DNA of 64,000 nt from Emcibacter sp. SYSU 3D8 (GTDB lineage: Bacteria > Pseudomonadota > Alphaproteobacteria > SMXS01), in the NCBI RefSeq assembly GCF_039655875.1, contig NZ_JBBYXK010000003.1:62001-126000 (forward strand), in the 5' to 3' direction. Numbering within the stretch: position 1 is the first letter of the stretch; every line of letters starts with the position of its first letter. Under the pieces are notes generated by a model. The model had not been told where the DNA came from. It saw only the letters and a program-made list of their open reading frames with translations, and searched no databases. Position numbers and translations under genes: made by a program. Below are positions 1-64,000 of the stretch, piece by piece.

Positions 1-160
1 CGCGGGCGCGCACCGCCTCGGCGGCAAAGCGCAGCGCCGCGTTCTTCTGTTCGGCCGGAACGGTGGCGAGCCGGCGGGCGGCATCCTTGGCCGCCGTGCC
101 CAGCGTCTGCATGACGCTATCGATCTCGCTGTCGCGCGTGCGCATTTCGGCGACGGTCAT
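1..160 (-). CDS. proA: Glutamate-5-semialdehyde dehydrogenase, N-terminal part (window edge)
   Basis: Only the first 53 codons are in the window; the gene runs off the left edge. The start reads MTVAEMRTRDSEIDSVMQTL and continues with a helix-rich stretch containing KDAARRLATVPAEQKNAALR, typical of the ProA amino terminus. ProA reduces glutamyl-5-phosphate to glutamate-5-semialdehyde in proline synthesis. Its ATG overlaps the TGA of the upstream kinase gene (ATGA), the classic proBA coupling, which supports the call although the catalytic cysteine is outside the window. Confidence 0.9.
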   Translation of the reverse strand, partial: MTVAEMRTRDSEIDSVMQTLGTAAKDAARRLATVPAEQKNAALRFAAEAVRAR

Positions 161-1287
161 GGTCTTGTCTCCTGCAGCAGCACCAGATGGTCCCGGTGGA
201 TCAGCGGCCCGCGTCCCTTGTAGCCCAGTACGTCCTCGATGGCGTCGCTCCGGCGGCCCATGATACGGCGGGCCTCGTCGCTTGAATAGGCGACAAGCCC
301 GCGCGCCAGATCGCGGCCTTCGGCGTCCTGCACGGTCACCGTGTCGCCGCGTTCGAACGTGCCCCTGATGTCGGAGACACCCGCCGCCAGCAGGCTCTTG
401 CCCTGGCGCAGCGCCTCCTGGGCCCCCGAATCAACCGTCAGCACGGAGGTGGGCCGCAGGGTGCCTGCGATCCACTGCTTGCGCACGGTCAGCGGCGCCT
501 CGTGGGCCTCGAACCAGGTGCCGATGCCGGTGTCGCGGTAGCGGCCGATGGGATGGTCGGGCCCGCCATTGACGATCAGCACGTGGCACCCCGAGGGCAC
601 CGCGATCCTGGCGGCGGCCATCTTGGTCACCATGCCGCCCCTGCCAACGCCGTCGGCCTTGGTGTCGCCCGCCATTTCCTCGATCTCGGGTGTGATGCGG
701 GGAATGTGGCGGAACAGGGTGGCGGCGGGATCGAGGCCGGGATCGGCGGAATACAGCCCGTCCACATCCGACAGGATGACCAGGCAATCGGCCGAGATCA
801 TCTGCGCCACGCGCGCGGCCAGGCGGTCATTGTCGCCGTAGCGCAATTCGTGGGTGGCGACGGTGTCGTTTTCGTTGATGACGGGCAGGGCGCCCAGATG
901 CACCAGCGCCTCGATGGTGTCGCGGGCGTTCAGATAGCGGCGGCGGACCTCGGTATCGTCCAGGGTCAGCAGGATCTGCGCCACGGTAATGTCGTGGCGC
1001 AGCATGGTTTCCTGATAGGCGTGCGCCAGCTTGATCTGGCCAACGGCGGCGGCGGCCTGGCTGTCGGCGAGCCGGGCCCGGTTGAATTCGGGGCCCAGAT
1101 GGGGCGAGCCCAGCGCCACCGCGCCGGAAGAGACGATGACCACCTGGGTCCCGCGCGCCCGAAGCGCCACGATGTCCTCCGCCAGCGATGCAAGCCAGCC
1201 GCGGCGCAGGCCGGTTCGCCGGTCGACGAGTGTTGCCGAGCCGATCTTGATGACGATGCGCCGTGCGCGGCTGAAATCGTATTGCAT
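157..1287 (-). CDS. proB: Glutamate 5-kinase
   Basis: 376 residues, the usual length for the two-domain enzyme. It phosphorylates glutamate in the first step of proline synthesis in the cytoplasm. An amino acid kinase domain fills about residues 8-255 (VIKIGSATLVD at the start, the VIVSSGAVALG segment, NENDTVA, and LSDVDGLYSADP). A PUA domain follows at about 280-355. The stop overlaps the proA start by four bases and the gene begins 10 bases downstream of obgE, so obgE, proB and proA look co-transcribed. Product feedback by proline is usual for the family. Confidence 0.96.
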   Translation of the reverse strand: MQYDFSRARRIVIKIGSATLVDRRTGLRRGWLASLAEDIVALRARGTQVVIVSSGAVALGSPHLGPEFNRARLADSQAAAAVGQIKLAHAYQETMLRHDITVAQILLTLDDTEVRRRYLNARDTIEALVHLGALPVINENDTVATHELRYGDNDRLAARVAQMISADCLVILSDVDGLYSADPGLDPAATLFRHIPRITPEIEEMAGDTKADGVGRGGMVTKMAAARIAVPSGCHVLIVNGGPDHPIGRYRDTGIGTWFEAHEAPLTVRKQWIAGTLRPTSVLTVDSGAQEALRQGKSLLAAGVSDIRGTFERGDTVTVQDAEGRDLARGLVAYSSDEARRIMGRRSDAIEDVLGYKGRGPLIHRDHLVLLQETRP

Positions 1288-1297
1288 GGCCGCGATC

Positions 1298-2347
<1,050 letters not shown>

Positions 2348-2371
2348 CTAGATGGGCCTGGGGCCAATACG

Positions 2372-2402
2372 AAAAAAGGGGAATGGTTATCCATCCCCCT
2401 TC
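2372..2402 (-). terminator. Rho-independent terminator after rpmA
   Basis: On the minus strand an AAGGGGGATGG arm, a short ATAA loop and a CCATTCCCC arm are followed directly by six T residues. It lies between the L27 stop and the obgE start, so it would end rplU-rpmA transcripts or attenuate read-through into obgE. Confidence 0.8.
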
Positions 2403-2426
2403 GGTCGGACAACCATGTGTCGATAG

Positions 2427-2684
2427 TCAGTTCGCCGGCTCGACCCTCACATACTGACGGTCGTCGCGGGCGACGTAAAACTTCACCTTGCCCGGCGTCA
2501 GCGCGAACAGGGTGTGGTCCTTGCCCATGCCCACGTTCTCGCCCGGGTGCCACTTGGTGCCGCGCTGGCGGATGATGATGTTGCCGGCAACGACGGCCTC
2601 GTCGCCGAACTTCTTGACGCCGAGACGGCGACCGGCGGTATCGCGACCGTTGCGCGAGCTGCCGCCTGCTTTCTTATGTGCCAT
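2427..2684 (-). CDS. rpmA: 50S ribosomal protein L27
   Basis: 85 residues starting [15 protein letters not shown], the diagnostic L27 amino terminus, whose flexible tail reaches the peptidyl transferase centre. It ends with YVRVEPAN. The start is fixed by the conserved MAHKK and by an AGGAG-type ribosome site about 8 bases upstream (reads CCAAGGAGCAGC on the minus strand). No Firmicutes-type N-terminal extension needing cleavage is present. It sits 19 bases downstream of rplU in the usual ribosomal protein operon. Confidence 0.97.
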
Positions 2685-2703
2685 GGGTGCTGCTCCTTGG
2701 GGC

Positions 2704-3018
2704 TTAGCTGGCCGAAATGCCGGTGATGCGCAGCACGGTCTGGTGCTGGCGATGGCCGTTCTTGCGGCGATAATTCTGGCGGCGCTTCTTCTTGAAGATG
2801 ATGATCTTCTTGGCGCGGGACTGCTCCAGCACCTCGGCGGTGACCGACGCGCCCTCGACCATCGGGGCGCCGAGCGTGACGTTGTCACCCTCGCCGACGG
2901 CCAGCACATCGCCAAAGTTCAGGGTGGCGCCCGCGTCGCCTTCCAGCTTCTCGACCTTGATCACGTCGCCGGCTGCGACCCGGTACTGCTTGCCGCCCGT
3001 CTTGATTACTGCGAACAT
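2704..3018 (-). CDS. rplU: 50S ribosomal protein L21
   Basis: 104 residues beginning [14 protein letters not shown], the hallmark of L21, with the basic segment [20 protein letters not shown] that contacts 23S rRNA. It is the first gene of the rplU-rpmA operon and has a good sigma-70-type promoter about 80 bases upstream. L21 is a primary large-subunit binding protein contacting 23S rRNA. Confidence 0.97.
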
Positions 3019-3096
3019 TTCTCGTCTCTTTCCGCGGGGCGGGCCCCGTGCATGGATTCCGTGTCCGGTGGGGCGGACCCCCTCGGAAGAGCGCGC

Positions 3097-3124
3097 ACTA
3101 TAGCGATTCGGCTTTTCAAGTCAA
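3097..3124 (-). promoter_or_regulatory. Sigma-70-type promoter of rplU-rpmA
   Basis: On the minus strand a -35 box TTGACT (3124-3119) and a -10 box TATAGT (3102-3097) are separated by 16 bases. It points at rplU, 79 bases downstream. This is one of the clearest housekeeping promoters in the window. Confidence 0.75.
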
Positions 3125-3208
3125 TACGAGCGGCAGGCCAACGCGGGCATTTACTTTCCTTCTGCGTGTCGCTAGTTTCCCGCCGCATCGAGACCAGCCT
3201 ACCCCAGC

Positions 3209-3298
<90 letters not shown>

Positions 3299-3600
3299 TT
3301 TTCATTCCCAGAATTCCCGGTCAACGATGCGCCTGAAGGGCGAGCGGGTTACCCGCGCAACGCTGGCGAGTGCCTGGATGCCAAGCGCATCGGGAATGAG
3401 GCGCAGGATGCCGGTCCGGAACCTGCGGCTCGCCGGCACCCATCCACGCCGGTAAAACCACCTTGGCATTCCGGACGTGCGGGGCGAGCATGGGGCAGCG
3501 GGGGCTTCCACCGAATGGCGGGACCGGTAGCGCCATTGGCTGCTTCTACCGGACCTTACGCCCAAGCGCGCTGCAGGACATGCTCGAACAGGGACAGCCG
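3299..3600. other. Intergenic stretch without a recognised gene
   Basis: About 300 bases between the tRNA and the next coding start. Short open frames here have no signal, no ribosome site and no family resemblance. It should contain the tRNA 3' processing region and the promoter of the downstream exported protein, but I see no convincing -35/-10 pair. Confidence 0.5.
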
Positions 3601-4311
3601 ATGCGCCGATGGTCTTTCATGCTGGTTGCGGCTCTTGCCGTGATGATCGGCGGCGGTCCCGCGCTGGCGCAGGAGCGGGTCTATACCTACCGCGTCGTCC
3701 ATCCGCTCTATGGCGCGATCGGCACCTATGCCAAGAGCGCTGCGCTGGCGGGTGAAACGCTGCGCCTCGAGAGCCGCTTGCGCGTCGCCGTGCGGATTCT
3801 CGGCATCGTCGTTCATCGGGAGGAGGGTGACTACACGGTCACCTTTCGCGGTGGCCGGCTGCTGGCATTCCAGGCGACAACCGTGGTCAACGGCAAGCGT
3901 GCCGATGTCAGCGGCGAAGTGCAGGGCGATCATTTCGTCGTGACCTCGCCCGCAGGTGCCGTAAACGCGCCCCTTGGTGTCGCTCCATCCGATCCCTGGA
4001 TACTGAACAAGCGCGGCACGGTGTCGGTCGTGTCGATGAAGAATGGGCAGATCATCCCCACGCAGGTCACCGGCGGCGAGGCGGCGACGGTGTCGGTTCA
4101 GGGCGTCGCGGTGACAACCCGCCATTTTACGGCCCAGGGCGAACAATTGCAGGAGACATGGCTGAACGACCGCGGCGTGCCCATCATCTTCCGCAGCGCC
4201 GAGAACGGCACGCCGATCGATTTCATCCTTACGTCGCCGCTGGACGATGCGGGCCGCACCGAACCGGGCCTTGTGCCATCCCTCAGATTGACGCCGGAGC
4301 GCGAGAGATAG
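3601..4311 (+). CDS. Exported protein, DUF6134-like
   Basis: 236 residues. The ATG at 3601 is chosen because it gives a clean Sec signal peptide (MRRWSF, hydrophobic core, GGGPALAQ cleavage site). The mature part is beta-rich, begins YTYRVVHPLYGAIGTYAKS, and ends with DPWILNKRGTVSVV and an ETWLNDRGVPIIFRSAENG segment. This pattern resembles DUF6134, a periplasmic family of unknown function. The gene stands alone between a tRNA and a sulfotransferase. Family placement is from memory of the pattern, so moderate confidence; that it is real and secreted is more certain. Confidence 0.7.
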   Translation: MRRWSFMLVAALAVMIGGGPALAQERVYTYRVVHPLYGAIGTYAKSAALAGETLRLESRLRVAVRILGIVVHREEGDYTVTFRGGRLLAFQATTVVNGKRADVSGEVQGDHFVVTSPAGAVNAPLGVAPSDPWILNKRGTVSVVSMKNGQIIPTQVTGGEAATVSVQGVAVTTRHFTAQGEQLQETWLNDRGVPIIFRSAENGTPIDFILTSPLDDAGRTEPGLVPSLRLTPERER

Positions 4312-4441
4312 GCGATCCGGCCGTGCAGGGGCCGGACCAGACCGGTCGTTGCACCGTGGTTGTTCCCTTTAGGCCATCTCCGGAATTTCGCTTAAGCTCG
4401 GCGGCGTCATCATCGGTCAAACTTGAACGGGGGGAATCTGA

Positions 4442-5095
4442 ATGGCACTGGACGTCATCGGCGCGGGCTTCGGGCGCACGGGCACGCTGTCTCTCAAGCT
4501 GGCGCTCGAGAAAATCGGCTTCGGACCCTGCTATCACATGATGGAAGTGCTCAAGAACCCGCACTTCACGGCCTTTTGGAAGAAGGCCGCGTTCAACGAG
4601 CCGGTGGACTGGGACGAGGTTTTCGCCGGCTACCGCGCGACGGTCGATTGGCCGGGCTGTTCCTACTGGAAGGAACTGGCGATTGCCTATCCGGCGGCCA
4701 AGGTGGTCCTCAGCGTGCGCGATCCGGACCGCTGGTATGAAAGCACCCAGAACACCATCTTCTCGCCGGAGATGATGAAGCGGGCCGCCGAGTCGCCGCC
4801 CGACGAAAACCGCGCCGGCATGATGAAAAAGATCCTGGGAGACACGTTCGGGGGCCGGTTCGCGGACCGCGATCACGCGATCGCCGTGTTCAACGATCAC
4901 ATCAAGACGGTGAAAAGCACCATCCCGCCCGATCGTCTGCTGGTGTTCGAGGTTGCCGATGGCTGGGAGCCGCTATGCTCGTTTCTCGGCGCCGATATTC
5001 CCGACGAGCCGTTTCCCCGGACCAACAGCACCGATGAATTCGCCGACATCTTTCCGCCTCTGGTCAAGAACCAGGCCGGCTCGGCCGGCGGCTAA
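4442..5095 (+). CDS. Sulfotransferase family protein
   Basis: 217 residues, cytoplasmic. The start MALDVIGAGFGRTGTLSLKL contains the PAPS-binding loop motif GxGFGRTGTxSL of the short sulfotransferase family (Sulfotransfer_4 type). A second typical segment is KVVLSVRDPDRWYEST, where the Arg and Ser contact the 3'-phosphate of PAPS. Its substrate cannot be told from sequence. A GGGG ribosome site lies 8 bases upstream. The 3' end overlaps the convergent CsoR gene by four bases. Confidence 0.82.
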   Translation: MALDVIGAGFGRTGTLSLKLALEKIGFGPCYHMMEVLKNPHFTAFWKKAAFNEPVDWDEVFAGYRATVDWPGCSYWKELAIAYPAAKVVLSVRDPDRWYESTQNTIFSPEMMKRAAESPPDENRAGMMKKILGDTFGGRFADRDHAIAVFNDHIKTVKSTIPPDRLLVFEVADGWEPLCSFLGADIPDEPFPRTNSTDEFADIFPPLVKNQAGSAGG

Positions 5096-5364
5096 CGGGA
5101 ACGGGACACGACGGCCATGAGTTCGTCGATCTTCCGGCGGCGCTCGTCCTCGTCGCCGTTCTCGATCGCGTGGGCGACGCAATGACCGACATGATCGCGC
5201 AGGACTTCATCCTCGACCCGGTTGAGCGCGGCCTTGACCGCCTGGAGCTGGGTAATGACGTCGATGCAGTAGCGGTCTTCCTCGATCATCCGGGTGATGC
5301 CGCGCACCTGGCCCTCGATTCGGCCGAGGCGGCCGAGCGTGGATTTCTTGGCTGTCGGGTTCAT
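5092..5364 (-). CDS. CsoR-family metal-sensing repressor
   Basis: 90 residues, all-helical CsoR/RcnR/FrmR family (GRLGRIEGQVRGITRMIEE is diagnostic). Cys33, His58 and Cys62 match the C-H-C copper ligand pattern of CsoR rather than the His-Cys-His-His nickel/cobalt pattern of RcnR; FrmR usually lacks the last cysteine. The apo form would bind DNA and be released on Cu(I) binding. No copper ATPase or chaperone is nearby, so it is an orphan. A GGGTAT-type inverted repeat 32 bases upstream suggests autoregulation. A role in sensing other thiol-reactive ligands is possible. Confidence 0.85.
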   Translation of the reverse strand: MNPTAKKSTLGRLGRIEGQVRGITRMIEEDRYCIDVITQLQAVKAALNRVEDEVLRDHVGHCVAHAIENGDEDERRRKIDELMAVVSRSR

Positions 5365-5395
5365 GGCTTCTCTATATCCTCAGGGGCCTTGGCAG

Positions 5396-5412
5396 ATACC
5401 CCCTTAGGGTAT
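5396..5412. promoter_or_regulatory. Probable CsoR operator
   Basis: Perfect inverted repeat ATACCC-CCTTA-GGGTAT, 6-bp arms and a 5-base spacer, 32 bases upstream of the CsoR-type start. GC-rich tracts flanked by TA are typical of CsoR-family operators (established knowledge); that this protein binds it is inference. Confidence 0.7.
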
Positions 5413-5535
5413 ATGAGGGACATGATCGCGGCAAGCAGCGCGTGCTTGCCCGTCGCCGGCCAGCAGGACGGAGATGGCGCATCGAGAACGCCGCAACGGG
5501 CCCGGCCCGACAGCCCCGTCAGAGCAGACGATGCC

Positions 5536-6288
5536 CTAGGTGACTGCCAGGCCGCCATCGATGGCGATTACCTGCCCCGTCACCCAGTCGGCGCCGGGAT
5601 CAGCGAACTGCACGATCCAGCGGGCGACGTCGCCCGGCTTGCCACGGCGTTTGAGCGGAATTTGTGCGCGCTCCTGCGCCTCGATCTCAGCCGCCTGCCG
5701 CCGCGAGAGCCCCATCATGCCCGTCAGCGCCCCGGACTCGGTCGGCCCGGCCGCGACGGCATTGACGCGGATGCCATGAGGCGCGAGTTCTAGAGCCCAG
5801 CACCGGGTGAGGTGCTCGAGCGCCGCCTTGCTCGCGGCGTAGTGGCCGAGTCCGGCGACAGCCTTGTGGCCGAAGGTGCTCGAGACATTGATGATGGCGC
5901 CCTTCGCTGCGATCAGGTGGGGCAGCGCCGCTGCGGATAGCAGGCTGGGCCCGATGACATTCACGGCAAGGATCTGGCCGATGCGGTCGGCGCTGGCGTC
6001 GGCCAGCGGCAGAATGGCCCCGGCGCCGGCATTGTTCACCAGTATATCGACGCGGCCCCATGTTTCGGCAGCCTTCGCGACCGTGCGCGCTGCATCTTCA
6101 GGCCTGGCCGCGTCGGCGACGATGCCGGCGATGTTGGGATTGTCTCCGGCCGCTTCCTTGAGGGCCTGCGCGCGGCGGCCCGTGATGACGACCTTGGCCC
6201 CCTTGCCGGCAAAACTCAGTGCCGCGGCCCGGCCAATGCCGGAGCTGCCGCCGGTGACGATCACGACTTTGCCGTTGAAATCATTCAT
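5536..6288 (-). CDS. SDR family oxidoreductase
   Basis: 250 residues, classical short-chain dehydrogenase fold. The cofactor loop is TGGSSGIG near the start, then NNAG, catalytic Ser in NVSS and YAASK with the catalytic Tyr and Lys, and a C-terminal VTGQVIAIDGG segment. The start at 6288 is set by MNDFNGKVVIVTGG and an AAAGG site upstream. It is the last gene of a four-gene operon with an AhpD-like protein, a membrane protein and an NmrA-like protein, suggesting a redox or detoxification role. Substrate unknown. Confidence 0.88.
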   Translation of the reverse strand: MNDFNGKVVIVTGGSSGIGRAAALSFAGKGAKVVITGRRAQALKEAAGDNPNIAGIVADAARPEDAARTVAKAAETWGRVDILVNNAGAGAILPLADASADRIGQILAVNVIGPSLLSAAALPHLIAAKGAIINVSSTFGHKAVAGLGHYAASKAALEHLTRCWALELAPHGIRVNAVAAGPTESGALTGMMGLSRRQAAEIEAQERAQIPLKRRGKPGDVARWIVQFADPGADWVTGQVIAIDGGLAVT

Positions 6289-6363
6289 GAGAGTGCCTTT
6301 CGTCTTTGCCGCCTGACCCGGCCCGGCGATGCGCCGCGCAACGCGCCGCATCGCCGGTTGTGA

Positions 6364-6828
6364 TCAGGCGGCAACCGGTGCCGATTTGTCCACGGGATGG
6401 ACCGCGCGAAGACCGATCTGGATCATGTTCCAGGCATTGATCGCACCGATGAGCAGGGTGAGATAGGCGATCTCGGTCTCGTTGAACCGGGCCTTCAGGA
6501 GCTCGTAATCCGCATCCGGTGCGTGCGTCTTGCCGACCCGGGTAAGGATCTCGGTCCAGTTGAGCGCGGCGCGCTCGCGGTCGGTGTATAGCGGTGAATG
6601 CCGCCAGGCATTGAGCAGGTGGAGCCGCATGTTGCTCTCGCCGTTCTTCAAGGCATCCTTCACATGCATGTGGATACAGAAGGAACAGCCGTTCAGCTGC
6701 GACGCGCGTACCTTCACCAACTCGACCAGACTGTGCTCCAGGCCGCTGTCGGCAATGGCGGTTTCGACCGCGATCATGGCCTTGGTGCCTTCGGGGGCGA
6801 TCTGGAAGATGTTCATTCGGGGTTTCAT
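6364..6828 (-). CDS. AhpD-like carboxymuconolactone decarboxylase family protein
   Basis: 154 residues, all-helical CMD/AhpD fold. The motif GCSFCIHMH holds the CxxC and downstream His of alkylhydroperoxidase AhpD-like proteins, which reduce peroxides or act as disulfide reductants. The sequence EGTKAMIAVETAIADSGLEHSLVELVKVRASQLNGC is divided between the helix before and the CxxC helix, as usual for this family. Its start overlaps the stop of the upstream membrane protein gene (ATGA), so the two are translationally coupled. Confidence 0.88.
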   Translation of the reverse strand: MKPRMNIFQIAPEGTKAMIAVETAIADSGLEHSLVELVKVRASQLNGCSFCIHMHVKDALKNGESNMRLHLLNAWRHSPLYTDRERAALNWTEILTRVGKTHAPDADYELLKARFNETEIAYLTLLIGAINAWNMIQIGLRAVHPVDKSAPVAA

Positions 6829-7253
6829 GTGACGCTCTCCAGTGGGGGGTGAGATGTCGAACGGGCGTCTGCGATCGCCCAGAAGGTCAGCAGCGCCCCG
6901 AGAATTGCCGGGAGCGTGACGGCGGGAAAATCCCTGGGGATCGCCGACGGCCCGCAGATGCCGACCGCGACCTCCCAGAAATGAAAAAGCGCGTGGCCGG
7001 CCAGCCAGAGGCTGGAGGCGCCCCAGGCGGCGATGCGATGCCGGGGCAGCACGGCGCCCGCGATGAAGGCGCCGCCCAGCAGCAGGAAGATCAGCCCGAT
7101 ATCGCGGATGAAGTGCTGGTTGAACGGACCGGTCGTCGTCACGCCCGGCACTGTGAAATACCAGGCGGCGGGCGAGACGAGCATGAACAGGCCGTTCGCG
7201 GCGGCGCCCAGTCCGAGCAGGAGGGCGGTCCCGATGCAGAAATGGCGGAGCAT
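6825..7253 (-). CDS. Small integral membrane protein
   Basis: 142 residues with four hydrophobic segments: GTALLLGLGAAANGLFML, a FLLLGGAFIAGAVL stretch, a segment around AAWGASSLWLAGHALFHF, and AVTLPAILGALLTFWAIA. The start at 7253 (MLRHFCIG) is preferred over upstream Arg-rich codons, which would place a charged low-complexity tail before the first helix. It resembles small DoxX-like or DUF4345-type proteins only in general layout, so no function is assigned. It sits between an NmrA-like gene and an AhpD-like gene, overlapping the latter by four bases. Confidence 0.75.
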   Translation of the reverse strand: MLRHFCIGTALLLGLGAAANGLFMLVSPAAWYFTVPGVTTTGPFNQHFIRDIGLIFLLLGGAFIAGAVLPRHRIAAWGASSLWLAGHALFHFWEVAVGICGPSAIPRDFPAVTLPAILGALLTFWAIADARSTSHPPLESVT

Positions 7254-7266
7254 GGTGCTCGTCCTT

Positions 7267-8052
7267 CTAGGCTGCGGATCGCGGCGCCGGTGCCGTTGCC
7301 TTCGGCGGCGCAACATGGGTCAGCCACCAGTCGAAGCTGGTGGCGCCGATCGCCGCATTCGGCGACGGCATCAGGGACATGTCGTCCAGCTTCAGGCCGA
7401 AATAGCGCGCTTCAGGATCGGCGATGACATTGCGCGGATCCCGGTCGAAGGCGAGCACCCGGCCGGTCAGCTCGTCGAGATAGAACATCTCGGGACCGGC
7501 GATTTCGACCACGCCGTTCACTGGCGTCCCCAGCGCGGCGTCGACAACCGCAGCGGCCACGTCCCGCGCGGCCATCGGCTGGAACCGCGCATGCGGCAGC
7601 CGCACGCTGCTGCCCACGGTACCCGACTGTGCGATGCCGCGAATGAACTCGAAGAACTGGGTGGCGTGGACGATGGTGTAGGGAATGACCGATGCCCTGA
7701 TCAGGCTCTCCTGGGCCAGCTTGGCGCGGAAATAGCCGCTGCCTTGCAGACGCTCCGTGCCCACCACCGAAAGGGCGACGTGGTGACGGACGCCCGCCGC
7801 CGCTTCCGCATCCGCCAGGTTCCGGCCGGCGGTCTGGAAGAAGTCCATTGCGGCCTTGTCCTCGAACGACGGCGAGTTGGCCACGTCGATCACCACGTCG
7901 GCGCCGGCAAGCGCTTCGGTGAGCCCTTCGCGGGTCACCGTGTTGACACCCGTCTCGGGCGCGGCGGCGCGTGCCGCATGACCCTTTCCGGTCAGCATCT
8001 CGACAACCTTGGACCCGATCAGGCCGGTTCCGCCTATGACTGTGATTTTCAT
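7267..8052 (-). CDS. NmrA-like NAD(P)-binding protein
   Basis: 261 residues, atypical extended SDR. It starts MKITVIGGTGLIGSKVVEML, the GxxGxxG dinucleotide loop of NmrA/QOR2-type proteins, and contains VALSVVGTERLQGSGYFRAK, in which the YxxxK pair is retained. The start is placed at 8052 because upstream codons lack the fold. It is first in the operon with a membrane protein, an AhpD-like protein and an SDR, transcribed away from the chloroperoxidase-like gene. Likely a redox sensor or quinone/oxidised-substrate reductase; substrate not visible. Confidence 0.85.
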   Translation of the reverse strand: MKITVIGGTGLIGSKVVEMLTGKGHAARAAAPETGVNTVTREGLTEALAGADVVIDVANSPSFEDKAAMDFFQTAGRNLADAEAAAGVRHHVALSVVGTERLQGSGYFRAKLAQESLIRASVIPYTIVHATQFFEFIRGIAQSGTVGSSVRLPHARFQPMAARDVAAAVVDAALGTPVNGVVEIAGPEMFYLDELTGRVLAFDRDPRNVIADPEARYFGLKLDDMSLMPSPNAAIGATSFDWWLTHVAPPKATAPAPRSAA

Positions 8053-8439
8053 GAATTCACCTCTGGGCAAGTGCGCGTCCTGCGCATTCCGGGCCCGGGA
8101 CCGCCAGCCGTCGGCCAGCCCCCGGGAACAGGAATGACGATCGCGAATTCGTGGCCCGGCCACCATCGTGCGGCCGGATGATTTTCCCTCACCAGAAGAT
8201 CGCAATACCTACACCTTGGCCCAGGGCGGCTCGTGAGATTCGCTGATGCCGGCCATCGTTTGAGCGATGCGCTCTTGGCCAACCTGATCAGGGGAGCTTG
8301 CGTCTCGCCTGCATCGGCCTGCCGGCCGGCAACGCGCGGCCATCCTTTAGTCTGATCGACCGACGCCGGTCCGCATCCGTACCCTTCTGGCATTGCAGAG
8401 CGGCCCGCTTTGGGCCTGCGCATCAACCAGGAGGATTCC
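8053..8439. other. Divergent intergenic region
   Basis: About 390 bases between the NmrA-like gene (leftward) and the chloroperoxidase-like gene (rightward). It must carry both promoters. I see only a weak CATCG/CGATG inverted repeat near 8253-8269 and no strong sigma-70 boxes or gene. Confidence 0.5.
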
Positions 8440-9261
8440 ATGCCGACGATCGCCACCAGGGAAGGACACGAGATCTATTACAAGGATTGGGGCCAGGGAC
8501 CGGTTGTGACCTTCTCCCACGGCTGGCCCCTGAATGCCGACGCCTGGGACGGCCAGCTGCTGTTCCTGGCGCAAAACGGCTTTCGCGTCGTGGCGCATGA
8601 CCGGCGCGGCCATGGCCGGTCGGAGCAGACGTCCAGCGGCAACGACATGGACGGCTATGCGGACGACCTCGCTGCCGTGATGGAGGCGCTCGACCTTCAC
8701 GGCGTCACCATGGTCGGGCATTCCACGGGTGGCGGCGAAGTGGCCCGCTACATCGGCCGATACGGAACGGGCAGGGTCGCAAAGGCCGTGCTGTTTGCCG
8801 CCGTTCCGCCGACCATGCTCCAGACGCCGGCCAATCCCGAGGGATTGCCCATGGCTGTTTTCGACGGCTTGCGCGCCGCGCTGGTGCGCGACCGCTCGCA
8901 ATTCTATCGGGATCTGGCGCAGCAGTTCTATGGCGCGAATCGTCCCGGGGCCAAGGTATCGCAGGGCGTGATCGACCAGTTCTGGCTGTGGAGCATGCAG
9001 GCCGGGCTGAAGAACGCCTTCGACTGCATCAGGGCGTTCTCGGAAACTGATTTCACGGCGGATCTGAAGGCGTTCGACGTGCCGACACTGATCCTGCACG
9101 GCGAGGACGACCAGATCGTGCCCATCCACGATGCGGCGCACAAATCCGCCCTGCTCATTGAGCACGCGAAGGCAATCTACTATCCCGGCGCGCCGCACGG
9201 CCTGATGTCGACCCATGCGGACCAGCTCAATGCGGATCTGCTGGCGTTTTTGAGGAGCTGA
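8440..9261 (+). CDS. Alpha/beta hydrolase, non-heme chloroperoxidase type
   Basis: 273 residues. The nucleophile Ser95 lies in GHSTGGGE, the acid Asp224 in HGEDDQIVP and the base His253 in GAPHGLMS, a complete triad. The overall sequence ([26 protein letters not shown]) is that of cofactor-free haloperoxidases/arylesterases, which hydrolyse esters and perform perhydrolysis. The ATG at 8440 follows an AGGAGG site. A small histidine kinase gene begins 5 bases after its stop. Physiological substrate unknown. Confidence 0.9.
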
Positions 9262-9266
9262 CGGCC

Positions 9267-9995
9267 ATGCCCGTCCACTCCAAAATTCCGGTCGCGTCGG
9301 CGCCCGCCGGCGACACCCTGAGGCTCGCGTCATTGGGACTGATGACCGCCGGCATCGTTCATGACCTGGGCAACATGGTCCAGGTCATGTCGGGCGCCAT
9401 TCGGGCCCTCGAACGGCACCCTTCCGTGCGGACGGCAAACGATCTCCAGCCAAGCGTGGCCGATGCCGTATCGGCGCTCGACCGGGCGGCGGCGCTGACA
9501 CGGCAGATTCTCAGCTTGGCCGGCGCCGGCCAACGGCACCAGGAAGTGCTGGACATCGGGGCGTGCCTTGCGGCGATGGAGCGGCCGCTCCGCTGGGCGG
9601 CGGGATGGGAGATCAAGATGGACATCCGCGCCGGCACGAATCTGCCGCCCGTCAACTGCGACCGCCAGGATTTCGAGAACGCCGTGCTGAACCTGGTCCT
9701 CAATGCCCGGGAGGCGATGCCCGATGGCGGGCGCATATCGATCGCTGCCTTGCCCTATGGCGAGGAAGCCGACATGGCCGGGATTGTTCTCAGAGTCTCC
9801 GACACCGGTATCGGCATGTCCCGCGAGACCGCCGCCCACGCCTTCGAGCCCTTTTACACGACGGGCGCGGGCGGGCATGGTCTGGGCCTGTCGATGGTTC
9901 GGTGTTTCGCCGAGGAGGCGGGTGGTTTCGCGTGGATCGAAAGTGCGCCGGGCGCCGGCACCGCGGTTACGGTGCAGCTTCCGGCGGCGCGGTAA
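9267..9995 (+). CDS. Short soluble sensor histidine kinase
   Basis: 242 residues with no membrane or sensor domain. The phospho-acceptor His32 is in MTAGIVHDLGN, followed by the N box (NAVLNLVLNAREAM), G1 (DTGIGM), F box (FEPFYTT) and G2 (GHGLGLSMV) of the GHKL ATPase domain. It is coupled to the hydrolase gene by a 5-base gap. Its input is presumably cytoplasmic or supplied by another protein. The last 29 bases overlap, tail to tail, the end of a PAS-type kinase gene on the other strand. Its partner may be one of the receivers just beyond. Confidence 0.87.
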   Translation: MPVHSKIPVASAPAGDTLRLASLGLMTAGIVHDLGNMVQVMSGAIRALERHPSVRTANDLQPSVADAVSALDRAAALTRQILSLAGAGQRHQEVLDIGACLAAMERPLRWAAGWEIKMDIRAGTNLPPVNCDRQDFENAVLNLVLNAREAMPDGGRISIAALPYGEEADMAGIVLRVSDTGIGMSRETAAHAFEPFYTTGAGGHGLGLSMVRCFAEEAGGFAWIESAPGAGTAVTVQLPAAR

Positions 9996-11664
9996 CGGGC
10001 ACGCCATCACGTGGCAGCCAGAGGCGGAACCTCGCGCCGCCATTGGGACGATTGTAAGCGGTGATACCGCCGCCATGTGCCGCGGCAATCGACTGGCAAA
10101 GCGACAGGCCGATCCCGATCCCTTCCTCTTTCGTCGTGTAGAAACCGACGAAAATGCGGTCGAGATTCGCATCCGGGATGCCGGGCCCATTGTCCTCGAC
10201 CACAACGACCACCTCGCCCGACGGCCCTGGCAGGGTGCGAAGTTCGATCAGCCCATTCGGTTCAGCTGCCTGTGCGATCGCCTGGACGCTGTTGACCAGC
10301 AGGTTGACGATCACCTGCTGAAGCTGAATCCGGTCGGCGGTCACGGTCGGCAGGCCGGCGGCCGGCTTGAACGCCAGCACGATGGCGCGGGACTGGATGT
10401 CGTGGCGGCAGAACACCAACGCTTCCTCGACCACCTCATTGATATCGACCGGCAGGCGCTCGGTGGTGTGCTTGGCCGCCATGCTCCGGATCCGGTGGAC
10501 GATCTCGCTGGCATGCCGGCCGCTCGCGGCGATCCGACCGGCGAGCTGGCTGGCCTTCACCAGGTCCGGAGGCTCGCGGGACAGCCAGCGCACGGTGGTC
10601 TCGGCGTTGGTGACAATGGCGGCGAGCGGCTGGTTGACCTCGTGGGCGATGGAGGTGGCGAGCTCGCCCAGAGTGGCGATACGGGCCGCCCGCGAATAGT
10701 CGGCCTCGAGCTGACGAAGCTGCGCTTCGGTGCGCAGGCGGTCCGTCAGGTCGTCCAGGCTGATGAAACTCACATCCTGCTGCTCGGGCGGCCTCGGATA
10801 GGTCACCGAGCACTGTACGTCGAGCAGCCGGCCGTCGAAGGCCCGCATTTTCATCACCTCGGTGTGGCTGCGCAGGCCGTTGAAATGCGCGATCATCACC
10901 CGTCTTGCGGTCTCCGGGGAGGCGTCGAACAGGCGCGTGACCGGTCCGATGAGCTGGGACGCGTCACGAATGCCGAACAGATGGGCGGCCTTGTCATTGA
11001 TTTCCGTGATGCGGACGACCTGACTGCCGAAATCCACCAGTGCCGGATGGGCATCGAGATAGGCACCCAGATCCCGCACGCCCGAAGCTTTCAGGCGTTC
11101 GAATGTCTCGCCGATCTCCCGCGCGTCGACCTGCAGCAGGGCGTAGGGCAGGTGATGGATGAGTGTGCGGTACCGCTCCTCGCTGGCACGTATGGCCCAG
11201 AACGATCGCGGATCCTTGGCGCTGCCCTCCACGGCGACGAAAACCGTATCGGGGCCCGCCTCGGCGGCGCGCCATACGGCGAGGCGGGCATCGCGCAGCA
11301 TCAACGACTTGATGCTGCGGGTTCGGACCGCATCCGGGGCGCCGTCGGCAAGAACGCCGGCGATCAGCTCGGCCAAATCGGGTTGGCTGCCCGCGGGCCA
11401 GAACTGGGAGACGGGCCGGCCCACCATCGAACCGCGCCCGCCGTAAGAGCCGACCAGATGAACGGTGTGCTGATTGACGTCGACGATATGTGTCCTCGCC
11501 AGAAGTGCCTCGACGTGGCTGGAGGCCTCACCCTTCCCGGCGGCGATCGCCCCGATAAGCGGCCGCACGCCGGCGACGTCGATCTGCCAGCGCGCCACCG
11601 GATCATCATCGCCGGGGAGCCTCGCGTGTTGGCCCGTGTCGATCAGCGGAAGCCCCTGCGCCAT
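9967..11664 (-). CDS. PAS-domain sensor histidine kinase
   Basis: 565 residues, soluble. Two PAS-like regions are visible, roughly residues 25-155 and 160-310 (the second with ITEINDKAAHLFGI and VMKMRAFDGRLLDVQCSV). Then the HisKA motif SIAHEVNQPL with His341, an N box (QQVIVNLLVNSVQAI), DNGPGIP and a G2 box (GIGIGLSLCQSI). This is the NtrB/FixL-like kinase subclass. The ATG at 11664 lies two bases after the receiver gene stop with a GGAGG site upstream, so the two are a coupled pair. Confidence 0.9.
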   Translation of the reverse strand: MAQGLPLIDTGQHARLPGDDDPVARWQIDVAGVRPLIGAIAAGKGEASSHVEALLARTHIVDVNQHTVHLVGSYGGRGSMVGRPVSQFWPAGSQPDLAELIAGVLADGAPDAVRTRSIKSLMLRDARLAVWRAAEAGPDTVFVAVEGSAKDPRSFWAIRASEERYRTLIHHLPYALLQVDAREIGETFERLKASGVRDLGAYLDAHPALVDFGSQVVRITEINDKAAHLFGIRDASQLIGPVTRLFDASPETARRVMIAHFNGLRSHTEVMKMRAFDGRLLDVQCSVTYPRPPEQQDVSFISLDDLTDRLRTEAQLRQLEADYSRAARIATLGELATSIAHEVNQPLAAIVTNAETTVRWLSREPPDLVKASQLAGRIAASGRHASEIVHRIRSMAAKHTTERLPVDINEVVEEALVFCRHDIQSRAIVLAFKPAAGLPTVTADRIQLQQVIVNLLVNSVQAIAQAAEPNGLIELRTLPGPSGEVVVVVEDNGPGIPDANLDRIFVGFYTTKEEGIGIGLSLCQSIAAAHGGGITAYNRPNGGARFRLWLPRDGVPVTAPPEAAP

Positions 11665-11665
11665 C

Positions 11666-12085
11666 TCAGCCTCCAGGCGGCTTGCCGTCGTCCGCGCCCT
11701 GCTCGCCGACAGGGCCGGCCCGCCGCAGCGCCGACCGGACGTGATCCAGCAGGATATCCTCGGCAACGGGCTTGGACAGATACGCCCATGCGCCGCCGTC
11801 GAGGGCGCGTGCCCTGGTTGCCGAATCCGGCGCTGCCGTGATGAAGATCACCGGCATGTCGCTGCCGAGCCCGCGCAGCCTTTGCTGCAGCGCAAGTCCA
11901 TCAAGGTCGGGCATTCTGACATCGGAAATCAGGCAGTCAAACCGGCCGGGCGCGTAGTCTTTCAGCAACGCCGAAGCCCCGTCAAAAGACCGGCTCGCCA
12001 TGCCGATTGCCTGAAAGAATTCGGTTAGTGCCTCGCGCATGGCCGGGTCGTCATCCACGATTGCGATTACGGGGGTATTCACCAA
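11666..12085 (-). CDS. Receiver-only response regulator
   Basis: 139 residues, a single receiver domain without an output domain. The acidic pocket DDD is at 11-13, the phosphorylated Asp55 in LISDVRMPD, the Thr switch in FITAAPDS and the Lys in YLSKPV. The C-terminal tail is short and charged. It probably relays phosphate or sequesters it from the adjacent PAS kinase, as in FixJ-like circuits, rather than binding DNA. It sits directly upstream of the kinase gene. Confidence 0.9.
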   Translation of the reverse strand: MVNTPVIAIVDDDPAMREALTEFFQAIGMASRSFDGASALLKDYAPGRFDCLISDVRMPDLDGLALQQRLRGLGSDMPVIFITAAPDSATRARALDGGAWAYLSKPVAEDILLDHVRSALRRAGPVGEQGADDGKPPGG

Positions 12086-12166
12086 ATTGCGATCCTTACT
12101 GAGTTGGCCGTGTCGGCCTCATAAGGATGTCGCGCGTTCTGCGTCCTTTTGTAACTATCCCCTGGT

Positions 12167-12811
12167 CTAGGTGCGGTTCTCCCGGAGGCCGGCTGGCAGC
12201 GCCTCCCAGGCGCGGATGAGTTCGGCAACCGATCCCGCCTGCATTTTCTTCATCACGCTGCTGCGGTGGAGCTTGACCGTGACCTCGCTGATTCCAAGGT
12301 CGAAGGCGATCTGCTTGTTGAGGCGCCCGACCGCGACCGCAGCCAGGACCTGGCGCTCGCGGGGCGTCAGGGTGCCGTAATGATCGACATGCATCCGCAC
12401 CGTTCGGGCCTCGGCCCGCTGTGAGATGTCACGCTCGATACCGGCTGTGATGGCGTCGAGCAGTGTCTGGTCTCGGAACGGCTTGGTGAGGAAGTCGACG
12501 GCGCCGGCCTTCATCGCCTGGACCGACATGGGAATGTCGCCATGGCCGGTGAGGAATATGACCGGCTTGGCCCTGCCGGTGGATGCGAGGTGCTGCTGCA
12601 GGTCGAGGCCGCTCGACCCGGGCATGCGCACGTCGAGCACCAGGCATCCCGAGCGATCCGGCAGCTCGGCTTTCAGCAATTCATTCGCCGACGCGAAGCC
12701 GGCGACGTCGAGGCCGACCGACAGGATGAGTTCCTGTAGCGCGCCGCGAACGGCGTCGTCGTCATCGACGATCAGGACGAGGGGACGTTCCGTTGCGGCT
12801 GCCGTGGCCAT
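12167..12811 (-). CDS. FixJ-family response regulator
   Basis: 214 residues. A receiver (VDDDD at 15-19, Asp60 in CLVLDVRMP, FLTGHGDIPMSVQAMKAGAVDFLTKPF is the FixJ hallmark, split here over residues about 90-115) is joined to a LuxR-type helix-turn-helix (LTPRERQVLAAV, NKQIAFDLGISEVTVKLHRSSVMKKM). The ATG at 12811 has an AAAGG site. It begins 13 bases after the Rrf2 gene and likely belongs to one operon with Rrf2, the receiver protein and the PAS kinase. Likely DNA-binding output of that kinase. Confidence 0.92.
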   Translation of the reverse strand: MATAAATERPLVLIVDDDDAVRGALQELILSVGLDVAGFASANELLKAELPDRSGCLVLDVRMPGSSGLDLQQHLASTGRAKPVIFLTGHGDIPMSVQAMKAGAVDFLTKPFRDQTLLDAITAGIERDISQRAEARTVRMHVDHYGTLTPRERQVLAAVAVGRLNKQIAFDLGISEVTVKLHRSSVMKKMQAGSVAELIRAWEALPAGLRENRT

Positions 12812-12824
12812 GGGATCGGACCTT

Positions 12825-13361
12825 TCAATCGGTCGTGGACAAGACGCGTGACTTTCGCGCACGGGAATCGGTCCGCCGATCGATCCAGCCCTGCACGTCC
12901 TGGGCAAATGCCGGGGGCGCCTTTCTGCCCACGGCGCTGGCGATATCGGCCAGCGACTGACTGGCGAGCGCGTCCCGCATCGCCTTTTCCGCCCGCAGCA
13001 TGACGGCGTGAATCGAGCACGTGCCGGCCGTTGCCCAGCCTGGCGCCTGGTCCCCGAACACGGCGCAACGGCCGCGGATTTCCTGACAATCGAAAAGCGG
13101 CTTGTCGCCCTCGATAGCGTCAACGACATCAAGCACGCTGATCTCCCCGGCGTTCTGCGCGAGCACGAATCCGCCCCGCACGCCTTCGGTCGCCCGGACG
13201 ATGCCGGCCTTCTCCAGCTTGGTGAAAATCTTGGCCAGGAATGTGGGTGAGATGCCCTGGAGCTCGGCCAGGTCGCGGCTGCTCAGCGGCGCGTCGCCCG
13301 AGTCCACAAGCCACAACAGGCAGTGCATGCCATATTCCACGCTGACGGTCAGATGTGCCAT
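12825..13361 (-). CDS. Rrf2-family transcriptional regulator
   Basis: 178 residues. The winged helix (SSRDLAELQGISPTFLAKIFTKLEKAGIV and RGGF) is typical of Rrf2. Three cysteines, Cys92, Cys99 and Cys115, fall where IscR/NsrR proteins bind an Fe-S cluster, but the spacing (6 and 15 residues between) is wider than the IscR pattern. It likely senses redox, NO or iron status. A 9-bp inverted repeat, one mismatch, abuts the start codon and suggests autorepression. It lies between the ExbD gene and the FixJ-type gene in the same orientation. Confidence 0.88.
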   Translation of the reverse strand: MAHLTVSVEYGMHCLLWLVDSGDAPLSSRDLAELQGISPTFLAKIFTKLEKAGIVRATEGVRGGFVLAQNAGEISVLDVVDAIEGDKPLFDCQEIRGRCAVFGDQAPGWATAGTCSIHAVMLRAEKAMRDALASQSLADIASAVGRKAPPAFAQDVQGWIDRRTDSRARKSRVLSTTD

Positions 13362-13362
13362 A

Positions 13363-13385
13363 ACGACGACTATATCAGTCGGCGT
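13363..13385. promoter_or_regulatory. Inverted repeat, possible Rrf2 operator
   Basis: ACGACGACT-ATATC-AGTCGGCGT: 9-bp arms with one mismatch and a 5-base AT-rich spacer, lying immediately upstream of the Rrf2 ATG (13361). The position fits autoregulation. Confidence 0.55.
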
Positions 13386-13422
13386 TATAGGCCGCAATCC
13401 GTTCCGGCAGCAGCGGATGATG

Positions 13423-13872
13423 TCACGGCGAACCGGGCCCGGCAGCGGTGCTGACGGCACCGGACGGATCGGTGACGAACCCTACCTTGGTGACGCCTGC
13501 CTTGCTGGCTTCGCTCATGACGTCGGCAAGCGCGGCGTACCGTGCCTCCCGGTCGACCCGCAGATGCAGCTCCGGCGTCGGCTGCCGCGCGCCTGCCTCG
13601 GCCAGCCGCTGGACCATCTCGCCGCGGGTGACGGGCTCGCCGTCCCAATACATCTGGCCCGCGTCATTGATGGCGAACTGGACGACAATGTTTCGGGTTT
13701 CGTTCGGCGTATTCGAGGCCTTGGGCAGATCGATCACCACGGAATGTGTCAGGAGCGGTGCGGTGATGATGAAGATCACCAGCAGCACCAGCATGATGTC
13801 GACCAGCGGGATGACGTTGATGTCGGCCATCGGGGCATTGTTGCGGCCGGACTGAAAGCCTCCGAATGCCAT
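13423..13872 (-). CDS. exbD: ExbD/TolR-family biopolymer transport protein
   Basis: 149 residues. One membrane helix follows a short cytoplasmic tail (INVIPLVDIMLVLLVIFIIT), with the conserved Asp in PLVD that carries protons; the rest is periplasmic. ExbD works with ExbB to drive TonB. The stop lies 61 bases before the Rrf2 start. It follows the ExbB gene by a one-base gap and closes an iron uptake operon that starts with the receptor at 19.5 kb. Confidence 0.93.
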   Translation of the reverse strand: MAFGGFQSGRNNAPMADINVIPLVDIMLVLLVIFIITAPLLTHSVVIDLPKASNTPNETRNIVVQFAINDAGQMYWDGEPVTRGEMVQRLAEAGARQPTPELHLRVDREARYAALADVMSEASKAGVTKVGFVTDPSGAVSTAAGPGSP

Positions 13873-13873
13873 G

Positions 13874-14626
13874 TCAGACCGCCTGGACCACGGCTGCGGG
13901 CGCGGCGGGCACGGTCTGCCGGGCCACAGGCGCCATCATCTGGTCGTCAAGGCGGGCGCCGGTCGTGAGAAAGGCGAAGAGATCGTGGGCGAAGCCATCC
14001 AGCCGTGTCAGCGTCAGGCGGTTGTTCCGCACGATGTAATTGTAGCCCAGCACCGCGGGGATCGCGACCGCCAGGCCGAGGGCCGTCATGATCAGCGCCT
14101 CGCCCACCGGGCCGGCGACCTTGTCGAGCGTGCCCGCGCCGGAAAGGCCGATTGCAGTGAGGGCGTGATAGATGCCCCATACTGTGCCGAGCAGACCCAC
14201 GAAGGGCGCCGTCGCACCGATCGATGCGAGCACGGTCAGGCCGGTCTCCAGCTCGGTCGTCTCGTCGTCGATCACCTTGCGCAGCGAGCGGGTGATGAAC
14301 TCGCTGGAGGTGCCGGCTTCCTTCAGCCGATGGGTGCCGTGCAGCTGATGATGCCGGCTGGCCAAGATGCCCTGATAGGCCAGCAGCGCGAATGGCTCCT
14401 GCGGGGGGACATCCTCCAGCCGCTTGGCCACCGCCTCCAGCGAGGGCGCGTTCCAGAAGAAGTCCAGAAACGCTTCGCTGCGGCGGCGCATGCGCCTTGC
14501 CGACACGGCCTTGGTCACGATCAGGTACCAGCTCGTCGCCGAGGCGACGGCCATCAGCACCAGAATGAACCGGGCGATGAAGTCCGCCTGCGCGAGAAAG
14601 TGGCTGAGATTGTTCATGGATGCCAC
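13874..14626 (-). CDS. exbB: ExbB/TolQ-family proton channel protein
   Basis: 250 residues, three membrane helices: one near the amino terminus (FIARFILVLMAVASATSWYL) and two in the C-terminal half (TAPFVGLLGTVWGIYHALTAIG and ALGLAVAIPAVLGYNYIV). The VGLLGTVWG motif is diagnostic. ExbB forms the pentameric inner-membrane channel powering TonB. It stands between tonB and exbD with gaps of 11 bases and one base. Confidence 0.94.
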   Translation of the reverse strand: MASMNNLSHFLAQADFIARFILVLMAVASATSWYLIVTKAVSARRMRRRSEAFLDFFWNAPSLEAVAKRLEDVPPQEPFALLAYQGILASRHHQLHGTHRLKEAGTSSEFITRSLRKVIDDETTELETGLTVLASIGATAPFVGLLGTVWGIYHALTAIGLSGAGTLDKVAGPVGEALIMTALGLAVAIPAVLGYNYIVRNNRLTLTRLDGFAHDLFAFLTTGARLDDQMMAPVARQTVPAAPAAVVQAV

Positions 14627-14637
14627 GGTCTGAATCC

Positions 14638-15354
14638 TCAGTTATTCGTCAGCGTGAACGACATGGGGATCGCGACCCACGCTGCAACGGCGCGGTCCCC
14701 TTCCTTTGCGGGCACGAAACGCCAGCGGCCCCGGACGACATCGGCGGCAGCCCCGTCGAGCGCTGCGAAGCCGCTGCTCTTGTCGACGATCACCTGCTCC
14801 GGCTTCCCGTCGGCGCCGACCAGGACCTTCAGCATCACCACGCCTTCTTCGCGCCGCCGGCGGGACGAATACGGGTATTTCGGGCCGGGATTGTTCAGGT
14901 AGGCGGCGCTGAAATCGGGCGCCGTGATGGCGGCTGCAGGCGCGGCGTCGGCGGGCTCGGCCGGTGCGTGATCCGCCGGGGCCGGCGCGATGTCCGGCAC
15001 GACAAGGTCCTCGACCGGCGGCGCGACGATCGCAGACATGCTGGGCTTGGGCGTCGTCACCAGTAGCGGCGCGGGCCTGGGCGGCGCGGGCGGCGGCGGT
15101 TGCGGGACGGGCTCGGGCGCCGGCGCGGCGGCTTCGGCGACGAAGGACACCATCAGGGCCCGGTCTGCTGCCGGCTCCTGGTCGGCGATGCGGCTGATCA
15201 GCAATGCGCCGAGAATGGCCGCGTGAGCGCCGATGATGGCGCTCCAGGTGATCATGCGCTGGCGTCTCGTCATGCGCGACGCGGACCGGTACGCGGGCAC
15301 ATGCGAGCCATAGCGCGGCGGTGACGGAGAAGCGGCTGCGGCTGGGTTCGTCAT
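14638..15354 (-). CDS. tonB: TonB energy transducer
   Basis: 238 residues. A cytoplasmic tail is followed by one membrane helix (ITWSAIIGAHAAILGALLIS), a Pro/Ala-rich periplasmic linker (PEPVPQPPPPAPPRPAP) and a C-terminal TonB domain (PKYPYSSRRRREEGVVMLKV ... VPAKEG). The conserved His of the helix (GAH) is present. It couples the ExbB/ExbD motor to the receptor encoded upstream. A dedicated TonB gene in a receptor operon suggests a specialised uptake system. Confidence 0.94.
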   Translation of the reverse strand: MTNPAAAASPSPPRYGSHVPAYRSASRMTRRQRMITWSAIIGAHAAILGALLISRIADQEPAADRALMVSFVAEAAAPAPEPVPQPPPPAPPRPAPLLVTTPKPSMSAIVAPPVEDLVVPDIAPAPADHAPAEPADAAPAAAITAPDFSAAYLNNPGPKYPYSSRRRREEGVVMLKVLVGADGKPEQVIVDKSSGFAALDGAAADVVRGRWRFVPAKEGDRAVAAWVAIPMSFTLTNN

Positions 15355-15361
15355 GGCGGCG

Positions 15362-16045
15362 TCAGGTCAGCGCCCAGCGGCGCAGCAAATTGTGATAGAC
15401 GCCCGTCATCTTCACCAGATTGTCGTCATTGGCGCCGATAGCGGGTGTCACGCCCTGGATCGCCTGATCCAGATCGAACAGGATCGTGCGTTCTCCGTCG
15501 TCCCTTACGAAGCTTTCGACCCAGAAGAACGAGGCAAGACGCGCGCCCTGCGTGACCGGCGTCACCCGGTGGAGATTGCTGGCCAGGTAGATCACCATGT
15601 CGCCCGCCGCGAGCTTGACCGACTGGACGCCGAACGCCCCCTCGATTTCCAGTTCACCGCCCTCATATTCGTCGGGCTCCGACAGGAACAGCGTGACGGA
15701 GAGGTCGCTGCGGATGGTTGCGCCGGCATCGGACAGGCGCATCAGGGCGCTGTCGATATGCGAGCCATAGCCGCCGCCGTCGCAATATTTGTTGAAGCGC
15801 GGCGGGTGGATCCGCCGGGGCAGGGCCGCCGATACGAACAGCGGATGCGATCCGGCCTTGCGCAGGATCTCGTTGCCCAGGCTGATTGCCGGCGGCGCGT
15901 CGTCGGCGAGCTGGAGGTTGCGCTTGCGGGACCGTGCCAGCGCGCCGGCGGTCTGGACGCCGTCCTGCCAGTCGGCGGCGTCGAGCTGGCGGCGGAAGCG
16001 GGCGACCTCGTCCCTGGTGAGAAATTCCTCGATGGTGATCAGCAT
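15362..16045 (-). CDS. PKHD-type Fe(II)/2-oxoglutarate hydroxylase, PiuC/YbiX-like
   Basis: 227 residues, the PiuC/YbiX length. The 2-His-1-Asp iron facial triad is His96, Asp98 (SHIDSALM) and His159 (NLHRV), with Arg169 to hold 2-oxoglutarate. PiuC-type enzymes are co-encoded with catecholate receptors such as Fiu and are induced by iron starvation. That context is seen here, just downstream of a siderophore receptor and an FMN dehydrogenase and upstream of tonB. The start overlaps the FMN dehydrogenase gene by seven bases. Confidence 0.92.
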
Positions 16046-17223
16046 GGCGCGCCTGCTGTCTCCATTGGTTGCGCCTGACGCAGCCGCACATCGGCCTGGC
16101 GGATGTCCGCCAGGCTGGCGCAGCCGGCCAGCGCCATGCAGAGCTCAAGTTCCTCGCGCAGCAGCCTGATCATGTGCGCCACGCCAAGCGCGCCGGCGAC
16201 GCCCAGGGCGTAGGCTTGCAGCCGCCCGACCATCACCGCGTCGGCCCCGAGTGCGATCGCCTTGAAAATATCGGCACCCGAGCGGATGCCGCCGTCGAAC
16301 AGCACGGGGAAGGCGTCGCCCAGCGCGGCGCGAATTGAGGGCAGCGCCGCCAGACTGGCTGGCGCGCTGTCCAGTGCGCGGCCGCCGTGATTGGACACGA
16401 CGATGCCGGTAACGCCGCGCTGCACCAGCGCGCGGGCATCGTCGGGGTGCATGACGCCCTTGATCCAGAGTGGCAGCGTCGTCTGCGCCAGCAGCCAGTC
16501 CAGGTCCGGCCACAGCGGAGCATGGCGCATCATGCCGCCGAAAATGCCGCTCTGCCCCGGTTCCGGGGACGGCGCGGACACTTCCGGAAAGGGCGAAGAC
16601 AGGTTGCCGGCCCGGGTTTCAGGGACGCCCGAACGCAGCGCCTTGAAGCTGGGGACTCGCACCGGCGTATCGAGGGTAAGGACGATGGCGCCGTAACCGG
16701 CCCGTTCCGCCCGGCGCACCAGGTCGAGCGTCACGTCGCGCTGGGGCTGGAAATAGAGTTGGAACCACCGCGCCGGTCCGGCCACGGCGGCGATGTCCTC
16801 GAGCGTGCATGACGACAGCGTGCTGCAGATCAGGCAGGTCTCGGTCGCGCCGGCTGCCCGCGCCGTATCCAGCTCGGCGCCGTCGGCGTAAAGCGCCTGG
16901 TAAGCCAGCGGCGCCAGCAAGATGGGATGCGGATGCGCGCCGCCGGGCAGGTTGACGATCGTGTCGCCGCGGGTCACGTCGCGGAGGAGGCGCGGGGTAA
17001 TGGTGCAGGCCGCGAATGCACCGAGATTGGCGGCGGCGGCGCGGTCCTGCGCACTGCCGGCGGCCAGATGCGCAAATGCGGCTTCCGGGATGAACTGGGG
17101 CGCCAACGTCGCATAGTCGCCGGCACAGCGGATCTCGGACGGTATGGGCTTGAATGCGGTCACGTCAGGATGGTCCGTTTTCGTGGAATGCGCGAGCCGG
17201 GCTTTCGCCCGGCCCGGCCTCAT
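16039..17223 (-). CDS. FMN-dependent alpha-hydroxy acid dehydrogenase
   Basis: 394 residues, TIM-barrel flavoprotein of the lactate/glycolate oxidase family. The catalytic His and substrate Arg are in SNHGGRALD; the FMN phosphate loop is [14 protein letters not shown], followed by GADAVMVGR. The barrel start reads [20 protein letters not shown]. It oxidises a 2-hydroxy acid to a 2-oxo acid, passing electrons to oxygen or the quinone pool. Its place between a siderophore receptor and a PiuC-like hydroxylase is unusual, hinting that the product or substrate is linked to siderophore use. The start is somewhat uncertain. Confidence 0.88.
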
Positions 17224-17237
17224 CCCATGTCGATCAC

Positions 17238-19562
17238 TTAGAAGTCATAGGTCAACGTCAGCCGGCCCGTCCGGCCATCGCCCTTGTACAGGAACGATCC
17301 CGAACGATAGACGGCGAGATAATAATCCTTGTTGCCGACATTGTTGATATTCAATCTCAACTCCAGATCGTCGGTGATCTGGTAGGTGGCGAACAGATCG
17401 AACACCGCGTAGCCCGGGACGGGAACCCGGTAACTGCCGTCCGCCGCATAGCTGGCCGCCGTGTCGGGCTGGCCGCCGAACCGCTTGCTCTCGTACTTGA
17501 CCGCACCGCCGAACGAGAATTTCTCGGTGAGCTGGTATTTCGCCTGCAGGACCGCCGAATATTTGGCGAAGTTGCTCAGTACCTTGCCCACATTGTCGGG
17601 CGTGGCGGACTTCAGCACCTTGCTGTCCATCAGGGTCAGGCCGCCCTGTACCGTCAGCGCGTCGGTGACATTGCCGGTGACGCCGAACTCGACGCCGCGC
17701 ACGCGGTTCTTGCCGGTGTTGAAGGTGCCAACCGAATCATAATCGGCGCCTTCCATGACGTCCGACTTGGTCGACTGGAACAGGGCGGCGGTCAGCAGCA
17801 GCCGCTCGTCCAGGATGTTCCACTTGGTGCCGACTTCTAGGTTGATGGAGCGCTCGGGCGCCGCGCCCGCAATGCTGCCGTTGTAGATCACCGTGCCGCC
17901 GTAACCGCTGTTGGTGCCAACGTCGGATTCGCCGCCGTTGATATCCGCAGCCGATGCGAAGCTGGCATAGAACATGCCGCCGCCGCCGACCTTGTAGGTC
18001 ACGCCCACGTGGCCGTTCCACAGCGAGTCCGAGTTCTTGTAGCGGTCCAGGGCCATCGTGCGGCTGTTCTGTGTGGCCAGATCAAAGTTGTAGGCATCGA
18101 AGCGGACGCCGGTGAACAGGGACAGCCGGTCGGTGAGGTCGAAGGTGTCCAGCAGATAGACGGCGATGGTCTCGACGCCCCAGTCCGAATCCCAGTTGCC
18201 CCGGGTGATCTCGCGGCCCAGCAATGTGTTCAGGCCGTTGACCGCGCCGCCGTCGGGACCGATCGCGCAGAAACTGTTGGGAGCGGTGGCGTTGCCCGTC
18301 ATGCAATTTGGCGAACCGGTATTGTTGACGTTGTAGACGCCGTTCAGAACCTTGTGGTTGGTGTATTCGACGCCGGCAATGAAGTCGTGCTTGCGGCCGA
18401 ACAGGTCCGCGTCCCAGAACAGGTTGGTCTGGTTGGCGAAATACTCCACGTCCTGCCAGCCCTGATGGGTGCTGAGCGTGGCGCTGGCATAATCGCCGTC
18501 CGGGTCCAGGGCCGTCGTGCCGCGCGCGCCGGTGACAACGTAGCCGTTGTCCGAGCGGCCATACCGCATCAGGTTCATGACGCGCAGGTCCGGACTGAAT
18601 GAATAGGCCAGACGCGCCGTGAAGGTGTCGACGTCGGACGACTGGAAATCCTGCTTCTGGGCGTAAACCGGCACGCCCTTGGTCGGCAGCATGTCGGTCA
18701 GGTAGCTGCCCAGATCCGGGTTGTCGTCGGCGCGCAGGCCGTAATAGTCCAGCGTCAGGGTCAGGTTGTCGTTCGGCGTGAACACGCCGGAAACCGCGAG
18801 CCCCTTGCGCTCCCGGTCGGCGGGACCGCGATCGGGAATTTCCTCGTAGGCGTAGAGCGCGTTGGCGCGCACGGCGAACTTCTCGCCGAACGAGTGGTTG
18901 ACGTCGACGGTGGCGCGCACGTGCTGGTCGGTGCCCAGACCGACGCCGATCTTGCCGAAGTCGAACGCATTGGTCGCCTGCTTGGTGATGGCGTTGATCG
19001 CGCCGCCCGACGTGCCGCGACCGGCAAAGCTGGAATTCGGCCCCTTGGAAATCTCGATCTGCTCGATGGCGAAGCTCTCGCGGATGGTCATGCCCGGGTC
19101 GCGCAAGCCGTCCACGAAGACGTCGCTGCGGGCTTCCTGGCCGCGGATGATGTAGCGGTCGCCGAAGGCATTGCCGTTTTCGCCGGTGCCGATGGTGATG
19201 CCAGGCTGCGCGTCCAGAATGCGGACCAGGTCGGTGTAGCCTGAATCGTCGATCTGCGACTTGGTCAGAACGGAAATGGTCTGGGGCGTTTCCGCCAGCG
19301 GGCGCGTGTGGCGTTCGTCGCCCGATGTCCGGGCCTTGTAGGGCACGCCCACCTCGGCGTTCGGGTTCGGATCGATGGCGGTGTCCTCGATCTTGACCGG
19401 CGCCAGCATTTTAACCGGCGCGTCCTGCGCGAGCGCCTGCTGCGGAATCAACATCGCCGCCGAAAGGCTCAGGGCACTGGCGGTGATCGAGGTGTTGCGC
19501 AGGCTTTTGGCCGGCAGTCGCCGTGAGGTGGATTTCGCAGTCTTGCTGCCTACAGCGTTCAT
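17238..19562 (-). CDS. TonB-dependent siderophore receptor, Fiu-like
   Basis: 774 residues. The long basic signal region ends QQALAQ. The plug domain has the TonB-box-side segment RPLAETPQTISVLTKSQIDD, the plug motif YIIRGQEARSDVFVDGLRD and IEISKGPNSSFAGRGTSGGAIN. The barrel ends in LTLTYDF with terminal Phe. This pattern is that of catecholate siderophore receptors. It is the first gene of the iron operon continuing through the FMN dehydrogenase, PiuC-like enzyme, tonB, exbB and exbD, and has a Fur-box-like promoter 55-80 bases upstream. Confidence 0.93.
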   Translation of the reverse strand: MNAVGSKTAKSTSRRLPAKSLRNTSITASALSLSAAMLIPQQALAQDAPVKMLAPVKIEDTAIDPNPNAEVGVPYKARTSGDERHTRPLAETPQTISVLTKSQIDDSGYTDLVRILDAQPGITIGTGENGNAFGDRYIIRGQEARSDVFVDGLRDPGMTIRESFAIEQIEISKGPNSSFAGRGTSGGAINAITKQATNAFDFGKIGVGLGTDQHVRATVDVNHSFGEKFAVRANALYAYEEIPDRGPADRERKGLAVSGVFTPNDNLTLTLDYYGLRADDNPDLGSYLTDMLPTKGVPVYAQKQDFQSSDVDTFTARLAYSFSPDLRVMNLMRYGRSDNGYVVTGARGTTALDPDGDYASATLSTHQGWQDVEYFANQTNLFWDADLFGRKHDFIAGVEYTNHKVLNGVYNVNNTGSPNCMTGNATAPNSFCAIGPDGGAVNGLNTLLGREITRGNWDSDWGVETIAVYLLDTFDLTDRLSLFTGVRFDAYNFDLATQNSRTMALDRYKNSDSLWNGHVGVTYKVGGGGMFYASFASAADINGGESDVGTNSGYGGTVIYNGSIAGAAPERSINLEVGTKWNILDERLLLTAALFQSTKSDVMEGADYDSVGTFNTGKNRVRGVEFGVTGNVTDALTVQGGLTLMDSKVLKSATPDNVGKVLSNFAKYSAVLQAKYQLTEKFSFGGAVKYESKRFGGQPDTAASYAADGSYRVPVPGYAVFDLFATYQITDDLELRLNINNVGNKDYYLAVYRSGSFLYKGDGRTGRLTLTYDF

Positions 19563-19613
19563 TGGTTTCCCTCCATGTGGATCGTGTTGTCGCCGCTGTG
19601 CGTTGCAAAAATC

Positions 19614-19641
19614 GTATAATACTTCTGATTATCATTCGCAA
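19614..19641 (-). promoter_or_regulatory. Promoter with Fur-box-like operator
   Basis: On the minus strand a -35-like TTGCGA (19641-19636) and -10-like TTATAC (19619-19614) are 16 bases apart. Between them lies AATGATAATCA (19636-19626), identical to 11 central bases of the Fur consensus. Repression by iron-loaded Fur would block the receptor operon; iron control is inference from the site and gene content. Confidence 0.7.
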
Positions 19642-19848
19642 CTACTGGCGGCGATAAATCGTCATAATTCTCAATCGCAACTGGACAGAGGGGGTTTCAG
19701 TGTCTCGGGGGACGACCAAGGCACCCGGGGCCGCTCGCCGGCGCCGCGGGATCATCTGCTGGGGTCGAAGCCAATTATGAACTAGCTTCGTGTCACGGGA
19801 GGCGATAGGGGAAGCCCCGATGCCGCCGTTCAATCAGGGAGGATATTC

Positions 19849-20628
19849 ATGGATCTGGGGATCAAGGGACGCAACGCCATCGTCAACGCCGCGTCCAAGG
19901 GACTGGGGCGGGCGTGTGCGTTCTCGCTGGCGCGTGAAGGCGTCAAGCTGACCATCTCGGCGCGGGGCGAGGAGGCGCTGCAGGCAACCGCCGCCGCTAT
20001 CCGCGCCGAAACCGGCGCGGACGTGACCGCCGTGGTCGCCGACGTGGCCACGGAAGCGGGCCGCGCTGCCGTGCTGGCCGCGTGCCCCGAGCCGGATATC
20101 CTGGTGAACAATTGCGGCGGTCCGAAAGCGGGCAATTTCCGCGACTGGACCCGCGACGACTGGATTGCCGCGCTCGATTCCAACATGCTGAGCGCCATCG
20201 AACTGATCAAGGCCACCGTCGATCCGATGATCGCCCGCAAGTTCGGCCGCATCGTCAATATCACGTCAGGCGCGGTGAAGTCGCCGATCGCGCCGCTCGG
20301 CCTGTCGAACGGCGCCCGCGCCGGCCTGACCGGCTTCGTCGCCGGCGTCTCGCGCCAGTTGGCCGAGCACAACGTCACCATCAACAATCTGCTGCCTGGC
20401 GCCTTCGATACCGACCGCATTCGCGTGCCGGTGCGCGCCATGGCCCAGCAGCAGGGCCGAAACGAGGACGACGTGATGGCGGGCATGCTCAGCACGATTC
20501 CCGCCCACCGGCTCGGTACGCCATACGAGTTCGGCGAAGCCTGTGCGTTCCTGTGCTCGGCGCAGGCGGGCTACTTCGTCGGCCAGAACCTGCTGATCGA
20601 CGGCGGGCAGTTCAACTCGACGATGTAG
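19849..20628 (+). CDS. Atypical SDR family protein lacking the YxxxK pair
   Basis: 259 residues, SDR fold. The cofactor loop reads NAASKGLGRA instead of TGxxxGIG, and where classical enzymes carry YxxxK this one has SNGAR, so both the catalytic Tyr and Lys are replaced. NNCGG replaces NNAG, while NITSG keeps the Ser region. The C-terminal LIDGGQFNSTM is normal. It may bind a nucleotide without classical reduction, or use a different acid-base set. A GGGAGG site precedes the ATG. It starts the accessory catabolic region, divergent from the iron operon. Confidence 0.85.
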   Translation: MDLGIKGRNAIVNAASKGLGRACAFSLAREGVKLTISARGEEALQATAAAIRAETGADVTAVVADVATEAGRAAVLAACPEPDILVNNCGGPKAGNFRDWTRDDWIAALDSNMLSAIELIKATVDPMIARKFGRIVNITSGAVKSPIAPLGLSNGARAGLTGFVAGVSRQLAEHNVTINNLLPGAFDTDRIRVPVRAMAQQQGRNEDDVMAGMLSTIPAHRLGTPYEFGEACAFLCSAQAGYFVGQNLLIDGGQFNSTM

Positions 20629-20633
20629 GCGAT

Positions 20634-20656
20634 CCGGCGCCCGATCCGGGCGCCGG
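20634..20656. terminator. Bidirectional hairpin between convergent genes
   Basis: Perfect 10-bp arms CCGGCGCCCG / CGGGCGCCGG with a 3-base loop, right after the stop of the atypical SDR and facing the convergent monooxygenase gene. There is no T-tract, so it may stabilise 3' ends rather than terminate on its own. Confidence 0.5.
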
Positions 20657-20677
20657 CGTCCACCGGGGCGCTGCGCC

Positions 20678-21034
20678 CTATGCGTCCTCGAAGAATTTCT
20701 GGCGGATCTTGCCGCCTGGTTCGTAGACCGAAGTGTTTCTGCCAACCTCGTACATCCGGTTCCAGGAACCGGTCGGCTTCAGCGGGCCGAAGATCTGGCG
20801 CATCTGGTCGTAATAATGATGCGCGAAATGGGCGTGCAGCGACGCGTGGTCCTCCCACAATTCGTGGATGGTGATGCGGTTGGGCACGCAGGGATCGGCG
20901 GCGAAGCAATATTCCAGGCAGCCCGGTTCCTCGGTGCGCGTCTTCAACTGCACGGGCGCGCACAGCCGGACGGCCTCGTCGCGCGTGGCCTCGTCTGCGA
21001 AATCGATGGTGGCGTGGATGATGACCTGCGGCAT
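20678..21034 (-). CDS. Antibiotic biosynthesis monooxygenase (ABM) domain protein
   Basis: 118 residues, one ferredoxin-like ABM domain. Typical features are VIIHATIDF at the start, EEPGCLEY, ITIHELWEDHASLHAHFAHHY. Members are cofactor-free monooxygenases or quinol oxygenases acting on small aromatic rings; several are only accessory. The start at 21034 follows a GGGGAG site and gives the conserved MPQVII opening. It is likely co-transcribed with the upstream beta-propeller gene, separated by about 100 bases. Confidence 0.82.
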   Translation of the reverse strand: MPQVIIHATIDFADEATRDEAVRLCAPVQLKTRTEEPGCLEYCFAADPCVPNRITIHELWEDHASLHAHFAHHYYDQMRQIFGPLKPTGSWNRMYEVGRNTSVYEPGGKIRQKFFEDA

Positions 21035-21138
21035 GTGAACTCCCCGTGTTTTCTTGCGACTGAGTGGATTAAGCGAGCGGCGGACCCGCGCGCAAGAGTT
21101 TTGCGCGGAAATCCGCCGACGCCATGAAATGCGGTCGT

Positions 21139-22167
21139 CTAGGCGTGCTCGGACACTGGCTTGCGGGCAGTTGACGCCTCGTCCACCGGGTCGCGGGTCC
21201 AGCGGTTGTGTGACGGGCCTTCCCGGCCGCGTGCGGCGCCCTTGTGCTCGGGATAGACCGTGGCGGTGTAGAAGTCGCCGTGGTCGTCCACCGCCAGCTG
21301 GTGAATGTAGATCGCCAGGTTCTCGTGCCGCTCGAGGATTTCGAAGGTGGTGGCGTCCATCACCACCAGGTCGTGATACTCGTCGCTGGCATAAATGCGG
21401 TTGCCCTTCACCAGGATGCTGAGCGGGGTGATGTGGGTCCATTCCTCGAGGAAGTTGCCGTCCGGGTCGAACACCTGGATGCGGCTCTTGCGATCGGGGT
21501 CCTTTTCGCGGCGTTCCTCGGCGATCTGGCCGGGGACGGTCATGTAGGCATGCATGTCGCCGCCGCGGAAGTCGACGACCAGCAGCCGGCCGTCGGGCGT
21601 CTGCGCCACGGCATGGGGCGAGTTGAATTGTCCCGGCGCATTGCCCCAGCCGCCGATCTCCTTGATGTACTCGCCTTCGGGCGTGAACCAGATCATGCGG
21701 GCGTTCCAGTAACCGTCGGTGACGACGATGTTGCCGTTCTTCTGCACCTCGACGCCGGTGGGACCGTTGAACTCGTACGGTCCCTTGCCCGGCTTTCCCA
21801 GGGTGCCCAGGCTCAGCACCAGCTGGCCGTCCTTGGTGTACTTCTTGACCATGTGGCCGTCGCGGTCGACGGTCCAGATGTGGCCGTCGATGAAATAGAT
21901 GGTGTGCGCGCCCAGCGCGAAACCCGGCTCGTCGGATGGGCCCCACTTGCCCAGATAGTTGCCGTCCCGGTCGAACATCGAGACGCTGCTCTTGCCCATC
22001 TTGGCGCTCATCGCCAGCGGGTGGGCGGCCCAGTGCTCAAGATCACGGGTGAACAGGTAGATGATCCCGTCGTCGTCGACGGTGACGCCCGAGCCCATCT
22101 CGAAGACCATGTCCTCGGGATATTTCGGCCATTCCGGCACCCGCCGGTAGTATTTGTTGTCGCTCAT
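21139..22167 (-). CDS. NHL-repeat six-bladed beta-propeller protein
   Basis: 342 residues with repeating NHL-type blades: VTVDDDGIIYLFTRD, SVSMFDRDGNYLGKWG, HIWTVDRDGHMVKKY, GVEVQKNGNIVVTDG, and AVAQTPDGRLLVVD among them. Blades end in the typical DxDGN(F/Y)L...W pattern. No signal peptide is evident, so it is probably cytoplasmic. Similar propellers (peptidyl-amidoglycolate lyase-like or lactonase-like) occur in catabolic clusters. The ATG at 22167 is chosen over one 9 codons earlier by ribosome site spacing. Exact role unknown. Confidence 0.82.
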   Translation of the reverse strand: MSDNKYYRRVPEWPKYPEDMVFEMGSGVTVDDDGIIYLFTRDLEHWAAHPLAMSAKMGKSSVSMFDRDGNYLGKWGPSDEPGFALGAHTIYFIDGHIWTVDRDGHMVKKYTKDGQLVLSLGTLGKPGKGPYEFNGPTGVEVQKNGNIVVTDGYWNARMIWFTPEGEYIKEIGGWGNAPGQFNSPHAVAQTPDGRLLVVDFRGGDMHAYMTVPGQIAEERREKDPDRKSRIQVFDPDGNFLEEWTHITPLSILVKGNRIYASDEYHDLVVMDATTFEILERHENLAIYIHQLAVDDHGDFYTATVYPEHKGAARGREGPSHNRWTRDPVDEASTARKPVSEHA

Positions 22168-22438
22168 GTCATTTCCCCGTTTTTCCGATGTCACTGTAGC
22201 GTGTCAGCCCATTCGCCGACAGCCGCCGCATCATCGGTGCTGAATACCTTTGCGGCGCTCGAGACGCCATCCTCCGGCGGCCTGGTCGTCGAAGGCCCGC
22301 GGCAGCGAAAGCAATTGTGCAACGGTGCCGAATTTATGCGCAGTAAGCCGCTCAGGCAACAGGCGCTGTTCAGCACGCGTTGACATCCGCCGCCGCCATG
22401 CCGATGCTCCGCAGGGCAATTCAGGGAGGATGCTTCTC

Positions 22439-22810
22439 ATGGCCATGATCAGCTACTGCACAGTCGGGTCGAACCGTCTGGAAGACGCCAAGGCGTTCTA
22501 CGACGCATTGCTTGCAACCATCGGCATGAAGCCGCGATTCGAGCATCCGTCTGGCGGGAGGCTCTATTCGGGCGATGCCGGCATGTTCGGCGTGCTGGGA
22601 CCGTTCGACAAGCAGCCGGCCACGGTCGGCAACGGCTCCATGGTGGGCTTCAGCCTCGATACGCCGGAAGAGGTGGCGGCGTTCCACGCCAAGGCGCTCG
22701 AACTCGGCGCGACCACGGACGGCGATCCCGGCGAACGTGCGCCCGGCGCCTATTTCGCCTATTTCCGCGACCTCGACGGCAACAAGCTCTGCGCCTACAA
22801 GTTCGGCTAG
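22439..22810 (+). CDS. VOC (glyoxalase-like) family protein
   Basis: 123 residues, one vicinal-oxygen-chelate module pair: MAMISYCTVGSNRLEDAKAF at the start, then the strand-turn DGDPGERAPGAYFAYFRDLDGNKLCAYKFG at the end, typical of YCII/glyoxalase-like proteins. The start is set by GGGAGG 9 bases upstream. These proteins bind divalent metals in catabolic dioxygenases, isomerases or thiol transferases, or act in resistance. It is followed closely by a cyclase-family gene (19-base gap), implying co-transcription. Confidence 0.85.
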   Translation: MAMISYCTVGSNRLEDAKAFYDALLATIGMKPRFEHPSGGRLYSGDAGMFGVLGPFDKQPATVGNGSMVGFSLDTPEEVAAFHAKALELGATTDGDPGERAPGAYFAYFRDLDGNKLCAYKFG

Positions 22811-22829
22811 CCGTCCAGCGGAATTCGGG

Positions 22830-23765
22830 ATGAGCCGCGCGGATTTCGACAGGTTGGCGGAGCGGCTGCGCAACTGGGGCCGTTGGGGCGACGACGACCA
22901 GCGCGGCACGCTCAATCACATCGGACCGGAGACGCTGAAGAACGCCGCGGCGACGGTGCAGTCCGGCAAGCTGTTCAGTCTGGGCCTGAATTTCGACAGG
23001 GACGGGCCGCAACTGGGCGCCGGCCGGTTCAATCCCAGGCTTTATCCCACCGATCTGTTCACCCCGCTCAATCCGGCCCATCCCAGCGCCGTCTATTCGG
23101 ACGATGTCATTCACATGCCGCTGCAGGCAGCGACCCAGTGGGACGCGCTCTCCCATGTCCACTATGACGGTGTGCTCTACAACAACTGCAAGGCGTGCGA
23201 CACGTTGAGCACCAAGGGTGCGTCGCGGCTGGGCATCGAGCACCTGGCTGCACCGGGCATCATGTCGCGCGGCGTCCTGCTCGACATCCTTCGCCTGAAA
23301 CGCGCCGACCGGCTGCCGGACGATTACGCCATTACCGTGGACGACCTCAATGCCGCCTGCGCGGCGCAGGGCGTGACGATGATGACCGGCGACATCGTCC
23401 TTGTTCGCACCGGGCACATCCAGCGCTTCACGCTTGAGCGCGACCGGTCGGCGTTCAACGGCACCCAGCCGGGCCTCAGCCCCGCCTGCGCCGAATGGGT
23501 GCATGACCATTCGCTGGCGGCGGTCTGCGCCGACAATCTGGCCGTGGAGGTCATGACGCCGCAGGCCTGGCAGTCGGACATGCCGCTCGCCTTCCACATG
23601 CTCTGCTTGCGCGACATGGGCTGCCCGCTGGGCGAGCTGTTCAACCTGGACGCGCTTGCCGCCGATTGCGCGCAGGACGGCCGCTACAGCTTTCTGTTGT
23701 CGGCGCCGCCGATTCCCTTCACCAATGCCGTCGGCTCGCCGGTCAACCCGCTGGCGTTGAAGTAG
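22830..23765 (+). CDS. Cyclase family protein (kynurenine formamidase-like)
   Basis: 311 residues, the PF04199 fold. The metal-binding region reads TQWDALSHVHYDG, a variant of the HxGTHxDxxxH motif, and the C-terminal half has MMTGDIVLVRTGH and DNLAVEV. The family includes Mn/Zn amidohydrolases such as kynurenine formamidase and isatin hydrolase. It follows the VOC gene by 19 bases. An aryl amide or lactone substrate is plausible given the neighbouring monooxygenase genes, but no substrate can be named. Confidence 0.85.
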   Translation: MSRADFDRLAERLRNWGRWGDDDQRGTLNHIGPETLKNAAATVQSGKLFSLGLNFDRDGPQLGAGRFNPRLYPTDLFTPLNPAHPSAVYSDDVIHMPLQAATQWDALSHVHYDGVLYNNCKACDTLSTKGASRLGIEHLAAPGIMSRGVLLDILRLKRADRLPDDYAITVDDLNAACAAQGVTMMTGDIVLVRTGHIQRFTLERDRSAFNGTQPGLSPACAEWVHDHSLAAVCADNLAVEVMTPQAWQSDMPLAFHMLCLRDMGCPLGELFNLDALAADCAQDGRYSFLLSAPPIPFTNAVGSPVNPLALK

Positions 23766-23924
23766 CGCGCGGGCCGTGCAGCGTGCACAGGCTGCATGTC
23801 CAGGTCGACCGATAGCAGCTTGAGGGAATTCCAGCGGCCGCATAGGGTCACTGGGCTTTCTTGCCGTGATTTCCACCTGCACCCCACCCGGCGCGCATAT
23901 TTCGGGCTTTTGTAAGGGTATTCA

Positions 23925-24887
23925 ATGGCTTCTGGTCTCGCCGCTCTGCTGGACGACATCGCTGGCATCGCCAAGCTTGCTGCAGCCTCCATCGACGACA
24001 TCGGCGCCGCCGCCAGCAAGGCGGGCAGCAAGGCCGTTGGCGTGGTGGTCGACGACACCGCCGTAACCCCGGCCTACGCGACGGGATTCACCCCCGACCG
24101 CGAGTTGCCGATCATCTGGAAGATCGCGCGCGGGTCGTTGCGCAACAAGCTGCTGTTCCTGCTGCCGGGCGCGGTGGCGCTCAGCGCGTTCGCGCCCTGG
24201 GCGGTAACGCCGCTGCTGATGATCGGCGGCGCCTATCTGTGCTTCGAGGCGGCCGAGAAGATCATCGAGGCTTTCGGCCACCACGGCGACGTTGAGGAAC
24301 TCGAGGATCTGGCGCTCAGTTCCGCCGAGCTGGAGGCCGAGAAGGTCGCGGGCGCGATCCGGACGGACTTCATTCTGTCGGCTGAAATCATGGCCATCGC
24401 CCTCTCCAGCGTGGCGGACAAGTCACTGGCGGTCCAGGCGGCCGCGCTGGCGGTCGTCGGCGTCGCGCTTACCGTGGTGGTCTATGGCGCCGTCGGCTTC
24501 ATCGTGAAGATGGACGATATCGGGCTGCACCTGTCGCAGCGCGGTCATCCGTTGATGCGCTGGACAGGCCGGATGCTGCTGAAGGCCATGCCGCCGCTGC
24601 TGACCGGCCTGACGATCGTGGGTACCGCCGCCATGTTGTGGGTCGGCGGCGGCATCATCGTTCACGGCCTCGAGCATTTCCACCTGGAGGCCATTCCCCA
24701 TCTGGTGCACCAATTCTCTGATTGGGCGGGCGGGGTCCCCGGAGTTGGCGCCGTTACCGGATGGACCGCCTTTGCGCTCGGCTCTGCCATGGTCGGTTTC
24801 GTCATCGGCTGCGTCATCGTCGGCGCGATGCACGTCCTGCCGCGCCGCTCGAAGGGCAAGGATATGCCGCCGCCGACCGCTGCCTGA
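23925..24887 (+). CDS. DUF808 inner-membrane protein, YedI-like
   Basis: 320 residues, clear DUF808 pattern: GLAALLDDIAGIAKLAAASI at the start, AVGVVVDDTAVTPAYATGF, and several membrane helices (LLFLLPGAVALSAFAPWAVTP, AALAVVGVALTVVVYGAVGF, GLTIVGTAAMLWVGGGIIVHG, FALGSAMVGFVIGCVIV). Function is unknown across the family. It stands alone after the cyclase gene and is convergent with an NTF2-like gene. Confidence 0.92.
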   Translation: MASGLAALLDDIAGIAKLAAASIDDIGAAASKAGSKAVGVVVDDTAVTPAYATGFTPDRELPIIWKIARGSLRNKLLFLLPGAVALSAFAPWAVTPLLMIGGAYLCFEAAEKIIEAFGHHGDVEELEDLALSSAELEAEKVAGAIRTDFILSAEIMAIALSSVADKSLAVQAAALAVVGVALTVVVYGAVGFIVKMDDIGLHLSQRGHPLMRWTGRMLLKAMPPLLTGLTIVGTAAMLWVGGGIIVHGLEHFHLEAIPHLVHQFSDWAGGVPGVGAVTGWTAFALGSAMVGFVIGCVIVGAMHVLPRRSKGKDMPPPTAA

Positions 24888-24919
24888 GACTGGACGCGGC
24901 GCCGGGGCTGGCGGCCGAC

Positions 24920-25612
24920 CTAATCGCCGTAAACGTCCTTCCGGCGGTAGACAAAATCTTCCCTGCTCTGGTACGAGCGCAGCTCGGGCGGCACCCGGGC
25001 ATAACTCAGCGGCGAGGGCGGCTCCAGACGCTCCCAGTCGGTGGTCGCTGTGCGGCGGGCGATCTTCCAGACGCCGTTGCGTTTTTCCATCCGGTCCATG
25101 TAACGGCCGCTCACGAACAGATCCATCTGGGTCTCATAGGCGTCCGATCCGGCCTTCGGGTCGCCTTTGGCCCGCATGCGGTGGTAGGCGGTGAAATAGG
25201 CCTCGGTGTAGGCCACGTCGCCATGCACCTCGACGAAGATATTGCCGAGCTGGTGATGGGTGCGGGTCATCCGCGTCAGCGCCTGCAGGGCATAGGCGAC
25301 GAAGTCGCCGGGCTTGCCGGGCTCGGATTTGGCGGCGGGGTCCGAACTCGGGCCCTTGAAGCCGTGATTGTGCTGCGAATCCGGATGGAACACCGAACGA
25401 AGCAACGGCTCGTCCAGATGATCGAGGGCCCGGCAATAGGTCATCATCACTTCGGCGATGGCCTGCTTGTCGAGCAACTCCTGCAACGCCTGCGCGCTGG
25501 GCGCTGCGGCGCCGGATGCCTGTTCGGCCCGCGCCGCCGGCATCGCCGCAAGTCCCGTGAGGGCGCACGTCATGGCGATCATTCTTGCGTAGCTGCCGAG
25601 TCTCCGGTTCAT
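24920..25612 (-). CDS. Exported NTF2/SnoaL-like protein
   Basis: 230 residues. The signal peptide (MNRRLGSYARMIAMTCALTG ... PAARAE) is followed by a SnoaL-like alpha+beta cone: ALDHLDEPLLRSVFHPDS, HHQLGNIFVEVHGDVAYTEAYF, YMDRMEKRNGVWKIARRTAT. The start at 25612 follows a GGGGAGG site. It is a clear paralogue of the cytoplasmic NTF2-like protein at 30927-31490, but this copy carries an export signal. Family members include isomerases, dehydratases and small subunits of ring oxygenases; no activity can be assigned. Confidence 0.83.
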   Translation of the reverse strand: MNRRLGSYARMIAMTCALTGLAAMPAARAEQASGAAAPSAQALQELLDKQAIAEVMMTYCRALDHLDEPLLRSVFHPDSQHNHGFKGPSSDPAAKSEPGKPGDFVAYALQALTRMTRTHHQLGNIFVEVHGDVAYTEAYFTAYHRMRAKGDPKAGSDAYETQMDLFVSGRYMDRMEKRNGVWKIARRTATTDWERLEPPSPLSYARVPPELRSYQSREDFVYRRKDVYGD

Positions 25613-25890
25613 CGTGCTGTCCTCCCCAATCGATGTGCGAGCAACTTTGCAGCAATCTGTCCGATACCGCCAGCGCCCGGCTCGCTGATGAACACGCCGC
25701 ATTTTTCAGGCCATCCGGCATGAGCGGGCCGCATGGCTTCGGTCATGTGGGCGTCGATTTCTTTTTCGCCTCCAGCGGCGTCATCATCACCTGAGTGCAT
25801 TTCGGCGAGATCGGGAATGCGCGGGCAGTTCCCCGACGGTGGTCGGCGCGCGGCGTTGACACGGCCCGGTCGCCGGCGCCAGATTGCGAC

Positions 25891-26067
25891 ATGACCAACG
25901 TTGTCAATCTCAGGCAGGCTCGCAAGGCCCGGACCCGTACCGAAGCCGAGGCGAAAGCCGCCGCCAACCGCGTTCTGCACGGCCGGACCAAGGTGCAGAA
26001 GCAGGCGGGGAAGGCCGAAGCCCAGAAGCTCGCGCGGATGCTGGACGGCATCAAACGAGACGAATGA
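25891..26067 (+). CDS. Small DUF4169-like protein
   Basis: 58 residues, very basic and helical: MTNVVNLRQARKARTRTEAE followed by alternating Ala/Lys/Arg up to LARMLDGIKRDE. The V-V-N-L-R-Q-A-R-K start is the DUF4169 signature, a small alphaproteobacterial family of unknown function. The start at 25891 is chosen for this conserved opening. It lies alone, 94 bases before the ABC transporter gene. Confidence 0.75.
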   Translation: MTNVVNLRQARKARTRTEAEAKAAANRVLHGRTKVQKQAGKAEAQKLARMLDGIKRDE

Positions 26068-26161
26068 CCGCGCGCCGCCGTCAAATCTTCAATTGAACCG
26101 ATCGTTTGGTTGCCGGTACAACCATTGGGGAGTGGGGCTGGAGCGCTGGGGGGCGTGACAC

Positions 26162-28414
26162 GTGGGGATTGGCAAACTCGTTTTCGGAGCCGTGCTTCTG
26201 GTTGCAGCGGCACTCGCCGGTTGCAGCGAAGAGCGGCCGGTCCTGGAGACGGTCGAGGACGCGCAGCACGCCCGCATCGGCGTGATGACCGGATCGACCG
26301 GCGAGGCCTACGCCAAGCACGCCTTTCCCGACGCCGACATCAAGAGCTTCGACGACATCATGGACGCGGTGGCCGCGGTCAAGTCCGGCCAGATCGACGG
26401 CATCGTCACCGCCATCTCGACGGCCATCCAGGTGGCAAAGACCAATCCCGAATTCCGCCACCTGGAAGAGCGCCTGACCAACGAGAACACCGCTGCCGCG
26501 CTCCGCAAGGGCAACGACAAGCTGCTTGCCGACGTGAACAGGATCATCTCCGACCTGCGCAATGAGGGCCGCCTGGAGGAGATGAAGGAACGCTGGTTCA
26601 AGGACGATCTCAGCCCGTACAACGAACCGGACATCCAGTTGCCCGAGACCGGCGAGCCGCTGCGCATCGGCGTCGCCGCCACACGGGAGCCGGTCAGTTT
26701 CGTCGACAAGGGTGGCCGGTTCACCGGCTACGATGGCGAGCTGGCACGGCTGTTCGGTCAGCGTCTCGGTCGGCCCGTCGAATTCCACGACATGAAGTTC
26801 ATGGCGCTGATCCCGGCACTGGCCTCGGGCAAGATCGACATGATCGTGACCGGCATGACCGCCACCGACGAGCGCCGCAAGGCGGTCGACTTCACCCAGT
26901 CCTATTTCGCCAATGCCCAGGTGTTGATGACCCGCAAGCCGGACAGGGACGGCGCGGGGCCGATACCGGGCGGGGGCCTGGAACTGCGCTCGCAGGACGA
27001 TTTGGCCGACAAGCGTATCGGCGTGATGATGGGCACGGTCTATGACGGCTACGCGGTGGAGAAATGGCCCAAGGCCGAAATCCTCAACTACCAGTCGTCC
27101 TCCGACCTGGCGCTGGCGCTGGCGACCGGCAAGGTGGATGCCATTCTCTACGATGCCGAACCGCTGCGCGAGATCCTGCGGGAGAGGCCAGACCTGACGA
27201 ATTTCGGTCCGCCGCTGTTCACCTTGCCCATGGGTATCGGGTTCAGGAAGGGCAGCCCGCTACTCGGCGAGTTCAATCGGTTTCTGGCCGAAATCCGCAG
27301 CAACGGGCTCTATGACGACATGACGACGCGGTGGATCGACCACCGCGAGTTCGGCATGCCCCAGATCCGGGCGGATGCGCCGATGGGCAAGATCGTCGTG
27401 GGCGCGACCGGCGGCAGCATGCCGTTCTCGGGCGTGCAGGACGGCGTGATGATCGGCTTCGACATCGAGCTTACCCGGCGCTTCGCCGCCTTCCTTGGCC
27501 GCGACATCGAGATCGCCGACATGGAATTCGGATCCCTGATCGCCGCCGTGGCGGCCGGCAAGGTCGACCTGATCGCGGCCTCCATCTACATCACCGAGGA
27601 ACGCAAGCGGCAGATCGACTTCTCCAATCCCTATTTCGCCATGGAAAGCTGGGTGGCCGTCCGCAAGATCGACGTGGCCGGCACCGATGCGCCGACGGCG
27701 GTTCCCGAGCGGTCTTTCCTGGAGGGCATCGCCGACAGCTTCCAGAGCAATATCATCCATGAAAAGCGCTACCTGCTGCTGTGGGAGGGATTGAAGGTCA
27801 CGGTGCTGATCTCGATCGCCGCAACCCTGTTCGGCACTGCGCTGGGCGCGCTGATCTGCTTCATGCGCATGTCGCACAACACGCTGCTGCAGATACCGGC
27901 CAAGATCTATATCTCGATCCTGCGCGGCATGCCGGTGCTGGTGCTGCTGATGCTGATCTATTATGTGGCGTTCGCCTCGGTGAACATCAGCCCGATCCTG
28001 GTGGCGGTGATCGCCTTCGGCATGAACTTTGCCGCCTATACGGCCGAGATCTACCGCAGCGGCATCGTGGGCATCGACAAGGGTCAGTCCGAGGCGGGCA
28101 TCGCCATGGGGTTCACCAGGCTGCAGGCCTTCATCTACATCGTGCTGCCGCAAACTGTCCGGCGCATCCTGCCGGTGTACAAGGGCGAGTTCATCTCGCT
28201 GGTGAAGATGACCTCGATCGTCGGCTACATCGCCGTGCAGGACCTGACCAAGGCCAGCGACATCATTCGCAGCCGGACCTTCGACGCATTCTTCCCGCTG
28301 GTGATGGTGGCCATCCTATACTTCCTGATCTCGTGGCTGCTGATGCAGTCGCTGGGCTACCTTGAGCGAAAGACCGATCCCCAATATGGGCGCCGGAAGG
28401 CAGGTGCGGCATGA
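26162..28414 (+). CDS. Fused substrate-binding/permease protein of a polar amino acid-type ABC transporter
   Basis: 750 residues, GTG start after a G-rich site. A lipoprotein signal ([14 protein letters not shown] with Cys21) precedes a half binding domain (about 38-148) containing only the second lobe of an SBP_bac_3 module. A full module follows at about 164-392 ([10 protein letters not shown], then [17 protein letters not shown]), then a first-lobe half at 405-505 ([14 protein letters not shown]). The permease, about 535-740, has the EAA loop [11 protein letters not shown]...LPQ and is HisM/GlnP type. The two halves may fold together as a second binding site. The stop overlaps the ATPase gene (ATGA). 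Confidence 0.9.
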
Positions 28415-29502
28415 TCCGGGTCGAGCATCTCTCCAAGCGCTTCGGCGACCTTGTCGTCCTTGCCGACATCAACGTGGAGATCGCCAAGGGCGAGGTGGTG
28501 TCGATCATCGGCCCCTCCGGCACCGGCAAGAGCACCTTTCTGCGCTGCCTAAACCTGCTGGACCAGCCCAGCGGCGGGTCGATCTGGATCGACGACAAGG
28601 ACATCCTGGCGCCGGGAGCCGACGTGGCCGGCGTGCGTCAGAAGATGAACATGGTGTTCCAGTCGTTCAACCTGTTCGCCCATCTGTCGGTGCTCGACAA
28701 CCTGACCCTTGCGCCGATCAAGCTGAAGGACGAGAACCGCGCTTCGGCGGAACGCCGCGCGCTCGATCTGTTGCGTCTCGTCGGCCTTGGCGAAAAGGCG
28801 CATGCCTTCCCCGATGAACTGTCCGGCGGCCAGAAGCAGCGCGTCGCCATCGCCCGCTGCCTCGCCATGGAGCCGGAAGTGATCCTGTTCGACGAGCCCA
28901 CCTCAGCGCTCGATCCCACCATGGTTTCCGAAGTGCTGTCGGTAATCCGACGCCTGGCCAAGGAAGGCATGACCATGGTGATCGTCACCCACGAGATGGA
29001 CTTCGCCCGCGACGTGTCGAACCGGGTATTCTACATGGACGAGGGCCTGATCTATGAAGAGGGTCCGCCGTCGCAGATCTTCGACAATCCGCAGCGGGAG
29101 AAAACCTCGGCATTCATCAACCGCATCCGCAGTTATGTCAGCCACATCGCCTCGCCCGATTTCGATCTCTACGCCCTCAATGCCGAGATCGAGACCTTCT
29201 GCGAGAAACATATCGTGCCCCGCGAGGCGCGGCGGAATCTGATGCTGCTGGTCGAGGAAGTGCTGCAGATTCACAAGCCGTGGCTGGTGCGCGGCAGACT
29301 CGACCTGACCGTCTCCTACTCGGAAAAGAACGGCCAGCTGGAACTGGACTGCGAGTGCGACGGTGACGCCGGCAACCAGATGCACCCCGACGAAGGCGAG
29401 GACGGCCTTGAGGCGATGATCATCAATTCGCTGTGCGAGCGCATCGACTACCGGGTTGCTGATGGCCGCAGCCGGCTGGAGTTTCTCGTCAAGCGGACTT
29501 GA
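28411..29502 (+). CDS. Amino acid-type ABC transporter ATPase with GHKL-like C-terminal tail
   Basis: 363 residues, about 110 longer than GlnQ/HisP. Walker [10 protein letters not shown] (34-42), Q-loop in VFQSF, signature LSGGQ (137-141), Walker B VILFDEP (157-163) and H-loop His194 are intact. Residues about 246-363 form an extra domain whose layout ([11 protein letters not shown], a beta pair ending CDGDAGN, and [20 protein letters not shown]) resembles RsbW-type GHKL ATPases but lacks the N-box Asn, so probably does not bind ATP. It is coupled to the fused permease gene, and a strong terminator follows. Confidence 0.9.
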
Positions 29503-29530
29503 GCCCGTCCGCCCGGATTGCCCGGCGTCC

Positions 29531-29560
29531 GCCCCGGTGGCATGATGACCGGGGCTTTTT
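29531..29560 (+). terminator. Rho-independent terminator of the ABC transporter operon
   Basis: Perfect 8-bp arms GCCCCGGT / ACCGGGGC, loop GGCATGATG, then five T. It lies 28 bases after the ATPase stop, so the ABC operon has two genes. Confidence 0.9.
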
Positions 29561-29627
29561 CCATGCTGGCAGGAAATTGGCACTGCGCATATCGTCAGGC
29601 GAGTCGCCGGCAATGGTGGAGGGCGAG

Positions 29628-30056
29628 ATGACCGATATCTATCGGGGAACCTGCTTCTGCGGCGCCGTGGAGATCGAGGCGGAGGGCGACCCCATGGAAA
29701 TGGGCTACTGCCACTGCGCGTCCTGCCGGGCCTATACGGGAGCACCTTTCGGCGCCTACATGCTGTGGCGCGCCGGCGAGGTCAGGGTCGTCCGGGGCGA
29801 GGCCTATCTGGGCGGCTACAACAAGACCGGTGTCAGTGACCGTCAGTTCTGCACCAAATGCGGCGGCCATGTCATGAGCCGTCATCCCGGCATGGGTCTG
29901 ACCGATGTGCGCGCGGGGGTCATGCAGGGCGTCGCCTTCCGGCCCGCCGTGCATCTGAACTACGCCGAGGCGGTGCTGCCGGTGCGGGACGGACTTCCCA
30001 AACTGAAGGACTTTCCCGCCGAGGCCGGCGGGTCGGGCGAGGTCGTACCCGAATAA
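29628..30056 (+). CDS. GFA (glutathione-dependent formaldehyde-activating-like) zinc protein
   Basis: 142 residues. The zinc-binding set is CFC near the start (TCFCGAVEIEAEG), CHCASC, and CTKC in the last third (QFCTKCGGHVMSR), together with HPGMGLTDVRAGV. GFA/CENP-V proteins carry two zinc sites; some aid S-hydroxymethyl-glutathione formation, though most have unknown roles. The start at 29628 follows a GGAGGG site. It is convergent with the amidohydrolase gene. No formaldehyde genes are nearby. Confidence 0.88.
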   Translation: MTDIYRGTCFCGAVEIEAEGDPMEMGYCHCASCRAYTGAPFGAYMLWRAGEVRVVRGEAYLGGYNKTGVSDRQFCTKCGGHVMSRHPGMGLTDVRAGVMQGVAFRPAVHLNYAEAVLPVRDGLPKLKDFPAEAGGSGEVVPE

Positions 30057-30063
30057 CAGGGGT

Positions 30064-30927
30064 TCAGCCCTTCTTCCAGTTCAGCAGCGCACGGACCGTG
30101 CCGCCCATCAATTGGGCCTTTTCGGCGTCGCTCAGTTCGGGGTTGTCGCGGATGTAGTGCACCAGTTCGCCCCAGGTCTCGCCGGTCTGGTTGCCGCCGT
30201 GGTCGCTCGCCCACATCACCCGGTTCGCGCCAAAGGCATCGAGCGCGCGGCGCAGATAGGGCCGCAGCCCGATGGACGGGTAGTCGCGCATGCCGAACAT
30301 GCCCTGTGCGTGGCTCCATTTCAGCGCCACATTGGGATGGACGGCCAGCTTCAGAACCTCGTCGAAATAGGTCACGTCGGGGCCGGCGTGCTCCTGGCCC
30401 GGCGTGGGCGCGTCCAGGAAACTGACATTGGCCTCGATGGGCATGCCGCAATGATCGACGACGAACTGGAGCCGCGGGAATTTCTGCAGGTAGCGCGGCA
30501 TCAGGTCCACGTGCCCGGCGATGAACACGAAGACGGGCTGACCGATCTGTTCGGCAAGGGCGAACAGGCGGTCATAGGCGCCGCTTTCGAACGCCGCCAG
30601 TTCCGTTGCCGTCAGCGCGGGCAGGATGCGGATGGCGCGGCAATGGGGCGCGTCTTTGGACATGCGGATGAGGCTGTCGGCTTCAGGGTCGAGCCGGTCG
30701 ATGCGCAGCACGTAGGAAAAGCGATCAGGATGCAGCCAGGCCGCCAGTTCGGCGGTGGGGCTGGTGACCCGGTAGGCGCCGTTCGGCAGGGTGTATCCGG
30801 GGCCCCAATTGTCCAGTCCCCAGAATTCGTCGGCCAGCACGGCGCCGATGCCCAGCGCGTCCATGGCGGCGAGCGTCCGGTCTATACCGCCGGGGCCGAA
30901 GTGAATCTGCGAATCGACGATGTCCAT
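30064..30927 (-). CDS. Amidohydrolase-family TIM-barrel protein
   Basis: 287 residues of the Amidohydro_2 type (PF04909). It starts MDIVDSQIHFGPGG, where DSQIH stands in for the usual DxHxH, so a metal ligand is changed. VFVIAGHVDLMPRYLQKF, QFVVDHCGMP, and MWASDHGGNQ carry the remaining His/Asp positions. Relatives hydrolyse 2-pyrone-4,6-dicarboxylate or decarboxylate aromatic acids. The start overlaps the upstream NTF2-like gene stop by one base (TGATG), so it is coupled to an operon of Rieske, SDR, NTF2-like and amidohydrolase genes. Confidence 0.84.
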   Translation of the reverse strand: MDIVDSQIHFGPGGIDRTLAAMDALGIGAVLADEFWGLDNWGPGYTLPNGAYRVTSPTAELAAWLHPDRFSYVLRIDRLDPEADSLIRMSKDAPHCRAIRILPALTATELAAFESGAYDRLFALAEQIGQPVFVFIAGHVDLMPRYLQKFPRLQFVVDHCGMPIEANVSFLDAPTPGQEHAGPDVTYFDEVLKLAVHPNVALKWSHAQGMFGMRDYPSIGLRPYLRRALDAFGANRVMWASDHGGNQTGETWGELVHYIRDNPELSDAEKAQLMGGTVRALLNWKKG

Positions 30928-31490
30928 CAGCGTTCCAGCAGCCGGCTGACCACGCCCCAGGACGGATCCGTCTCATCCCATTTGCCCAGCGCTTCCGGCG
31001 GGCTGCGCGACAGGCCGCCATCCGTATAGTCCAGGTCCTGGATCCAGTCATAGACGCCCGTGCGGCGCGCGATACGCCAGCCCGGACCCCGATTTTCGAA
31101 ACGATCGATATAGCGTCCGCCGACAATCGACACGTATTGCTCGCCGGGCCGGTTGTAATACAGGCCGTTGGTGTTGAGGCCGGGCGGATAGTCGGCCGGC
31201 ACCACGTGGTAGCCGTTGACGTAGGTCTCCACCTGGGCGGTGTCGCCTTTCAGCTCGATCAGGATATTGGCCACCATGTGATGGGTCGGCCCCAATGGAT
31301 CGACGATCGAGCGGGCGGCCTTGACGAAGCCGCGCCAGTCGCCGCCGATATCGCCGAAGCCATAGCGGGCGTCGTCATGGAACACATGCTCCATCAACTC
31401 CCAGCGTCGCCGGTCCAGCGCGTGGCAGTAAAGGTGCAGGATCCGGTGAATATCCGATTCGGCGGCAAGGCGTGCGAGCGTATCGGTCAC
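30927..31490 (-). CDS. NTF2/SnoaL-like protein
   Basis: 187 residues if started at the GTG at 31490, whose GTGA overlaps the SDR stop; an upstream ATG at 31523 is possible. A SnoaL_4-type cone is visible: LHLYCHALDRRRWELMEHVF, THHMVANILIELKGDTAQVE, GGRYIDRFENRGPGWRIARR. The fold is that of Rieske beta subunits and of isomerases. Its place in the Rieske1 operon suggests a small subunit or a downstream dehydratase. It is a paralogue of the exported protein at 24.9 kb. Confidence 0.82.
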   Translation of the reverse strand: MTDTLARLAAESDIHRILHLYCHALDRRRWELMEHVFHDDARYGFGDIGGDWRGFVKAARSIVDPLGPTHHMVANILIELKGDTAQVETYVNGYHVVPADYPPGLNTNGLYYNRPGEQYVSIVGGRYIDRFENRGPGWRIARRTGVYDWIQDLDYTDGGLSRSPPEALGKWDETDPSWGVVSRLLER

Positions 31491-32179
31491 CACGGATGCT
31501 CGTCGCCGGTCCACTTCAGCCACTTGCCGTTGTCGGCGGGCGTCAGGGCAGTGATCACCTTCATGACATCGGCCGCCGCGTCGGGCGGGTCCATGTCGGC
31601 GACCGGCCCGGCCATCTCGGTCCGAATCCAGCCCGGATGGATCAGGGTCACGGTCACGCCCTCGTCCTTCAGCTCGTTGGCGAGGCCCGTCATCAACCGG
31701 TTCAGGCCGGCCTTGGCGCTGGCATAGGAATAGCCGATGACGTGGTCATAGGCCGCCGCCGCGGTCTGACTGGTCATGGTGGCGATGATTTTCCGCTGGC
31801 TCGCGAGCACATTGGGCAGAAATGCCTGGACCACGCGGAATGGCCCCATGGCCATGATGTTGAACTCATGGGCCCAGTTCTCGTAATCCATGTTCTGGAA
31901 GGTCTGGGTGTCGAGACCGCCCCAGACACCGGCGTTGTTGATCAGGATGTCGATCGGGGCGTTGCCGATCTCGCGGGCGCAGGCTTTCACCGATTCCCCG
32001 TCGCCCACATCCATGCGGTGGAGCGTCGCCTTGCCGCCCGACGCGTCGGTGACCTGCTTCAGCTTGTCGGCCGTCTCTGGGTTCCGTGTCGTGGCGTAGA
32101 CGCGGTGGCCGGCATCGGCAAACTGCCTGACCAGTTCATAGCCCAGTCCGCGGGCCGCGCCCGTGATCAGAATATTCAT
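31487..32179 (-). CDS. SDR family oxidoreductase
   Basis: 230 residues. MNILITGAARGLGYELVRQF carries TGxxxGLG, then NNAGVWGG, and YASAK with catalytic Tyr and Lys. The short C terminus (TPADNGKWLKWTGDEHPW) is of the CsgA/sniffer-like type rather than FabG type. It lies 30 bases downstream of the Rieske1 gene and overlaps the NTF2-like gene. It could oxidise a dihydrodiol or alcohol made by the oxygenase; that is inference from context. Confidence 0.88.
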   Translation of the reverse strand: MNILITGAARGLGYELVRQFADAGHRVYATTRNPETADKLKQVTDASGGKATLHRMDVGDGESVKACAREIGNAPIDILINNAGVWGGLDTQTFQNMDYENWAHEFNIMAMGPFRVVQAFLPNVLASQRKIIATMTSQTAAAAYDHVIGYSYASAKAGLNRLMTGLANELKDEGVTVTLIHPGWIRTEMAGPVADMDPPDAAADVMKVITALTPADNGKWLKWTGDEHPW

Positions 32180-32209
32180 GATGTCTCCCCTGACAGTCTT
32201 CGGGCCGGT

Positions 32210-33592
32210 TCAGCGGCCCAGATATTTCTCCAGCGTCCGATGCATGTGCCGGATGCGGATTTCCTGGTAATTGCCCAGCGTGGCGCCGCGCCTGCCGGTC
32301 GTCATCGCGCCCTCCTGGGCGGCTTCCATGTTGCCGGTATCCTGGTCGAAGACGTGTCCCACATAGGGGTCCATGCCGGGCACGATGGTGTAGGATTCTT
32401 CGGCCTTCAGGCGCACCGGCACGGCGGTTTCATAGGCCTCGCCATCGAGCGGCTTGGGCTTCAGGATCACCAGGTCGAACAGCGCCTTGTCGTGCTGCAT
32501 GCCCAGCGGCCGGAAGCGGTAGACGATGGGAAACGACACGCCCGAGAAGAACTGCTGGTTGGGAAACACGAAATAGGCGATCGAGTCGACGATCTCGCTG
32601 TCGCAGACCGCCGACAGGTCGGCGCCGCCCTGGCCTGCCACCATGTCGCGGTAATATTGCGCCATCACCTTTCGCGCTGTGCCGCCTTCGGGCACCAGCA
32701 GCCTGTCGCCCACATCCGACCGGTCGCCGATCAGGAAGGTGTCGAGAATTTCCTGCTCGGTGATGGGTTCTTCCAGGAACACGCTGGGCGATCCGCCCAC
32801 GGCGATCAGCCGGTTCACGTGCTCGCCGTAATAATCGTATTGCGTGTTGGCGTCGCCGCTGGCCCGCATCAACTGGCTGTGGGTTTCCATGACGTGATAC
32901 GCCTCGAGAAACGCTTCCGACGCGACCTTCCAGTTGCAGTGCAGTTCCTTCTGAACGTGCATGGCCACGTAGCGCGCCTCGAACACGGCACTGTCGATGT
33001 GCTCGGGCAGGGGATGCATGTATTCGTGCAGCGGCACCGCATCCGGGTCCAGATTAATGAACACGAAGCCGCCCCAGGTGTCGACGCGTACGGCGTCCAG
33101 CGCGTAGTCGGCCGGATCCACATGGGGAAAATCCCATTCGCAGGGGAACGAGGTCAGCGTGCCTTCCAGGTCCCATGTCCAGCCGTGATAGGGGCAGCGA
33201 ATCCGGCTGCCGCTGCCCTCGCTGAAGGACGGCTTCAGCTTGGTGCCCCGATGCGTGCAGGCGTTGCGGAAGGCCTTGATCGCGCCTGTTTCGGTACGTT
33301 GGACGATCACCGAATAGGGGCCAAAATCATAGACGATGTAGTCGCCGGCTTCGGGAATGTGCTCCTCGCGGCAGGCCCATTGCCATATCTTCGGCCACAG
33401 CAGCTTCAGTTCCTGCTGGAAATAGTCCGGTGAGGTATACCGCTCGAACGGGATAGGGTCGTCGCCCATAAAGGCATAGGACTCGGTGGTCAGATAATCC
33501 GGCGCGGGACGGCTGTCCTGCTGCAGCAGATCCTGCACGCTGATTCCCGGGCACCGTCCTTCGCCCGGCTTCATGTCGGTCATTCGGTTCAT
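32210..33592 (-). CDS. Rieske aromatic ring-hydroxylating oxygenase, alpha subunit (copy 1)
   Basis: 460 residues. The Rieske [2Fe-2S] ligands are Cys112/His114 (CTHRGTKL) and Cys133/His136 (CPYHGW). The mononuclear iron His233 and His238 are in EAYHVMETH. It would hydroxylate an organic substrate using electrons from a ferredoxin/reductase not found in the window. The start at 33592 has a GGAGAG site. Sequence blocks (PFERYTS, WQWACREEHIPE, and a tail YQEIRIRHMHRTLEKYL) are shared with copy 2 at 41.2 kb. It heads an operon with SDR, NTF2-like and amidohydrolase genes, under a TetR-type operator. Confidence 0.93.
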   Translation of the reverse strand: MNRMTDMKPGEGRCPGISVQDLLQQDSRPAPDYLTTESYAFMGDDPIPFERYTSPDYFQQELKLLWPKIWQWACREEHIPEAGDYIVYDFGPYSVIVQRTETGAIKAFRNACTHRGTKLKPSFSEGSGSRIRCPYHGWTWDLEGTLTSFPCEWDFPHVDPADYALDAVRVDTWGGFVFINLDPDAVPLHEYMHPLPEHIDSAVFEARYVAMHVQKELHCNWKVASEAFLEAYHVMETHSQLMRASGDANTQYDYYGEHVNRLIAVGGSPSVFLEEPITEQEILDTFLIGDRSDVGDRLLVPEGGTARKVMAQYYRDMVAGQGGADLSAVCDSEIVDSIAYFVFPNQQFFSGVSFPIVYRFRPLGMQHDKALFDLVILKPKPLDGEAYETAVPVRLKAEESYTIVPGMDPYVGHVFDQDTGNMEAAQEGAMTTGRRGATLGNYQEIRIRHMHRTLEKYLGR

Positions 33593-33624
33593 CGTCTGGT
33601 CTCTCCGTTTCCCCAAGACCTCTT

Positions 33625-33664
33625 TTGTTATTCAACAGTCGTGTAATATAAGTTAGATTGTCAA
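33625..33664 (-). promoter_or_regulatory. Rieske1 promoter with TetR-type palindrome
   Basis: On the minus strand TTGACA (33664-33659) lies 22 bases from the centre (33637) of an imperfect 25-bp palindrome (33625-33649). Its half TTGTTATTCAAC is identical to that of the perfect palindrome at 34556. It also lies upstream of the divergent TetR gene. Confidence 0.7.
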
Positions 33665-33849
33665 TGCGGTTTCTGCCGCTCCTCCAGGTTTCTTTCCTGC
33701 TGAATGGGTCGCGTTTCATCATATCAGGACCACCGCCGGTTGGCATGGATTTGCCTGGCGCGGCGGTGGTGCCCGTAAAACTACTTTCATTTGTGGCGGC
33801 TAATCGGTGACAAAGATGGCACGGCCAATAATTTTCAGGAGTGCGGCAT

Positions 33850-34497
33850 ATGCCCATAATTGTCGATCACGATGAGCGCCGGCACTACATCGCCCGCGTC
33901 GTGGAGCGCGTGATCGCCAAGCAGGGCATGGATGCCGTCACCATCAGGAACGTGGCGCGCGAAGCCGGCTTTCGCTCGACCCTGATCTCCCATTATTTCA
34001 AGGACAAGAAGGACATGCTGACCTTCACCCTGGATTCGATCAGATCCAGGGCAGCGATCCGTGTCGACAAGGAATTTCTCGACAAGAACGACCTGGCGGC
34101 CTGCCTTGAGACCCTGCTTGCCACCAACGAGGACGAATTGTCCGACTGGCAGGCGTGGTTCGGATTCTGGGAAAAGGCCACTTTCGACCCCGAGCTGTCC
34201 GCGGTTCGGCTCGGTGTCGTGGAAGCCACGCACAATACCATCAAGCACCTGCTCGACCGGGCGAAGGGCAGGGGCGAGTTGCCGAGGACGCTGGATTCGG
34301 AATTCCATGCCCGGCGCCTGCAGATTGTGATGAACGGCCTTGCCGCCCACGTTGTGATGCAGCCGGCCGACTGGCCCGCCGAGGCGCAGCGCGCGCTCGT
34401 GAAGGTCGAGATCGAGTTGATGAAGAAGATGCCGAAGCCGCCCGCCGGCACCAAATTGCCCGACTTCAACGTCCCGGCCTTTGCCTACACCCGCTGA
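33850..34497 (+). CDS. TetR-family transcriptional regulator (BetI-like)
   Basis: 215 residues. The helix-turn-helix is DAVTIRNVAREAGFRSTLISHYFKDKKDML, read in parts about residues 26-55, followed by an all-helical ligand domain with WQAWFGFWEKATFDPELSAV, the TetR_C BetI pattern. An ATG at 33850 with CAGGAG upstream is preferred over a GTG at 33841. It is divergent from the Rieske1 operon and next to an SDR gene with a perfect palindrome. It is the only TetR gene in the window and the prime candidate to control the three palindromic promoters. Confidence 0.9.
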   Translation: MPIIVDHDERRHYIARVVERVIAKQGMDAVTIRNVAREAGFRSTLISHYFKDKKDMLTFTLDSIRSRAAIRVDKEFLDKNDLAACLETLLATNEDELSDWQAWFGFWEKATFDPELSAVRLGVVEATHNTIKHLLDRAKGRGELPRTLDSEFHARRLQIVMNGLAAHVVMQPADWPAEAQRALVKVEIELMKKMPKPPAGTKLPDFNVPAFAYTR

Positions 34498-34540
34498 TTC
34501 CATCACCGCCTGAAACGCCGCCGGGCGCGGCAAATTCCCG

Positions 34541-34580
34541 TTGACAGCGCTTGTATTGTTATTCAACTGTTGAATAACAA
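34541..34580 (+). promoter_or_regulatory. SDR promoter with perfect TetR-type palindrome
   Basis: TTGACA at 34541-34546; 22 bases further lies the centre (34568) of a perfect 25-bp palindrome (34556-34580) with arms TTGTTATTCAAC / GTTGAATAACAA. The operator covers the expected -10 region and lies 21 bases before the SDR start. Confidence 0.8.
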
Positions 34581-34601
34581 ACTGTGTAAATGGGGAATTC
34601 G

Positions 34602-35396
34602 ATGAACGGGAAATCGCTTCAGGGCAAGGTTGCCATCGTTACCGGCGCGGGCCGGGGTATCGGCCGCGGCATCGCCATGGCCTACGCCGCCGAAGGCGCC
34701 AAGGTCGCCGTGGTGTCGCGCACACCCTCGACGGTCGAGGCTGTCGCCAGGGAAATCAAGGATGCGGGCGGCGAGGCGATCGGCATCGCCTGCGACGTCG
34801 GCCAGCGCGACCAGGTATTCGCGGCCGTCGACCAGACCGTGAAGGCGTTCGGCACCGTCCACATCCTGGTCAACAACGCCCAGGGCTTCGGCACCGAGGC
34901 CGAGCCGCGCGCCTCGACGGTGTTCATGGCGATGGAGGACACCGACGAGGACGAGTGGGAATACACCTTCCGTACCGGCGCCACGGCCTCGCTGTGGTTC
35001 ATGAAGGCGGTGTTCCCGCACATGAAGGCGCAGTATTATGGCAAGATCATCAACTTCGCCTCCAGCTCGGGTCAGATGGGGTTCCCGGGCAACACCTGCT
35101 ACAACGCCACCAAAGAGGCCATCCGCGCGCTGACGCGGACAGCGGCCAACGAGTGGGGCCAGCACGGCATCACGGTCAACGTGATCAACCCGGCGCTCGA
35201 GACCCGCGCATTCGACGCCTGGAAAACGGCACGTCCCGAATTCGTCGAGGCGCTGAAGGAAAAAATTCCCATGCGCCGTCTTGGCGATCCGGACAAGGAC
35301 GCCGGACCGATCGCCGTGTTCCTGGCCAGCCCCGGCTCCGACTACATGACCGGCGGCACCTTCATGCTCGAAGGCGGCATGCACACGCTGCCCTGA
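34602..35396 (+). CDS. SDR family oxidoreductase
   Basis: 264 residues. VTGAGRGIGRG, NNAQG (in place of NNAG), SSS and YNATK with catalytic Tyr and Lys are all present, with the C-terminal TGGTFMLEGGMHTLP. An ATG at 34602 with GGGGAA upstream is favoured over one four codons earlier. It is the first gene of a rightward group (two SDRs, an EthD-like protein) headed by a TetR-type palindrome. Probable reductase or dehydrogenase acting on the oxygenase product. Confidence 0.9.
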   Translation: MNGKSLQGKVAIVTGAGRGIGRGIAMAYAAEGAKVAVVSRTPSTVEAVAREIKDAGGEAIGIACDVGQRDQVFAAVDQTVKAFGTVHILVNNAQGFGTEAEPRASTVFMAMEDTDEDEWEYTFRTGATASLWFMKAVFPHMKAQYYGKIINFASSSGQMGFPGNTCYNATKEAIRALTRTAANEWGQHGITVNVINPALETRAFDAWKTARPEFVEALKEKIPMRRLGDPDKDAGPIAVFLASPGSDYMTGGTFMLEGGMHTLP

Positions 35397-35422
35397 GCCC
35401 CCCTTCCTGAATTGCTGAACCA

Positions 35423-35441
35423 GCGCGGCCCCAGGCCGCGC
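35423..35441. other. Intercistronic hairpin
   Basis: GCGCGGCC / GGCCGCGC, 8-bp perfect arms with a CCA loop, between the two SDR genes and without a T-tract. It may adjust mRNA stability or partly stop read-through from the first SDR gene. Confidence 0.4.
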
Positions 35442-35458
35442 CATTACGGAGCTTCATC

Positions 35459-36208
35459 ATGCTACTCGAGAACAAGATTGCCATCGTCACCGGCGGCGGC
35501 AGCGGCATCGGCAAGTCTGCGGCGCTCGTCATGGCCCGCGAAGGCGCGACCATCGTCATCGGCAACCGCTCGGCCGAACAGGGCGAGGAAACGTGCCAGG
35601 AGATCGCCAAGGCCGGCGGGAAGGCCATCTTTCACCGCACCGACTGCTCGAAGCCAGAGGATTGCGAGGCGCTGGTCGCCCGTGCCGAAACGGAATTCGG
35701 CCGCCTCGACCTTGCCTTCAACAATGCCGGCAAGTTCCATGACGTGCTGGCGCCGGTCCACGAGATGCCCATCGACGAGTTCTCCAACGGTATCGACCTG
35801 AATCTCAAGGGCGTCTTCTACTGCATGAAGTACGAGCTGGCCGCCATGCTGCGCGCCGGCGGCGGCGCCGTAGTCAACAACGCCTCGATCTTCGGCATCA
35901 AGGGCATGCCCACGCTCAACTGGTACACGGCGGCCAAGCACGGCATCGTCGGCCTGACCCAGTCGGCGGCGCTGGAATACGCCACGCTCAACATCCGCAT
36001 CAACGCGGTCTGCCCCGGCATGACCAAGACGCCCGCCCTCGATGTCTCGACCGGCGGCAACGACGACGCCTTTGCCGGCATGGTGCCGATGGGACGCATC
36101 GCCCGCTCGGAGGAAATCGGCGAGGGCGTCGCGTGGCTGTTGTCGAGTCGCGCCAGCTACATGACGGGCGCCGCGCTGAACCTGGATGGCGGCATGATCG
36201 CCGCCTGA
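35459..36208 (+). CDS. SDR family oxidoreductase
   Basis: 249 residues, classical FabG/BaiA-like SDR: VTGGGSGIGKSAALVMAREG, NNAGK, catalytic Ser in NNASIFG, YTAAK, MTKTP, and TGAALNLDGGMIAA at the end. A CGGAG ribosome site precedes the ATG. It lies 62 bases after the preceding SDR gene and 24 bases before the EthD-like gene. The two adjacent SDRs are only distantly alike, so they probably catalyse successive steps. Confidence 0.9.
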   Translation: MLLENKIAIVTGGGSGIGKSAALVMAREGATIVIGNRSAEQGEETCQEIAKAGGKAIFHRTDCSKPEDCEALVARAETEFGRLDLAFNNAGKFHDVLAPVHEMPIDEFSNGIDLNLKGVFYCMKYELAAMLRAGGGAVVNNASIFGIKGMPTLNWYTAAKHGIVGLTQSAALEYATLNIRINAVCPGMTKTPALDVSTGGNDDAFAGMVPMGRIARSEEIGEGVAWLLSSRASYMTGAALNLDGGMIAA

Positions 36209-36232
36209 GCCATTCCTGAGGGGAGACGGGAA

Positions 36233-36571
36233 ATGTCGAAAAGCTACAAATTCGTTGTCCTGGCCAATGCTGCCGATGGACAGGATGCCGAGTTCAATGC
36301 CTGGCACAGCAAGACCCATCTTCCCGAAGTGGTGCGCGCCGCCGGCTTCATTCGCGCCGAGCGGATGAAGCTGGTGCCCGGCACCGGCGGGGACGGCGAG
36401 TCCTATCAATATCTGATTGTTTTCGAAGGCAGTGGCGACCAGCCCGTCGATGCATTGCAGCGCCTCGGCGCGGCGGTGGCCGACGGGAAGATCGCCATGT
36501 CCGACAGCCTGGGCGCGCCGCTCTGGTCGGGACTGTTCGAGGAAATACCGGGCGCGTCGTTCGCGGCCTGA
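36233..36571 (+). CDS. EthD-like/dimeric alpha-beta barrel protein
   Basis: 112 residues. SYKFVVLANAADGQDAEFNA, WHSKTHLPEVVRAAGFIRAE and YQYLIVFEGSGD match the small ferredoxin-like barrel of EthD-like and DUF4286-like proteins, with a conserved His in the HLPEV segment. Such proteins often accompany ring oxygenases or act as cyclases and lactone isomerases. It ends the SDR pair group; the outer-membrane receptor gene with its own palindromic promoter follows. Confidence 0.78.
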   Translation: MSKSYKFVVLANAADGQDAEFNAWHSKTHLPEVVRAAGFIRAERMKLVPGTGGDGESYQYLIVFEGSGDQPVDALQRLGAAVADGKIAMSDSLGAPLWSGLFEEIPGASFAA

Positions 36572-36616
36572 GTCCGGTCACGCGCCGGAGACCGCGGCGC
36601 CGTCAATCCAATATCG

Positions 36617-36658
36617 TTGACAGGTGAATTTTATTTTGTTCACCTGATGAACAATAAA
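36617..36658 (+). promoter_or_regulatory. Receptor promoter with TetR-type palindrome
   Basis: TTGACA at 36617-36622; 23 bases downstream is the centre (36645) of a palindrome with arms TTGTTCA / TGAACAA (36636-36654) and AT-rich extensions. The centre TTCACCTGATGAA resembles TTCAACTGTTGAA of the site at 34556. It lies about 20 bases upstream of the receptor start. Confidence 0.72.
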
Positions 36659-36677
36659 GATGTCTGGGGAGGATATC

Positions 36678-39116
36678 ATGTCGATCCGTCACAAGGTTCT
36701 GTCCGCGATCGGCGCCGGTTGCCTGGCGCTATCGCTGGCCCCGGGGGCCGCACTGGCCGCCGAGCCGCAATCCGAGCAGCCCGCGCCATTCGTCCGCAAG
36801 GGCGGCGTGGAAGAAGTTCTGGTCACGGCGCGCAAACAGGAGGAATCGCTCCAGAAGGTGCCGATCGTGGCGACCGTGTTCTCGCCCGAGCAGATCGATC
36901 GCTATGGCCTGGTCAGCCTGGAAAAGCTGGCCACGTCCACGCCGGAACTGATCATCGGCCGCGCGTCGAACGGTGGCGGCGCGCAGCTGACCATGCGCGG
37001 CATCGGCTCGATGCCCACCTCGATCGGCATCGAGCAGTCGGTCGCGGTCGTCATGGACGGTGTCTATTACGGCCAGGGCCGCACCATCAACGAAGCCATG
37101 TTCGATGTGTCGCGGATCGAGGTGCTGAAAGGACCCCAGTCGCTGTTCTTCGGCAAGAACGCGACCGCCGGCGTGATCTCGATCACGTCCGCCGATCCCG
37201 GCGACGAATTCGAGGCCATGGCGCGGATCGGCTTCGAGGCGCGTTCCGAGAACCTGGTGACCGAGGGCTTCGTGTCGGGCCCGCTGTCCGACAAGGTCGG
37301 CGCCCGGCTCGCGGTCCGCGTCGGCGAGATGTTCGGCAGCTACTTCAACAACAGCGGTTTCGACGTGACCAACTACACGTTCGATGCGGCCACGTTCAAT
37401 CTGAACCCGCATCTGTCGCGCAAGCTCGACCGCGGCGCGCCCGGCACCAGCGAACAATTCCTCAGGGGCACCATCAAGTTCACCCCGTCGGACCGGCTGA
37501 CCGCGACGCTGAAGGCCAGCTACATGAATACGGTGGATGAATCGAATGCGTGGAACTACGTGCTCTTCGCCTGCCCGACAGGCACCGCGTCGTTCAATCC
37601 CGACGTGCCCTGCAAGAAGAACTTCGACGTCTATCTGAACTACTTCCCCGAGGACGTGGCCGGCAACATCAAGTACGGCCGCGACGACGGGTCGCCCTTC
37701 AACCGCTACCAGTCCTATTCGGTTTCGGGCACCATCAACTACGAATTCGACAATCTCACCATCACCTCTGTCTCCAACTACCAGCGGAACCGGAACAACT
37801 GGGGCTGCTCGTGCCAGAACCTGTCGACGCCGCTGGCCTTCATCGCCGCCACCGAGCTGTCGATCTGGGAGGCCTTCTCCAACGAGACCCGGCTGCAATC
37901 CACCTTCGACGGGCCGTTCAACTTCATGGTCGGCATGCTGTACCAGGACACCAAGCGCGATCACCGGCAGGCCGCGAATTTCGGCGGCATCGAGGATTCG
38001 AGCCAGCCGATCGAGCGCCGCTATCTGGCCTATGACAAGCCTTCGGTGACCAAGGGCGAGACCATCGCCGGCTTTGCCCAGGCCAAGTGGTACGTGCTGC
38101 CGGATCTCGAGTTGGCTGGCGGCGTTCGCTACACCCACGAAACCAAGAAGAGCTTCCTCAACCAGACCTATGTGAACGTGCTGCTTCAGGGTGTCTTCCC
38201 GGAGAACGCACCGATCTTCGGCGATCAGACGTTCAACGACTGGTCACCGGAAGCCACCATCACCTATAGCGTGACCGACGACGTGTCGGTCTACGGCGCC
38301 TACAAGACGGCCTACAAGTCGGGCGGCTTCTCCAACAGCGCCCTGATCACATCGGCGACCATACCCAGCGACGTGTCGTTCGGACCCGAAAAGGCCAAGG
38401 GGTTCGAGGTCGGATTGAAGACGCTGCTGTTCGACCGTCAGCTGCGGCTCAACGTGGCCGCCTACACCTACAATTACACGAACCTCCAGGTGGACTTCTT
38501 CAACTCCATCACGTTCCAGTTCATTACGACCAATGCGGGTTCGGCGCGGACGAAGGGCGTCGAGATCGAAGCCGAATATGCGCCCGATGCGGTCCCCGGG
38601 CTGACCATGCGGAGCAGCCTCAATTTCAACCGGGCCCGGTTCACCAACTATATCGCGCCCTGCTACGACGGACAGACGCCGGCCGATGGCTGCACGCTCG
38701 TTTTCCAGGGCGGCCCCGGCCAGGATCTCAGCGGCAGCCCGACCGCCGTTGCGCCCAAGGTCACCGCCGCGCTTGGCATCAACTACGAAATGCCGTTCGG
38801 CGCCGACTGGTATCTCGGCATGTCGGTGGATGGCCGGTACAGCTCGAAATATCTCGGGTCCAGCTTCGGCGCGCCGCTGTCGCTGCAACGCGCCTATGCC
38901 AATCTCGATGCCTCCATTCGTCTGCGGAGCAACGACGACCGCTGGGAATTCGCGATCATCGGCCGCAACCTGACCAACCAGTTCTACTTTGGCGGTGTGC
39001 AGGCCAATCCCAGCACCGGCTCGGGAACCGGCACGCCCGCCGGCATCCAGGCCGACCAGCTTGCCCTTGCCTCGCTGCCCCGGACCGTCCAGTTCCAGGT
39101 GACCTGGCGTTATTAG
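36678..39116 (+). CDS. TonB-dependent outer-membrane receptor
   Basis: 812 residues. The signal peptide (SIRHKVLSAIGAGCLALSLA, ending ALAA) is followed by a TonB-box-like VEEVLVTARKQEE, and the plug with SVAVVMDGVYYGQGR and RIEVLKGPQSLFFGKNATAG. The barrel ends RTVQFQVTWRY. This TonB-box/TARK pattern is common in sphingomonad-type receptors for organic substrates, not only siderophores. A GGGGAGG site precedes the start. Its TetR-type palindrome and neighbours suggest it imports the substrate of the Rieske pathway. Confidence 0.93.
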   Translation: MSIRHKVLSAIGAGCLALSLAPGAALAAEPQSEQPAPFVRKGGVEEVLVTARKQEESLQKVPIVATVFSPEQIDRYGLVSLEKLATSTPELIIGRASNGGGAQLTMRGIGSMPTSIGIEQSVAVVMDGVYYGQGRTINEAMFDVSRIEVLKGPQSLFFGKNATAGVISITSADPGDEFEAMARIGFEARSENLVTEGFVSGPLSDKVGARLAVRVGEMFGSYFNNSGFDVTNYTFDAATFNLNPHLSRKLDRGAPGTSEQFLRGTIKFTPSDRLTATLKASYMNTVDESNAWNYVLFACPTGTASFNPDVPCKKNFDVYLNYFPEDVAGNIKYGRDDGSPFNRYQSYSVSGTINYEFDNLTITSVSNYQRNRNNWGCSCQNLSTPLAFIAATELSIWEAFSNETRLQSTFDGPFNFMVGMLYQDTKRDHRQAANFGGIEDSSQPIERRYLAYDKPSVTKGETIAGFAQAKWYVLPDLELAGGVRYTHETKKSFLNQTYVNVLLQGVFPENAPIFGDQTFNDWSPEATITYSVTDDVSVYGAYKTAYKSGGFSNSALITSATIPSDVSFGPEKAKGFEVGLKTLLFDRQLRLNVAAYTYNYTNLQVDFFNSITFQFITTNAGSARTKGVEIEAEYAPDAVPGLTMRSSLNFNRARFTNYIAPCYDGQTPADGCTLVFQGGPGQDLSGSPTAVAPKVTAALGINYEMPFGADWYLGMSVDGRYSSKYLGSSFGAPLSLQRAYANLDASIRLRSNDDRWEFAIIGRNLTNQFYFGGVQANPSTGSGTGTPAGIQADQLALASLPRTVQFQVTWRY

Positions 39117-39226
39117 TATCTGGACCGTGGCGCGGCGCCGATACTGCGTGCAGTGAACCCGGCTACCGGGATTTCGCCGCCGTATCGGCGCCATCGCTCA
39201 CTACGGGGAACCGAAGGAGATTCGAT

Positions 39227-39790
39227 ATGCCATTCGTGAAATCCATGCCTGACGACGCCAGCGCCGTGGATGTCTTCGCCGCGCATCCGGCGATCTACCA
39301 GCCCTGGGTCCAGACGATCAACGCCATCATGCGGGGGCCGTCCAGCCTGAGCCACAAGGAACGCGAGATCATCGCGGTCTACACATCCGGGCTGAATGAA
39401 TGCCAGTATTGCCGCGGCGGGCACGCATTCATCGCCGAGTCGCTCGGGGTGTCGCACGAGACCATCGAGGATCTGCTGGGCGACATCGACCAGGCCCGGG
39501 TGGACGAGCGTCTCAAGCCCGTCCTTCGCTATATTCGCAAACTCACCCTCACGCCCCACCGGATGACCCAGGCCGATGCCGATGCGGTATTCGACGCCGG
39601 GTGGGACGAAAAAGCCTTCCACGACGCAATCGCGGTGTGCTGCCTGTTCAGTTTCATGAACCGGCTCGTCGGCGGGTTCGGCATTCTTCCCGGCCCGCAA
39701 TCGGACTCGCCTGAGGCTGCCGAGGCGGCCCGGACGCTCGACTACAGCGCCATGATCGGCAGCGCCCTGGCGGCCAGGGGGCACGGTTAG
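39227..39790 (+). CDS. Peroxidase-related AhpD-like protein
   Basis: 187 residues, CMD/AhpD fold in the peroxidase-related (uncharacterised) branch. The motif is NECQYCRGGHAF, with CxxC and nearby His, and the C terminus has AVCCLFSFMNRLVGGFG. The start at 39227 gives MPFVKSMPDD. It lies 110 bases after the receptor gene and may protect the pathway from peroxides made by the downstream FMN oxidase; that link is inference. Confidence 0.85.
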   Translation: MPFVKSMPDDASAVDVFAAHPAIYQPWVQTINAIMRGPSSLSHKEREIIAVYTSGLNECQYCRGGHAFIAESLGVSHETIEDLLGDIDQARVDERLKPVLRYIRKLTLTPHRMTQADADAVFDAGWDEKAFHDAIAVCCLFSFMNRLVGGFGILPGPQSDSPEAAEAARTLDYSAMIGSALAARGHG

Positions 39791-39808
39791 CGCCGGCATT
39801 GCCGGCGC
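39790..39808. other. GC-rich hairpin after the AhpD-like gene
   Basis: GCGCCGGC / GCCGGCGC arms, ATT loop, starting in the last base of the AhpD-like stop. No T-tract follows directly, so it is at best a weak terminator or 3' stabiliser. Confidence 0.45.
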
Positions 39809-39873
39809 GTACCGTCCTGTTGAGGTTACCTGGCGGTACTGAGCGACACGACGGTTTTTGCCTGCGATAGTAG

Positions 39874-39905
39874 TGGCCGGCCGGACGCCATGGTCCGGCC
39901 GGCCA
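39874..39905 (+). promoter_or_regulatory. Strong leader hairpin upstream of the FMN oxidase gene
   Basis: Perfect 13-bp arms TGGCCGGCCGGAC / GTCCGGCCGGCCA with loop GCCATG, ending 20 bases before the ATG and just upstream of the GGGGAGG ribosome site. It could be an attenuator, a stability element or a protein-binding site. Confidence 0.6.
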
Positions 39906-39925
39906 TCTGATGTTTGGGGAGGACC

Positions 39926-41059
39926 ATGGACAAGATCGCCACCATCGCGGACCTGCGCGACGAAGCCCGCCGCAAGCTGCCGGCCCCCATCTTCGATTTC
40001 GTCGACGGCGCCGCGTTCAGCGAGGTGACCCTGCGCGCCAACGTGCAGGACTTCGAGAAGATCCGGTTTCGCCAGCGGGTGGTGAAGGATGTGTCTGTCC
40101 GCTCGCTGTCGACCACGATCCTTGGTCAGCCCTGCGCCATGCCGGCGGCCATCTCGCCCACCGGTCTCAGTGGCATGCTGTGGGGCGGCGATGGCGAGAT
40201 CGCGGCCGCCCGCGCGGCGAAGGAATTCGGCATCCCGTTCACCCTGGGCATGATGTCGGTCTCGACCCTGGAAGAAGTGACCAAGGCGGCCGGTCCGGTC
40301 TGGTTCCAGATGTGCATGCTGAAAGACCGCGGCCTGGTGCAGGACTTCGTCGACCGGGCCAAGGCCGCCGGATCGCCGGTGCTGGTCCTCACCGTCACCT
40401 GGGTGGTGTCGGGCCTGCAGAGCCGCATGACGCGCCACGGCGTCGACCTGCCGCCGCCGCTCACCCCCAGCTTCATCGCCAAGTTCGTCACGCGTCCCAT
40501 GTGGGTCTGGCGGGCGCTCAAGGGCAAGCCGGTGGCATTCCACAACTTCACCGGCCGGATGAAGGAAGAGGCGACCATTCCGGCGGTCATCGGCCAGCTG
40601 GATTCCTCGGTCACCTGGAAAGACATCGAGTGGCTGCGGTCGATCTGGCCGGGCAAGCTGGTCATCAAGGGCGTCTGCGACCGCGAGGACGCGCGCCTCG
40701 CCATGGAATCAGGCGCCGACGCCGTCAGCGTCTCCAATCACGGCGGCAACCACCTGGACAGTTCGGCATCCACCATCTCCATGCTGCCCGACGTGGTCGA
40801 AGGGGTCGACGGCCGGGGCGAAGTGCTGCTCGACGGCGGCGTCCGCTCGGGCCAGGACATCCTGAAAGCCATGGCGCTGGGCGCCAAAGGCGTGCTGCTG
40901 GGCCGCGCCCATCTCTACGGCCTCGGCGCCGCCGGCCAGAAGGGCGTGGCCAAGGCGCTCGACATCATCCGCTACGAACTGGATGTGTCGGTGGGCCTCA
41001 CCGGCCTGACCGACGTCAACCAGGCCTCGCCGGAGATTCTGTTCAAGCCTAGAAGCTAA
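39926..41059 (+). CDS. FMN-dependent alpha-hydroxy acid oxidase/dehydrogenase
   Basis: 377 residues, lactate/glycolate oxidase family barrel: PIFDFVDGAAFSEVTLRAN, PAAISPTGLSGMLWGGDGE, and LDGGVRSGQDILKA. The catalytic His is in SNHGGNHLD; the usual substrate-binding Arg after HGG is Asn here, so the carboxylate anchor differs from that of the copy at 16.0 kb. It is preceded by a very stable leader hairpin, with a GGGGAGG site before the ATG. Likely oxidises a hydroxy acid formed in the pathway; acceptor unknown. Confidence 0.87.
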   Translation: MDKIATIADLRDEARRKLPAPIFDFVDGAAFSEVTLRANVQDFEKIRFRQRVVKDVSVRSLSTTILGQPCAMPAAISPTGLSGMLWGGDGEIAAARAAKEFGIPFTLGMMSVSTLEEVTKAAGPVWFQMCMLKDRGLVQDFVDRAKAAGSPVLVLTVTWVVSGLQSRMTRHGVDLPPPLTPSFIAKFVTRPMWVWRALKGKPVAFHNFTGRMKEEATIPAVIGQLDSSVTWKDIEWLRSIWPGKLVIKGVCDREDARLAMESGADAVSVSNHGGNHLDSSASTISMLPDVVEGVDGRGEVLLDGGVRSGQDILKAMALGAKGVLLGRAHLYGLGAAGQKGVAKALDIIRYELDVSVGLTGLTDVNQASPEILFKPRS

Positions 41060-41070
41060 AAACCTCTACC

Positions 41071-41170
41071 CGTCATTGCGAGCGAAGCGCGGCAACCCAG
41101 TCTCTCCGCCGCATAATCGCCGGGCGGAGAGACTGGGTTGCCGCGTCGGCTTCGCCTCCTCGCAATGACG
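41071..41170. repeat. Palindromic dispersed-type repeat (about 100 bp)
   Basis: Long inverted arms: CGTCATTGCGAG...GCGGCAACCCAGTC at 41071-41110 and the complement at 41123-41170, which carries a few extra bases (TCGGCTTCGCCTCC). GTCATTGCGAG-type repeats are widespread in many bacterial genomes. It fills the convergent gap between the FMN oxidase and Rieske copy 2, and could act as a bidirectional terminator. Confidence 0.8.
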
Positions 41171-41214
41171 GCGCTTTAATTTAGAACAGTGTTTCACCAC
41201 TGCCGAAATGACGC

Positions 41215-42591
41215 TCAGCCCTCCAGATACTTGTCCAGCGTCTGGTGCATCAACCTGACCCGCACCTCCTGGTAGTTCAGCAGGGTCTCGCCCTTCTTGC
41301 GCGCCGCATGGAAGCCTTCCTGCTGGGCGCGGAGGTTGTTGGTGTCCTGGTCGTAGACATGGCCGAGGATCGGGTCGAAGCCCGGCACCGTGGTGTAGCT
41401 GTCCGCTTCGCTCAGCCTGAATGGCTCGGCCGGCTCGGGCCTCGGGCCGTTGTCCGGCACCGGGCGCAGGATCAGCAGCTCGAACAGCGTCCGGTTGGGA
41501 TCGTTGCCGATGGGCCTGAAACGGTAGACCATGGGCAGCGACAGCTGCGGGAACAGGATCATGTTGGGAAACACGCCGTATTGCGAGACGTCGATCATCT
41601 CGGTGTCTGTGTAGCGGCTCAGATCGACACCGTAGGTATCGCCCAGACTCTTGCGAAGGACGCGGGCCATGACGATCCGCGCCGTCTCGCCCTCGCCGAC
41701 AATCATGGCGTCGCCCAGGATGGTCCGGTCGCCCACCAGCATGGTGTCGATCAGCTCCTGTTCGGTGGGGCGCGGCTGGATCAGCGGGCTGGGCACGCCG
41801 AAGGCGCAGAAGAAGCGCGAGACGTTGTCGCTGAAAACATCGTACTGGGTGCCCTCGTCGTCGGAGCCGAGCAGCAGCTGCGGATGGGTTTCCTGGGTGT
41901 GGTAGTTCTCGATGAAGGCTTCCTTGCCGGCCTTCCAGTTGCAGTACAGCTCCTTCTCGATGTGCAGTTCCACGAACCGGTCCGCCATGGCGAAATTGGC
42001 GAAATGCTCGGGCAGCGGCGCCAGATAATCGTTCAGCGGCGCGGCATCGGGGTCGAAGTTCACGAACACGAAGCCGCCCCAAAGACCCACGCTGACGCGC
42101 GGCAGGGAAAAGTCCCGCTCCTTCACATGGGGCGCGTCCCAGCCATAGGGAACCCGTTGCAGCTCGCCGTCCAGCGACCAGGTCCAGCCGTGGAACGGAC
42201 AGCGCAACTCGGCCACGCTGCCCATCATGCCGCCCATGGCGAACTTGGTGCCCCGGTGCATGCAGGAATTGATGAAGCCGGACACCGATCCATCGTCCTG
42301 GCGCACCACCAGCGCCGAATGGCGCCCCACCTCGTAGACGTAATAGTCGCCGGGCTCGGGAATGTGTTCCTCGCGGCACGCCCACTGCCAGGTCCGCGTC
42401 CACATGCGCTCCATCTCGCGGTCGAAGAAAGCCTGGCTGGTATAGCGCTCGAACGGGATGTCCTCGTCGCCCAGGAAGCGCGGACTGACCAACTCGAACA
42501 CCGGCGGCACCGGCTTGCCGTCGCGGTGGACCATCTCCTGCGCGGACGGCGTCGCGCGGCCCTTGGTCAGAGTCTTCAGGACGTCGTTCAT
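41215..42591 (-). CDS. Rieske aromatic ring-hydroxylating oxygenase, alpha subunit (copy 2)
   Basis: 458 residues. Rieske ligands are Cys110/His112 (CMHRGTK) and Cys131/His134 (CPFHGW); the mononuclear iron His231 and His236 lie in ENYHTQETH. It shares PFERYTS, WQWACREEHIPE, the GGFVF(V/I)N segment and the C-terminal tail with copy 1, so the two are paralogues, now about 8 kb apart and both on the minus strand. The start at 42591 begins MNDVLKTLTKG. It has its own promoter with tandem TTGCACAA repeats. No reductase is nearby. Confidence 0.93.
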   Translation of the reverse strand: MNDVLKTLTKGRATPSAQEMVHRDGKPVPPVFELVSPRFLGDEDIPFERYTSQAFFDREMERMWTRTWQWACREEHIPEPGDYYVYEVGRHSALVVRQDDGSVSGFINSCMHRGTKFAMGGMMGSVAELRCPFHGWTWSLDGELQRVPYGWDAPHVKERDFSLPRVSVGLWGGFVFVNFDPDAAPLNDYLAPLPEHFANFAMADRFVELHIEKELYCNWKAGKEAFIENYHTQETHPQLLLGSDDEGTQYDVFSDNVSRFFCAFGVPSPLIQPRPTEQELIDTMLVGDRTILGDAMIVGEGETARIVMARVLRKSLGDTYGVDLSRYTDTEMIDVSQYGVFPNMILFPQLSLPMVYRFRPIGNDPNRTLFELLILRPVPDNGPRPEPAEPFRLSEADSYTTVPGFDPILGHVYDQDTNNLRAQQEGFHAARKKGETLLNYQEVRVRLMHQTLDKYLEG

Positions 42592-42618
42592 GGTTGTGCC
42601 TTCCCCGTATTCGGACGC

Positions 42619-42647
42619 AGTATATTTTTTATTGCACAATTGCACAA
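42619..42647 (-). promoter_or_regulatory. Rieske2 promoter with tandem 8-mer
   Basis: On the minus strand -35 TTGTGC (42647-42642), 17-base spacer, -10 TATACT (42624-42619). Overlapping the -35 and spacer are two exact copies of TTGCACAA on the plus strand (42632-42639 and 42640-42647), a likely regulator site unlike the TetR-type palindromes. Confidence 0.7.
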
Positions 42648-42729
42648 TTAAAAGCGATGCTAGGATGACCAACGCGGCGGCATCGGGGAGATGCGAAAGC
42701 GGCGCGCAAACGGGACAGGGGAGACAATC

Positions 42730-43539
42730 ATGGGTCAGCTTGACGGCAAGGCCGCGATCATCATCGGCGCGTCGGACACCGGCAATATGGGGCAGGCCAT
42801 CGCCCGGCGCTACCGCAAGGAAGGCGCCCAGGTGGTCGTCGCCAGCCGCAGGGCCGAGGCATCGGCCGCCTTCGCGGAGGAGATCGGCGGGTTTTCGACG
42901 ACCTGCGATATCACCAGGAAGGACGACCTCTACGCGCTGGCCGAATTCGGCAAGCAGAAGATGGGCAAGGTCGATATCGCGGTCAATTCATCGGGCCTGG
43001 CGCTGGGCGGACCGTTCCTCGACTTCCAGGAGAAGGACCTCGATACCCTGATCGCGCTGCAGTTCAAGGGGGCGTTCTTTTTCCTGCAGGCCATGGTGCA
43101 GGCCATGCTCGATACCGGTGGATCGATCATCCAGCTCAGTTCGGCGGTAGCCCAGCGCTCGACCACCGTCGACGGCGGCTTCGACGCCTATATGGGCACC
43201 AAGGCCGGCATCGATCACGTGGTGCGCGCCGTCGCCAACCAGTTCGGGCGCCGCGGCATCAGGGTCAACACCATCGCCGCCGGACACACCGACACGCCCA
43301 TGCATCACGGCGCCTATGAAGGCGACATCCCGGACTGGATGAAGGCCTGCTTCGCCGACGCAACGCCCATGGGCCGCTACGGCACCTGCGAGGACATTGC
43401 CGCCGCCGCCGTCTGGCTGGCCAGCGACGAGTGCTTCATGACCGGTGACGACCTGCAGGTGAATGGCGGCCTTACCCTGCGCCGGAATCCGCTGAAGGAC
43501 GATCTCGAGCGCTACGAGCGCGAGTGGAAGCCCGCCTAG
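42730..43539 (+). CDS. SDR family oxidoreductase
   Basis: 269 residues. The cofactor loop is IIGASDTGNMGQA, a variant with an insertion, typical of the enoyl-reductase-like or InhA-like SDR branch; yet YMGTK supplies the catalytic Tyr/Lys as in classical SDRs. NSSG replaces NNAG. The C terminus DLQVNGGLTLRRN is followed by a charged extension (about 20 residues). Its start at 42730 follows GGGGAGA. It is divergent from Rieske2 and starts a group with the MBL-fold hydrolase and an ABM protein. Confidence 0.87.
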   Translation: MGQLDGKAAIIIGASDTGNMGQAIARRYRKEGAQVVVASRRAEASAAFAEEIGGFSTTCDITRKDDLYALAEFGKQKMGKVDIAVNSSGLALGGPFLDFQEKDLDTLIALQFKGAFFFLQAMVQAMLDTGGSIIQLSSAVAQRSTTVDGGFDAYMGTKAGIDHVVRAVANQFGRRGIRVNTIAAGHTDTPMHHGAYEGDIPDWMKACFADATPMGRYGTCEDIAAAAVWLASDECFMTGDDLQVNGGLTLRRNPLKDDLERYEREWKPA

Positions 43540-43612
43540 ACGGACAATGCGCATGGACCAAATCCATGCGGTTCGCCGAACCCACGGCCACACCCACCTT
43601 TAGGAGACCCGG

Positions 43613-44491
43613 ATGCGCTGGAAAATCGGCGATGTCACCGTCACCCGGATTGTCGAATCGACTTTCGAGGGGCTGGAAGCCTTCCTGCCGGACGCGACGC
43701 CCGACGCGGTGCTGCGCTACGACTGGCTGCGCCCCTTCCTGACCGAAGACGGCGTGCTGAAGTTCAGCATTCACGCACTGGTCATCGAGACGCCGTCGCG
43801 CCGGATCATCGTCGATACCTGCGTGGGCAACGAGAAGCCGCGCGAGGCATTCCCCATCTGGCACATGCTGCAGACAGGTTTCCTGCAGGATCTGGAAGCG
43901 GCAGGCTTCGCACCGGAGTTCTTCGATACCGTGCTGTGCACCCATCTGCATCTCGATCACGTCGGCTGGAACACCATGCTGGTCGACGGACAATGGGTGC
44001 CGACCTTCCCGAACGCCCGGTACCTGATCGAGCGCAGCGAATTCGGCTTTCTCGACACCGAAGGCGCCGACGATGGCCAGGAGCAATGGGCGCGCGACAT
44101 GAACCGGGCCGTCATGGTCGATTCGATCAGGCCGGTGCTGGCGGCCGGACTGGTGGATCTGGTGACGCCCGATCATGTGGTGTGCGATGAAGTGCGGCTG
44201 GTGCCGACGCCGGGCCACACGCCTGGCCACGTCAGCATCCGCATCGACTCGCGGGGCGAGAGTGGCCTGATCACCGGCGACTTCATCCATCATCCCTGCC
44301 AGCTGGCCCATCCCGAGTGGTCGCTGACATCGGACTTCGATCCCGCCCAGTCGGCGCAGACGCGCGAGGGCGTGTTCGCGACCCTGGCCGACACGCCGAC
44401 GCTGGTGATCGGCACCCACTGGCCGGACCCGACCGCCGGCCGCATTGCCCGTGACGGCGGCACCTATCGTCTGGATATCCGAGGGAGATGA
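43613..44491 (+). CDS. Metallo-beta-lactamase-fold hydrolase
   Basis: 292 residues. The metal site THLHLDHVGWN (HxHxDH) is followed by PGHTPGHVS, TGDFIHHPCQ (metal Asp) and GTHWPDP. This is the N-acyl-homoserine-lactonase/alkylsulfatase-like branch typical of lactone or ester hydrolases. The ATG at 43613 is preceded by TAGGAG. It overlaps the ABM gene by four bases. A lactone or thioester intermediate of the pathway is a plausible substrate; not provable here. Confidence 0.9.
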   Translation: MRWKIGDVTVTRIVESTFEGLEAFLPDATPDAVLRYDWLRPFLTEDGVLKFSIHALVIETPSRRIIVDTCVGNEKPREAFPIWHMLQTGFLQDLEAAGFAPEFFDTVLCTHLHLDHVGWNTMLVDGQWVPTFPNARYLIERSEFGFLDTEGADDGQEQWARDMNRAVMVDSIRPVLAAGLVDLVTPDHVVCDEVRLVPTPGHTPGHVSIRIDSRGESGLITGDFIHHPCQLAHPEWSLTSDFDPAQSAQTREGVFATLADTPTLVIGTHWPDPTAGRIARDGGTYRLDIRGR

Positions 44492-44838
44492 CGATGCTGA
44501 TAGCTACCGGACGGCTGGAGACCGACCCGTCGCTGGTCCATGACCTGCTGGCCGACCTGCGCGCGGGTATCGACCGGACGCTGCAGGAGGACGGCTGCCA
44601 CTTCTATTCCTTCGCTCTCGAAGATGCCGCGGCAGGCACGATCATCACCTTGCAGATCTGGCGTGACGAGGAAGCGCTCGCCGCCCATCTCTGCGCGCCG
44701 GAACTGGGCGAGCTGGTCGCCAGGTGGACGGACCGCTTCAAGGTGCATACGAAATTGTACGATGCCGAGAACGAGCGTCCGGTCGGCGACTGGCACAACC
44801 CGGACCTGGCGCGCATGATCGCGGAAAGCCGAACCTGA
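44488..44838 (+). CDS. ABM-domain monooxygenase-like protein
   Basis: 116 residues, ferredoxin-like ABM fold: MLIATGRLETDPSLVHDLLA, DRTLQEDGCHFYSFALED, and IWRDEEALAAHLCAPELGEL. It resembles quinol monooxygenases (YgiN type). It overlaps the MBL gene stop (ATGA), so the pair is translationally coupled. Its relation to the ABM protein at 20.7 kb is only at family level. Confidence 0.84.
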   Translation: MTMLIATGRLETDPSLVHDLLADLRAGIDRTLQEDGCHFYSFALEDAAAGTIITLQIWRDEEALAAHLCAPELGELVARWTDRFKVHTKLYDAENERPVGDWHNPDLARMIAESRT

Positions 44839-44888
44839 CCGGCGCGAGCCTGTGATAGGCTGCTTCGGAACCAAGAACTGCCTGGGCC

Positions 44889-47072
44889 ATGACGCGCATA
44901 TCCAAATGGGAGATTTCGGTCGCCGCCGCGCTGCTGCTGACCGGTGCGGTGCTGATTTTTGCCGCGAACTTTTATGGCACGAGGCTGGAGGAGCGCAGGC
45001 TGCGCGACCTCGCCGTGATGGCCGCTGCCTCGCTGGAGGCCGCCGACGTGGCTGCGCTGGCCGCGAGTACCGACTATGACGGCCTCACCGGCACCCGAGA
45101 GTTCCGTGACATCCGGGCGGCGCTGGCGCGCATGCGGCAATCGATCCCCGATTCGCAGTTCATCTACCTGATTGCCAAATCGGCCGGGGACTGGCGATTC
45201 CTGGCCGATGCGGGGACGGTCGGCTCGGCGGACTATTCACCGCCCGGTCAGATCTACCGGGACGATGCGTCGGGATTTGAAACCGTGCTGCGCACCGGCC
45301 AGCCTTTCGTCGAGCCGATGGCGGAGGATCAGTGGGGTGTGTGGGTTTCCGGCGAGGCTCCGATCCTGGATCCCGCCACCGGCAAGACGGTGGCTGTCCT
45401 GGGCATCGATGTCGACGCCCGCGACTGGATCGCCCGGGTCTGGGGCTATCGCGCGGCAGGAGCCGGGGTTGCCATGCTCATCGCCGTGATCGCCGCCCTG
45501 TTCGCGATCGGGCGACGGCGTCAGGAACGCAACATCCGCGCGCTCGCCGCCCTCGAGGACAGCACCAGGACGATCATGAATGCGGCGGCGGTGGGGCTTA
45601 TGACCATCGACGAGAACGGCATCATCAGGTCGTTCAATCCGGAAGCCGAGCGCATCTTCGGCTATGCGGAGAACGACGCCGTCGGCGCCAACGTGTCCAT
45701 GCTCATGCCCGAGCCCGAACAGAAGGCCCATGATGGCCATATCGCCCGCTTCCTGGGGTCCGGCAGCAGTAATGTGGTGGGCACGGGCACCCGCGAGCTT
45801 CTCGGCCGGAGAAAGGATGGCAAGACGTTCCCCATGGAACTGAGCGTCGCCCAGATGACCACCGGCGGCAGGACCCACTTCGTCGGCAGCATCCAGGACG
45901 TGTCCGAGCGCAAGGCAACCGAGGAGAGTCTGCGGCAGGCGCAGAAGATGGAAACGCTGTCCAATCTCACGGGCGGCGTCGCGCACGACATCAACAACAT
46001 GCTGATGTCCGTGCAAACCAACCTGGAACTGGTCGAGGATCACCTCGGCGACGACCCTGCGGCGGTCGATTCCATGAGCCTGGCATTGGAGGCGCTGAAG
46101 CACGGCGCCGAATTGTCGAACCGGTTGCTGGCGTTCTCGCGCAAGCAGCCGCTGCAGCTGAAAGTCACCAACATCAATACGCTGGTCGGCGATACCTTCC
46201 AGCAGCTGAAGCGGACATTGCCGGATTCCATCAACGTCCGGACATCGCTGGCGGGCGATGCCTGGTCGGCTGAGGTCGACCCCACCCAACTCGCCAATTC
46301 GCTGGTCAGCCTCGCCTTCAACGCGCGCGATGCCATGCCCGGCGGCGGCATTTTGAGAGTCGAGACGTCAAACACCCGGCTCGACGAGGCGGATGTGGCG
46401 GATATGGAGGGACTCCGGCCGGGCGATTATGTGTCGATCACGGTCACCGACAATGGCTGCGGCATGCCGCCCGCAGTGGCCGCCCGGTCGTTCGACCCGT
46501 TTTTCACCACCAAGCCCGCGGGACAGGGCAGCGGGCTCGGCCTCAGCATGGTGTATGGGTTCGCCAAACAATCGGGCGGACATGTCAGCATCGAAAGCGA
46601 GGAGGGCAAGGGGACGAGCGTGCGGATGCTGTTCCCCCGCACCGGCGCCCAGTCCCTTGCACAGATTCCGGTTCGCACCAGGAAACCGGCGCAGGCGCAG
46701 GGTGAAACCATCCTGCTGGTCGAGGACGAGCCCACGGTGCGCGCCGGCATCAGCCGGATCCTCGGCGGCCTGGGCTATATCGTGCACGGCGCCGGCAGCG
46801 GACCCGAGGCGATGGACCTGATCGACGGCGGGCTGGCGCCCGACCTGATCCTGGCCGACGTGGTGCTGCCTGCCGGCATGAGCGGTCCGGAGGTGGCCAG
46901 CGCCGTGGTTGCGCGGGTGCCGTCGTGCAAGGTGCTGTTCATGTCGGGGTACACCGACAATATCATGGGCCATGAAGGTCGGCTCGACCCGGGTGTGGAA
47001 TTGCTGACCAAGCCGTTTCCCAGGGCGGCCATCGCGGCCAAGCTGCGCGAAATCCTGGACGTGGCGACCTGA
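44889..47072 (+). CDS. Hybrid membrane sensor histidine kinase (PAS-HisKA-HATPase-REC)
   Basis: 727 residues. Two membrane helices, about 9-29 and 190-208, enclose a periplasmic sensor domain of about 160 residues (LGIDVDARDW near its end). A PAS domain covers 222-342 (GLMTIDENGIIRSFNPEAER), then HisKA with His366 (TGGVAHDINN), GHKL boxes (NSLVSLAFNARDAM, DNGCGMP, GSGLGLSMVYG) and a C-terminal receiver (about 610-727, Asp in LILADVVLP). No output domain is encoded, so a phosphotransfer partner lies elsewhere. It is 50 bases after the ABM gene and may sense the pathway substrate. Confidence 0.92.
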   Translation: MTRISKWEISVAAALLLTGAVLIFAANFYGTRLEERRLRDLAVMAAASLEAADVAALAASTDYDGLTGTREFRDIRAALARMRQSIPDSQFIYLIAKSAGDWRFLADAGTVGSADYSPPGQIYRDDASGFETVLRTGQPFVEPMAEDQWGVWVSGEAPILDPATGKTVAVLGIDVDARDWIARVWGYRAAGAGVAMLIAVIAALFAIGRRRQERNIRALAALEDSTRTIMNAAAVGLMTIDENGIIRSFNPEAERIFGYAENDAVGANVSMLMPEPEQKAHDGHIARFLGSGSSNVVGTGTRELLGRRKDGKTFPMELSVAQMTTGGRTHFVGSIQDVSERKATEESLRQAQKMETLSNLTGGVAHDINNMLMSVQTNLELVEDHLGDDPAAVDSMSLALEALKHGAELSNRLLAFSRKQPLQLKVTNINTLVGDTFQQLKRTLPDSINVRTSLAGDAWSAEVDPTQLANSLVSLAFNARDAMPGGGILRVETSNTRLDEADVADMEGLRPGDYVSITVTDNGCGMPPAVAARSFDPFFTTKPAGQGSGLGLSMVYGFAKQSGGHVSIESEEGKGTSVRMLFPRTGAQSLAQIPVRTRKPAQAQGETILLVEDEPTVRAGISRILGGLGYIVHGAGSGPEAMDLIDGGLAPDLILADVVLPAGMSGPEVASAVVARVPSCKVLFMSGYTDNIMGHEGRLDPGVELLTKPFPRAAIAAKLREILDVAT

Positions 47073-47137
47073 CGGAACCAATCGTCTGTCCGGTGGTTTT
47101 TGCCCGGTTGGGGGCGACCTGACCAGGGAGACATGCC

Positions 47138-47512
47138 ATGTCACCGTTTCGCGTTACGATGTTTGCCGCCGCGTGCGCCCTCACGATGGGTGCTGGTACC
47201 TATGTCCATGCTGCCGATCGAACCACGGACGATGACCGTCCCGGCGTAAGGCACTGCACCAACGATCCCGATCTGGCGAGCGACCTCTACGAATATCTGC
47301 AGGATTGTCCGGCTGCCCAGGGCGTATTGAACCGGAGCGGCGCCTGGGTCGCGGTCGAAAGGGACGCTGACGGCACCCCCGGCGCAGCCGGCCGCGCGGG
47401 CGACGTCAACCGGCCGAGTGCACCGGACGGCACGTCCATGGGCTCGCCCAGCGCTCCCAGCACCGGCAATGGCGTAGGCGACCCGCCTGGCGCGCCGGCC
47501 AGGCCCGATTAG
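47138..47512 (+). CDS. Small exported protein of unknown function
   Basis: 124 residues. A Sec signal (SPFRVTMFAAACALTMGAGT, cleavage near VHAAD) is followed by a region with two cysteines (RHCTNDP, LQDCPAAQG) that could form a disulfide, and a Pro/Gly/Ser-rich disordered tail. An AGGGAG site lies upstream. It resembles nothing I can name. It follows the hybrid kinase by 66 bases, and its last four bases overlap the convergent GMC oxidoreductase gene. Confidence 0.7.
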   Translation: MSPFRVTMFAAACALTMGAGTYVHAADRTTDDDRPGVRHCTNDPDLASDLYEYLQDCPAAQGVLNRSGAWVAVERDADGTPGAAGRAGDVNRPSAPDGTSMGSPSAPSTGNGVGDPPGAPARPD

Positions 47513-49128
47513 GACCGGCGATCCGCCAGGATCATGTCCGCCGCCTTTTCGGCGATCATGATCACGGGCGAGTTGGTGTTGCCCGAGACGATGGTGGGCA
47601 TCACCGAGGCGTCGACGACGCGCAGCCCCGTCAGGCCGTGAACCCGCAGCCGGGCGTCGACCACGGCGTCCGGCCCATCCCCCATCTTCGCGGTGCCGAC
47701 CGGATGAAAGATGGTGGTCGAGATATCGCCGATTTTCGCCAGCAGTTCGGCGTCCGTTGCCACCTGCGCGCCGGGCAGCACCTCGGTGGGTTCGAACCGC
47801 GCGATCGCCTTTGCCGCCATGAGCTGGCGGGTCAGCTTGATCGAGCGCACCGCCACCTGGCGATCGTTCTCGGCCGACAGGTAGTTGGGTTTGATGGCGG
47901 GCGGCAGTCGCGGGTCCGCCGATCTGATGTGGATCGTGCCGCGGCTTTCGGGCCGCAGATTACAGACCGAGGCGGTGACCGCCGGGAATGTGTGCAGCGG
48001 CTCGCCCAGCTTGTTCGTCGACAGCGGCTGGACGTGATATTCCAGGTCGGGCGTCTCCAGCCGCGGGTCGCTGCGCGCGAAGATGCCCAACTGGCTGGGC
48101 GCCATGGACAGCGGTCCTGACCGGGTCAGCAGATATTGCAACCCCAGCTTGCCCTTGCCGAACAGACTGCCGGCCAGTTGGTTCAGGGTGACGGTGTTCG
48201 ACACCTTGAAGACGGTGCGGATTTGCAGGTGATCCTGCAGATTGCCGCCGACGCCCGAAAGCGCGTGGGCGACCGGGATGCCGAAGCCGTCCAGCACGGC
48301 CGGGTCGCCGATACCCGACAGCTCCAGTATTTTCGGCGAGTTGACCGCGCCTGCGGACAGGATCACTTCGCCCTCGGCGCGGGCTTGCTTCAGCACGCCG
48401 TTCTGGCGAAAACGGACGCCGGTGACCGTCTTGCCGTCCAGCACCAGGGATTCGGTCTCGGCGCCGGTAATGACCCGCAAATTCGGCCGGGCGCGCACCG
48501 GGTCGAGGAACGCCTTGGCCGTGTGCCAGCGCACGCCGCGTTTCTGGTTCACCTCGAAATAGCCCGAGCCCTCGTTGGTGCCCTTGTTGAAGTCGTCGGT
48601 GCGCGGGATTCCCGCCTCTTCGGCGGCATCGCGGAAGGCGTCCAGGATCGGCCAGGAGATCCGCTGCTTTTCCACCCGCCATTCGCCGCCGCTGCCGTGC
48701 AGGTCGCTGGCGCCCTTGTGATAGTCTTCGGACTTGCGGAAATAGGGCAGCACGTCGTCCCAGCCCCAGCCGGTGTTGCCCTGCTGGCGCCAGCCGTCAT
48801 AGTCGGCAGCCTGGCCGCGCATGTAGATCATGCCGTTGATCGAGGAGCAGCCGCCCAGCACCTTGCCGCGCGGATAGTCCAGCGCCCGGCCGTTCAGCCC
48901 GGCGTCGGGCTCGGTCTTCATCAGCCAGTCGGTGCGCGGATTGCCCATGCAGAACAGGTAGCCGATGGGGATGTTCACCCAGTGGTAGTTGGCGTTGCCG
49001 CCCGCCTCCAGCAGCAGCACCCGCACCGCACGGTCCGCCGATAGCCGGTTGGCCAGCACGCATCCGGCCGATCCCGCGCCGACGATGACGTAGTCCCAGG
49101 TGCCTTCGAGGGCCGCGGCCTGCTCCAC
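47509..49128 (-). CDS. GMC-family oxidoreductase (choline dehydrogenase-like)
   Basis: 539 residues from the GTG at 49128, chosen because AAGGAG lies 6 bases upstream; an ATG nine codons earlier lacks a site. The FAD loop is YVIVGAGSAGCVLANRLS, then the GMC signature YPRGKVLGGCSSINGMIYMRG, SAGAVNSPKILELSGIG, and catalytic His in TIFHPVGTAKMG with NTNSP at the end. Oxidises primary or secondary alcohols with FAD. It stands between a kinase/exported protein pair and an NTF2-like gene. Substrate unknown. Confidence 0.92.
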   Translation of the reverse strand: MEQAAALEGTWDYVIVGAGSAGCVLANRLSADRAVRVLLLEAGGNANYHWVNIPIGYLFCMGNPRTDWLMKTEPDAGLNGRALDYPRGKVLGGCSSINGMIYMRGQAADYDGWRQQGNTGWGWDDVLPYFRKSEDYHKGASDLHGSGGEWRVEKQRISWPILDAFRDAAEEAGIPRTDDFNKGTNEGSGYFEVNQKRGVRWHTAKAFLDPVRARPNLRVITGAETESLVLDGKTVTGVRFRQNGVLKQARAEGEVILSAGAVNSPKILELSGIGDPAVLDGFGIPVAHALSGVGGNLQDHLQIRTVFKVSNTVTLNQLAGSLFGKGKLGLQYLLTRSGPLSMAPSQLGIFARSDPRLETPDLEYHVQPLSTNKLGEPLHTFPAVTASVCNLRPESRGTIHIRSADPRLPPAIKPNYLSAENDRQVAVRSIKLTRQLMAAKAIARFEPTEVLPGAQVATDAELLAKIGDISTTIFHPVGTAKMGDGPDAVVDARLRVHGLTGLRVVDASVMPTIVSGNTNSPVIMIAEKAADMILADRRS

Positions 49129-49260
49129 AGCAATCTCCTTCCCGTTCGGGCGCACAGTAGCGTCCTTATCGCCCGTTGTAAGCCCGCGGCGTCATGCTAG
49201 TCTGCCTTCACGCGTGACTGATTCCGGAGGGGCCGGAGCGCGCGCAGGGGAGTTGAAAGC

Positions 49261-49755
49261 ATGAGCGATTTTACCGCCGACGAGGTCAAGGAACTCCGCA
49301 AGCTGCTGGAGATCGAAAAGATCCGCAAGGTGAAGCAGATGTACTCGCATCTGATGGATGGCCGCGACATTCCGGCGCTGGCCCAGATCGTCGCCGAGGA
49401 CTGCGTCTGCGTGTTCGGCCCGTACGGCACCTGGACCGGCCGCGACCAGATCCACAAGGGCTGGGCCGAGGTGTTCAAGAACGCGGTCCCCTATGGCGGC
49501 TTCCACGCGACCACGAACATGTGGATCGAGATGACCAGCGACACCTACGCCATCAGTCGCACCTACCTGCACGACATTTCCAACGAGCCCGACCCGCGCG
49601 CCAACCCGGTGGTCTGGTACGGCATCTATGACGAGGACTACGAGAAGGTCGGCGGCGAGTGGAAGATCAAGAAGTGCGTGCTGCAGTTCCTGTGGCCCAA
49701 GCGCATGGTCAGCGACGACTTCCCCCGCAAGATGACGCCGACCTCGTTCGGCTGA
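49261..49755 (+). CDS. NTF2/SnoaL-like protein
   Basis: 164 residues. A helical start (SDFTADEVKELRKLLEIEKI) leads into a SnoaL_4-type cone: KQMYSHLMDGRDIPALAQIV, FGPYGTWTGRDQIHKGWAEV, FHATTNMWIEMTSDTYAISR, and WKIKKCVLQFLWPKRM. No signal peptide. It differs clearly from the two paralogues at 24.9 and 30.9 kb. It is divergent from the GMC gene and convergent with a START-domain gene. Confidence 0.83.
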   Translation: MSDFTADEVKELRKLLEIEKIRKVKQMYSHLMDGRDIPALAQIVAEDCVCVFGPYGTWTGRDQIHKGWAEVFKNAVPYGGFHATTNMWIEMTSDTYAISRTYLHDISNEPDPRANPVVWYGIYDEDYEKVGGEWKIKKCVLQFLWPKRMVSDDFPRKMTPTSFG

Positions 49756-49768
49756 GGGAACGGCCGGG

Positions 49769-50203
49769 TCAGAGCGTGCTGGCGTAGACCGCCAGCCGCT
49801 CCGACATGTCGCGGTAGGCGCCGGAGAGACCCTCGGCGATGACGTCCGGGTCGGCGCCGTCATGGGGCTCGAATTCCGAGAGCCAGTCGATCCGGCACTG
49901 GCCGCCGCCCGTGTCGGTCAGCGAGATGCGGGTCCAGTAGTCCTTCATGTCGAGCGGCCGCCCCTTGGTCAGGGAATAGCGGATGGCGCGCTCGGCCTCG
50001 TTCACTTCGTCCAGCCGGTGCTGCACGGTGCCGAAGCGCGGCAGGGTGAAGTCGCGCACCATGCCGACGCCGCTGCCGGTCGTCTCCAGCGTGGCGGTGT
50101 CGCCGCCCTTGACCCAAGCCAGCAGCGAGCCGAAATCGCGCAGCACCTTCCACGCGGTCGTCGCCGGCACGTCCAGCGTCATGCCGAAATGGAACGGGAC
50201 CAT
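49769..50203 (-). CDS. SRPBCC (START/Bet v1-like) family protein
   Basis: 144 residues, a hydrophobic-ligand-binding fold (polyketide cyclase-like): MTLDVPATTAWKVLRDFGSL, GVGMVRDFTLPRFGTVQHRL, DYWTRISLTD, and DWLSEFEPHDGADPDV. The ATG at 50203 gives the usual start; a GTG two codons earlier would overlap the enoyl-CoA hydratase stop (GTGA). It is coupled to that gene. May bind or cyclise a hydrophobic intermediate. Confidence 0.83.
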   Translation of the reverse strand: MVPFHFGMTLDVPATTAWKVLRDFGSLLAWVKGGDTATLETTGSGVGMVRDFTLPRFGTVQHRLDEVNEAERAIRYSLTKGRPLDMKDYWTRISLTDTGGGQCRIDWLSEFEPHDGADPDVIAEGLSGAYRDMSERLAVYASTL

Positions 50204-50205
50204 GC

Positions 50206-50985
50206 TCACACCTGCGACTTGCCGCGCGCCTGGATGGCGGCGCGGCGCTTCTCGACCTCCTCGGGCGACACGGCCACATTGGCGGCGCGGGCGCGGCGCT
50301 GCTCGGTCTGCATGCCGTCGCCGAACGACTGGGCGAAGCCCTCGTCGATGACGCCCTTGTAGCTGACCAGCATTTCGGGGATCACCGACAGCATGTCCTG
50401 GGCGAGTTGCCGGCAGGTGGGCAGCAGATCCTCCTCGCGCGCGACCACCCGGTTGATCAGGCCCCATTCCGCGGCCTGCGGGGCCGACAGGAAGTTGCCG
50501 GTCAGCGACAGCTCCTTGGCGCGGTAGATGCCGATGGCGCGGCTCAGTTTCTGGCTCAGGCCCCAGCCCGGCATTACGCCGACACGCGCATGGGTATCGG
50601 CGAACCTGGCGTTGGGCGAGGCGACCAGCACGTCGCAGGCCAGCGCCAACTCGAAGCCGCCGGTGATGGCGACGCCGTTGATCGCGCCGATGATCGGCCC
50701 GCTGAACTTGCCCAGCGACCGGACGGGATCGCCCAAGGTGATGGTGTCGTTGGGATTGGACAGGCCCTTCTGGCCCAGCTCCTTCAGGTCGAGGCCGGCG
50801 CAGAACGCCTTGCCGGCGCCGGTCAGGATCATCACGCGGATTGCGGGATCGGCCTCCAGCTCGTCCACCGCCGCCGCGATGGCGCCGCGCAGCTCCCGCG
50901 ACAGGGCGTTCATGGCGCTGGGCCGGTTGAGGGTGACGGTGGCGATCTCGCCGGTCTTCTCGACCAGCAGCACGGGTTCGGACAT
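50206..50985 (-). CDS. Enoyl-CoA hydratase/isomerase family protein
   Basis: 259 residues, crotonase fold. Oxyanion-hole segments FCAGLDLKEL and GVAITGGFELALACD are present, the latter with one catalytic-type Glu112. At the second Glu position of true hydratases it reads ADTHARVGVMPGWG, without Glu, so it may be an isomerase or act on an atypical substrate. The start at 50985 has GGGGAG upstream. It is divergent from Rieske copy 3 and followed by the SRPBCC gene. Confidence 0.9.
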   Translation of the reverse strand: MSEPVLLVEKTGEIATVTLNRPSAMNALSRELRGAIAAAVDELEADPAIRVMILTGAGKAFCAGLDLKELGQKGLSNPNDTITLGDPVRSLGKFSGPIIGAINGVAITGGFELALACDVLVASPNARFADTHARVGVMPGWGLSQKLSRAIGIYRAKELSLTGNFLSAPQAAEWGLINRVVAREEDLLPTCRQLAQDMLSVIPEMLVSYKGVIDEGFAQSFGDGMQTEQRRARAANVAVSPEEVEKRRAAIQARGKSQV

Positions 50986-51086
50986 GGAATTCTCCCCAGG
51001 GACAGTCGGCGGCATTGTTCCGCCTAAACTATGAGGCGTCCAGAACCGTTTTGGCGTCGGCCTGCCGTCAGGACGGTTTACTAAAA

Positions 51087-51115
51087 TTGGCACATAATCT
51101 ACTATTCCTATTATG
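51087..51115 (+). promoter_or_regulatory. Rieske3 promoter with inverted repeat
   Basis: -35 TTGGCA (51087-51092), 16-base spacer, -10 TATTAT (51109-51114). A CATAAT / ATTATG inverted repeat (51093-51098 and 51110-51115) brackets the spacer and covers the -10 box, a plausible repressor site. Confidence 0.65.
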
Positions 51116-51175
51116 CTCGCGTGATGGTAAAACGGGCGTCATACTTGAGCAGGACCTTGCCGGGGAGAACGGGCG

Positions 51176-52465
51176 ATGGACGATCCCAAGTCGATTGCGA
51201 ATCTGAAGGCGCGGATGAAGTGGGAGCAGGACCGCGAGGGGCCGCCCGCGGATTTCCCGGCGCTGCCACCGCTGCCACCGGGCCGCTATGTCAGCCAGGA
51301 GTTCTTCGAGCTGGAGAAGCAGCACCTGTGGTCGAAGGTGTGGCTCTATGCCGCGCACCAGAGCCAGCTTCCCGAGGTCGGCTCCTACGTGCTGCTCGAC
51401 ATTCCCGACGCGCCGATCTTCCTGATCCGCGACAAGGACCAGAAGATCCGGGCGTTCTACAACGTCTGCTCGCACCGGGGCGCGCCGCTGGTGCGCGAGG
51501 CCTGCGGCAAGCAGTCGCTGCTGCGCTGCACCTATCACCAGTGGACCTATGACACCAAGGGCCGCCTGATTTCCGTGATGGACGAGCGCGATTTCCCCGC
51601 GCCGTTCGACAAGTCCACGCTCGGCCTGCAGGAAGTGCGCTGCGAGATGTGGGGCCCCTTCGTGTTCGTCAACGAGGACCAGAACGCGCCGCCGTTGCTC
51701 GAATGGCTCGGCATGATCGCCGACGAGTTCCAGCAGTTCGAGATCGACCAGCTGCGCCCGGCCGAGATCAAGTCCTACACCCTGGACTGCAACTGGAAGC
51801 TCACCATGGATGCATTCCTCGAGGTCTATCACATCAAGGGCATCCATCCGACGACGGTGGGCGAGTCGCTCGATCACCGCGGCGCGGTGATGGGCCTGCT
51901 GCCCAACGGCCATACCCGCATGACCTGTCCGACCAACGCGCCGCCCGCCAAGCAGCGCAAGCTGCGCGGCTACGGCGACGGCAACGTGGTGACCATGCCC
52001 AATGTGCCGGCCGGCGAAATCGCCCGCGACTATCATGTCTCGCACAACATCTTCCCCAACATCATCACGCCGGTGGGAGAGACCGCCCGCCAGTTCCTGA
52101 TGTTCTGGCCGATCTCGCGGACCCGCACCCGCGTCGACGTGGTGCATTTCGGCCGTGACTGGGGCGACGCGCCGCGCCCGGCGGGCTGGGACCCGCTGCT
52201 GGCGTTCTGGGACATCGTGATGGCCGAGGACCTGCAATTCCTCGAATGGCAGCAGAAGGCGGTGCTCTCGCCCGGCTTCAAGGGCTACCGGCTCAGCTAC
52301 ATGGAACGGCGCATCTATTATGCGCATGAGTCCATCGACCGGATGATCGGCGTCGAGAATATTCCGGAGCACCTGCGTGCCGTACCGATGATGGAGCCCT
52401 ACGAGGAAAAACCCTGGCACCACGCGGCCGAGCCGCTGAATGTGGCGGCGAACGCGGCGGAATAG
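51176..52465 (+). CDS. Rieske oxygenase, alpha subunit (copy 3)
   Basis: 429 residues. Rieske ligands are Cys98/His100 (CSHRGAPL) and Cys118/His121, but the second motif is CTYHQWTY with Gln in place of the usual Gly after His. Mononuclear iron His219 and His224 lie in EVYHIKGIH. It is not closely similar to copies 1 and 2 and belongs to a different subfamily (nearer phthalate/steroid-type or carnitine-type oxygenases in general pattern). It is divergent from the enoyl-CoA hydratase gene; no reductase or ferredoxin is adjacent. Confidence 0.92.
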   Translation: MDDPKSIANLKARMKWEQDREGPPADFPALPPLPPGRYVSQEFFELEKQHLWSKVWLYAAHQSQLPEVGSYVLLDIPDAPIFLIRDKDQKIRAFYNVCSHRGAPLVREACGKQSLLRCTYHQWTYDTKGRLISVMDERDFPAPFDKSTLGLQEVRCEMWGPFVFVNEDQNAPPLLEWLGMIADEFQQFEIDQLRPAEIKSYTLDCNWKLTMDAFLEVYHIKGIHPTTVGESLDHRGAVMGLLPNGHTRMTCPTNAPPAKQRKLRGYGDGNVVTMPNVPAGEIARDYHVSHNIFPNIITPVGETARQFLMFWPISRTRTRVDVVHFGRDWGDAPRPAGWDPLLAFWDIVMAEDLQFLEWQQKAVLSPGFKGYRLSYMERRIYYAHESIDRMIGVENIPEHLRAVPMMEPYEEKPWHHAAEPLNVAANAAE

Positions 52466-52483
52466 AGTTAGCCAACCATCGGC

Positions 52484-52619
52484 CGTCATTCCCGCGCACG
52501 CGGGAACCCAGTTCTTCATAGGGCTGGGTTCCGGCTATAGAACGAGGTTCTTTGTGATCGAGGCGCAGTGTGGCCGGAGCCCCTGCCCCGCCTGGGTCCC
52601 CGCATGCGCGGGGATGACA
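52484..52619. repeat. Repeat element with inverted ends (about 135 bp)
   Basis: The left end CGTCATTCCCGCGCACGCGG(GAACCCAG) at 52484-52511 is matched in inverted form by (CTGGGTCCCC)GCATGCGCGGGGATGACA at 52592-52619. GTCATTCCCGCG repeats are common in many bacteria. It lies in the convergent gap between Rieske3 and the MEMO1-AMMECR1 gene, where it could also end both transcripts. Confidence 0.78.
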
Positions 52620-52640
52620 GCTTTGAGGTAGACTCCCGCC

Positions 52641-54017
52641 CTATCCGAAATGCCGGTGGAACGTCTCGGTCGTGAACCGGTTGGCCTTGAAGCTGTCCGA
52701 CCAGTGGTCGTCGGCCATGCCGGCCTTGCGCTTCAGCTGGAGCAGGAAATCTCGCGGGTGCGGCAGCGTCTGCCATACCGTGGGCAGGAACAGCGCGCGC
52801 TTGCCATCGTCCCCGATGACCAGCCCGTCCCGGTCGGGGCGGAGCGCGGCCAGCAGCGCCTTCTCGCTGTCGAACGAAATCGGGCGCTGGTGGCTGAGGA
52901 TGGAGATCTCCACATCCAGCCGGTCCAGCTCGGCGGCGGTCAGCGGCGGGAAGCGCGGGTCGGCGAAGGCGGCCTTGTAGGCATTGGAGACGACATCGTT
53001 GATCAGCGGCCGGTTGGCGACGACGCTGCCGATGCAGCCGCGCAGCCTGCCGTCCAGGGTCAGGGTGACGAAGGTGCCGCGCATGGCCAGCACCGGGCGC
53101 GACACGTTTTTCAGCGTCACGTTCGGTTCCTTGCCGTGCTGGATGCCGTAGCGGATCGAGGCCACCGCCGCGTCGAGCAGCGTCCGGCGGTCCCCGTCGC
53201 CGACGCGGGCGGTTTCGGCATATTCCAGGGCGAAGCTGCCATAGCCGACGACCCGCTCCTTGTTGCCGCGGGTGTCGCCCGAATTGCGCACGTCCAGCGC
53301 CGTCACCCGCAGGTCGCGGCGGCGGGCTTCCAGCATCAGGCCGCGCAGCGGCCGATTGCCGCAGGCCTGCTGGTCCTTCAGCAGGTCGGGGCGCAGCAGC
53401 TCGATGGCCTGGGCCGCCTCGCCATCCATGCGGGTCGCGGTTTCGTGGTCGTGAAAATGGCTCAGGTCCGACGAGATCACGATCAGCGTCTCGGGTCCGC
53501 CCCAGCATTCGCGCAGCACCCGGGCGACCTCCTCGGGGCCGGCGTTGCCGACCAGCACCGGCACCAGGGAGAATTCGCCCAGCACCGCCTGCAGGAACGG
53601 CAAATGTACCTCCAGGCTGTGCTCCTGGGCGAAGGGCTCGTCGGCAACCATCACGCCGGGCAGGGCACGCAGCCGCGCCATGGCGTCCAGGTCGACGGGA
53701 ATCTCGCCCAGCGGCGTCGCCCAGCGCTCGGCGGTCGACAGCGCCAGGCCGGAGAAACCGACCCGGTGGTTCGGCCCCAGCAGCACCACGCGATTGATGA
53801 TGTCGCGCCGCTCCTTCAGCGTCGCATAGGCGGTGCCCGCCACCATGCCCGAATAGACGAAGCCCGCATGTGGCGCGACCAGCACCTTGGCGTCGACCGA
53901 GGCTGGCCGCGCGGCCTTCAGGCACGCGTCGACCTGGGCGGCGCAGGCTTCACGGTCGGCCGGATAGAACAGGCCGGCCACGCCTGGCTGCTTCACGCGG
54001 TTGGCGTCGACATTCAT
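52641..54017 (-). CDS. Fused MEMO1-AMMECR1 protein (AmmeMemoRadiSam system, B and A parts)
   Basis: 458 residues. Residues about 10-265 are a MEMO1 domain (VKQPGVAGLFYPADREAC, VAPHAGFVYSGMVAGTAY, LLGPNHRVG, SSDLSHFHDHE), the metal-site His/Asp/Cys positions of the MEMO fold. Residues about 275-458 are an AMMECR1 domain (FVTLTLDGRLRGCIGSV, DPRFPPLTAAELDRLDVEIS, LFLPTVWQ). In many bacteria these two and a radical SAM enzyme form the AmmeMemoRadiSam system, whose reaction is not known to me. The radical SAM partner is divergent, 101 bases away. Confidence 0.92.
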   Translation of the reverse strand: MNVDANRVKQPGVAGLFYPADREACAAQVDACLKAARPASVDAKVLVAPHAGFVYSGMVAGTAYATLKERRDIINRVVLLGPNHRVGFSGLALSTAERWATPLGEIPVDLDAMARLRALPGVMVADEPFAQEHSLEVHLPFLQAVLGEFSLVPVLVGNAGPEEVARVLRECWGGPETLIVISSDLSHFHDHETATRMDGEAAQAIELLRPDLLKDQQACGNRPLRGLMLEARRRDLRVTALDVRNSGDTRGNKERVVGYGSFALEYAETARVGDGDRRTLLDAAVASIRYGIQHGKEPNVTLKNVSRPVLAMRGTFVTLTLDGRLRGCIGSVVANRPLINDVVSNAYKAAFADPRFPPLTAAELDRLDVEISILSHQRPISFDSEKALLAALRPDRDGLVIGDDGKRALFLPTVWQTLPHPRDFLLQLKRKAGMADDHWSDSFKANRFTTETFHRHFG

Positions 54018-54118
54018 GTCCAGTTCCCAATCCTTTGGCCCGCACCAGCGCAATGCTGCCGTGCCTTTCGGGTGCCAAGGCGATTTCACCCTGGCTGAAA
54101 GCGCTTTAGAATAGCCAT

Positions 54119-55228
54119 ATGGCGAGCGCAGACCAAACGGCAAACACGGGCCATCCGACCCGCTACTGGCACGCGCTGGGCGACGGGCGGGTGCAGTGCG
54201 ACCTGTGCCCGCGCGCCTGCAAGCTGGCCGAGGGCCAGGCCGGGCTGTGCTTCGTGCGCTCGGCCCACGGCGGCAAGGTCCAGCTCGACACCTATGGCCG
54301 CTCGTCGGGCTTCATCATCGATCCCATCGAGAAGAAGCCGCTGAACCATTTCCTGCCGGGAACGCCGGTCCTGTCGTTCGGCACGGCGGGCTGCAACCTG
54401 GCCTGCACCTTCTGCCAGAACTGGGACATTTCGAAGTCGCGCGAGGCGTCCAAGCTGGCGGCCGCCGCCTCGCCCGAGGCCATCGCGCGAGCCGCCGTCG
54501 CCACCGGATGCTGGTCGGTGGCCTTTACCTACAACGACCCGGTGATCTTCCACGAATATGCGATCGATATCGCACAGGCCTGTCACGAGGTGGGGGTAAA
54601 ATCGGTGGCGGTGACCGCCGGCTACGTCAATGCCGAGCCGCGCGCCGAGTTCTACCGCCACATGGACGCCGCCAACGTGGACCTGAAAGCCTTTACCGAG
54701 GACTTCTACTGGAGGGTCACCAAGGGCCATCTCCAGCCGGTGCTCGAGACCCTGAAATATCTCAGGCACGAGACCGACGTCTGGTTCGAGATCACCACCC
54801 TGCTGATCCCCGGCGAGAACGACAGCGAAGCCGAGATCCAGGCCATGACCCAGTGGGTGATGGAGAATCTGGGTCCGGACGTGCCGCTGCACTTCACCGC
54901 GTTCCATCCGGACTACCGCATGCTCGACAAGGCGCGCACGCCGCACGAGACGCTGATCCGCGCGGGCCGCATCGCCCGCGCCAACGGCGTCAACTATTCC
55001 TATGTGGGCAACGTCCACGATGTAGGCCGGCAAAGCACCTACTGTCCGTGCTGCGGCGAGCGGCTGGTCGGCCGCGACTGGCACCTGCTGTCCGACTGGC
55101 ACCTCGACGCCCATGGCCGCTGCGACAATTGCGGCACCGCCATTCCCGGCCTGTTCGAGCCGGGTCCAGGGGATTGGGGCAGCACGCGCGAGAGGGTCGA
55201 CATGACCCGCTTCTCCAATGCCTATTGA
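54119..55228 (+). CDS. amrS: AmmeMemoRadiSam system radical SAM enzyme
   Basis: 369 residues. The cluster motif CxxxCxxC is Cys92, Cys96, Cys99 (GCNLACTFCQNW). Upstream, CDLCPRAC (Cys27, 30, 34) and a Cys44, and at the C terminus CPCC and CDNC, add further metal-type cysteines. The pattern matches AmrS/PflA-like proteins. S-adenosylmethionine is cleaved to a 5'-deoxyadenosyl radical; the target is unknown. The gene overlaps the GH13 gene by 11 bases. Its divergent partner encodes MEMO1-AMMECR1. Confidence 0.92.
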   Translation: MASADQTANTGHPTRYWHALGDGRVQCDLCPRACKLAEGQAGLCFVRSAHGGKVQLDTYGRSSGFIIDPIEKKPLNHFLPGTPVLSFGTAGCNLACTFCQNWDISKSREASKLAAAASPEAIARAAVATGCWSVAFTYNDPVIFHEYAIDIAQACHEVGVKSVAVTAGYVNAEPRAEFYRHMDAANVDLKAFTEDFYWRVTKGHLQPVLETLKYLRHETDVWFEITTLLIPGENDSEAEIQAMTQWVMENLGPDVPLHFTAFHPDYRMLDKARTPHETLIRAGRIARANGVNYSYVGNVHDVGRQSTYCPCCGERLVGRDWHLLSDWHLDAHGRCDNCGTAIPGLFEPGPGDWGSTRERVDMTRFSNAY

Positions 55229-56921
55229 GGCGGACGCCGGGGCCTGGTGGAAGGAAGCCGTCGTCTACCAGATCTATCCGCGCAGCTTCCGTGACGCGGA
55301 CGGCGACGGCATCGGCGACCTGCGGGGCATTACCGAAAAGCTGGATTACCTGGCCGAGCTGGGCGTCGACATCGTCTGGCTGTGCCCGGTCTGTGCGTCG
55401 CCCAATGTGGACAACGGCTATGACGTGTCGGATTACCGCGCCATCGCGCCCGAATTCGGCACCATGGAGGATTTCGACCGGCTGGTGGCGGAGATGCGCG
55501 CGCGGGGCCTGAAGCTGATGATGGACCTGGTGTTCAACCACAGCTCGGACCAGCATCCGTGGTTCCGCTCGGCGCGGGCGTCGAAGGACAGCCCGTACCG
55601 CGACTATTATCTCTGGCGCGACGCGCCCAACGACTGGCGTGCCGTGTTCGGCGGCAGCGCGTGGACGCGGAACGAGCCGACCGGCGACTGGTACTGCCAC
55701 CTCTTCGCGCCCGGGCAGCCCGACCTGAACTGGGAGAACCCGGCACTGCGGCGCGAGCTCTACGACGTCATGCGGTTCTGGGCCGGCAAGGGCGTGGCCG
55801 GCTTTCGGCTCGACGTGATCTCGTTCATTTCCAAGCAGCCATTCGATACCCCGCAAGCCGGCGTGCATTTCGAGTTCTATGCCAATGGTCCGAAGGTGCA
55901 TCTCTATCTGCAGGAAATGCGCCGCGAGGTGCTGGCGCCTTTGGGGGTGATGAGTGTGGGCGAGGCGCCCGGCGTCAGCGCGCAAGACGCGCCGCTCTAC
56001 GTGGCGGCCGAGCGCGGCGAACTCGACATGATCTTCCATTTCGACCATGCCGGGCTGGACCGCATGCCCGACGATTTCTGGCGTCCCGCGCCGTGGCGCC
56101 TGTCCGACCTGAAGGACATCCTGATCCGCTGGGACCGGGCGCTGGCCGGGCGAGGCTGGAACAGCCTTTATCTGGGCAACCATGATCTGCCGCGCCTGCT
56201 GTCGCGGTTCGGTGACACGGGCGCGCACCGGCGGGCGGCCGCCACGCTGTTCGCGACCATGCTGCTGACCTTGCGCGGTACGCCCTACATCTATCAGGGC
56301 GACGAGATCGGAATGATCAACACGCCGTTCGAGGCCATCGGCGAATTTCGCGATATCGTCGCCCGGAACGGCTGGGCGGCGGCCCTCGCCGAAGGGCGCG
56401 CCGAGCACGAGTTCCTTGCCGAACACATGCAGGTCAGCCGGGACCACGCGCGGACGCCCATGCAATGGGACGCCTCGCGCCATGGCGGCTTTACTTCAGG
56501 CACGCCGTGGATTCGAACCAATCCCGATTATGCTGTCACCAACGTCGCCGCCGAACGGGCGGATCCGGGTTCGGTGTACCACCATTACCGGCGGATGATC
56601 GCCCTGAGGAAGGCCACGCCCGCGCTGGTTCATGGCGACTTCGTACCCGTCGACGCGGGAAATCCGGACATTTTCGCCTATGTCCGGGCGCTGGACGACG
56701 TGCTGCTGCTGGTGATGCTCAACGTATCCGCCGCCGCCGTCGACATCGGCGACCTGGGCCGGGACGGCATGATGGTGACCGGCAATTACGACGGCCACGG
56801 CCGCGTCCTGCGGCCCTTCGAGGCGCGGGTGCTCCGCATGGCCGAGGAACCCGGCGACTACGCGTCTCCGGCCTGTTCCATCAACGAGGTGGATCCCGCC
56901 TATATGGGACTGGAGCGATAA
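55218..56921 (+). CDS. GH13 alpha-glucosidase/oligoglucosidase-like enzyme
   Basis: 567 residues. GH13 motifs: DLVFNHSSDQHPWF, GFRLDVISF with the nucleophile Asp199, SVGEAPG with the acid/base Glu249, and LGNHDLPR with the third Asp near 321. VVYQIYPRSFRDADGDGIGD at the start is the oligo-1,6-glucosidase/trehalose synthase type. No signal peptide, so it is cytoplasmic. It cleaves alpha-glucosides; specificity not decidable. It overlaps the radical SAM gene by 11 bases, so it is co-transcribed, though no functional link is evident. Confidence 0.92.
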   Translation: MPIEADAGAWWKEAVVYQIYPRSFRDADGDGIGDLRGITEKLDYLAELGVDIVWLCPVCASPNVDNGYDVSDYRAIAPEFGTMEDFDRLVAEMRARGLKLMMDLVFNHSSDQHPWFRSARASKDSPYRDYYLWRDAPNDWRAVFGGSAWTRNEPTGDWYCHLFAPGQPDLNWENPALRRELYDVMRFWAGKGVAGFRLDVISFISKQPFDTPQAGVHFEFYANGPKVHLYLQEMRREVLAPLGVMSVGEAPGVSAQDAPLYVAAERGELDMIFHFDHAGLDRMPDDFWRPAPWRLSDLKDILIRWDRALAGRGWNSLYLGNHDLPRLLSRFGDTGAHRRAAATLFATMLLTLRGTPYIYQGDEIGMINTPFEAIGEFRDIVARNGWAAALAEGRAEHEFLAEHMQVSRDHARTPMQWDASRHGGFTSGTPWIRTNPDYAVTNVAAERADPGSVYHHYRRMIALRKATPALVHGDFVPVDAGNPDIFAYVRALDDVLLLVMLNVSAAAVDIGDLGRDGMMVTGNYDGHGRVLRPFEARVLRMAEEPGDYASPACSINEVDPAYMGLER

Positions 56922-56923
56922 GC

Positions 56924-56955
56924 GGAAGAGGCAGCCCCCTCCGGCCGCCTCTTCC
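56924..56955. terminator. Hairpin between GH13 and the low-complexity gene
   Basis: Perfect 9-bp arms GGAAGAGGC / GCCTCTTCC with a 14-base GC-rich loop, starting three bases after the GH13 stop, between convergent genes. No T-tract on the plus strand. Confidence 0.55.
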
Positions 56956-57006
56956 TCCACCGTCGCCGTTGTCCGCTGGTTTGGGCTGCGGGCGGCGCCC
57001 CGTGGA

Positions 57007-58029
57007 TTATTGTCGGGCGGCGCCGTCACCCGATGCGGTGCCCGTCCCACTGGCTGCGGCGGCTGCGTCGCTGCCGGCCATCTTGCGGACATCAGCGCGG
57101 CTCATGGCACTCAGGAGGCCCTCACCCGAGAAGGACAGCTGGTCGGCGGGGATCGCTGCGATCCCGCCCCGCGTCTTGACCAGGACGCTGTCGACGGTGC
57201 CGCTGGCTGTGCTGTTCACTGACTGGACCTTGCCGATGGTGCGGCCGGCCTCATCCTTTACCACCATGCCGGGATTGACCTTGGTGGCGGTGCTGCCGGC
57301 GGCATCGAAGGTGCTCGTCGCCGCTGCCGTGCCGCCGCCTGCCGAGCTGCCGGCGTTTCCCTGGCCCGTCACGGCGCCGGTCAGGTTGCCTGCGCCCGAC
57401 GTTGCGCCGGTTGCGGCCCCGGTGGCATCACCGGCCGCTGAAGCGGCCGAGCCCACATCGGGCAGCATCGAAGGGGAATCGGCATCGGCGCCACCCGAGG
57501 CGTCGCCAGCTGCCGATCCTGCGGCATTCAGTCCGGACGCCGCGCCATCGACGGCGCCGCCAGACGTATCGCTGACCGTGCTGTCGATGGTGCCCTGTGC
57601 GCCGGTCACTGTGGATCCGATAGCGTCGGTGCCACCAACGGGTGAGGCGGCGCCCGCATTGACCTCGTTCGATCCGGCAACGCTACCGCCTAGCGAGCCG
57701 GTCGCGCTCTGGCCGACCGCAGAGGTCGTGCTGTCCAGCGTGCCCGTCGCCGCGCCGGTAAGGTTGCCGCTCGCGCCTGCCGATCCCGAACGCGTGTCGA
57801 CCGACTTGCTGCCGGAGGCCTTGCCGCTGACATTTCCGGTGCCAGCCACGCTCCCGGATACGCCGCGGCCTGCGTTATTAAGGCCGCTGCCCACATTGCC
57901 GACGCCGTTCAACGTGCCGCCCACGGACCCGCCAAGGCCGCCGCCACCAAGCAACTGGGCCGATGCCGGGGCGGCGAGAGCGAAGGAAACGCCCAGGCCG
58001 ACGAGTAGTGCAAATTTCGAGCTCCGCAT
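57007..58029 (-). CDS. Secreted Gly/Ala/Ser/Thr-rich protein with PRC-barrel-like end
   Basis: 340 residues. A signal peptide (SKFALLVGLGVSFALAAP, cleavage PASAQ) is followed by a long stretch of imperfect short repeats such as GxxxGAATG, GSxxG and TG(A/S) up to about residue 225. Then a segment VNPGMVVKDEAGRTIGKVQS...VDSVLVKTRGGIAAIPADQLSF resembles a PRC-barrel half, and a last Ala/Gly-rich tail. Likely periplasmic or outer-surface and disordered. It lies 109 bases downstream of a subtilisin-like protease gene on the same strand and may be regulated with it. Confidence 0.8.
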   Translation of the reverse strand: MRSSKFALLVGLGVSFALAAPASAQLLGGGGLGGSVGGTLNGVGNVGSGLNNAGRGVSGSVAGTGNVSGKASGSKSVDTRSGSAGASGNLTGAATGTLDSTTSAVGQSATGSLGGSVAGSNEVNAGAASPVGGTDAIGSTVTGAQGTIDSTVSDTSGGAVDGAASGLNAAGSAAGDASGGADADSPSMLPDVGSAASAAGDATGAATGATSGAGNLTGAVTGQGNAGSSAGGGTAAATSTFDAAGSTATKVNPGMVVKDEAGRTIGKVQSVNSTASGTVDSVLVKTRGGIAAIPADQLSFSGEGLLSAMSRADVRKMAGSDAAAAASGTGTASGDGAARQ

Positions 58030-58138
58030 TGTCCGTCTCCATTGTCAAAGCGGGACGTTCTCGTGTCCCTCAAGCCAACAACGTTTCGGATCGGGATTTT
58101 CATTCACGCGGACGGCGTTTTTTCCGGGTACAGCGGTG

Positions 58139-59407
58139 TCAGGGCATGGCGTTGCGGCAGGTACCGCAGATCAGGCCGCGGCCATAGACCGGATCGATCC
58201 CTTGACGGCCCAGATCCTGCGCCTGTGCCGCCAAGGTCTCTACGGCAGCCATGGGGTTGTTCAATGCGGGCGCTGCCAGAGCGAGTTTTCCGGCCACAAG
58301 CGGCGCCGCATAGGATGTGCCGCGAACTCGCGCATAGCCGCCGCTGGCGGCCGCTGCCGCCATGTCGGCGCCCGGCGCTGCAAAGTCCACCCGCTTGCTG
58401 CGCCCGGCTTCCGTCAGCACCTTGTCCCGGCGGTCTACGCCAGTCACCGCGATCACGCCATCATAGGCGGCGGGAAAGGCCAGTGCGCCGGCAGGACCGT
58501 CGTTTCCCACCGCGGCGACGATGGCGACGCCTTGGCGCATGAGGGCCGAGATCGCCGCCTCGACAATGGCGTTGGGCGGCCCGACCAGGCTGATATTGAC
58601 AACCGGCACATGGCGCTGGGCCATCCAGGCCAGCGCACGGGTCAGCATTCGTGCCGAACCGCCAGTCGGTCCGCTGCCATAGACGTCGGCAACCAGCAGC
58701 ATCTGGCCCGGCGCGGCGCCGTTGAATGTTCCATGCCGTCCCGCCAGCAACGAAGCGACGGCGGTGCCATGGGCGCCGGCGACCACGCCGCCCGGAGCGA
58801 AGCCGGACTGCTCGGCGATGAGGCCGTCGATCGCGGGATGGGCGGCCACGCCACTGTCGATGAGGCCGATGCGCGGGGTGCCGCCTGTCGCAGCGGCGGG
58901 AGGCGCGAGCGCCTTGTCGCTGCTCGCGCCTGCACCTGTATAGAGATGATCGAGGTCGTAGCGTCCGGACGGATCAAGCGCCCTCAGCTTCTTTAGTGCC
59001 CGGCGCGCCGGCATGCCTTCGGGAACACGTAGCGTAACCAGGGTGACGCCAAGGCCTTCGAGCGTTTCCCGGCTGACCGGGTCGAAGCCTGCCGCGCGGG
59101 CGCGACCAACCGCGGCTTCATTCGGAGAAAGCGCCACAACCGTGCCGCGAACCACTGGAAATCCGCCGTCGTCGGCCTCCAGCACCGCCGCGTTGTCCCG
59201 CAGCAGAGACTTCAGCTGGACACTCGCGATACTTCGCGCCGGCCGGATAATTGCCTCGGCCGTCCCATCCAGACCGGCGCCTCGCAGCACCGGCCGCGCC
59301 AAACCGTCCACGGTCTGACCGACCGGACCCAGAATCTGGCCTCGTCCCGGCGTAGCCAACAGCAACGTGGCGGCCAGCAATCCAGTAATCTTCAGTGCTT
59401 GTTTCAT
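58139..59407 (-). CDS. S8 (subtilisin-like) serine protease
   Basis: 422 residues. A signal peptide (KQALKITGLLAATLLLATPG) and a propeptide of about 150 residues precede the catalytic domain. Asp184 is in GLIDSGVAAH, His213 in GAHGTAVAS, Asn302 (oxyanion hole) in VGNDGP and Ser365 in RGTSYAAPL. The C terminus has CGTC. The enzyme is secreted or periplasmic. It is divergent from an ECF sigma/anti-sigma pair, separated by an 81-base region with an 11-bp inverted repeat, suggesting joint control. Confidence 0.93.
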   Translation of the reverse strand: MKQALKITGLLAATLLLATPGRGQILGPVGQTVDGLARPVLRGAGLDGTAEAIIRPARSIASVQLKSLLRDNAAVLEADDGGFPVVRGTVVALSPNEAAVGRARAAGFDPVSRETLEGLGVTLVTLRVPEGMPARRALKKLRALDPSGRYDLDHLYTGAGASSDKALAPPAAATGGTPRIGLIDSGVAAHPAIDGLIAEQSGFAPGGVVAGAHGTAVASLLAGRHGTFNGAAPGQMLLVADVYGSGPTGGSARMLTRALAWMAQRHVPVVNISLVGPPNAIVEAAISALMRQGVAIVAAVGNDGPAGALAFPAAYDGVIAVTGVDRRDKVLTEAGRSKRVDFAAPGADMAAAAASGGYARVRGTSYAAPLVAGKLALAAPALNNPMAAVETLAAQAQDLGRQGIDPVYGRGLICGTCRNAMP

Positions 59408-59433
59408 GTCTGATGCGTTTAACGTCTATGTCA

Positions 59434-59467
59434 TGGATGAAACGTCGGGTCCCGGCCGTTTCATCCA
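59434..59467. promoter_or_regulatory. Inverted repeat in the protease/sigma divergent region
   Basis: Perfect 11-bp arms TGGATGAAACG / CGTTTCATCCA around a 12-base GC-rich centre that itself contains CGGG/CCCG. It sits 22 bases before the sigma factor start and 27 bases before the protease start, so a regulator or the sigma factor could control both genes from here. Confidence 0.6.
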
Positions 59468-59488
59468 CATGAAGAGCGTAGGAAGCCT

Positions 59489-60004
59489 TTGGACGAATTT
59501 CAAACCGCACTGGTCGACCTGCTGCCCAGGCTCCGGCGGTTCGCGCGCGCGCTTGTGCGGGACGCAGTTCAGGCTGACGACATTGTGCAGTCGGCGGTGG
59601 AGCGGGCACTTCGGGCACGCCGGCAATGGCAACCTGGAACGCGCCTTGACAGCTGGATGTTTCGCATCATCCGCAACGCCTGGATCGATGAGACTCGCGC
59701 GCAGCGGCGACGCGCCCTGGTTTTCGGCGCCGAGGAAGAAGGGATGGGGGTAGGCGCCGATCCGCTCCCGGCCCTTGAGGCGCGGCTGGATCTTCACCGG
59801 GCCCAGGCAGCCCTGCAACAGCTCCCGGACGAGCAGCGCGAGGCCATCGCCCTCGTGCTGGTCGAGGGCCTAGGCTATGCCGAGGCAGCTGATGTGCTGG
59901 AGATACCGGTGGGCACGCTTACAAGCCGGCTGCTGCGTGGCCGTGCTGCGCTGGTGCGGGCGCTGGCGCCGGTTGATGGGGAGGATGGCAGTGATCGTGG
60001 ATGA
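59489..60004 (+). CDS. ECF-type RNA polymerase sigma factor
   Basis: 171 residues, TTG start (no ATG gives the fold), with AGGAAG just upstream. Region 2 (LLPRLRRFARALVRDAVQAD, DIVQSAVERALRARRQW, LDSWMFRIIRNAWIDETR) and region 4 (LPDEQREAIALVLVEGLGYA, VPVGTLTSRLLRGR-like) are clear. It would recruit RNA polymerase to a stress or envelope regulon. The gene overlaps the anti-sigma gene by 14 bases and is divergent from the S8 protease, so protease and sigma factor may form one signalling unit. Confidence 0.9.
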   Translation: MDEFQTALVDLLPRLRRFARALVRDAVQADDIVQSAVERALRARRQWQPGTRLDSWMFRIIRNAWIDETRAQRRRALVFGAEEEGMGVGADPLPALEARLDLHRAQAALQQLPDEQREAIALVLVEGLGYAEAADVLEIPVGTLTSRLLRGRAALVRALAPVDGEDGSDRG

Positions 60005-60713
60005 CAACACCCTGATGGCCTATGCGGACGGTGAGTTGACCGGCGCGGAAAGGGCAGCTGTCGAGGCCGCCGTCGCCGCCGACCCGGCGCTGGCGGAGGT
60101 TTTGGCACGGCACATGGCGCTGCGCGGCGCGATCAGGGGCGCATTCGAGCCCATTCTTTCCGAACCGCTGCCGCCAGGCCTCGCGGCGCTGGCCGGCGGA
60201 GCCGATGTGACCGATCTCGCAGTAGCCCGTGAAAGCCGGCAATTGCATCGGCCATCGCTCGCGGCCCGGTGGGGCGCGCTTGCCGCGACGCTGGCCGTTG
60301 GCGTGGCCGCGGGTTATCTGCTGTCCGGTCCATCCGGCATGGTGGGCACGGCTGGCGACGGTCTTGTCGCCCGCGGGGATCTGGCCCGGGCGCTGGAGCG
60401 CCAACTTGCCGCCGACGATCCGGCGGCCGTTGGCAGCCCGGTCAGGATCGGCCTGACGTTTCGAGACGCCGGGGGCGCCCTGTGCCGAAGTTTCAGCGCA
60501 GCAAGGCAGGATGCTGTTTCAGGCATCGCCTGCAAATCGGACGATTACTGGCGGCTCCGGCTCGCCATTGGCGCCGCGCCCGAAATAGGTGGCGGGTATC
60601 GGCAGGCGGCTGGCGAGACGTCCGTGCTGGAGGCGGTCGACACCATGATCAGCGGCTCGCCATTCGACGCCGCGGCGGAAAAGGCCGCCCGCGACGGGGG
60701 CTGGACGCGGTAA
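59991..60713 (+). CDS. Anti-sigma factor, membrane-anchored
   Basis: 240 residues if started at the GTG at 59991, set by GGGGAGG six bases before it; an ATG at 59985 is possible. A short cytoplasmic sigma-binding region (DDNTLMAYADGELTGAERAA) precedes one membrane helix (WGALAATLAVGVAAGYLLSG), and a periplasmic domain with two cysteines (LCRSFSAAR, GIACKSDDYW). This is the usual zinc-less ECF anti-sigma layout. It overlaps the sigma gene. The periplasmic part may be the target of the neighbouring S8 protease, which is inference. Confidence 0.85.
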   Translation: MIVDDNTLMAYADGELTGAERAAVEAAVAADPALAEVLARHMALRGAIRGAFEPILSEPLPPGLAALAGGADVTDLAVARESRQLHRPSLAARWGALAATLAVGVAAGYLLSGPSGMVGTAGDGLVARGDLARALERQLAADDPAAVGSPVRIGLTFRDAGGALCRSFSAARQDAVSGIACKSDDYWRLRLAIGAAPEIGGGYRQAAGETSVLEAVDTMISGSPFDAAAEKAARDGGWTR

Positions 60714-60716
60714 CGA

Positions 60717-61967
60717 TCAATCGTCGGCAACTTCGTACCGGTCGGCCTTTCTCAGGTCGGGGAACAGTTTCATCCACAGCAGCGTCACCGCGATGGTGAG
60801 TGTGCCGCCCAGCGCGCCGGCCACCACCACGCCCATCAGGCCGCCCATCATGCCGGCCCAGAATTCGCCCAGCTGGTTGGAGGTGCCGATCGCCAGGAAA
60901 TTGACCGCGTTCACCCGGCCGCGCATCTCGTCGGGCGTTTGCAGCAGCACCAGCGAGGTGCGGATCACCACGCTGACATTGTCCGCTGCTCCCAGCACGA
61001 ACAGCGCGACCAGCGAGAGCCACAGATTGACCGACAGCGCGAAGATGACGGTGGCGACGCCGAAGATGATCACCGACCAGAACATCTTCATGCCGATGCC
61101 GCGCTCGACATTGTACTTGGTCAGCACTGCCGCCATCGCCAGCGCCCCGACCGCCGGCATGGCGCGCAGCAGGCCAAGGCCCCACGGCCCGGTCTGCAGG
61201 ATGTCCTTGGCGAAGATCGGCAGCAGCGCCACCACGCCGCCCAGCAATACGGCGAACAGGTCCAGCGAAATGGTGCCCAGCACCACCGGCCGCCCCCAGA
61301 TGAAGGTGAGACCGCCGAACACGGATTTCAGCGTTACCGGCTCCCGCGACGGGGCGCGCCGCTCGACGCGGATCATGATGGTGGCGAGGGCGCCGACAAG
61401 AAAACAGACGCCGGCCGCGATGAACGGCACTGGCGCGCCGAAGGCATAGAGCACGCCGCCTGCCGACGGGCCGACGATCATGGCGGTCTGGAACGCCGAC
61501 GAGGACATGGCCATGGCCCTGGGCAGCAGTGCCGTGGGCACCACGGCGGGCAGCATGGCCGAGAGAGTCGGCGCAACGAACGCCTGGGCCGCGCCGAGCA
61601 GGGCCACCGCCGCATAGATGCCGAAGACGCCCGTCCACCCGGCGAAGATGCCGTAGACCAGAAAGGCCAGTGTCGCCGCCTCCAAGAACTGGCAGATGAT
61701 GACGATCATCCGGCGGTCGTAGCGGTCGGCCACATGGCCGCTCACCAGGGTCAGCGCCAGCATGGGCAGGAACTGCACCAGGCCGACGAAGCCCAGCGCA
61801 TAGGCGCTGCCGGTCATCTCGTAGATGCGCCAGCCGATGGCGACCGAGGTGATCTGGAACCCCATCGCCATCAGCACCCGCGAGGTCCAGAACCACAGGA
61901 ATGCGCGGTGCTTCAGCAGCCCGTCGGGCGGCGCCGGCGTGGAGGATTCTCCAGCAGCGTCAGACAT
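60717..61967 (-). CDS. MFS transporter, EntS/MFS_3-like
   Basis: 416 residues with about twelve membrane segments. RAFLWFWTSRVLMAMGFQIT at the start, GHVADRYDRRMIV (the loop 2-3 motif) and TLLWMKLFPDLRKADRYEVA at the end match the MFS_3 group, which includes the enterobactin exporter EntS and macrolide exporters. Drug or metabolite efflux by proton exchange is likely. It is convergent with the anti-sigma gene and 36 bases upstream of the DUF1223 gene. Confidence 0.9.
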   Translation of the reverse strand: MSDAAGESSTPAPPDGLLKHRAFLWFWTSRVLMAMGFQITSVAIGWRIYEMTGSAYALGFVGLVQFLPMLALTLVSGHVADRYDRRMIVIICQFLEAATLAFLVYGIFAGWTGVFGIYAAVALLGAAQAFVAPTLSAMLPAVVPTALLPRAMAMSSSAFQTAMIVGPSAGGVLYAFGAPVPFIAAGVCFLVGALATIMIRVERRAPSREPVTLKSVFGGLTFIWGRPVVLGTISLDLFAVLLGGVVALLPIFAKDILQTGPWGLGLLRAMPAVGALAMAAVLTKYNVERGIGMKMFWSVIIFGVATVIFALSVNLWLSLVALFVLGAADNVSVVIRTSLVLLQTPDEMRGRVNAVNFLAIGTSNQLGEFWAGMMGGLMGVVVAGALGGTLTIAVTLLWMKLFPDLRKADRYEVADD

Positions 61968-62003
61968 CGGGCGGCGCCTTGCAGTGCGGCGCTCGCCGGT
62001 GGC

Positions 62004-62696
62004 CTATCGCGACGCCGCCGACAGGATCGGTCCGCCGTCCGGCATCTGCACAAGGACCGCCGTCCTGAGACCGGGCGGCGCCGGCGGCAGCGGCATGACG
62101 GTCGTTTCGCCGGTCCAGCCACCGAGGCGGACAAGCGAGCGGACCACATTCCTGTGCGGCAATGTCCGGCCGCCGTTCTCGCCGCGCCGGATCGCCACCT
62201 GTACAATCCGCGGTTCGTAACGCACCAGCCACACGTCGGCTGCCCGCGCCGTCCTGCCCGGTCCGATGGTGACCTGCTTCGCCGACAGCGTGACCGCGGG
62301 ACCAGCCTGCTGCCGGCGCGCGGCGTCGATCAGCGCGTCCACCTCCTGACGGCGGCTGCCGACGGCATCGGCCCGCCCGTTCACGACGATCTGCGGTGTG
62401 AACACGCTGCGTTTGCCCAGCGTGGCGGCGTAATCGTGCTGGCGCCGGGTATATTCCCGGCTGGCGAACGTATCCTTCCAGCCCAGCTTGTCCCAATAGG
62501 TGACGCCGAAGCTGAGCGCGACGATGCCCGGCCTTTCGCTCAGCGTGGCCAGTAGGGCATCGGCCGGCGGACACGACGAGCAGCCCTGGCTGGTGAACAA
62601 TTCGACGACAACCGGCGCGGTGGCCGACGCGGGCCCGGCTGCCAGGACGATTCCGATCGCCAGCGCGGCCAATCCCGCGCGGATCTTGCGTGACAT
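62004..62696 (-). CDS. DUF1223 secreted thioredoxin-like protein
   Basis: 230 residues. Signal peptide (RKIRAGLAALAIGIVLAAGP, ends ASATA), then VVVELFTSQGCSSCPPADAL with Cys39 and Cys42 as the thioredoxin-type pair. TYWDKLGWKDTFASREYTRR, RQHDYAATLG and FTPQIVVNGRADAVGS are diagnostic of DUF1223, a periplasmic family of unknown role, probably a thiol oxidoreductase. It follows the amidohydrolase gene on the minus strand by about 50 bases. Confidence 0.93.
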   Translation of the reverse strand: MSRKIRAGLAALAIGIVLAAGPASATAPVVVELFTSQGCSSCPPADALLATLSERPGIVALSFGVTYWDKLGWKDTFASREYTRRQHDYAATLGKRSVFTPQIVVNGRADAVGSRRQEVDALIDAARRQQAGPAVTLSAKQVTIGPGRTARAADVWLVRYEPRIVQVAIRRGENGGRTLPHRNVVRSLVRLGGWTGETTVMPLPPAPPGLRTAVLVQMPDGGPILSAASR

Positions 62697-62748
62697 GGCT
62701 CAGCCTCCATGAAGTCTCATGGATCATTCGCCGGACGCCGCCCAGGAG

Positions 62749-63798
62749 TTACAGGTCAAGCCTGTAGACCCGTTTCGCTGTGCTCGAGAACAGTGCCGTC
62801 TTGTCCGCTTCGGAGAAATCGGCGGTCATGCGCTTGAACGCGTTCCATAGCACCATGTAGGAGCAGCATGACTTGTCGACGGGGAAGTTGCTCTCGAACA
62901 TGCAGCGCTCCGGCCCGAAGGTGTCGATGACGAAGAGGTACCAGTCGCGGGTGCGGGCGGCGACATCTTCGGAGGTGGGCGGCGCGGCGTTGTTTTCCCA
63001 GCCGAAGCCGCAGATCGGCATGGTCAGGCCGCCAACCTTGACGCTGACATTGGGGCAGGTGGCCAACTCGGCCATGTCTGCCTTCCATTTGGCCATGACC
63101 TCGGCGTGCCTGCCCGCATAGGGGCCGATGCCGAGGACGCCGCCCACATGGTCGAGGATGATGCTGACCTCGGGCCGCGCGCGGGCCAGTGCCGTCAGCT
63201 CGGGGATTTGCGGGTGATAGAGCCAGGCATCGAAGCTCATGCCATATCTGCCCAGCGTCGCGATGCCCTCGCGGAACGCCGCGTCACCCAGCAGGCCCGG
63301 CGGCGGCACCGGGCGCGCGGGCGGCGGTTTGGATGGATCCCAGCCGGCGGCGATCATGATCGCCCTGTCGACGGCCGGATCGGTGTCCGAGGCAACGGCG
63401 TGCCGGATGCCGCGGAACCGGCCGCGCGCCACCGCCAGGTGGGCGTCGAGCACGTCGGCGACAGCGGCGCCCAGACGAAGATTCGCGTGGCCGACGATGC
63501 CGGCGTTCATCCGCGACGTGCCATAAATGCCGCTGGCGCTCATGGCCGCGATACCGTTGACGAATTCGGTCTCGCCGATCGGCCGCAGCGGCTCCGGCCC
63601 GTCGATCCGGTGCATGGACGCGGCCTGCACATAGACGGTGGCGATGATGTTGTGGCCCTGCTGGTCGGCCAGGAATTCATCCAGCAGATAGCGGAAGCCC
63701 GGTCGCTCCCACAGATGATGATGGGGGTCGACGATGGGGCGGTCAGGGTCGAGCGCCTCTTCCTTCACAAGCTCCAGCCATTCAGCCCGCGGCGCCAT
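62749..63798 (-). CDS. Amidohydrolase-family protein (PF04909-like)
   Basis: 349 residues, TIM barrel. The start has IVDPHHHLWERPGFRYLL (DxHHH-type metal motif), then ATVYVQAASMHR, SFDAWLYHPQIPELTALARA, ILDHVGGVLG and MFESNFPVDK. This is the branch containing uronate and lactone hydrolases and decarboxylases of aromatic acids. The start at 63798 is preceded by a GGGGGAGG site. It is a distant relative of the amidohydrolase at 30 kb, and unlike that copy keeps the full metal motif. Confidence 0.88.
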   Translation of the reverse strand: MAPRAEWLELVKEEALDPDRPIVDPHHHLWERPGFRYLLDEFLADQQGHNIIATVYVQAASMHRIDGPEPLRPIGETEFVNGIAAMSASGIYGTSRMNAGIVGHANLRLGAAVADVLDAHLAVARGRFRGIRHAVASDTDPAVDRAIMIAAGWDPSKPPPARPVPPPGLLGDAAFREGIATLGRYGMSFDAWLYHPQIPELTALARARPEVSIILDHVGGVLGIGPYAGRHAEVMAKWKADMAELATCPNVSVKVGGLTMPICGFGWENNAAPPTSEDVAARTRDWYLFVIDTFGPERCMFESNFPVDKSCCSYMVLWNAFKRMTADFSEADKTALFSSTAKRVYRLDL

Positions 63799-63973
63799 AT
63801 CCTGCCTCCCCCGTCACGCGTCTCGCGGCAAGAATAAGCGGCATCGCCGCGTCGCCCAAAACAATTCATCGGGCCTGTGATCAGGTGCGGCGCACCGCAA
63901 TCTCCAGTTGATCTTCGCCGCGGGATTCCGGACTCTGGCTAGGCAGCTATCCGCACATCCAGAGGCAGGGCCA

Positions 63974-64000
63974 ATGGCCGACGAACCGCAACGCGCACCC
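63974..64000 (+). CDS. Possible start of a further gene (window edge)
   Basis: Nine codons (MADEPQRAP) follow an AGGCAGGG stretch that could be a ribosome site. The frame runs off the window, so nothing else can be said. Confidence 0.35.

Follow-up and report, generated by a model that had tools for sequence, protein, structure and literature searches.

Between positions 33625 and 36657 of the window, by which we mean the whole stretch of 64 000 nucleotides of Emcibacter sp. SYSU 3D8 that was analysed, three palindromic sequences precede a gene for a Rieske oxygenase, a gene for an SDR and a gene for a TonB-dependent receptor, and among them, at 33850, starts a gene for a TetR-family regulator. 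The question raised by this arrangement is whether the three palindromes are operators of one repressor and, if so, whether this repressor is the TetR encoded beside them. From the sequence comparisons set out below, we consider it quite probable that they are indeed the operators of this TetR, which would block the three promoters until it is released by a ligand.

Gene content of the locus

Searches with Pfam revealed in the locus a TetR with a BetI-type C-terminus, the alpha subunits of two Rieske oxygenases, several SDRs and a TonB-dependent receptor. The genes around the palindromes are the following, L027 to L030 being the corresponding loci of four related species:

31487..32179, minus strand: SDR located 3′ of Rieske copy 1 on the same strand, probably in the same operon (Pfam; adjoins Rieske copy 1 in L027-L030)
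32210..33589, minus strand: alpha subunit of a Rieske ring-hydroxylating oxygenase, copy 1 (PF00355, PF00848)
33850..34494, plus strand: TetR-family regulator, the proposed repressor (TetR_N PF00440, BetI-type C-terminal domain PF13977)
34602..35396, plus strand: SDR 1 (adh_short_C2, Pfam), first gene of operon 2; start chosen here, the ORF list giving an earlier ATG at 34590
35459..36208, plus strand: SDR 2 (ORF list, Pfam)
36233..36571, plus strand: small protein, EthD-like in our own reading, with DUF4286 as sole Pfam hit, below the cut-off
36678..39116, plus strand: TonB-dependent receptor; start chosen at the ATG that follows GGGGAGG, the ORF list starting at 36660

The small protein had no match in L027-L030 at 1e-10, the contig of L027 ending before that place. 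For Rieske copy 1 the best NCBIfam match is GbcA, with a score of 118.9 compared to a cut-off of 670; NCBIfam assigns neither oxygenase to a named equivalog. Other neighbouring genes encode an FMN-dependent dehydrogenase and MBL-fold, amidohydrolase, SnoaL-like and CMD proteins. At 44889 a hybrid histidine kinase is encoded, in which a receiver domain was recognised and no DNA-binding domain. Further away, the ORF of an ABC-transporter ATPase (28411-29502, 363 amino acids) has a Pfam ABC domain that ends at residue 165, and its C-terminal part looks separate by eye.

In two of the related loci SDR 3 and the MBL-fold gene are separated by a gene for an FAD-binding dehydrogenase (L029, about 18200-19850; L030, 17337-18983). 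The L029 copy was taken from the ORF list; the L030 protein belongs to PF00890, resembles 3-ketosteroid dehydrogenases in our own reading and, when compared with the window by tblastn at 1e-3, found no counterpart there.

Three palindromic sites with a common geometry

Site 2 (34556-34580) reads TTGTTATTCAAC-T-GTTGAATAACAA, a 12+1+12 palindrome without mismatch; no other perfect palindrome of this size exists in the window. An exact second copy of its half-site TTGTTATTCAAC is found at 33625-33636, before Rieske copy 1; since the opposite half fits the symmetry at only 7 of the 12 positions (hand count), site 1 is made of one good and one degraded half. Site 3, TTGTTCACCTGATGAACAA (36636-36654), lies ahead of the TonB receptor gene. 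Its 19 bp form a palindrome around an asymmetric 5-bp centre, and its 25-bp frame agrees with the 25-mer of site 2 at 18 of 25 positions on one strand and at 17 on the other. Each site is accompanied by a TTGACA box in a near-fixed position:

33625..33649, minus strand: putative operator 1, before Rieske copy 1 (TTGTTATTCAAC read on the plus strand at 33625-33636, plus the degraded half); kept in 5/5 loci
33659..33664, minus strand: TTGACA, -35-like box of the Rieske copy 1 promoter, 22 bases from the centre of operator 1
34541..34546, plus strand: TTGACA, -35-like box of the SDR promoter, 22 bases from the centre of operator 2
34556..34580, plus strand: putative operator 2, the perfect 25-bp palindrome; kept in 5/5 loci
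36617..36622, plus strand: TTGACA, -35-like box of the receptor promoter, 23 bases from the centre of operator 3
36633..36657, plus strand: putative operator 3 (core palindrome 36636-36654); kept in 4/4 loci reaching that far

The window contains 10 TTGACA hexamers in total, counting both strands, 3 of which belong to the three sites. The palindrome, the half-site and the receptor palindrome had been pointed out in the initial annotation together with their distances from TTGACA (22, 22 and 23 bases); on re-reading the window the coordinates proved correct and the distances were reproduced.

Rarity of the sites

At the base composition of the window, 0.04 occurrences of the 12-mer TTGTTATTCAAC are expected in 4.07 Mb; 3 were observed, all within sites 1 and 2. 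Even when 3 mismatches were tolerated, the 25-mer was matched in the whole genome at site 2 only, and in 20 Markov windows, where positions without T at either of the first two bases were skipped as a shortcut, no compared position reached an 18/25 match. Perfect 25-bp palindromes of other sequence arose twice in these 20 windows, and the perfect palindrome by itself is therefore only mildly unusual. The core TTCANCNGNTGAA occurs at 6 places in the genome, compared to 2 for the control with the reversed pattern; the 4 cores outside the locus lack the outer arms, none of them is preceded by TTGACA within 60 bases, and the 2 for which ORFs were listed (L033 and L037) are both inside ORFs.

The initial annotation had called for a motif search of the genome for more copies and had held that a palindrome common at unrelated genes would refute a local regulon. 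This search was carried out with R1, a 46-position sequence profile built from 14 sites (those of the window and of the relatives). On the genome itself R1 recovered all three (E 5e-11 to 7e-10), as well as the reverse reading of site 2, and with E up to 10 nothing else among the 150 of 480 candidates that were fully scored. R1 matches by construction the sites from which it was built, and it is only its silence elsewhere that is informative: a wider regulon was sought genome-wide and none was found among the fully scored candidates, an outcome that does not refute the local regulon. When 385 genomes of the class were searched with stricter filters and at most 16 candidate places scored per genome, R1 gave matches in the genome itself (G000), in G005 and, partially, in G179, where the 20.4-bit match is taken as chance.

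Conservation in the genus

Orthologues of the TetR were found in four further species of the genus (79-92% identity), identified by contig position with the genomes of L027-L030, so that the comparison set consists of five species, that of the window and the four relatives. Four of the related genomes are labelled as metagenome-assembled. The sites occupy the same places in the relatives: 4/4 for site 1, 4/4 for site 2 and, for site 3, 3/3 of the contigs reaching it. TTGACA is invariant in 14/14 sites, at a distance from the centre that a hand count puts at 21-23 bases. When the columns of the operator plus TTGACA are compared with the remaining intergenic DNA, 26/31 are invariant versus 54/229, 27/31 versus 10/76 and 29/31 versus 11/57; alignment columns are not independent, and the p-values of this test are only a guide. 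A matrix derived from the 11 sites of the relatives alone ranks the window sites first, with scores of 47.3, 37.6 and 37.4, the next one being 16.3.

SDR 1 was not found in L028 and L029, and operator 2 persists there, now before SDR 2. In L030 the receptor gene has behind it, on the same strand, Rieske copy 2 and an SDR, which may therefore fall under operator 3 in that locus.

The place with the score of 16.3 (42626-42650) was considered as a fourth site and rejected: it is a direct repeat of TTGCACAA and not the same palindrome, and it is not counted here. This tandem TTGCACAA/TTGCACAA lies before Rieske copy 2 and is identical in L029 (17281-17305). Near it in the window, on the minus strand, TATACT is found 17 bases 3′ of the first TTGTGC, and is not kept in L029. 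The tandem element is perhaps the site of a different regulator.

The TetR at 33850 as the probable regulator

The protein encoded at 33850 exceeds the Pfam cut-offs for both its domains, the PF00440 helix-turn-helix domain (38.2 bits, cut-off 24) and PF13977, TetR_C_6 (62.1 bits, cut-off 27). A sequence search retrieved distant TetRs, the best being 2nx4, and an AlphaFold2 model, obtained from 5 close sequences, has a mean pLDDT of 60, a value too low for the model to be of use. Among the 18 window proteins scanned, it is the only one with a DNA-binding Pfam domain, the other 17 having none.

Sites and regulator go together. In 10 genomes of the order, 78-100% complete, sites were present in 5/5 of those with a TetR orthologue (at least 79% identity) and in 0/5 of those without, where the best match to the TetR is at 39%; full scoring covered at most 150 of the 244-843 candidate places in each genome, and the co-occurrence comes from 5 close species of one genus, which are not independent events. 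In the sample of 385 genomes of the class, with at most 7 candidates scored per genome, an orthologue-level match to the TetR was obtained in G000 and G005 only; G002, G003 and G006 are absent from this sample's matches. Presumed orthologues of Rieske copy 1, with an SDR as neighbour, exist in G009 (73%) and G001 (70%), the next matches being at 58% or less. In the 9.8 and 19 kb examined around them there is no match to the TetR and no high-scoring site: the best scores, with a matrix built without the window sites, are 11.2 and -0.4, compared to at least 37.4 for the window sites. Besides tetR, most of the cluster is missing from these stretches.

Residues 27-50 of the TetR are identical in 5/5 orthologues. 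The recognition helix differs in 9/9 of the paralogous TetRs compared, out of 17 paralogue entries: FRSTLISHYF here versus YSTAIVSHYF or FSTHVVSHYF. Around paralogous TetRs the best matrix score is 12.1, versus at least 37 for the window sites. Operators proper to the paralogues were sought in 9 stretches of 10 to 17 kb, corresponding to 9 of the 17 entries, and no repeated set was found. Another palindrome-like element, TGATCATATGGTCA, stands before a TonB receptor gene in two species (L085:1771-1795 and L087:15308-15332); both neighbourhoods hold a paralogous TetR and that of L087 also a Rieske gene. These two loci may represent a related regulon whose operator has diverged.

Because the sites are conserved, confined to the locus and co-occur with the TetR orthologue, one local TetR regulon over the three sites is well supported. 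The proposal of the initial annotation that the three sites answer to one repressor, probably the TetR at 33850, thus gains support from cross-species footprinting and from co-occurrence with the orthologue, the assignment of the regulator being correlative and drawn from one genus.

Promoters and control of tetR

It had also been claimed that the operator covers the -10 region each time. At spacings of 15-19 from TTGACA, the best hexamers of the 14 promoters have 2-3/6 matches and none is recognisable as a -10, so this claim stands as geometry only. In this lineage the -10 element may depart from that of E. coli. A general promoter scan did not report the three operator promoters; it reported 33832-33860 (plus strand) and 33746-33718 (minus strand), that is 2 compared to 0.7 expected, which is near chance. 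The latter is upstream of Rieske copy 1, beyond operator 1, and might in principle serve this gene as an alternative promoter.

TetR regulators are usually autoregulated. Here the distance from site 1 to the tetR start is 213 bp, and an operator nearer this start, sought in the 5 loci, was not found (best matrix scores -15.6 to -1.0); for this reason autoregulation is unproven, and site 1 could still act on tetR from 213 bp away.

Proposed mechanism and alternatives

We propose that a TetR dimer sits just 3′ of the -35 box at the three promoters and would thereby exclude RNA polymerase from the Rieske copy 1/SDR operon, from the SDR 1-SDR 2 operon and from the TonB receptor gene. A substrate or an early intermediate would bind to the C-terminal domain of TetR and release it, so that uptake and first oxidation would be switched on together. 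Repression by occlusion is the simplest reading, because the operator sits where polymerase would contact the promoter 3′ of the -35 box. We infer that TetR binds there and that it represses and does not activate, and likewise infer an inducer and a substrate.

The alternative to which we give most weight, while judging it several times less probable, is that the sites are operators of one regulator encoded elsewhere and that the neighbouring TetR has other targets. We only infer that TetR binds to the sites, the genome has at least 2 other TetRs of the same type, and the tetR promoter is without a site in the 5 loci, all of which would fit a distant regulator; it would hardly explain, however, why sites and TetR orthologue are jointly present or absent in 10/10 genomes, nor why no further site turned up among the genomic candidates fully scored. 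The TetR is, besides, the sole recognised DNA-binding protein among the 18 window proteins scanned. TetR could also bind to the sites and act as an activator or anti-activator at promoters lacking a normal -10, an improbable reading to our mind. The invariant TTGACA, together with the lack of any -10 better than 3/6, would agree with it, but the centre of the palindrome coincides with the expected contact of polymerase with the -10, a usual position for a repressor, and the -10 of this lineage may not follow the E. coli pattern. Unlikely as well is that this genus-restricted TetR with its own recognition helix does more than block polymerase, its operator doubling as a part of the promoter; this is suggested by the strict placing of TTGACA at 21-23 bases from the centre where no -10 is recognisable.

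A separate regulator for site 3, sites 1 and 2 alone belonging together, seems very improbable. Site 3 does stand apart by its TTGTTCA arms, its asymmetric 5-bp centre and its 18/25 match to the 25-mer in the window, but the L030 version, TTTTTGTTCAACTGATGAACAATAA, matches at 20/25 and bridges both forms, site 2 of three relatives has GAACAAC where site 3 has GAACAAT, and the TTGACA geometry is common to all sites. To chance palindromes or a repeat element we give practically no credit: although Markov windows do yield perfect 25-bp palindromes of arbitrary sequence (2 in 20), such an origin is rejected on the grounds of geometry, of genome-wide rarity and of conservation, which speaks strongly against it.

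Meaning and comparison with known systems

If the three sites are the operators of this TetR, then the receptor, the Rieske oxygenase and at least 2 dehydrogenases are assigned to one regulon, which suggests which genes act on one compound. Matches to the Rieske oxygenase alpha subunit are very numerous in this lineage: at E <= 1e-60 this genome gives 25 of them, and each of the nine further genomes of the order gives between 11 and 26. The operator coupled to a reporter would be a ready means for finding the compound.

Among the titles listed in a literature search none describes this TetR or its operator. The closest known systems are regulators of similar type or logic. By its model name (TIGR03384), BetI is a choline-responsive repressor. 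The TetR at 33850 shares the BetI-type C-terminal domain (PF13977) and has a weak similarity to BetI models, the BetI equivalog being its best NCBIfam match all the same; but with 55.2 bits compared to 201.3 it is far below the equivalog cut-off. The enzyme LigXa, which enters one of the parallels below, is a Rieske-type demethylase.

Two regulators of Sphingobium offer a likeness of logic. PheR, an IclR-type protein of Sphingobium sp. SHPJ-2, represses a catabolic operon and is released by the substrate; deletion of its gene raises TonB/ExbBD and a number of TonB-dependent receptors by a factor of about seven, and its footprint is of 44 bp with a GCAACG core, no direct site at the TonB genes being seen in the accessible part of that article (PMC13273656). 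It resembles the regulon proposed here, as far as that part goes, in linking a catabolic repressor to TonB genes, and differs from it by its family (PMC13273656). DdvR of Sphingobium sp. SYK-6, according to the accessible part of its description, is a local repressor over the TonB receptor gene ddvT and the catabolic gene ligXa, for an aromatic compound (PMC6874591). There, as is proposed here, one local repressor acts over a TonB receptor gene and a gene of a catabolic enzyme; DdvR, however, is a MarR-type protein with a known substrate (PMC6874591). In the window the same putative operator precedes the receptor gene and the oxygenase gene, and the proposed regulon is that of a TetR. The logic of the proposed regulon, in which a TonB receptor gene and a catabolic gene answer to one repressor encoded nearby, is already documented for DdvR and belongs to ordinary gene control.
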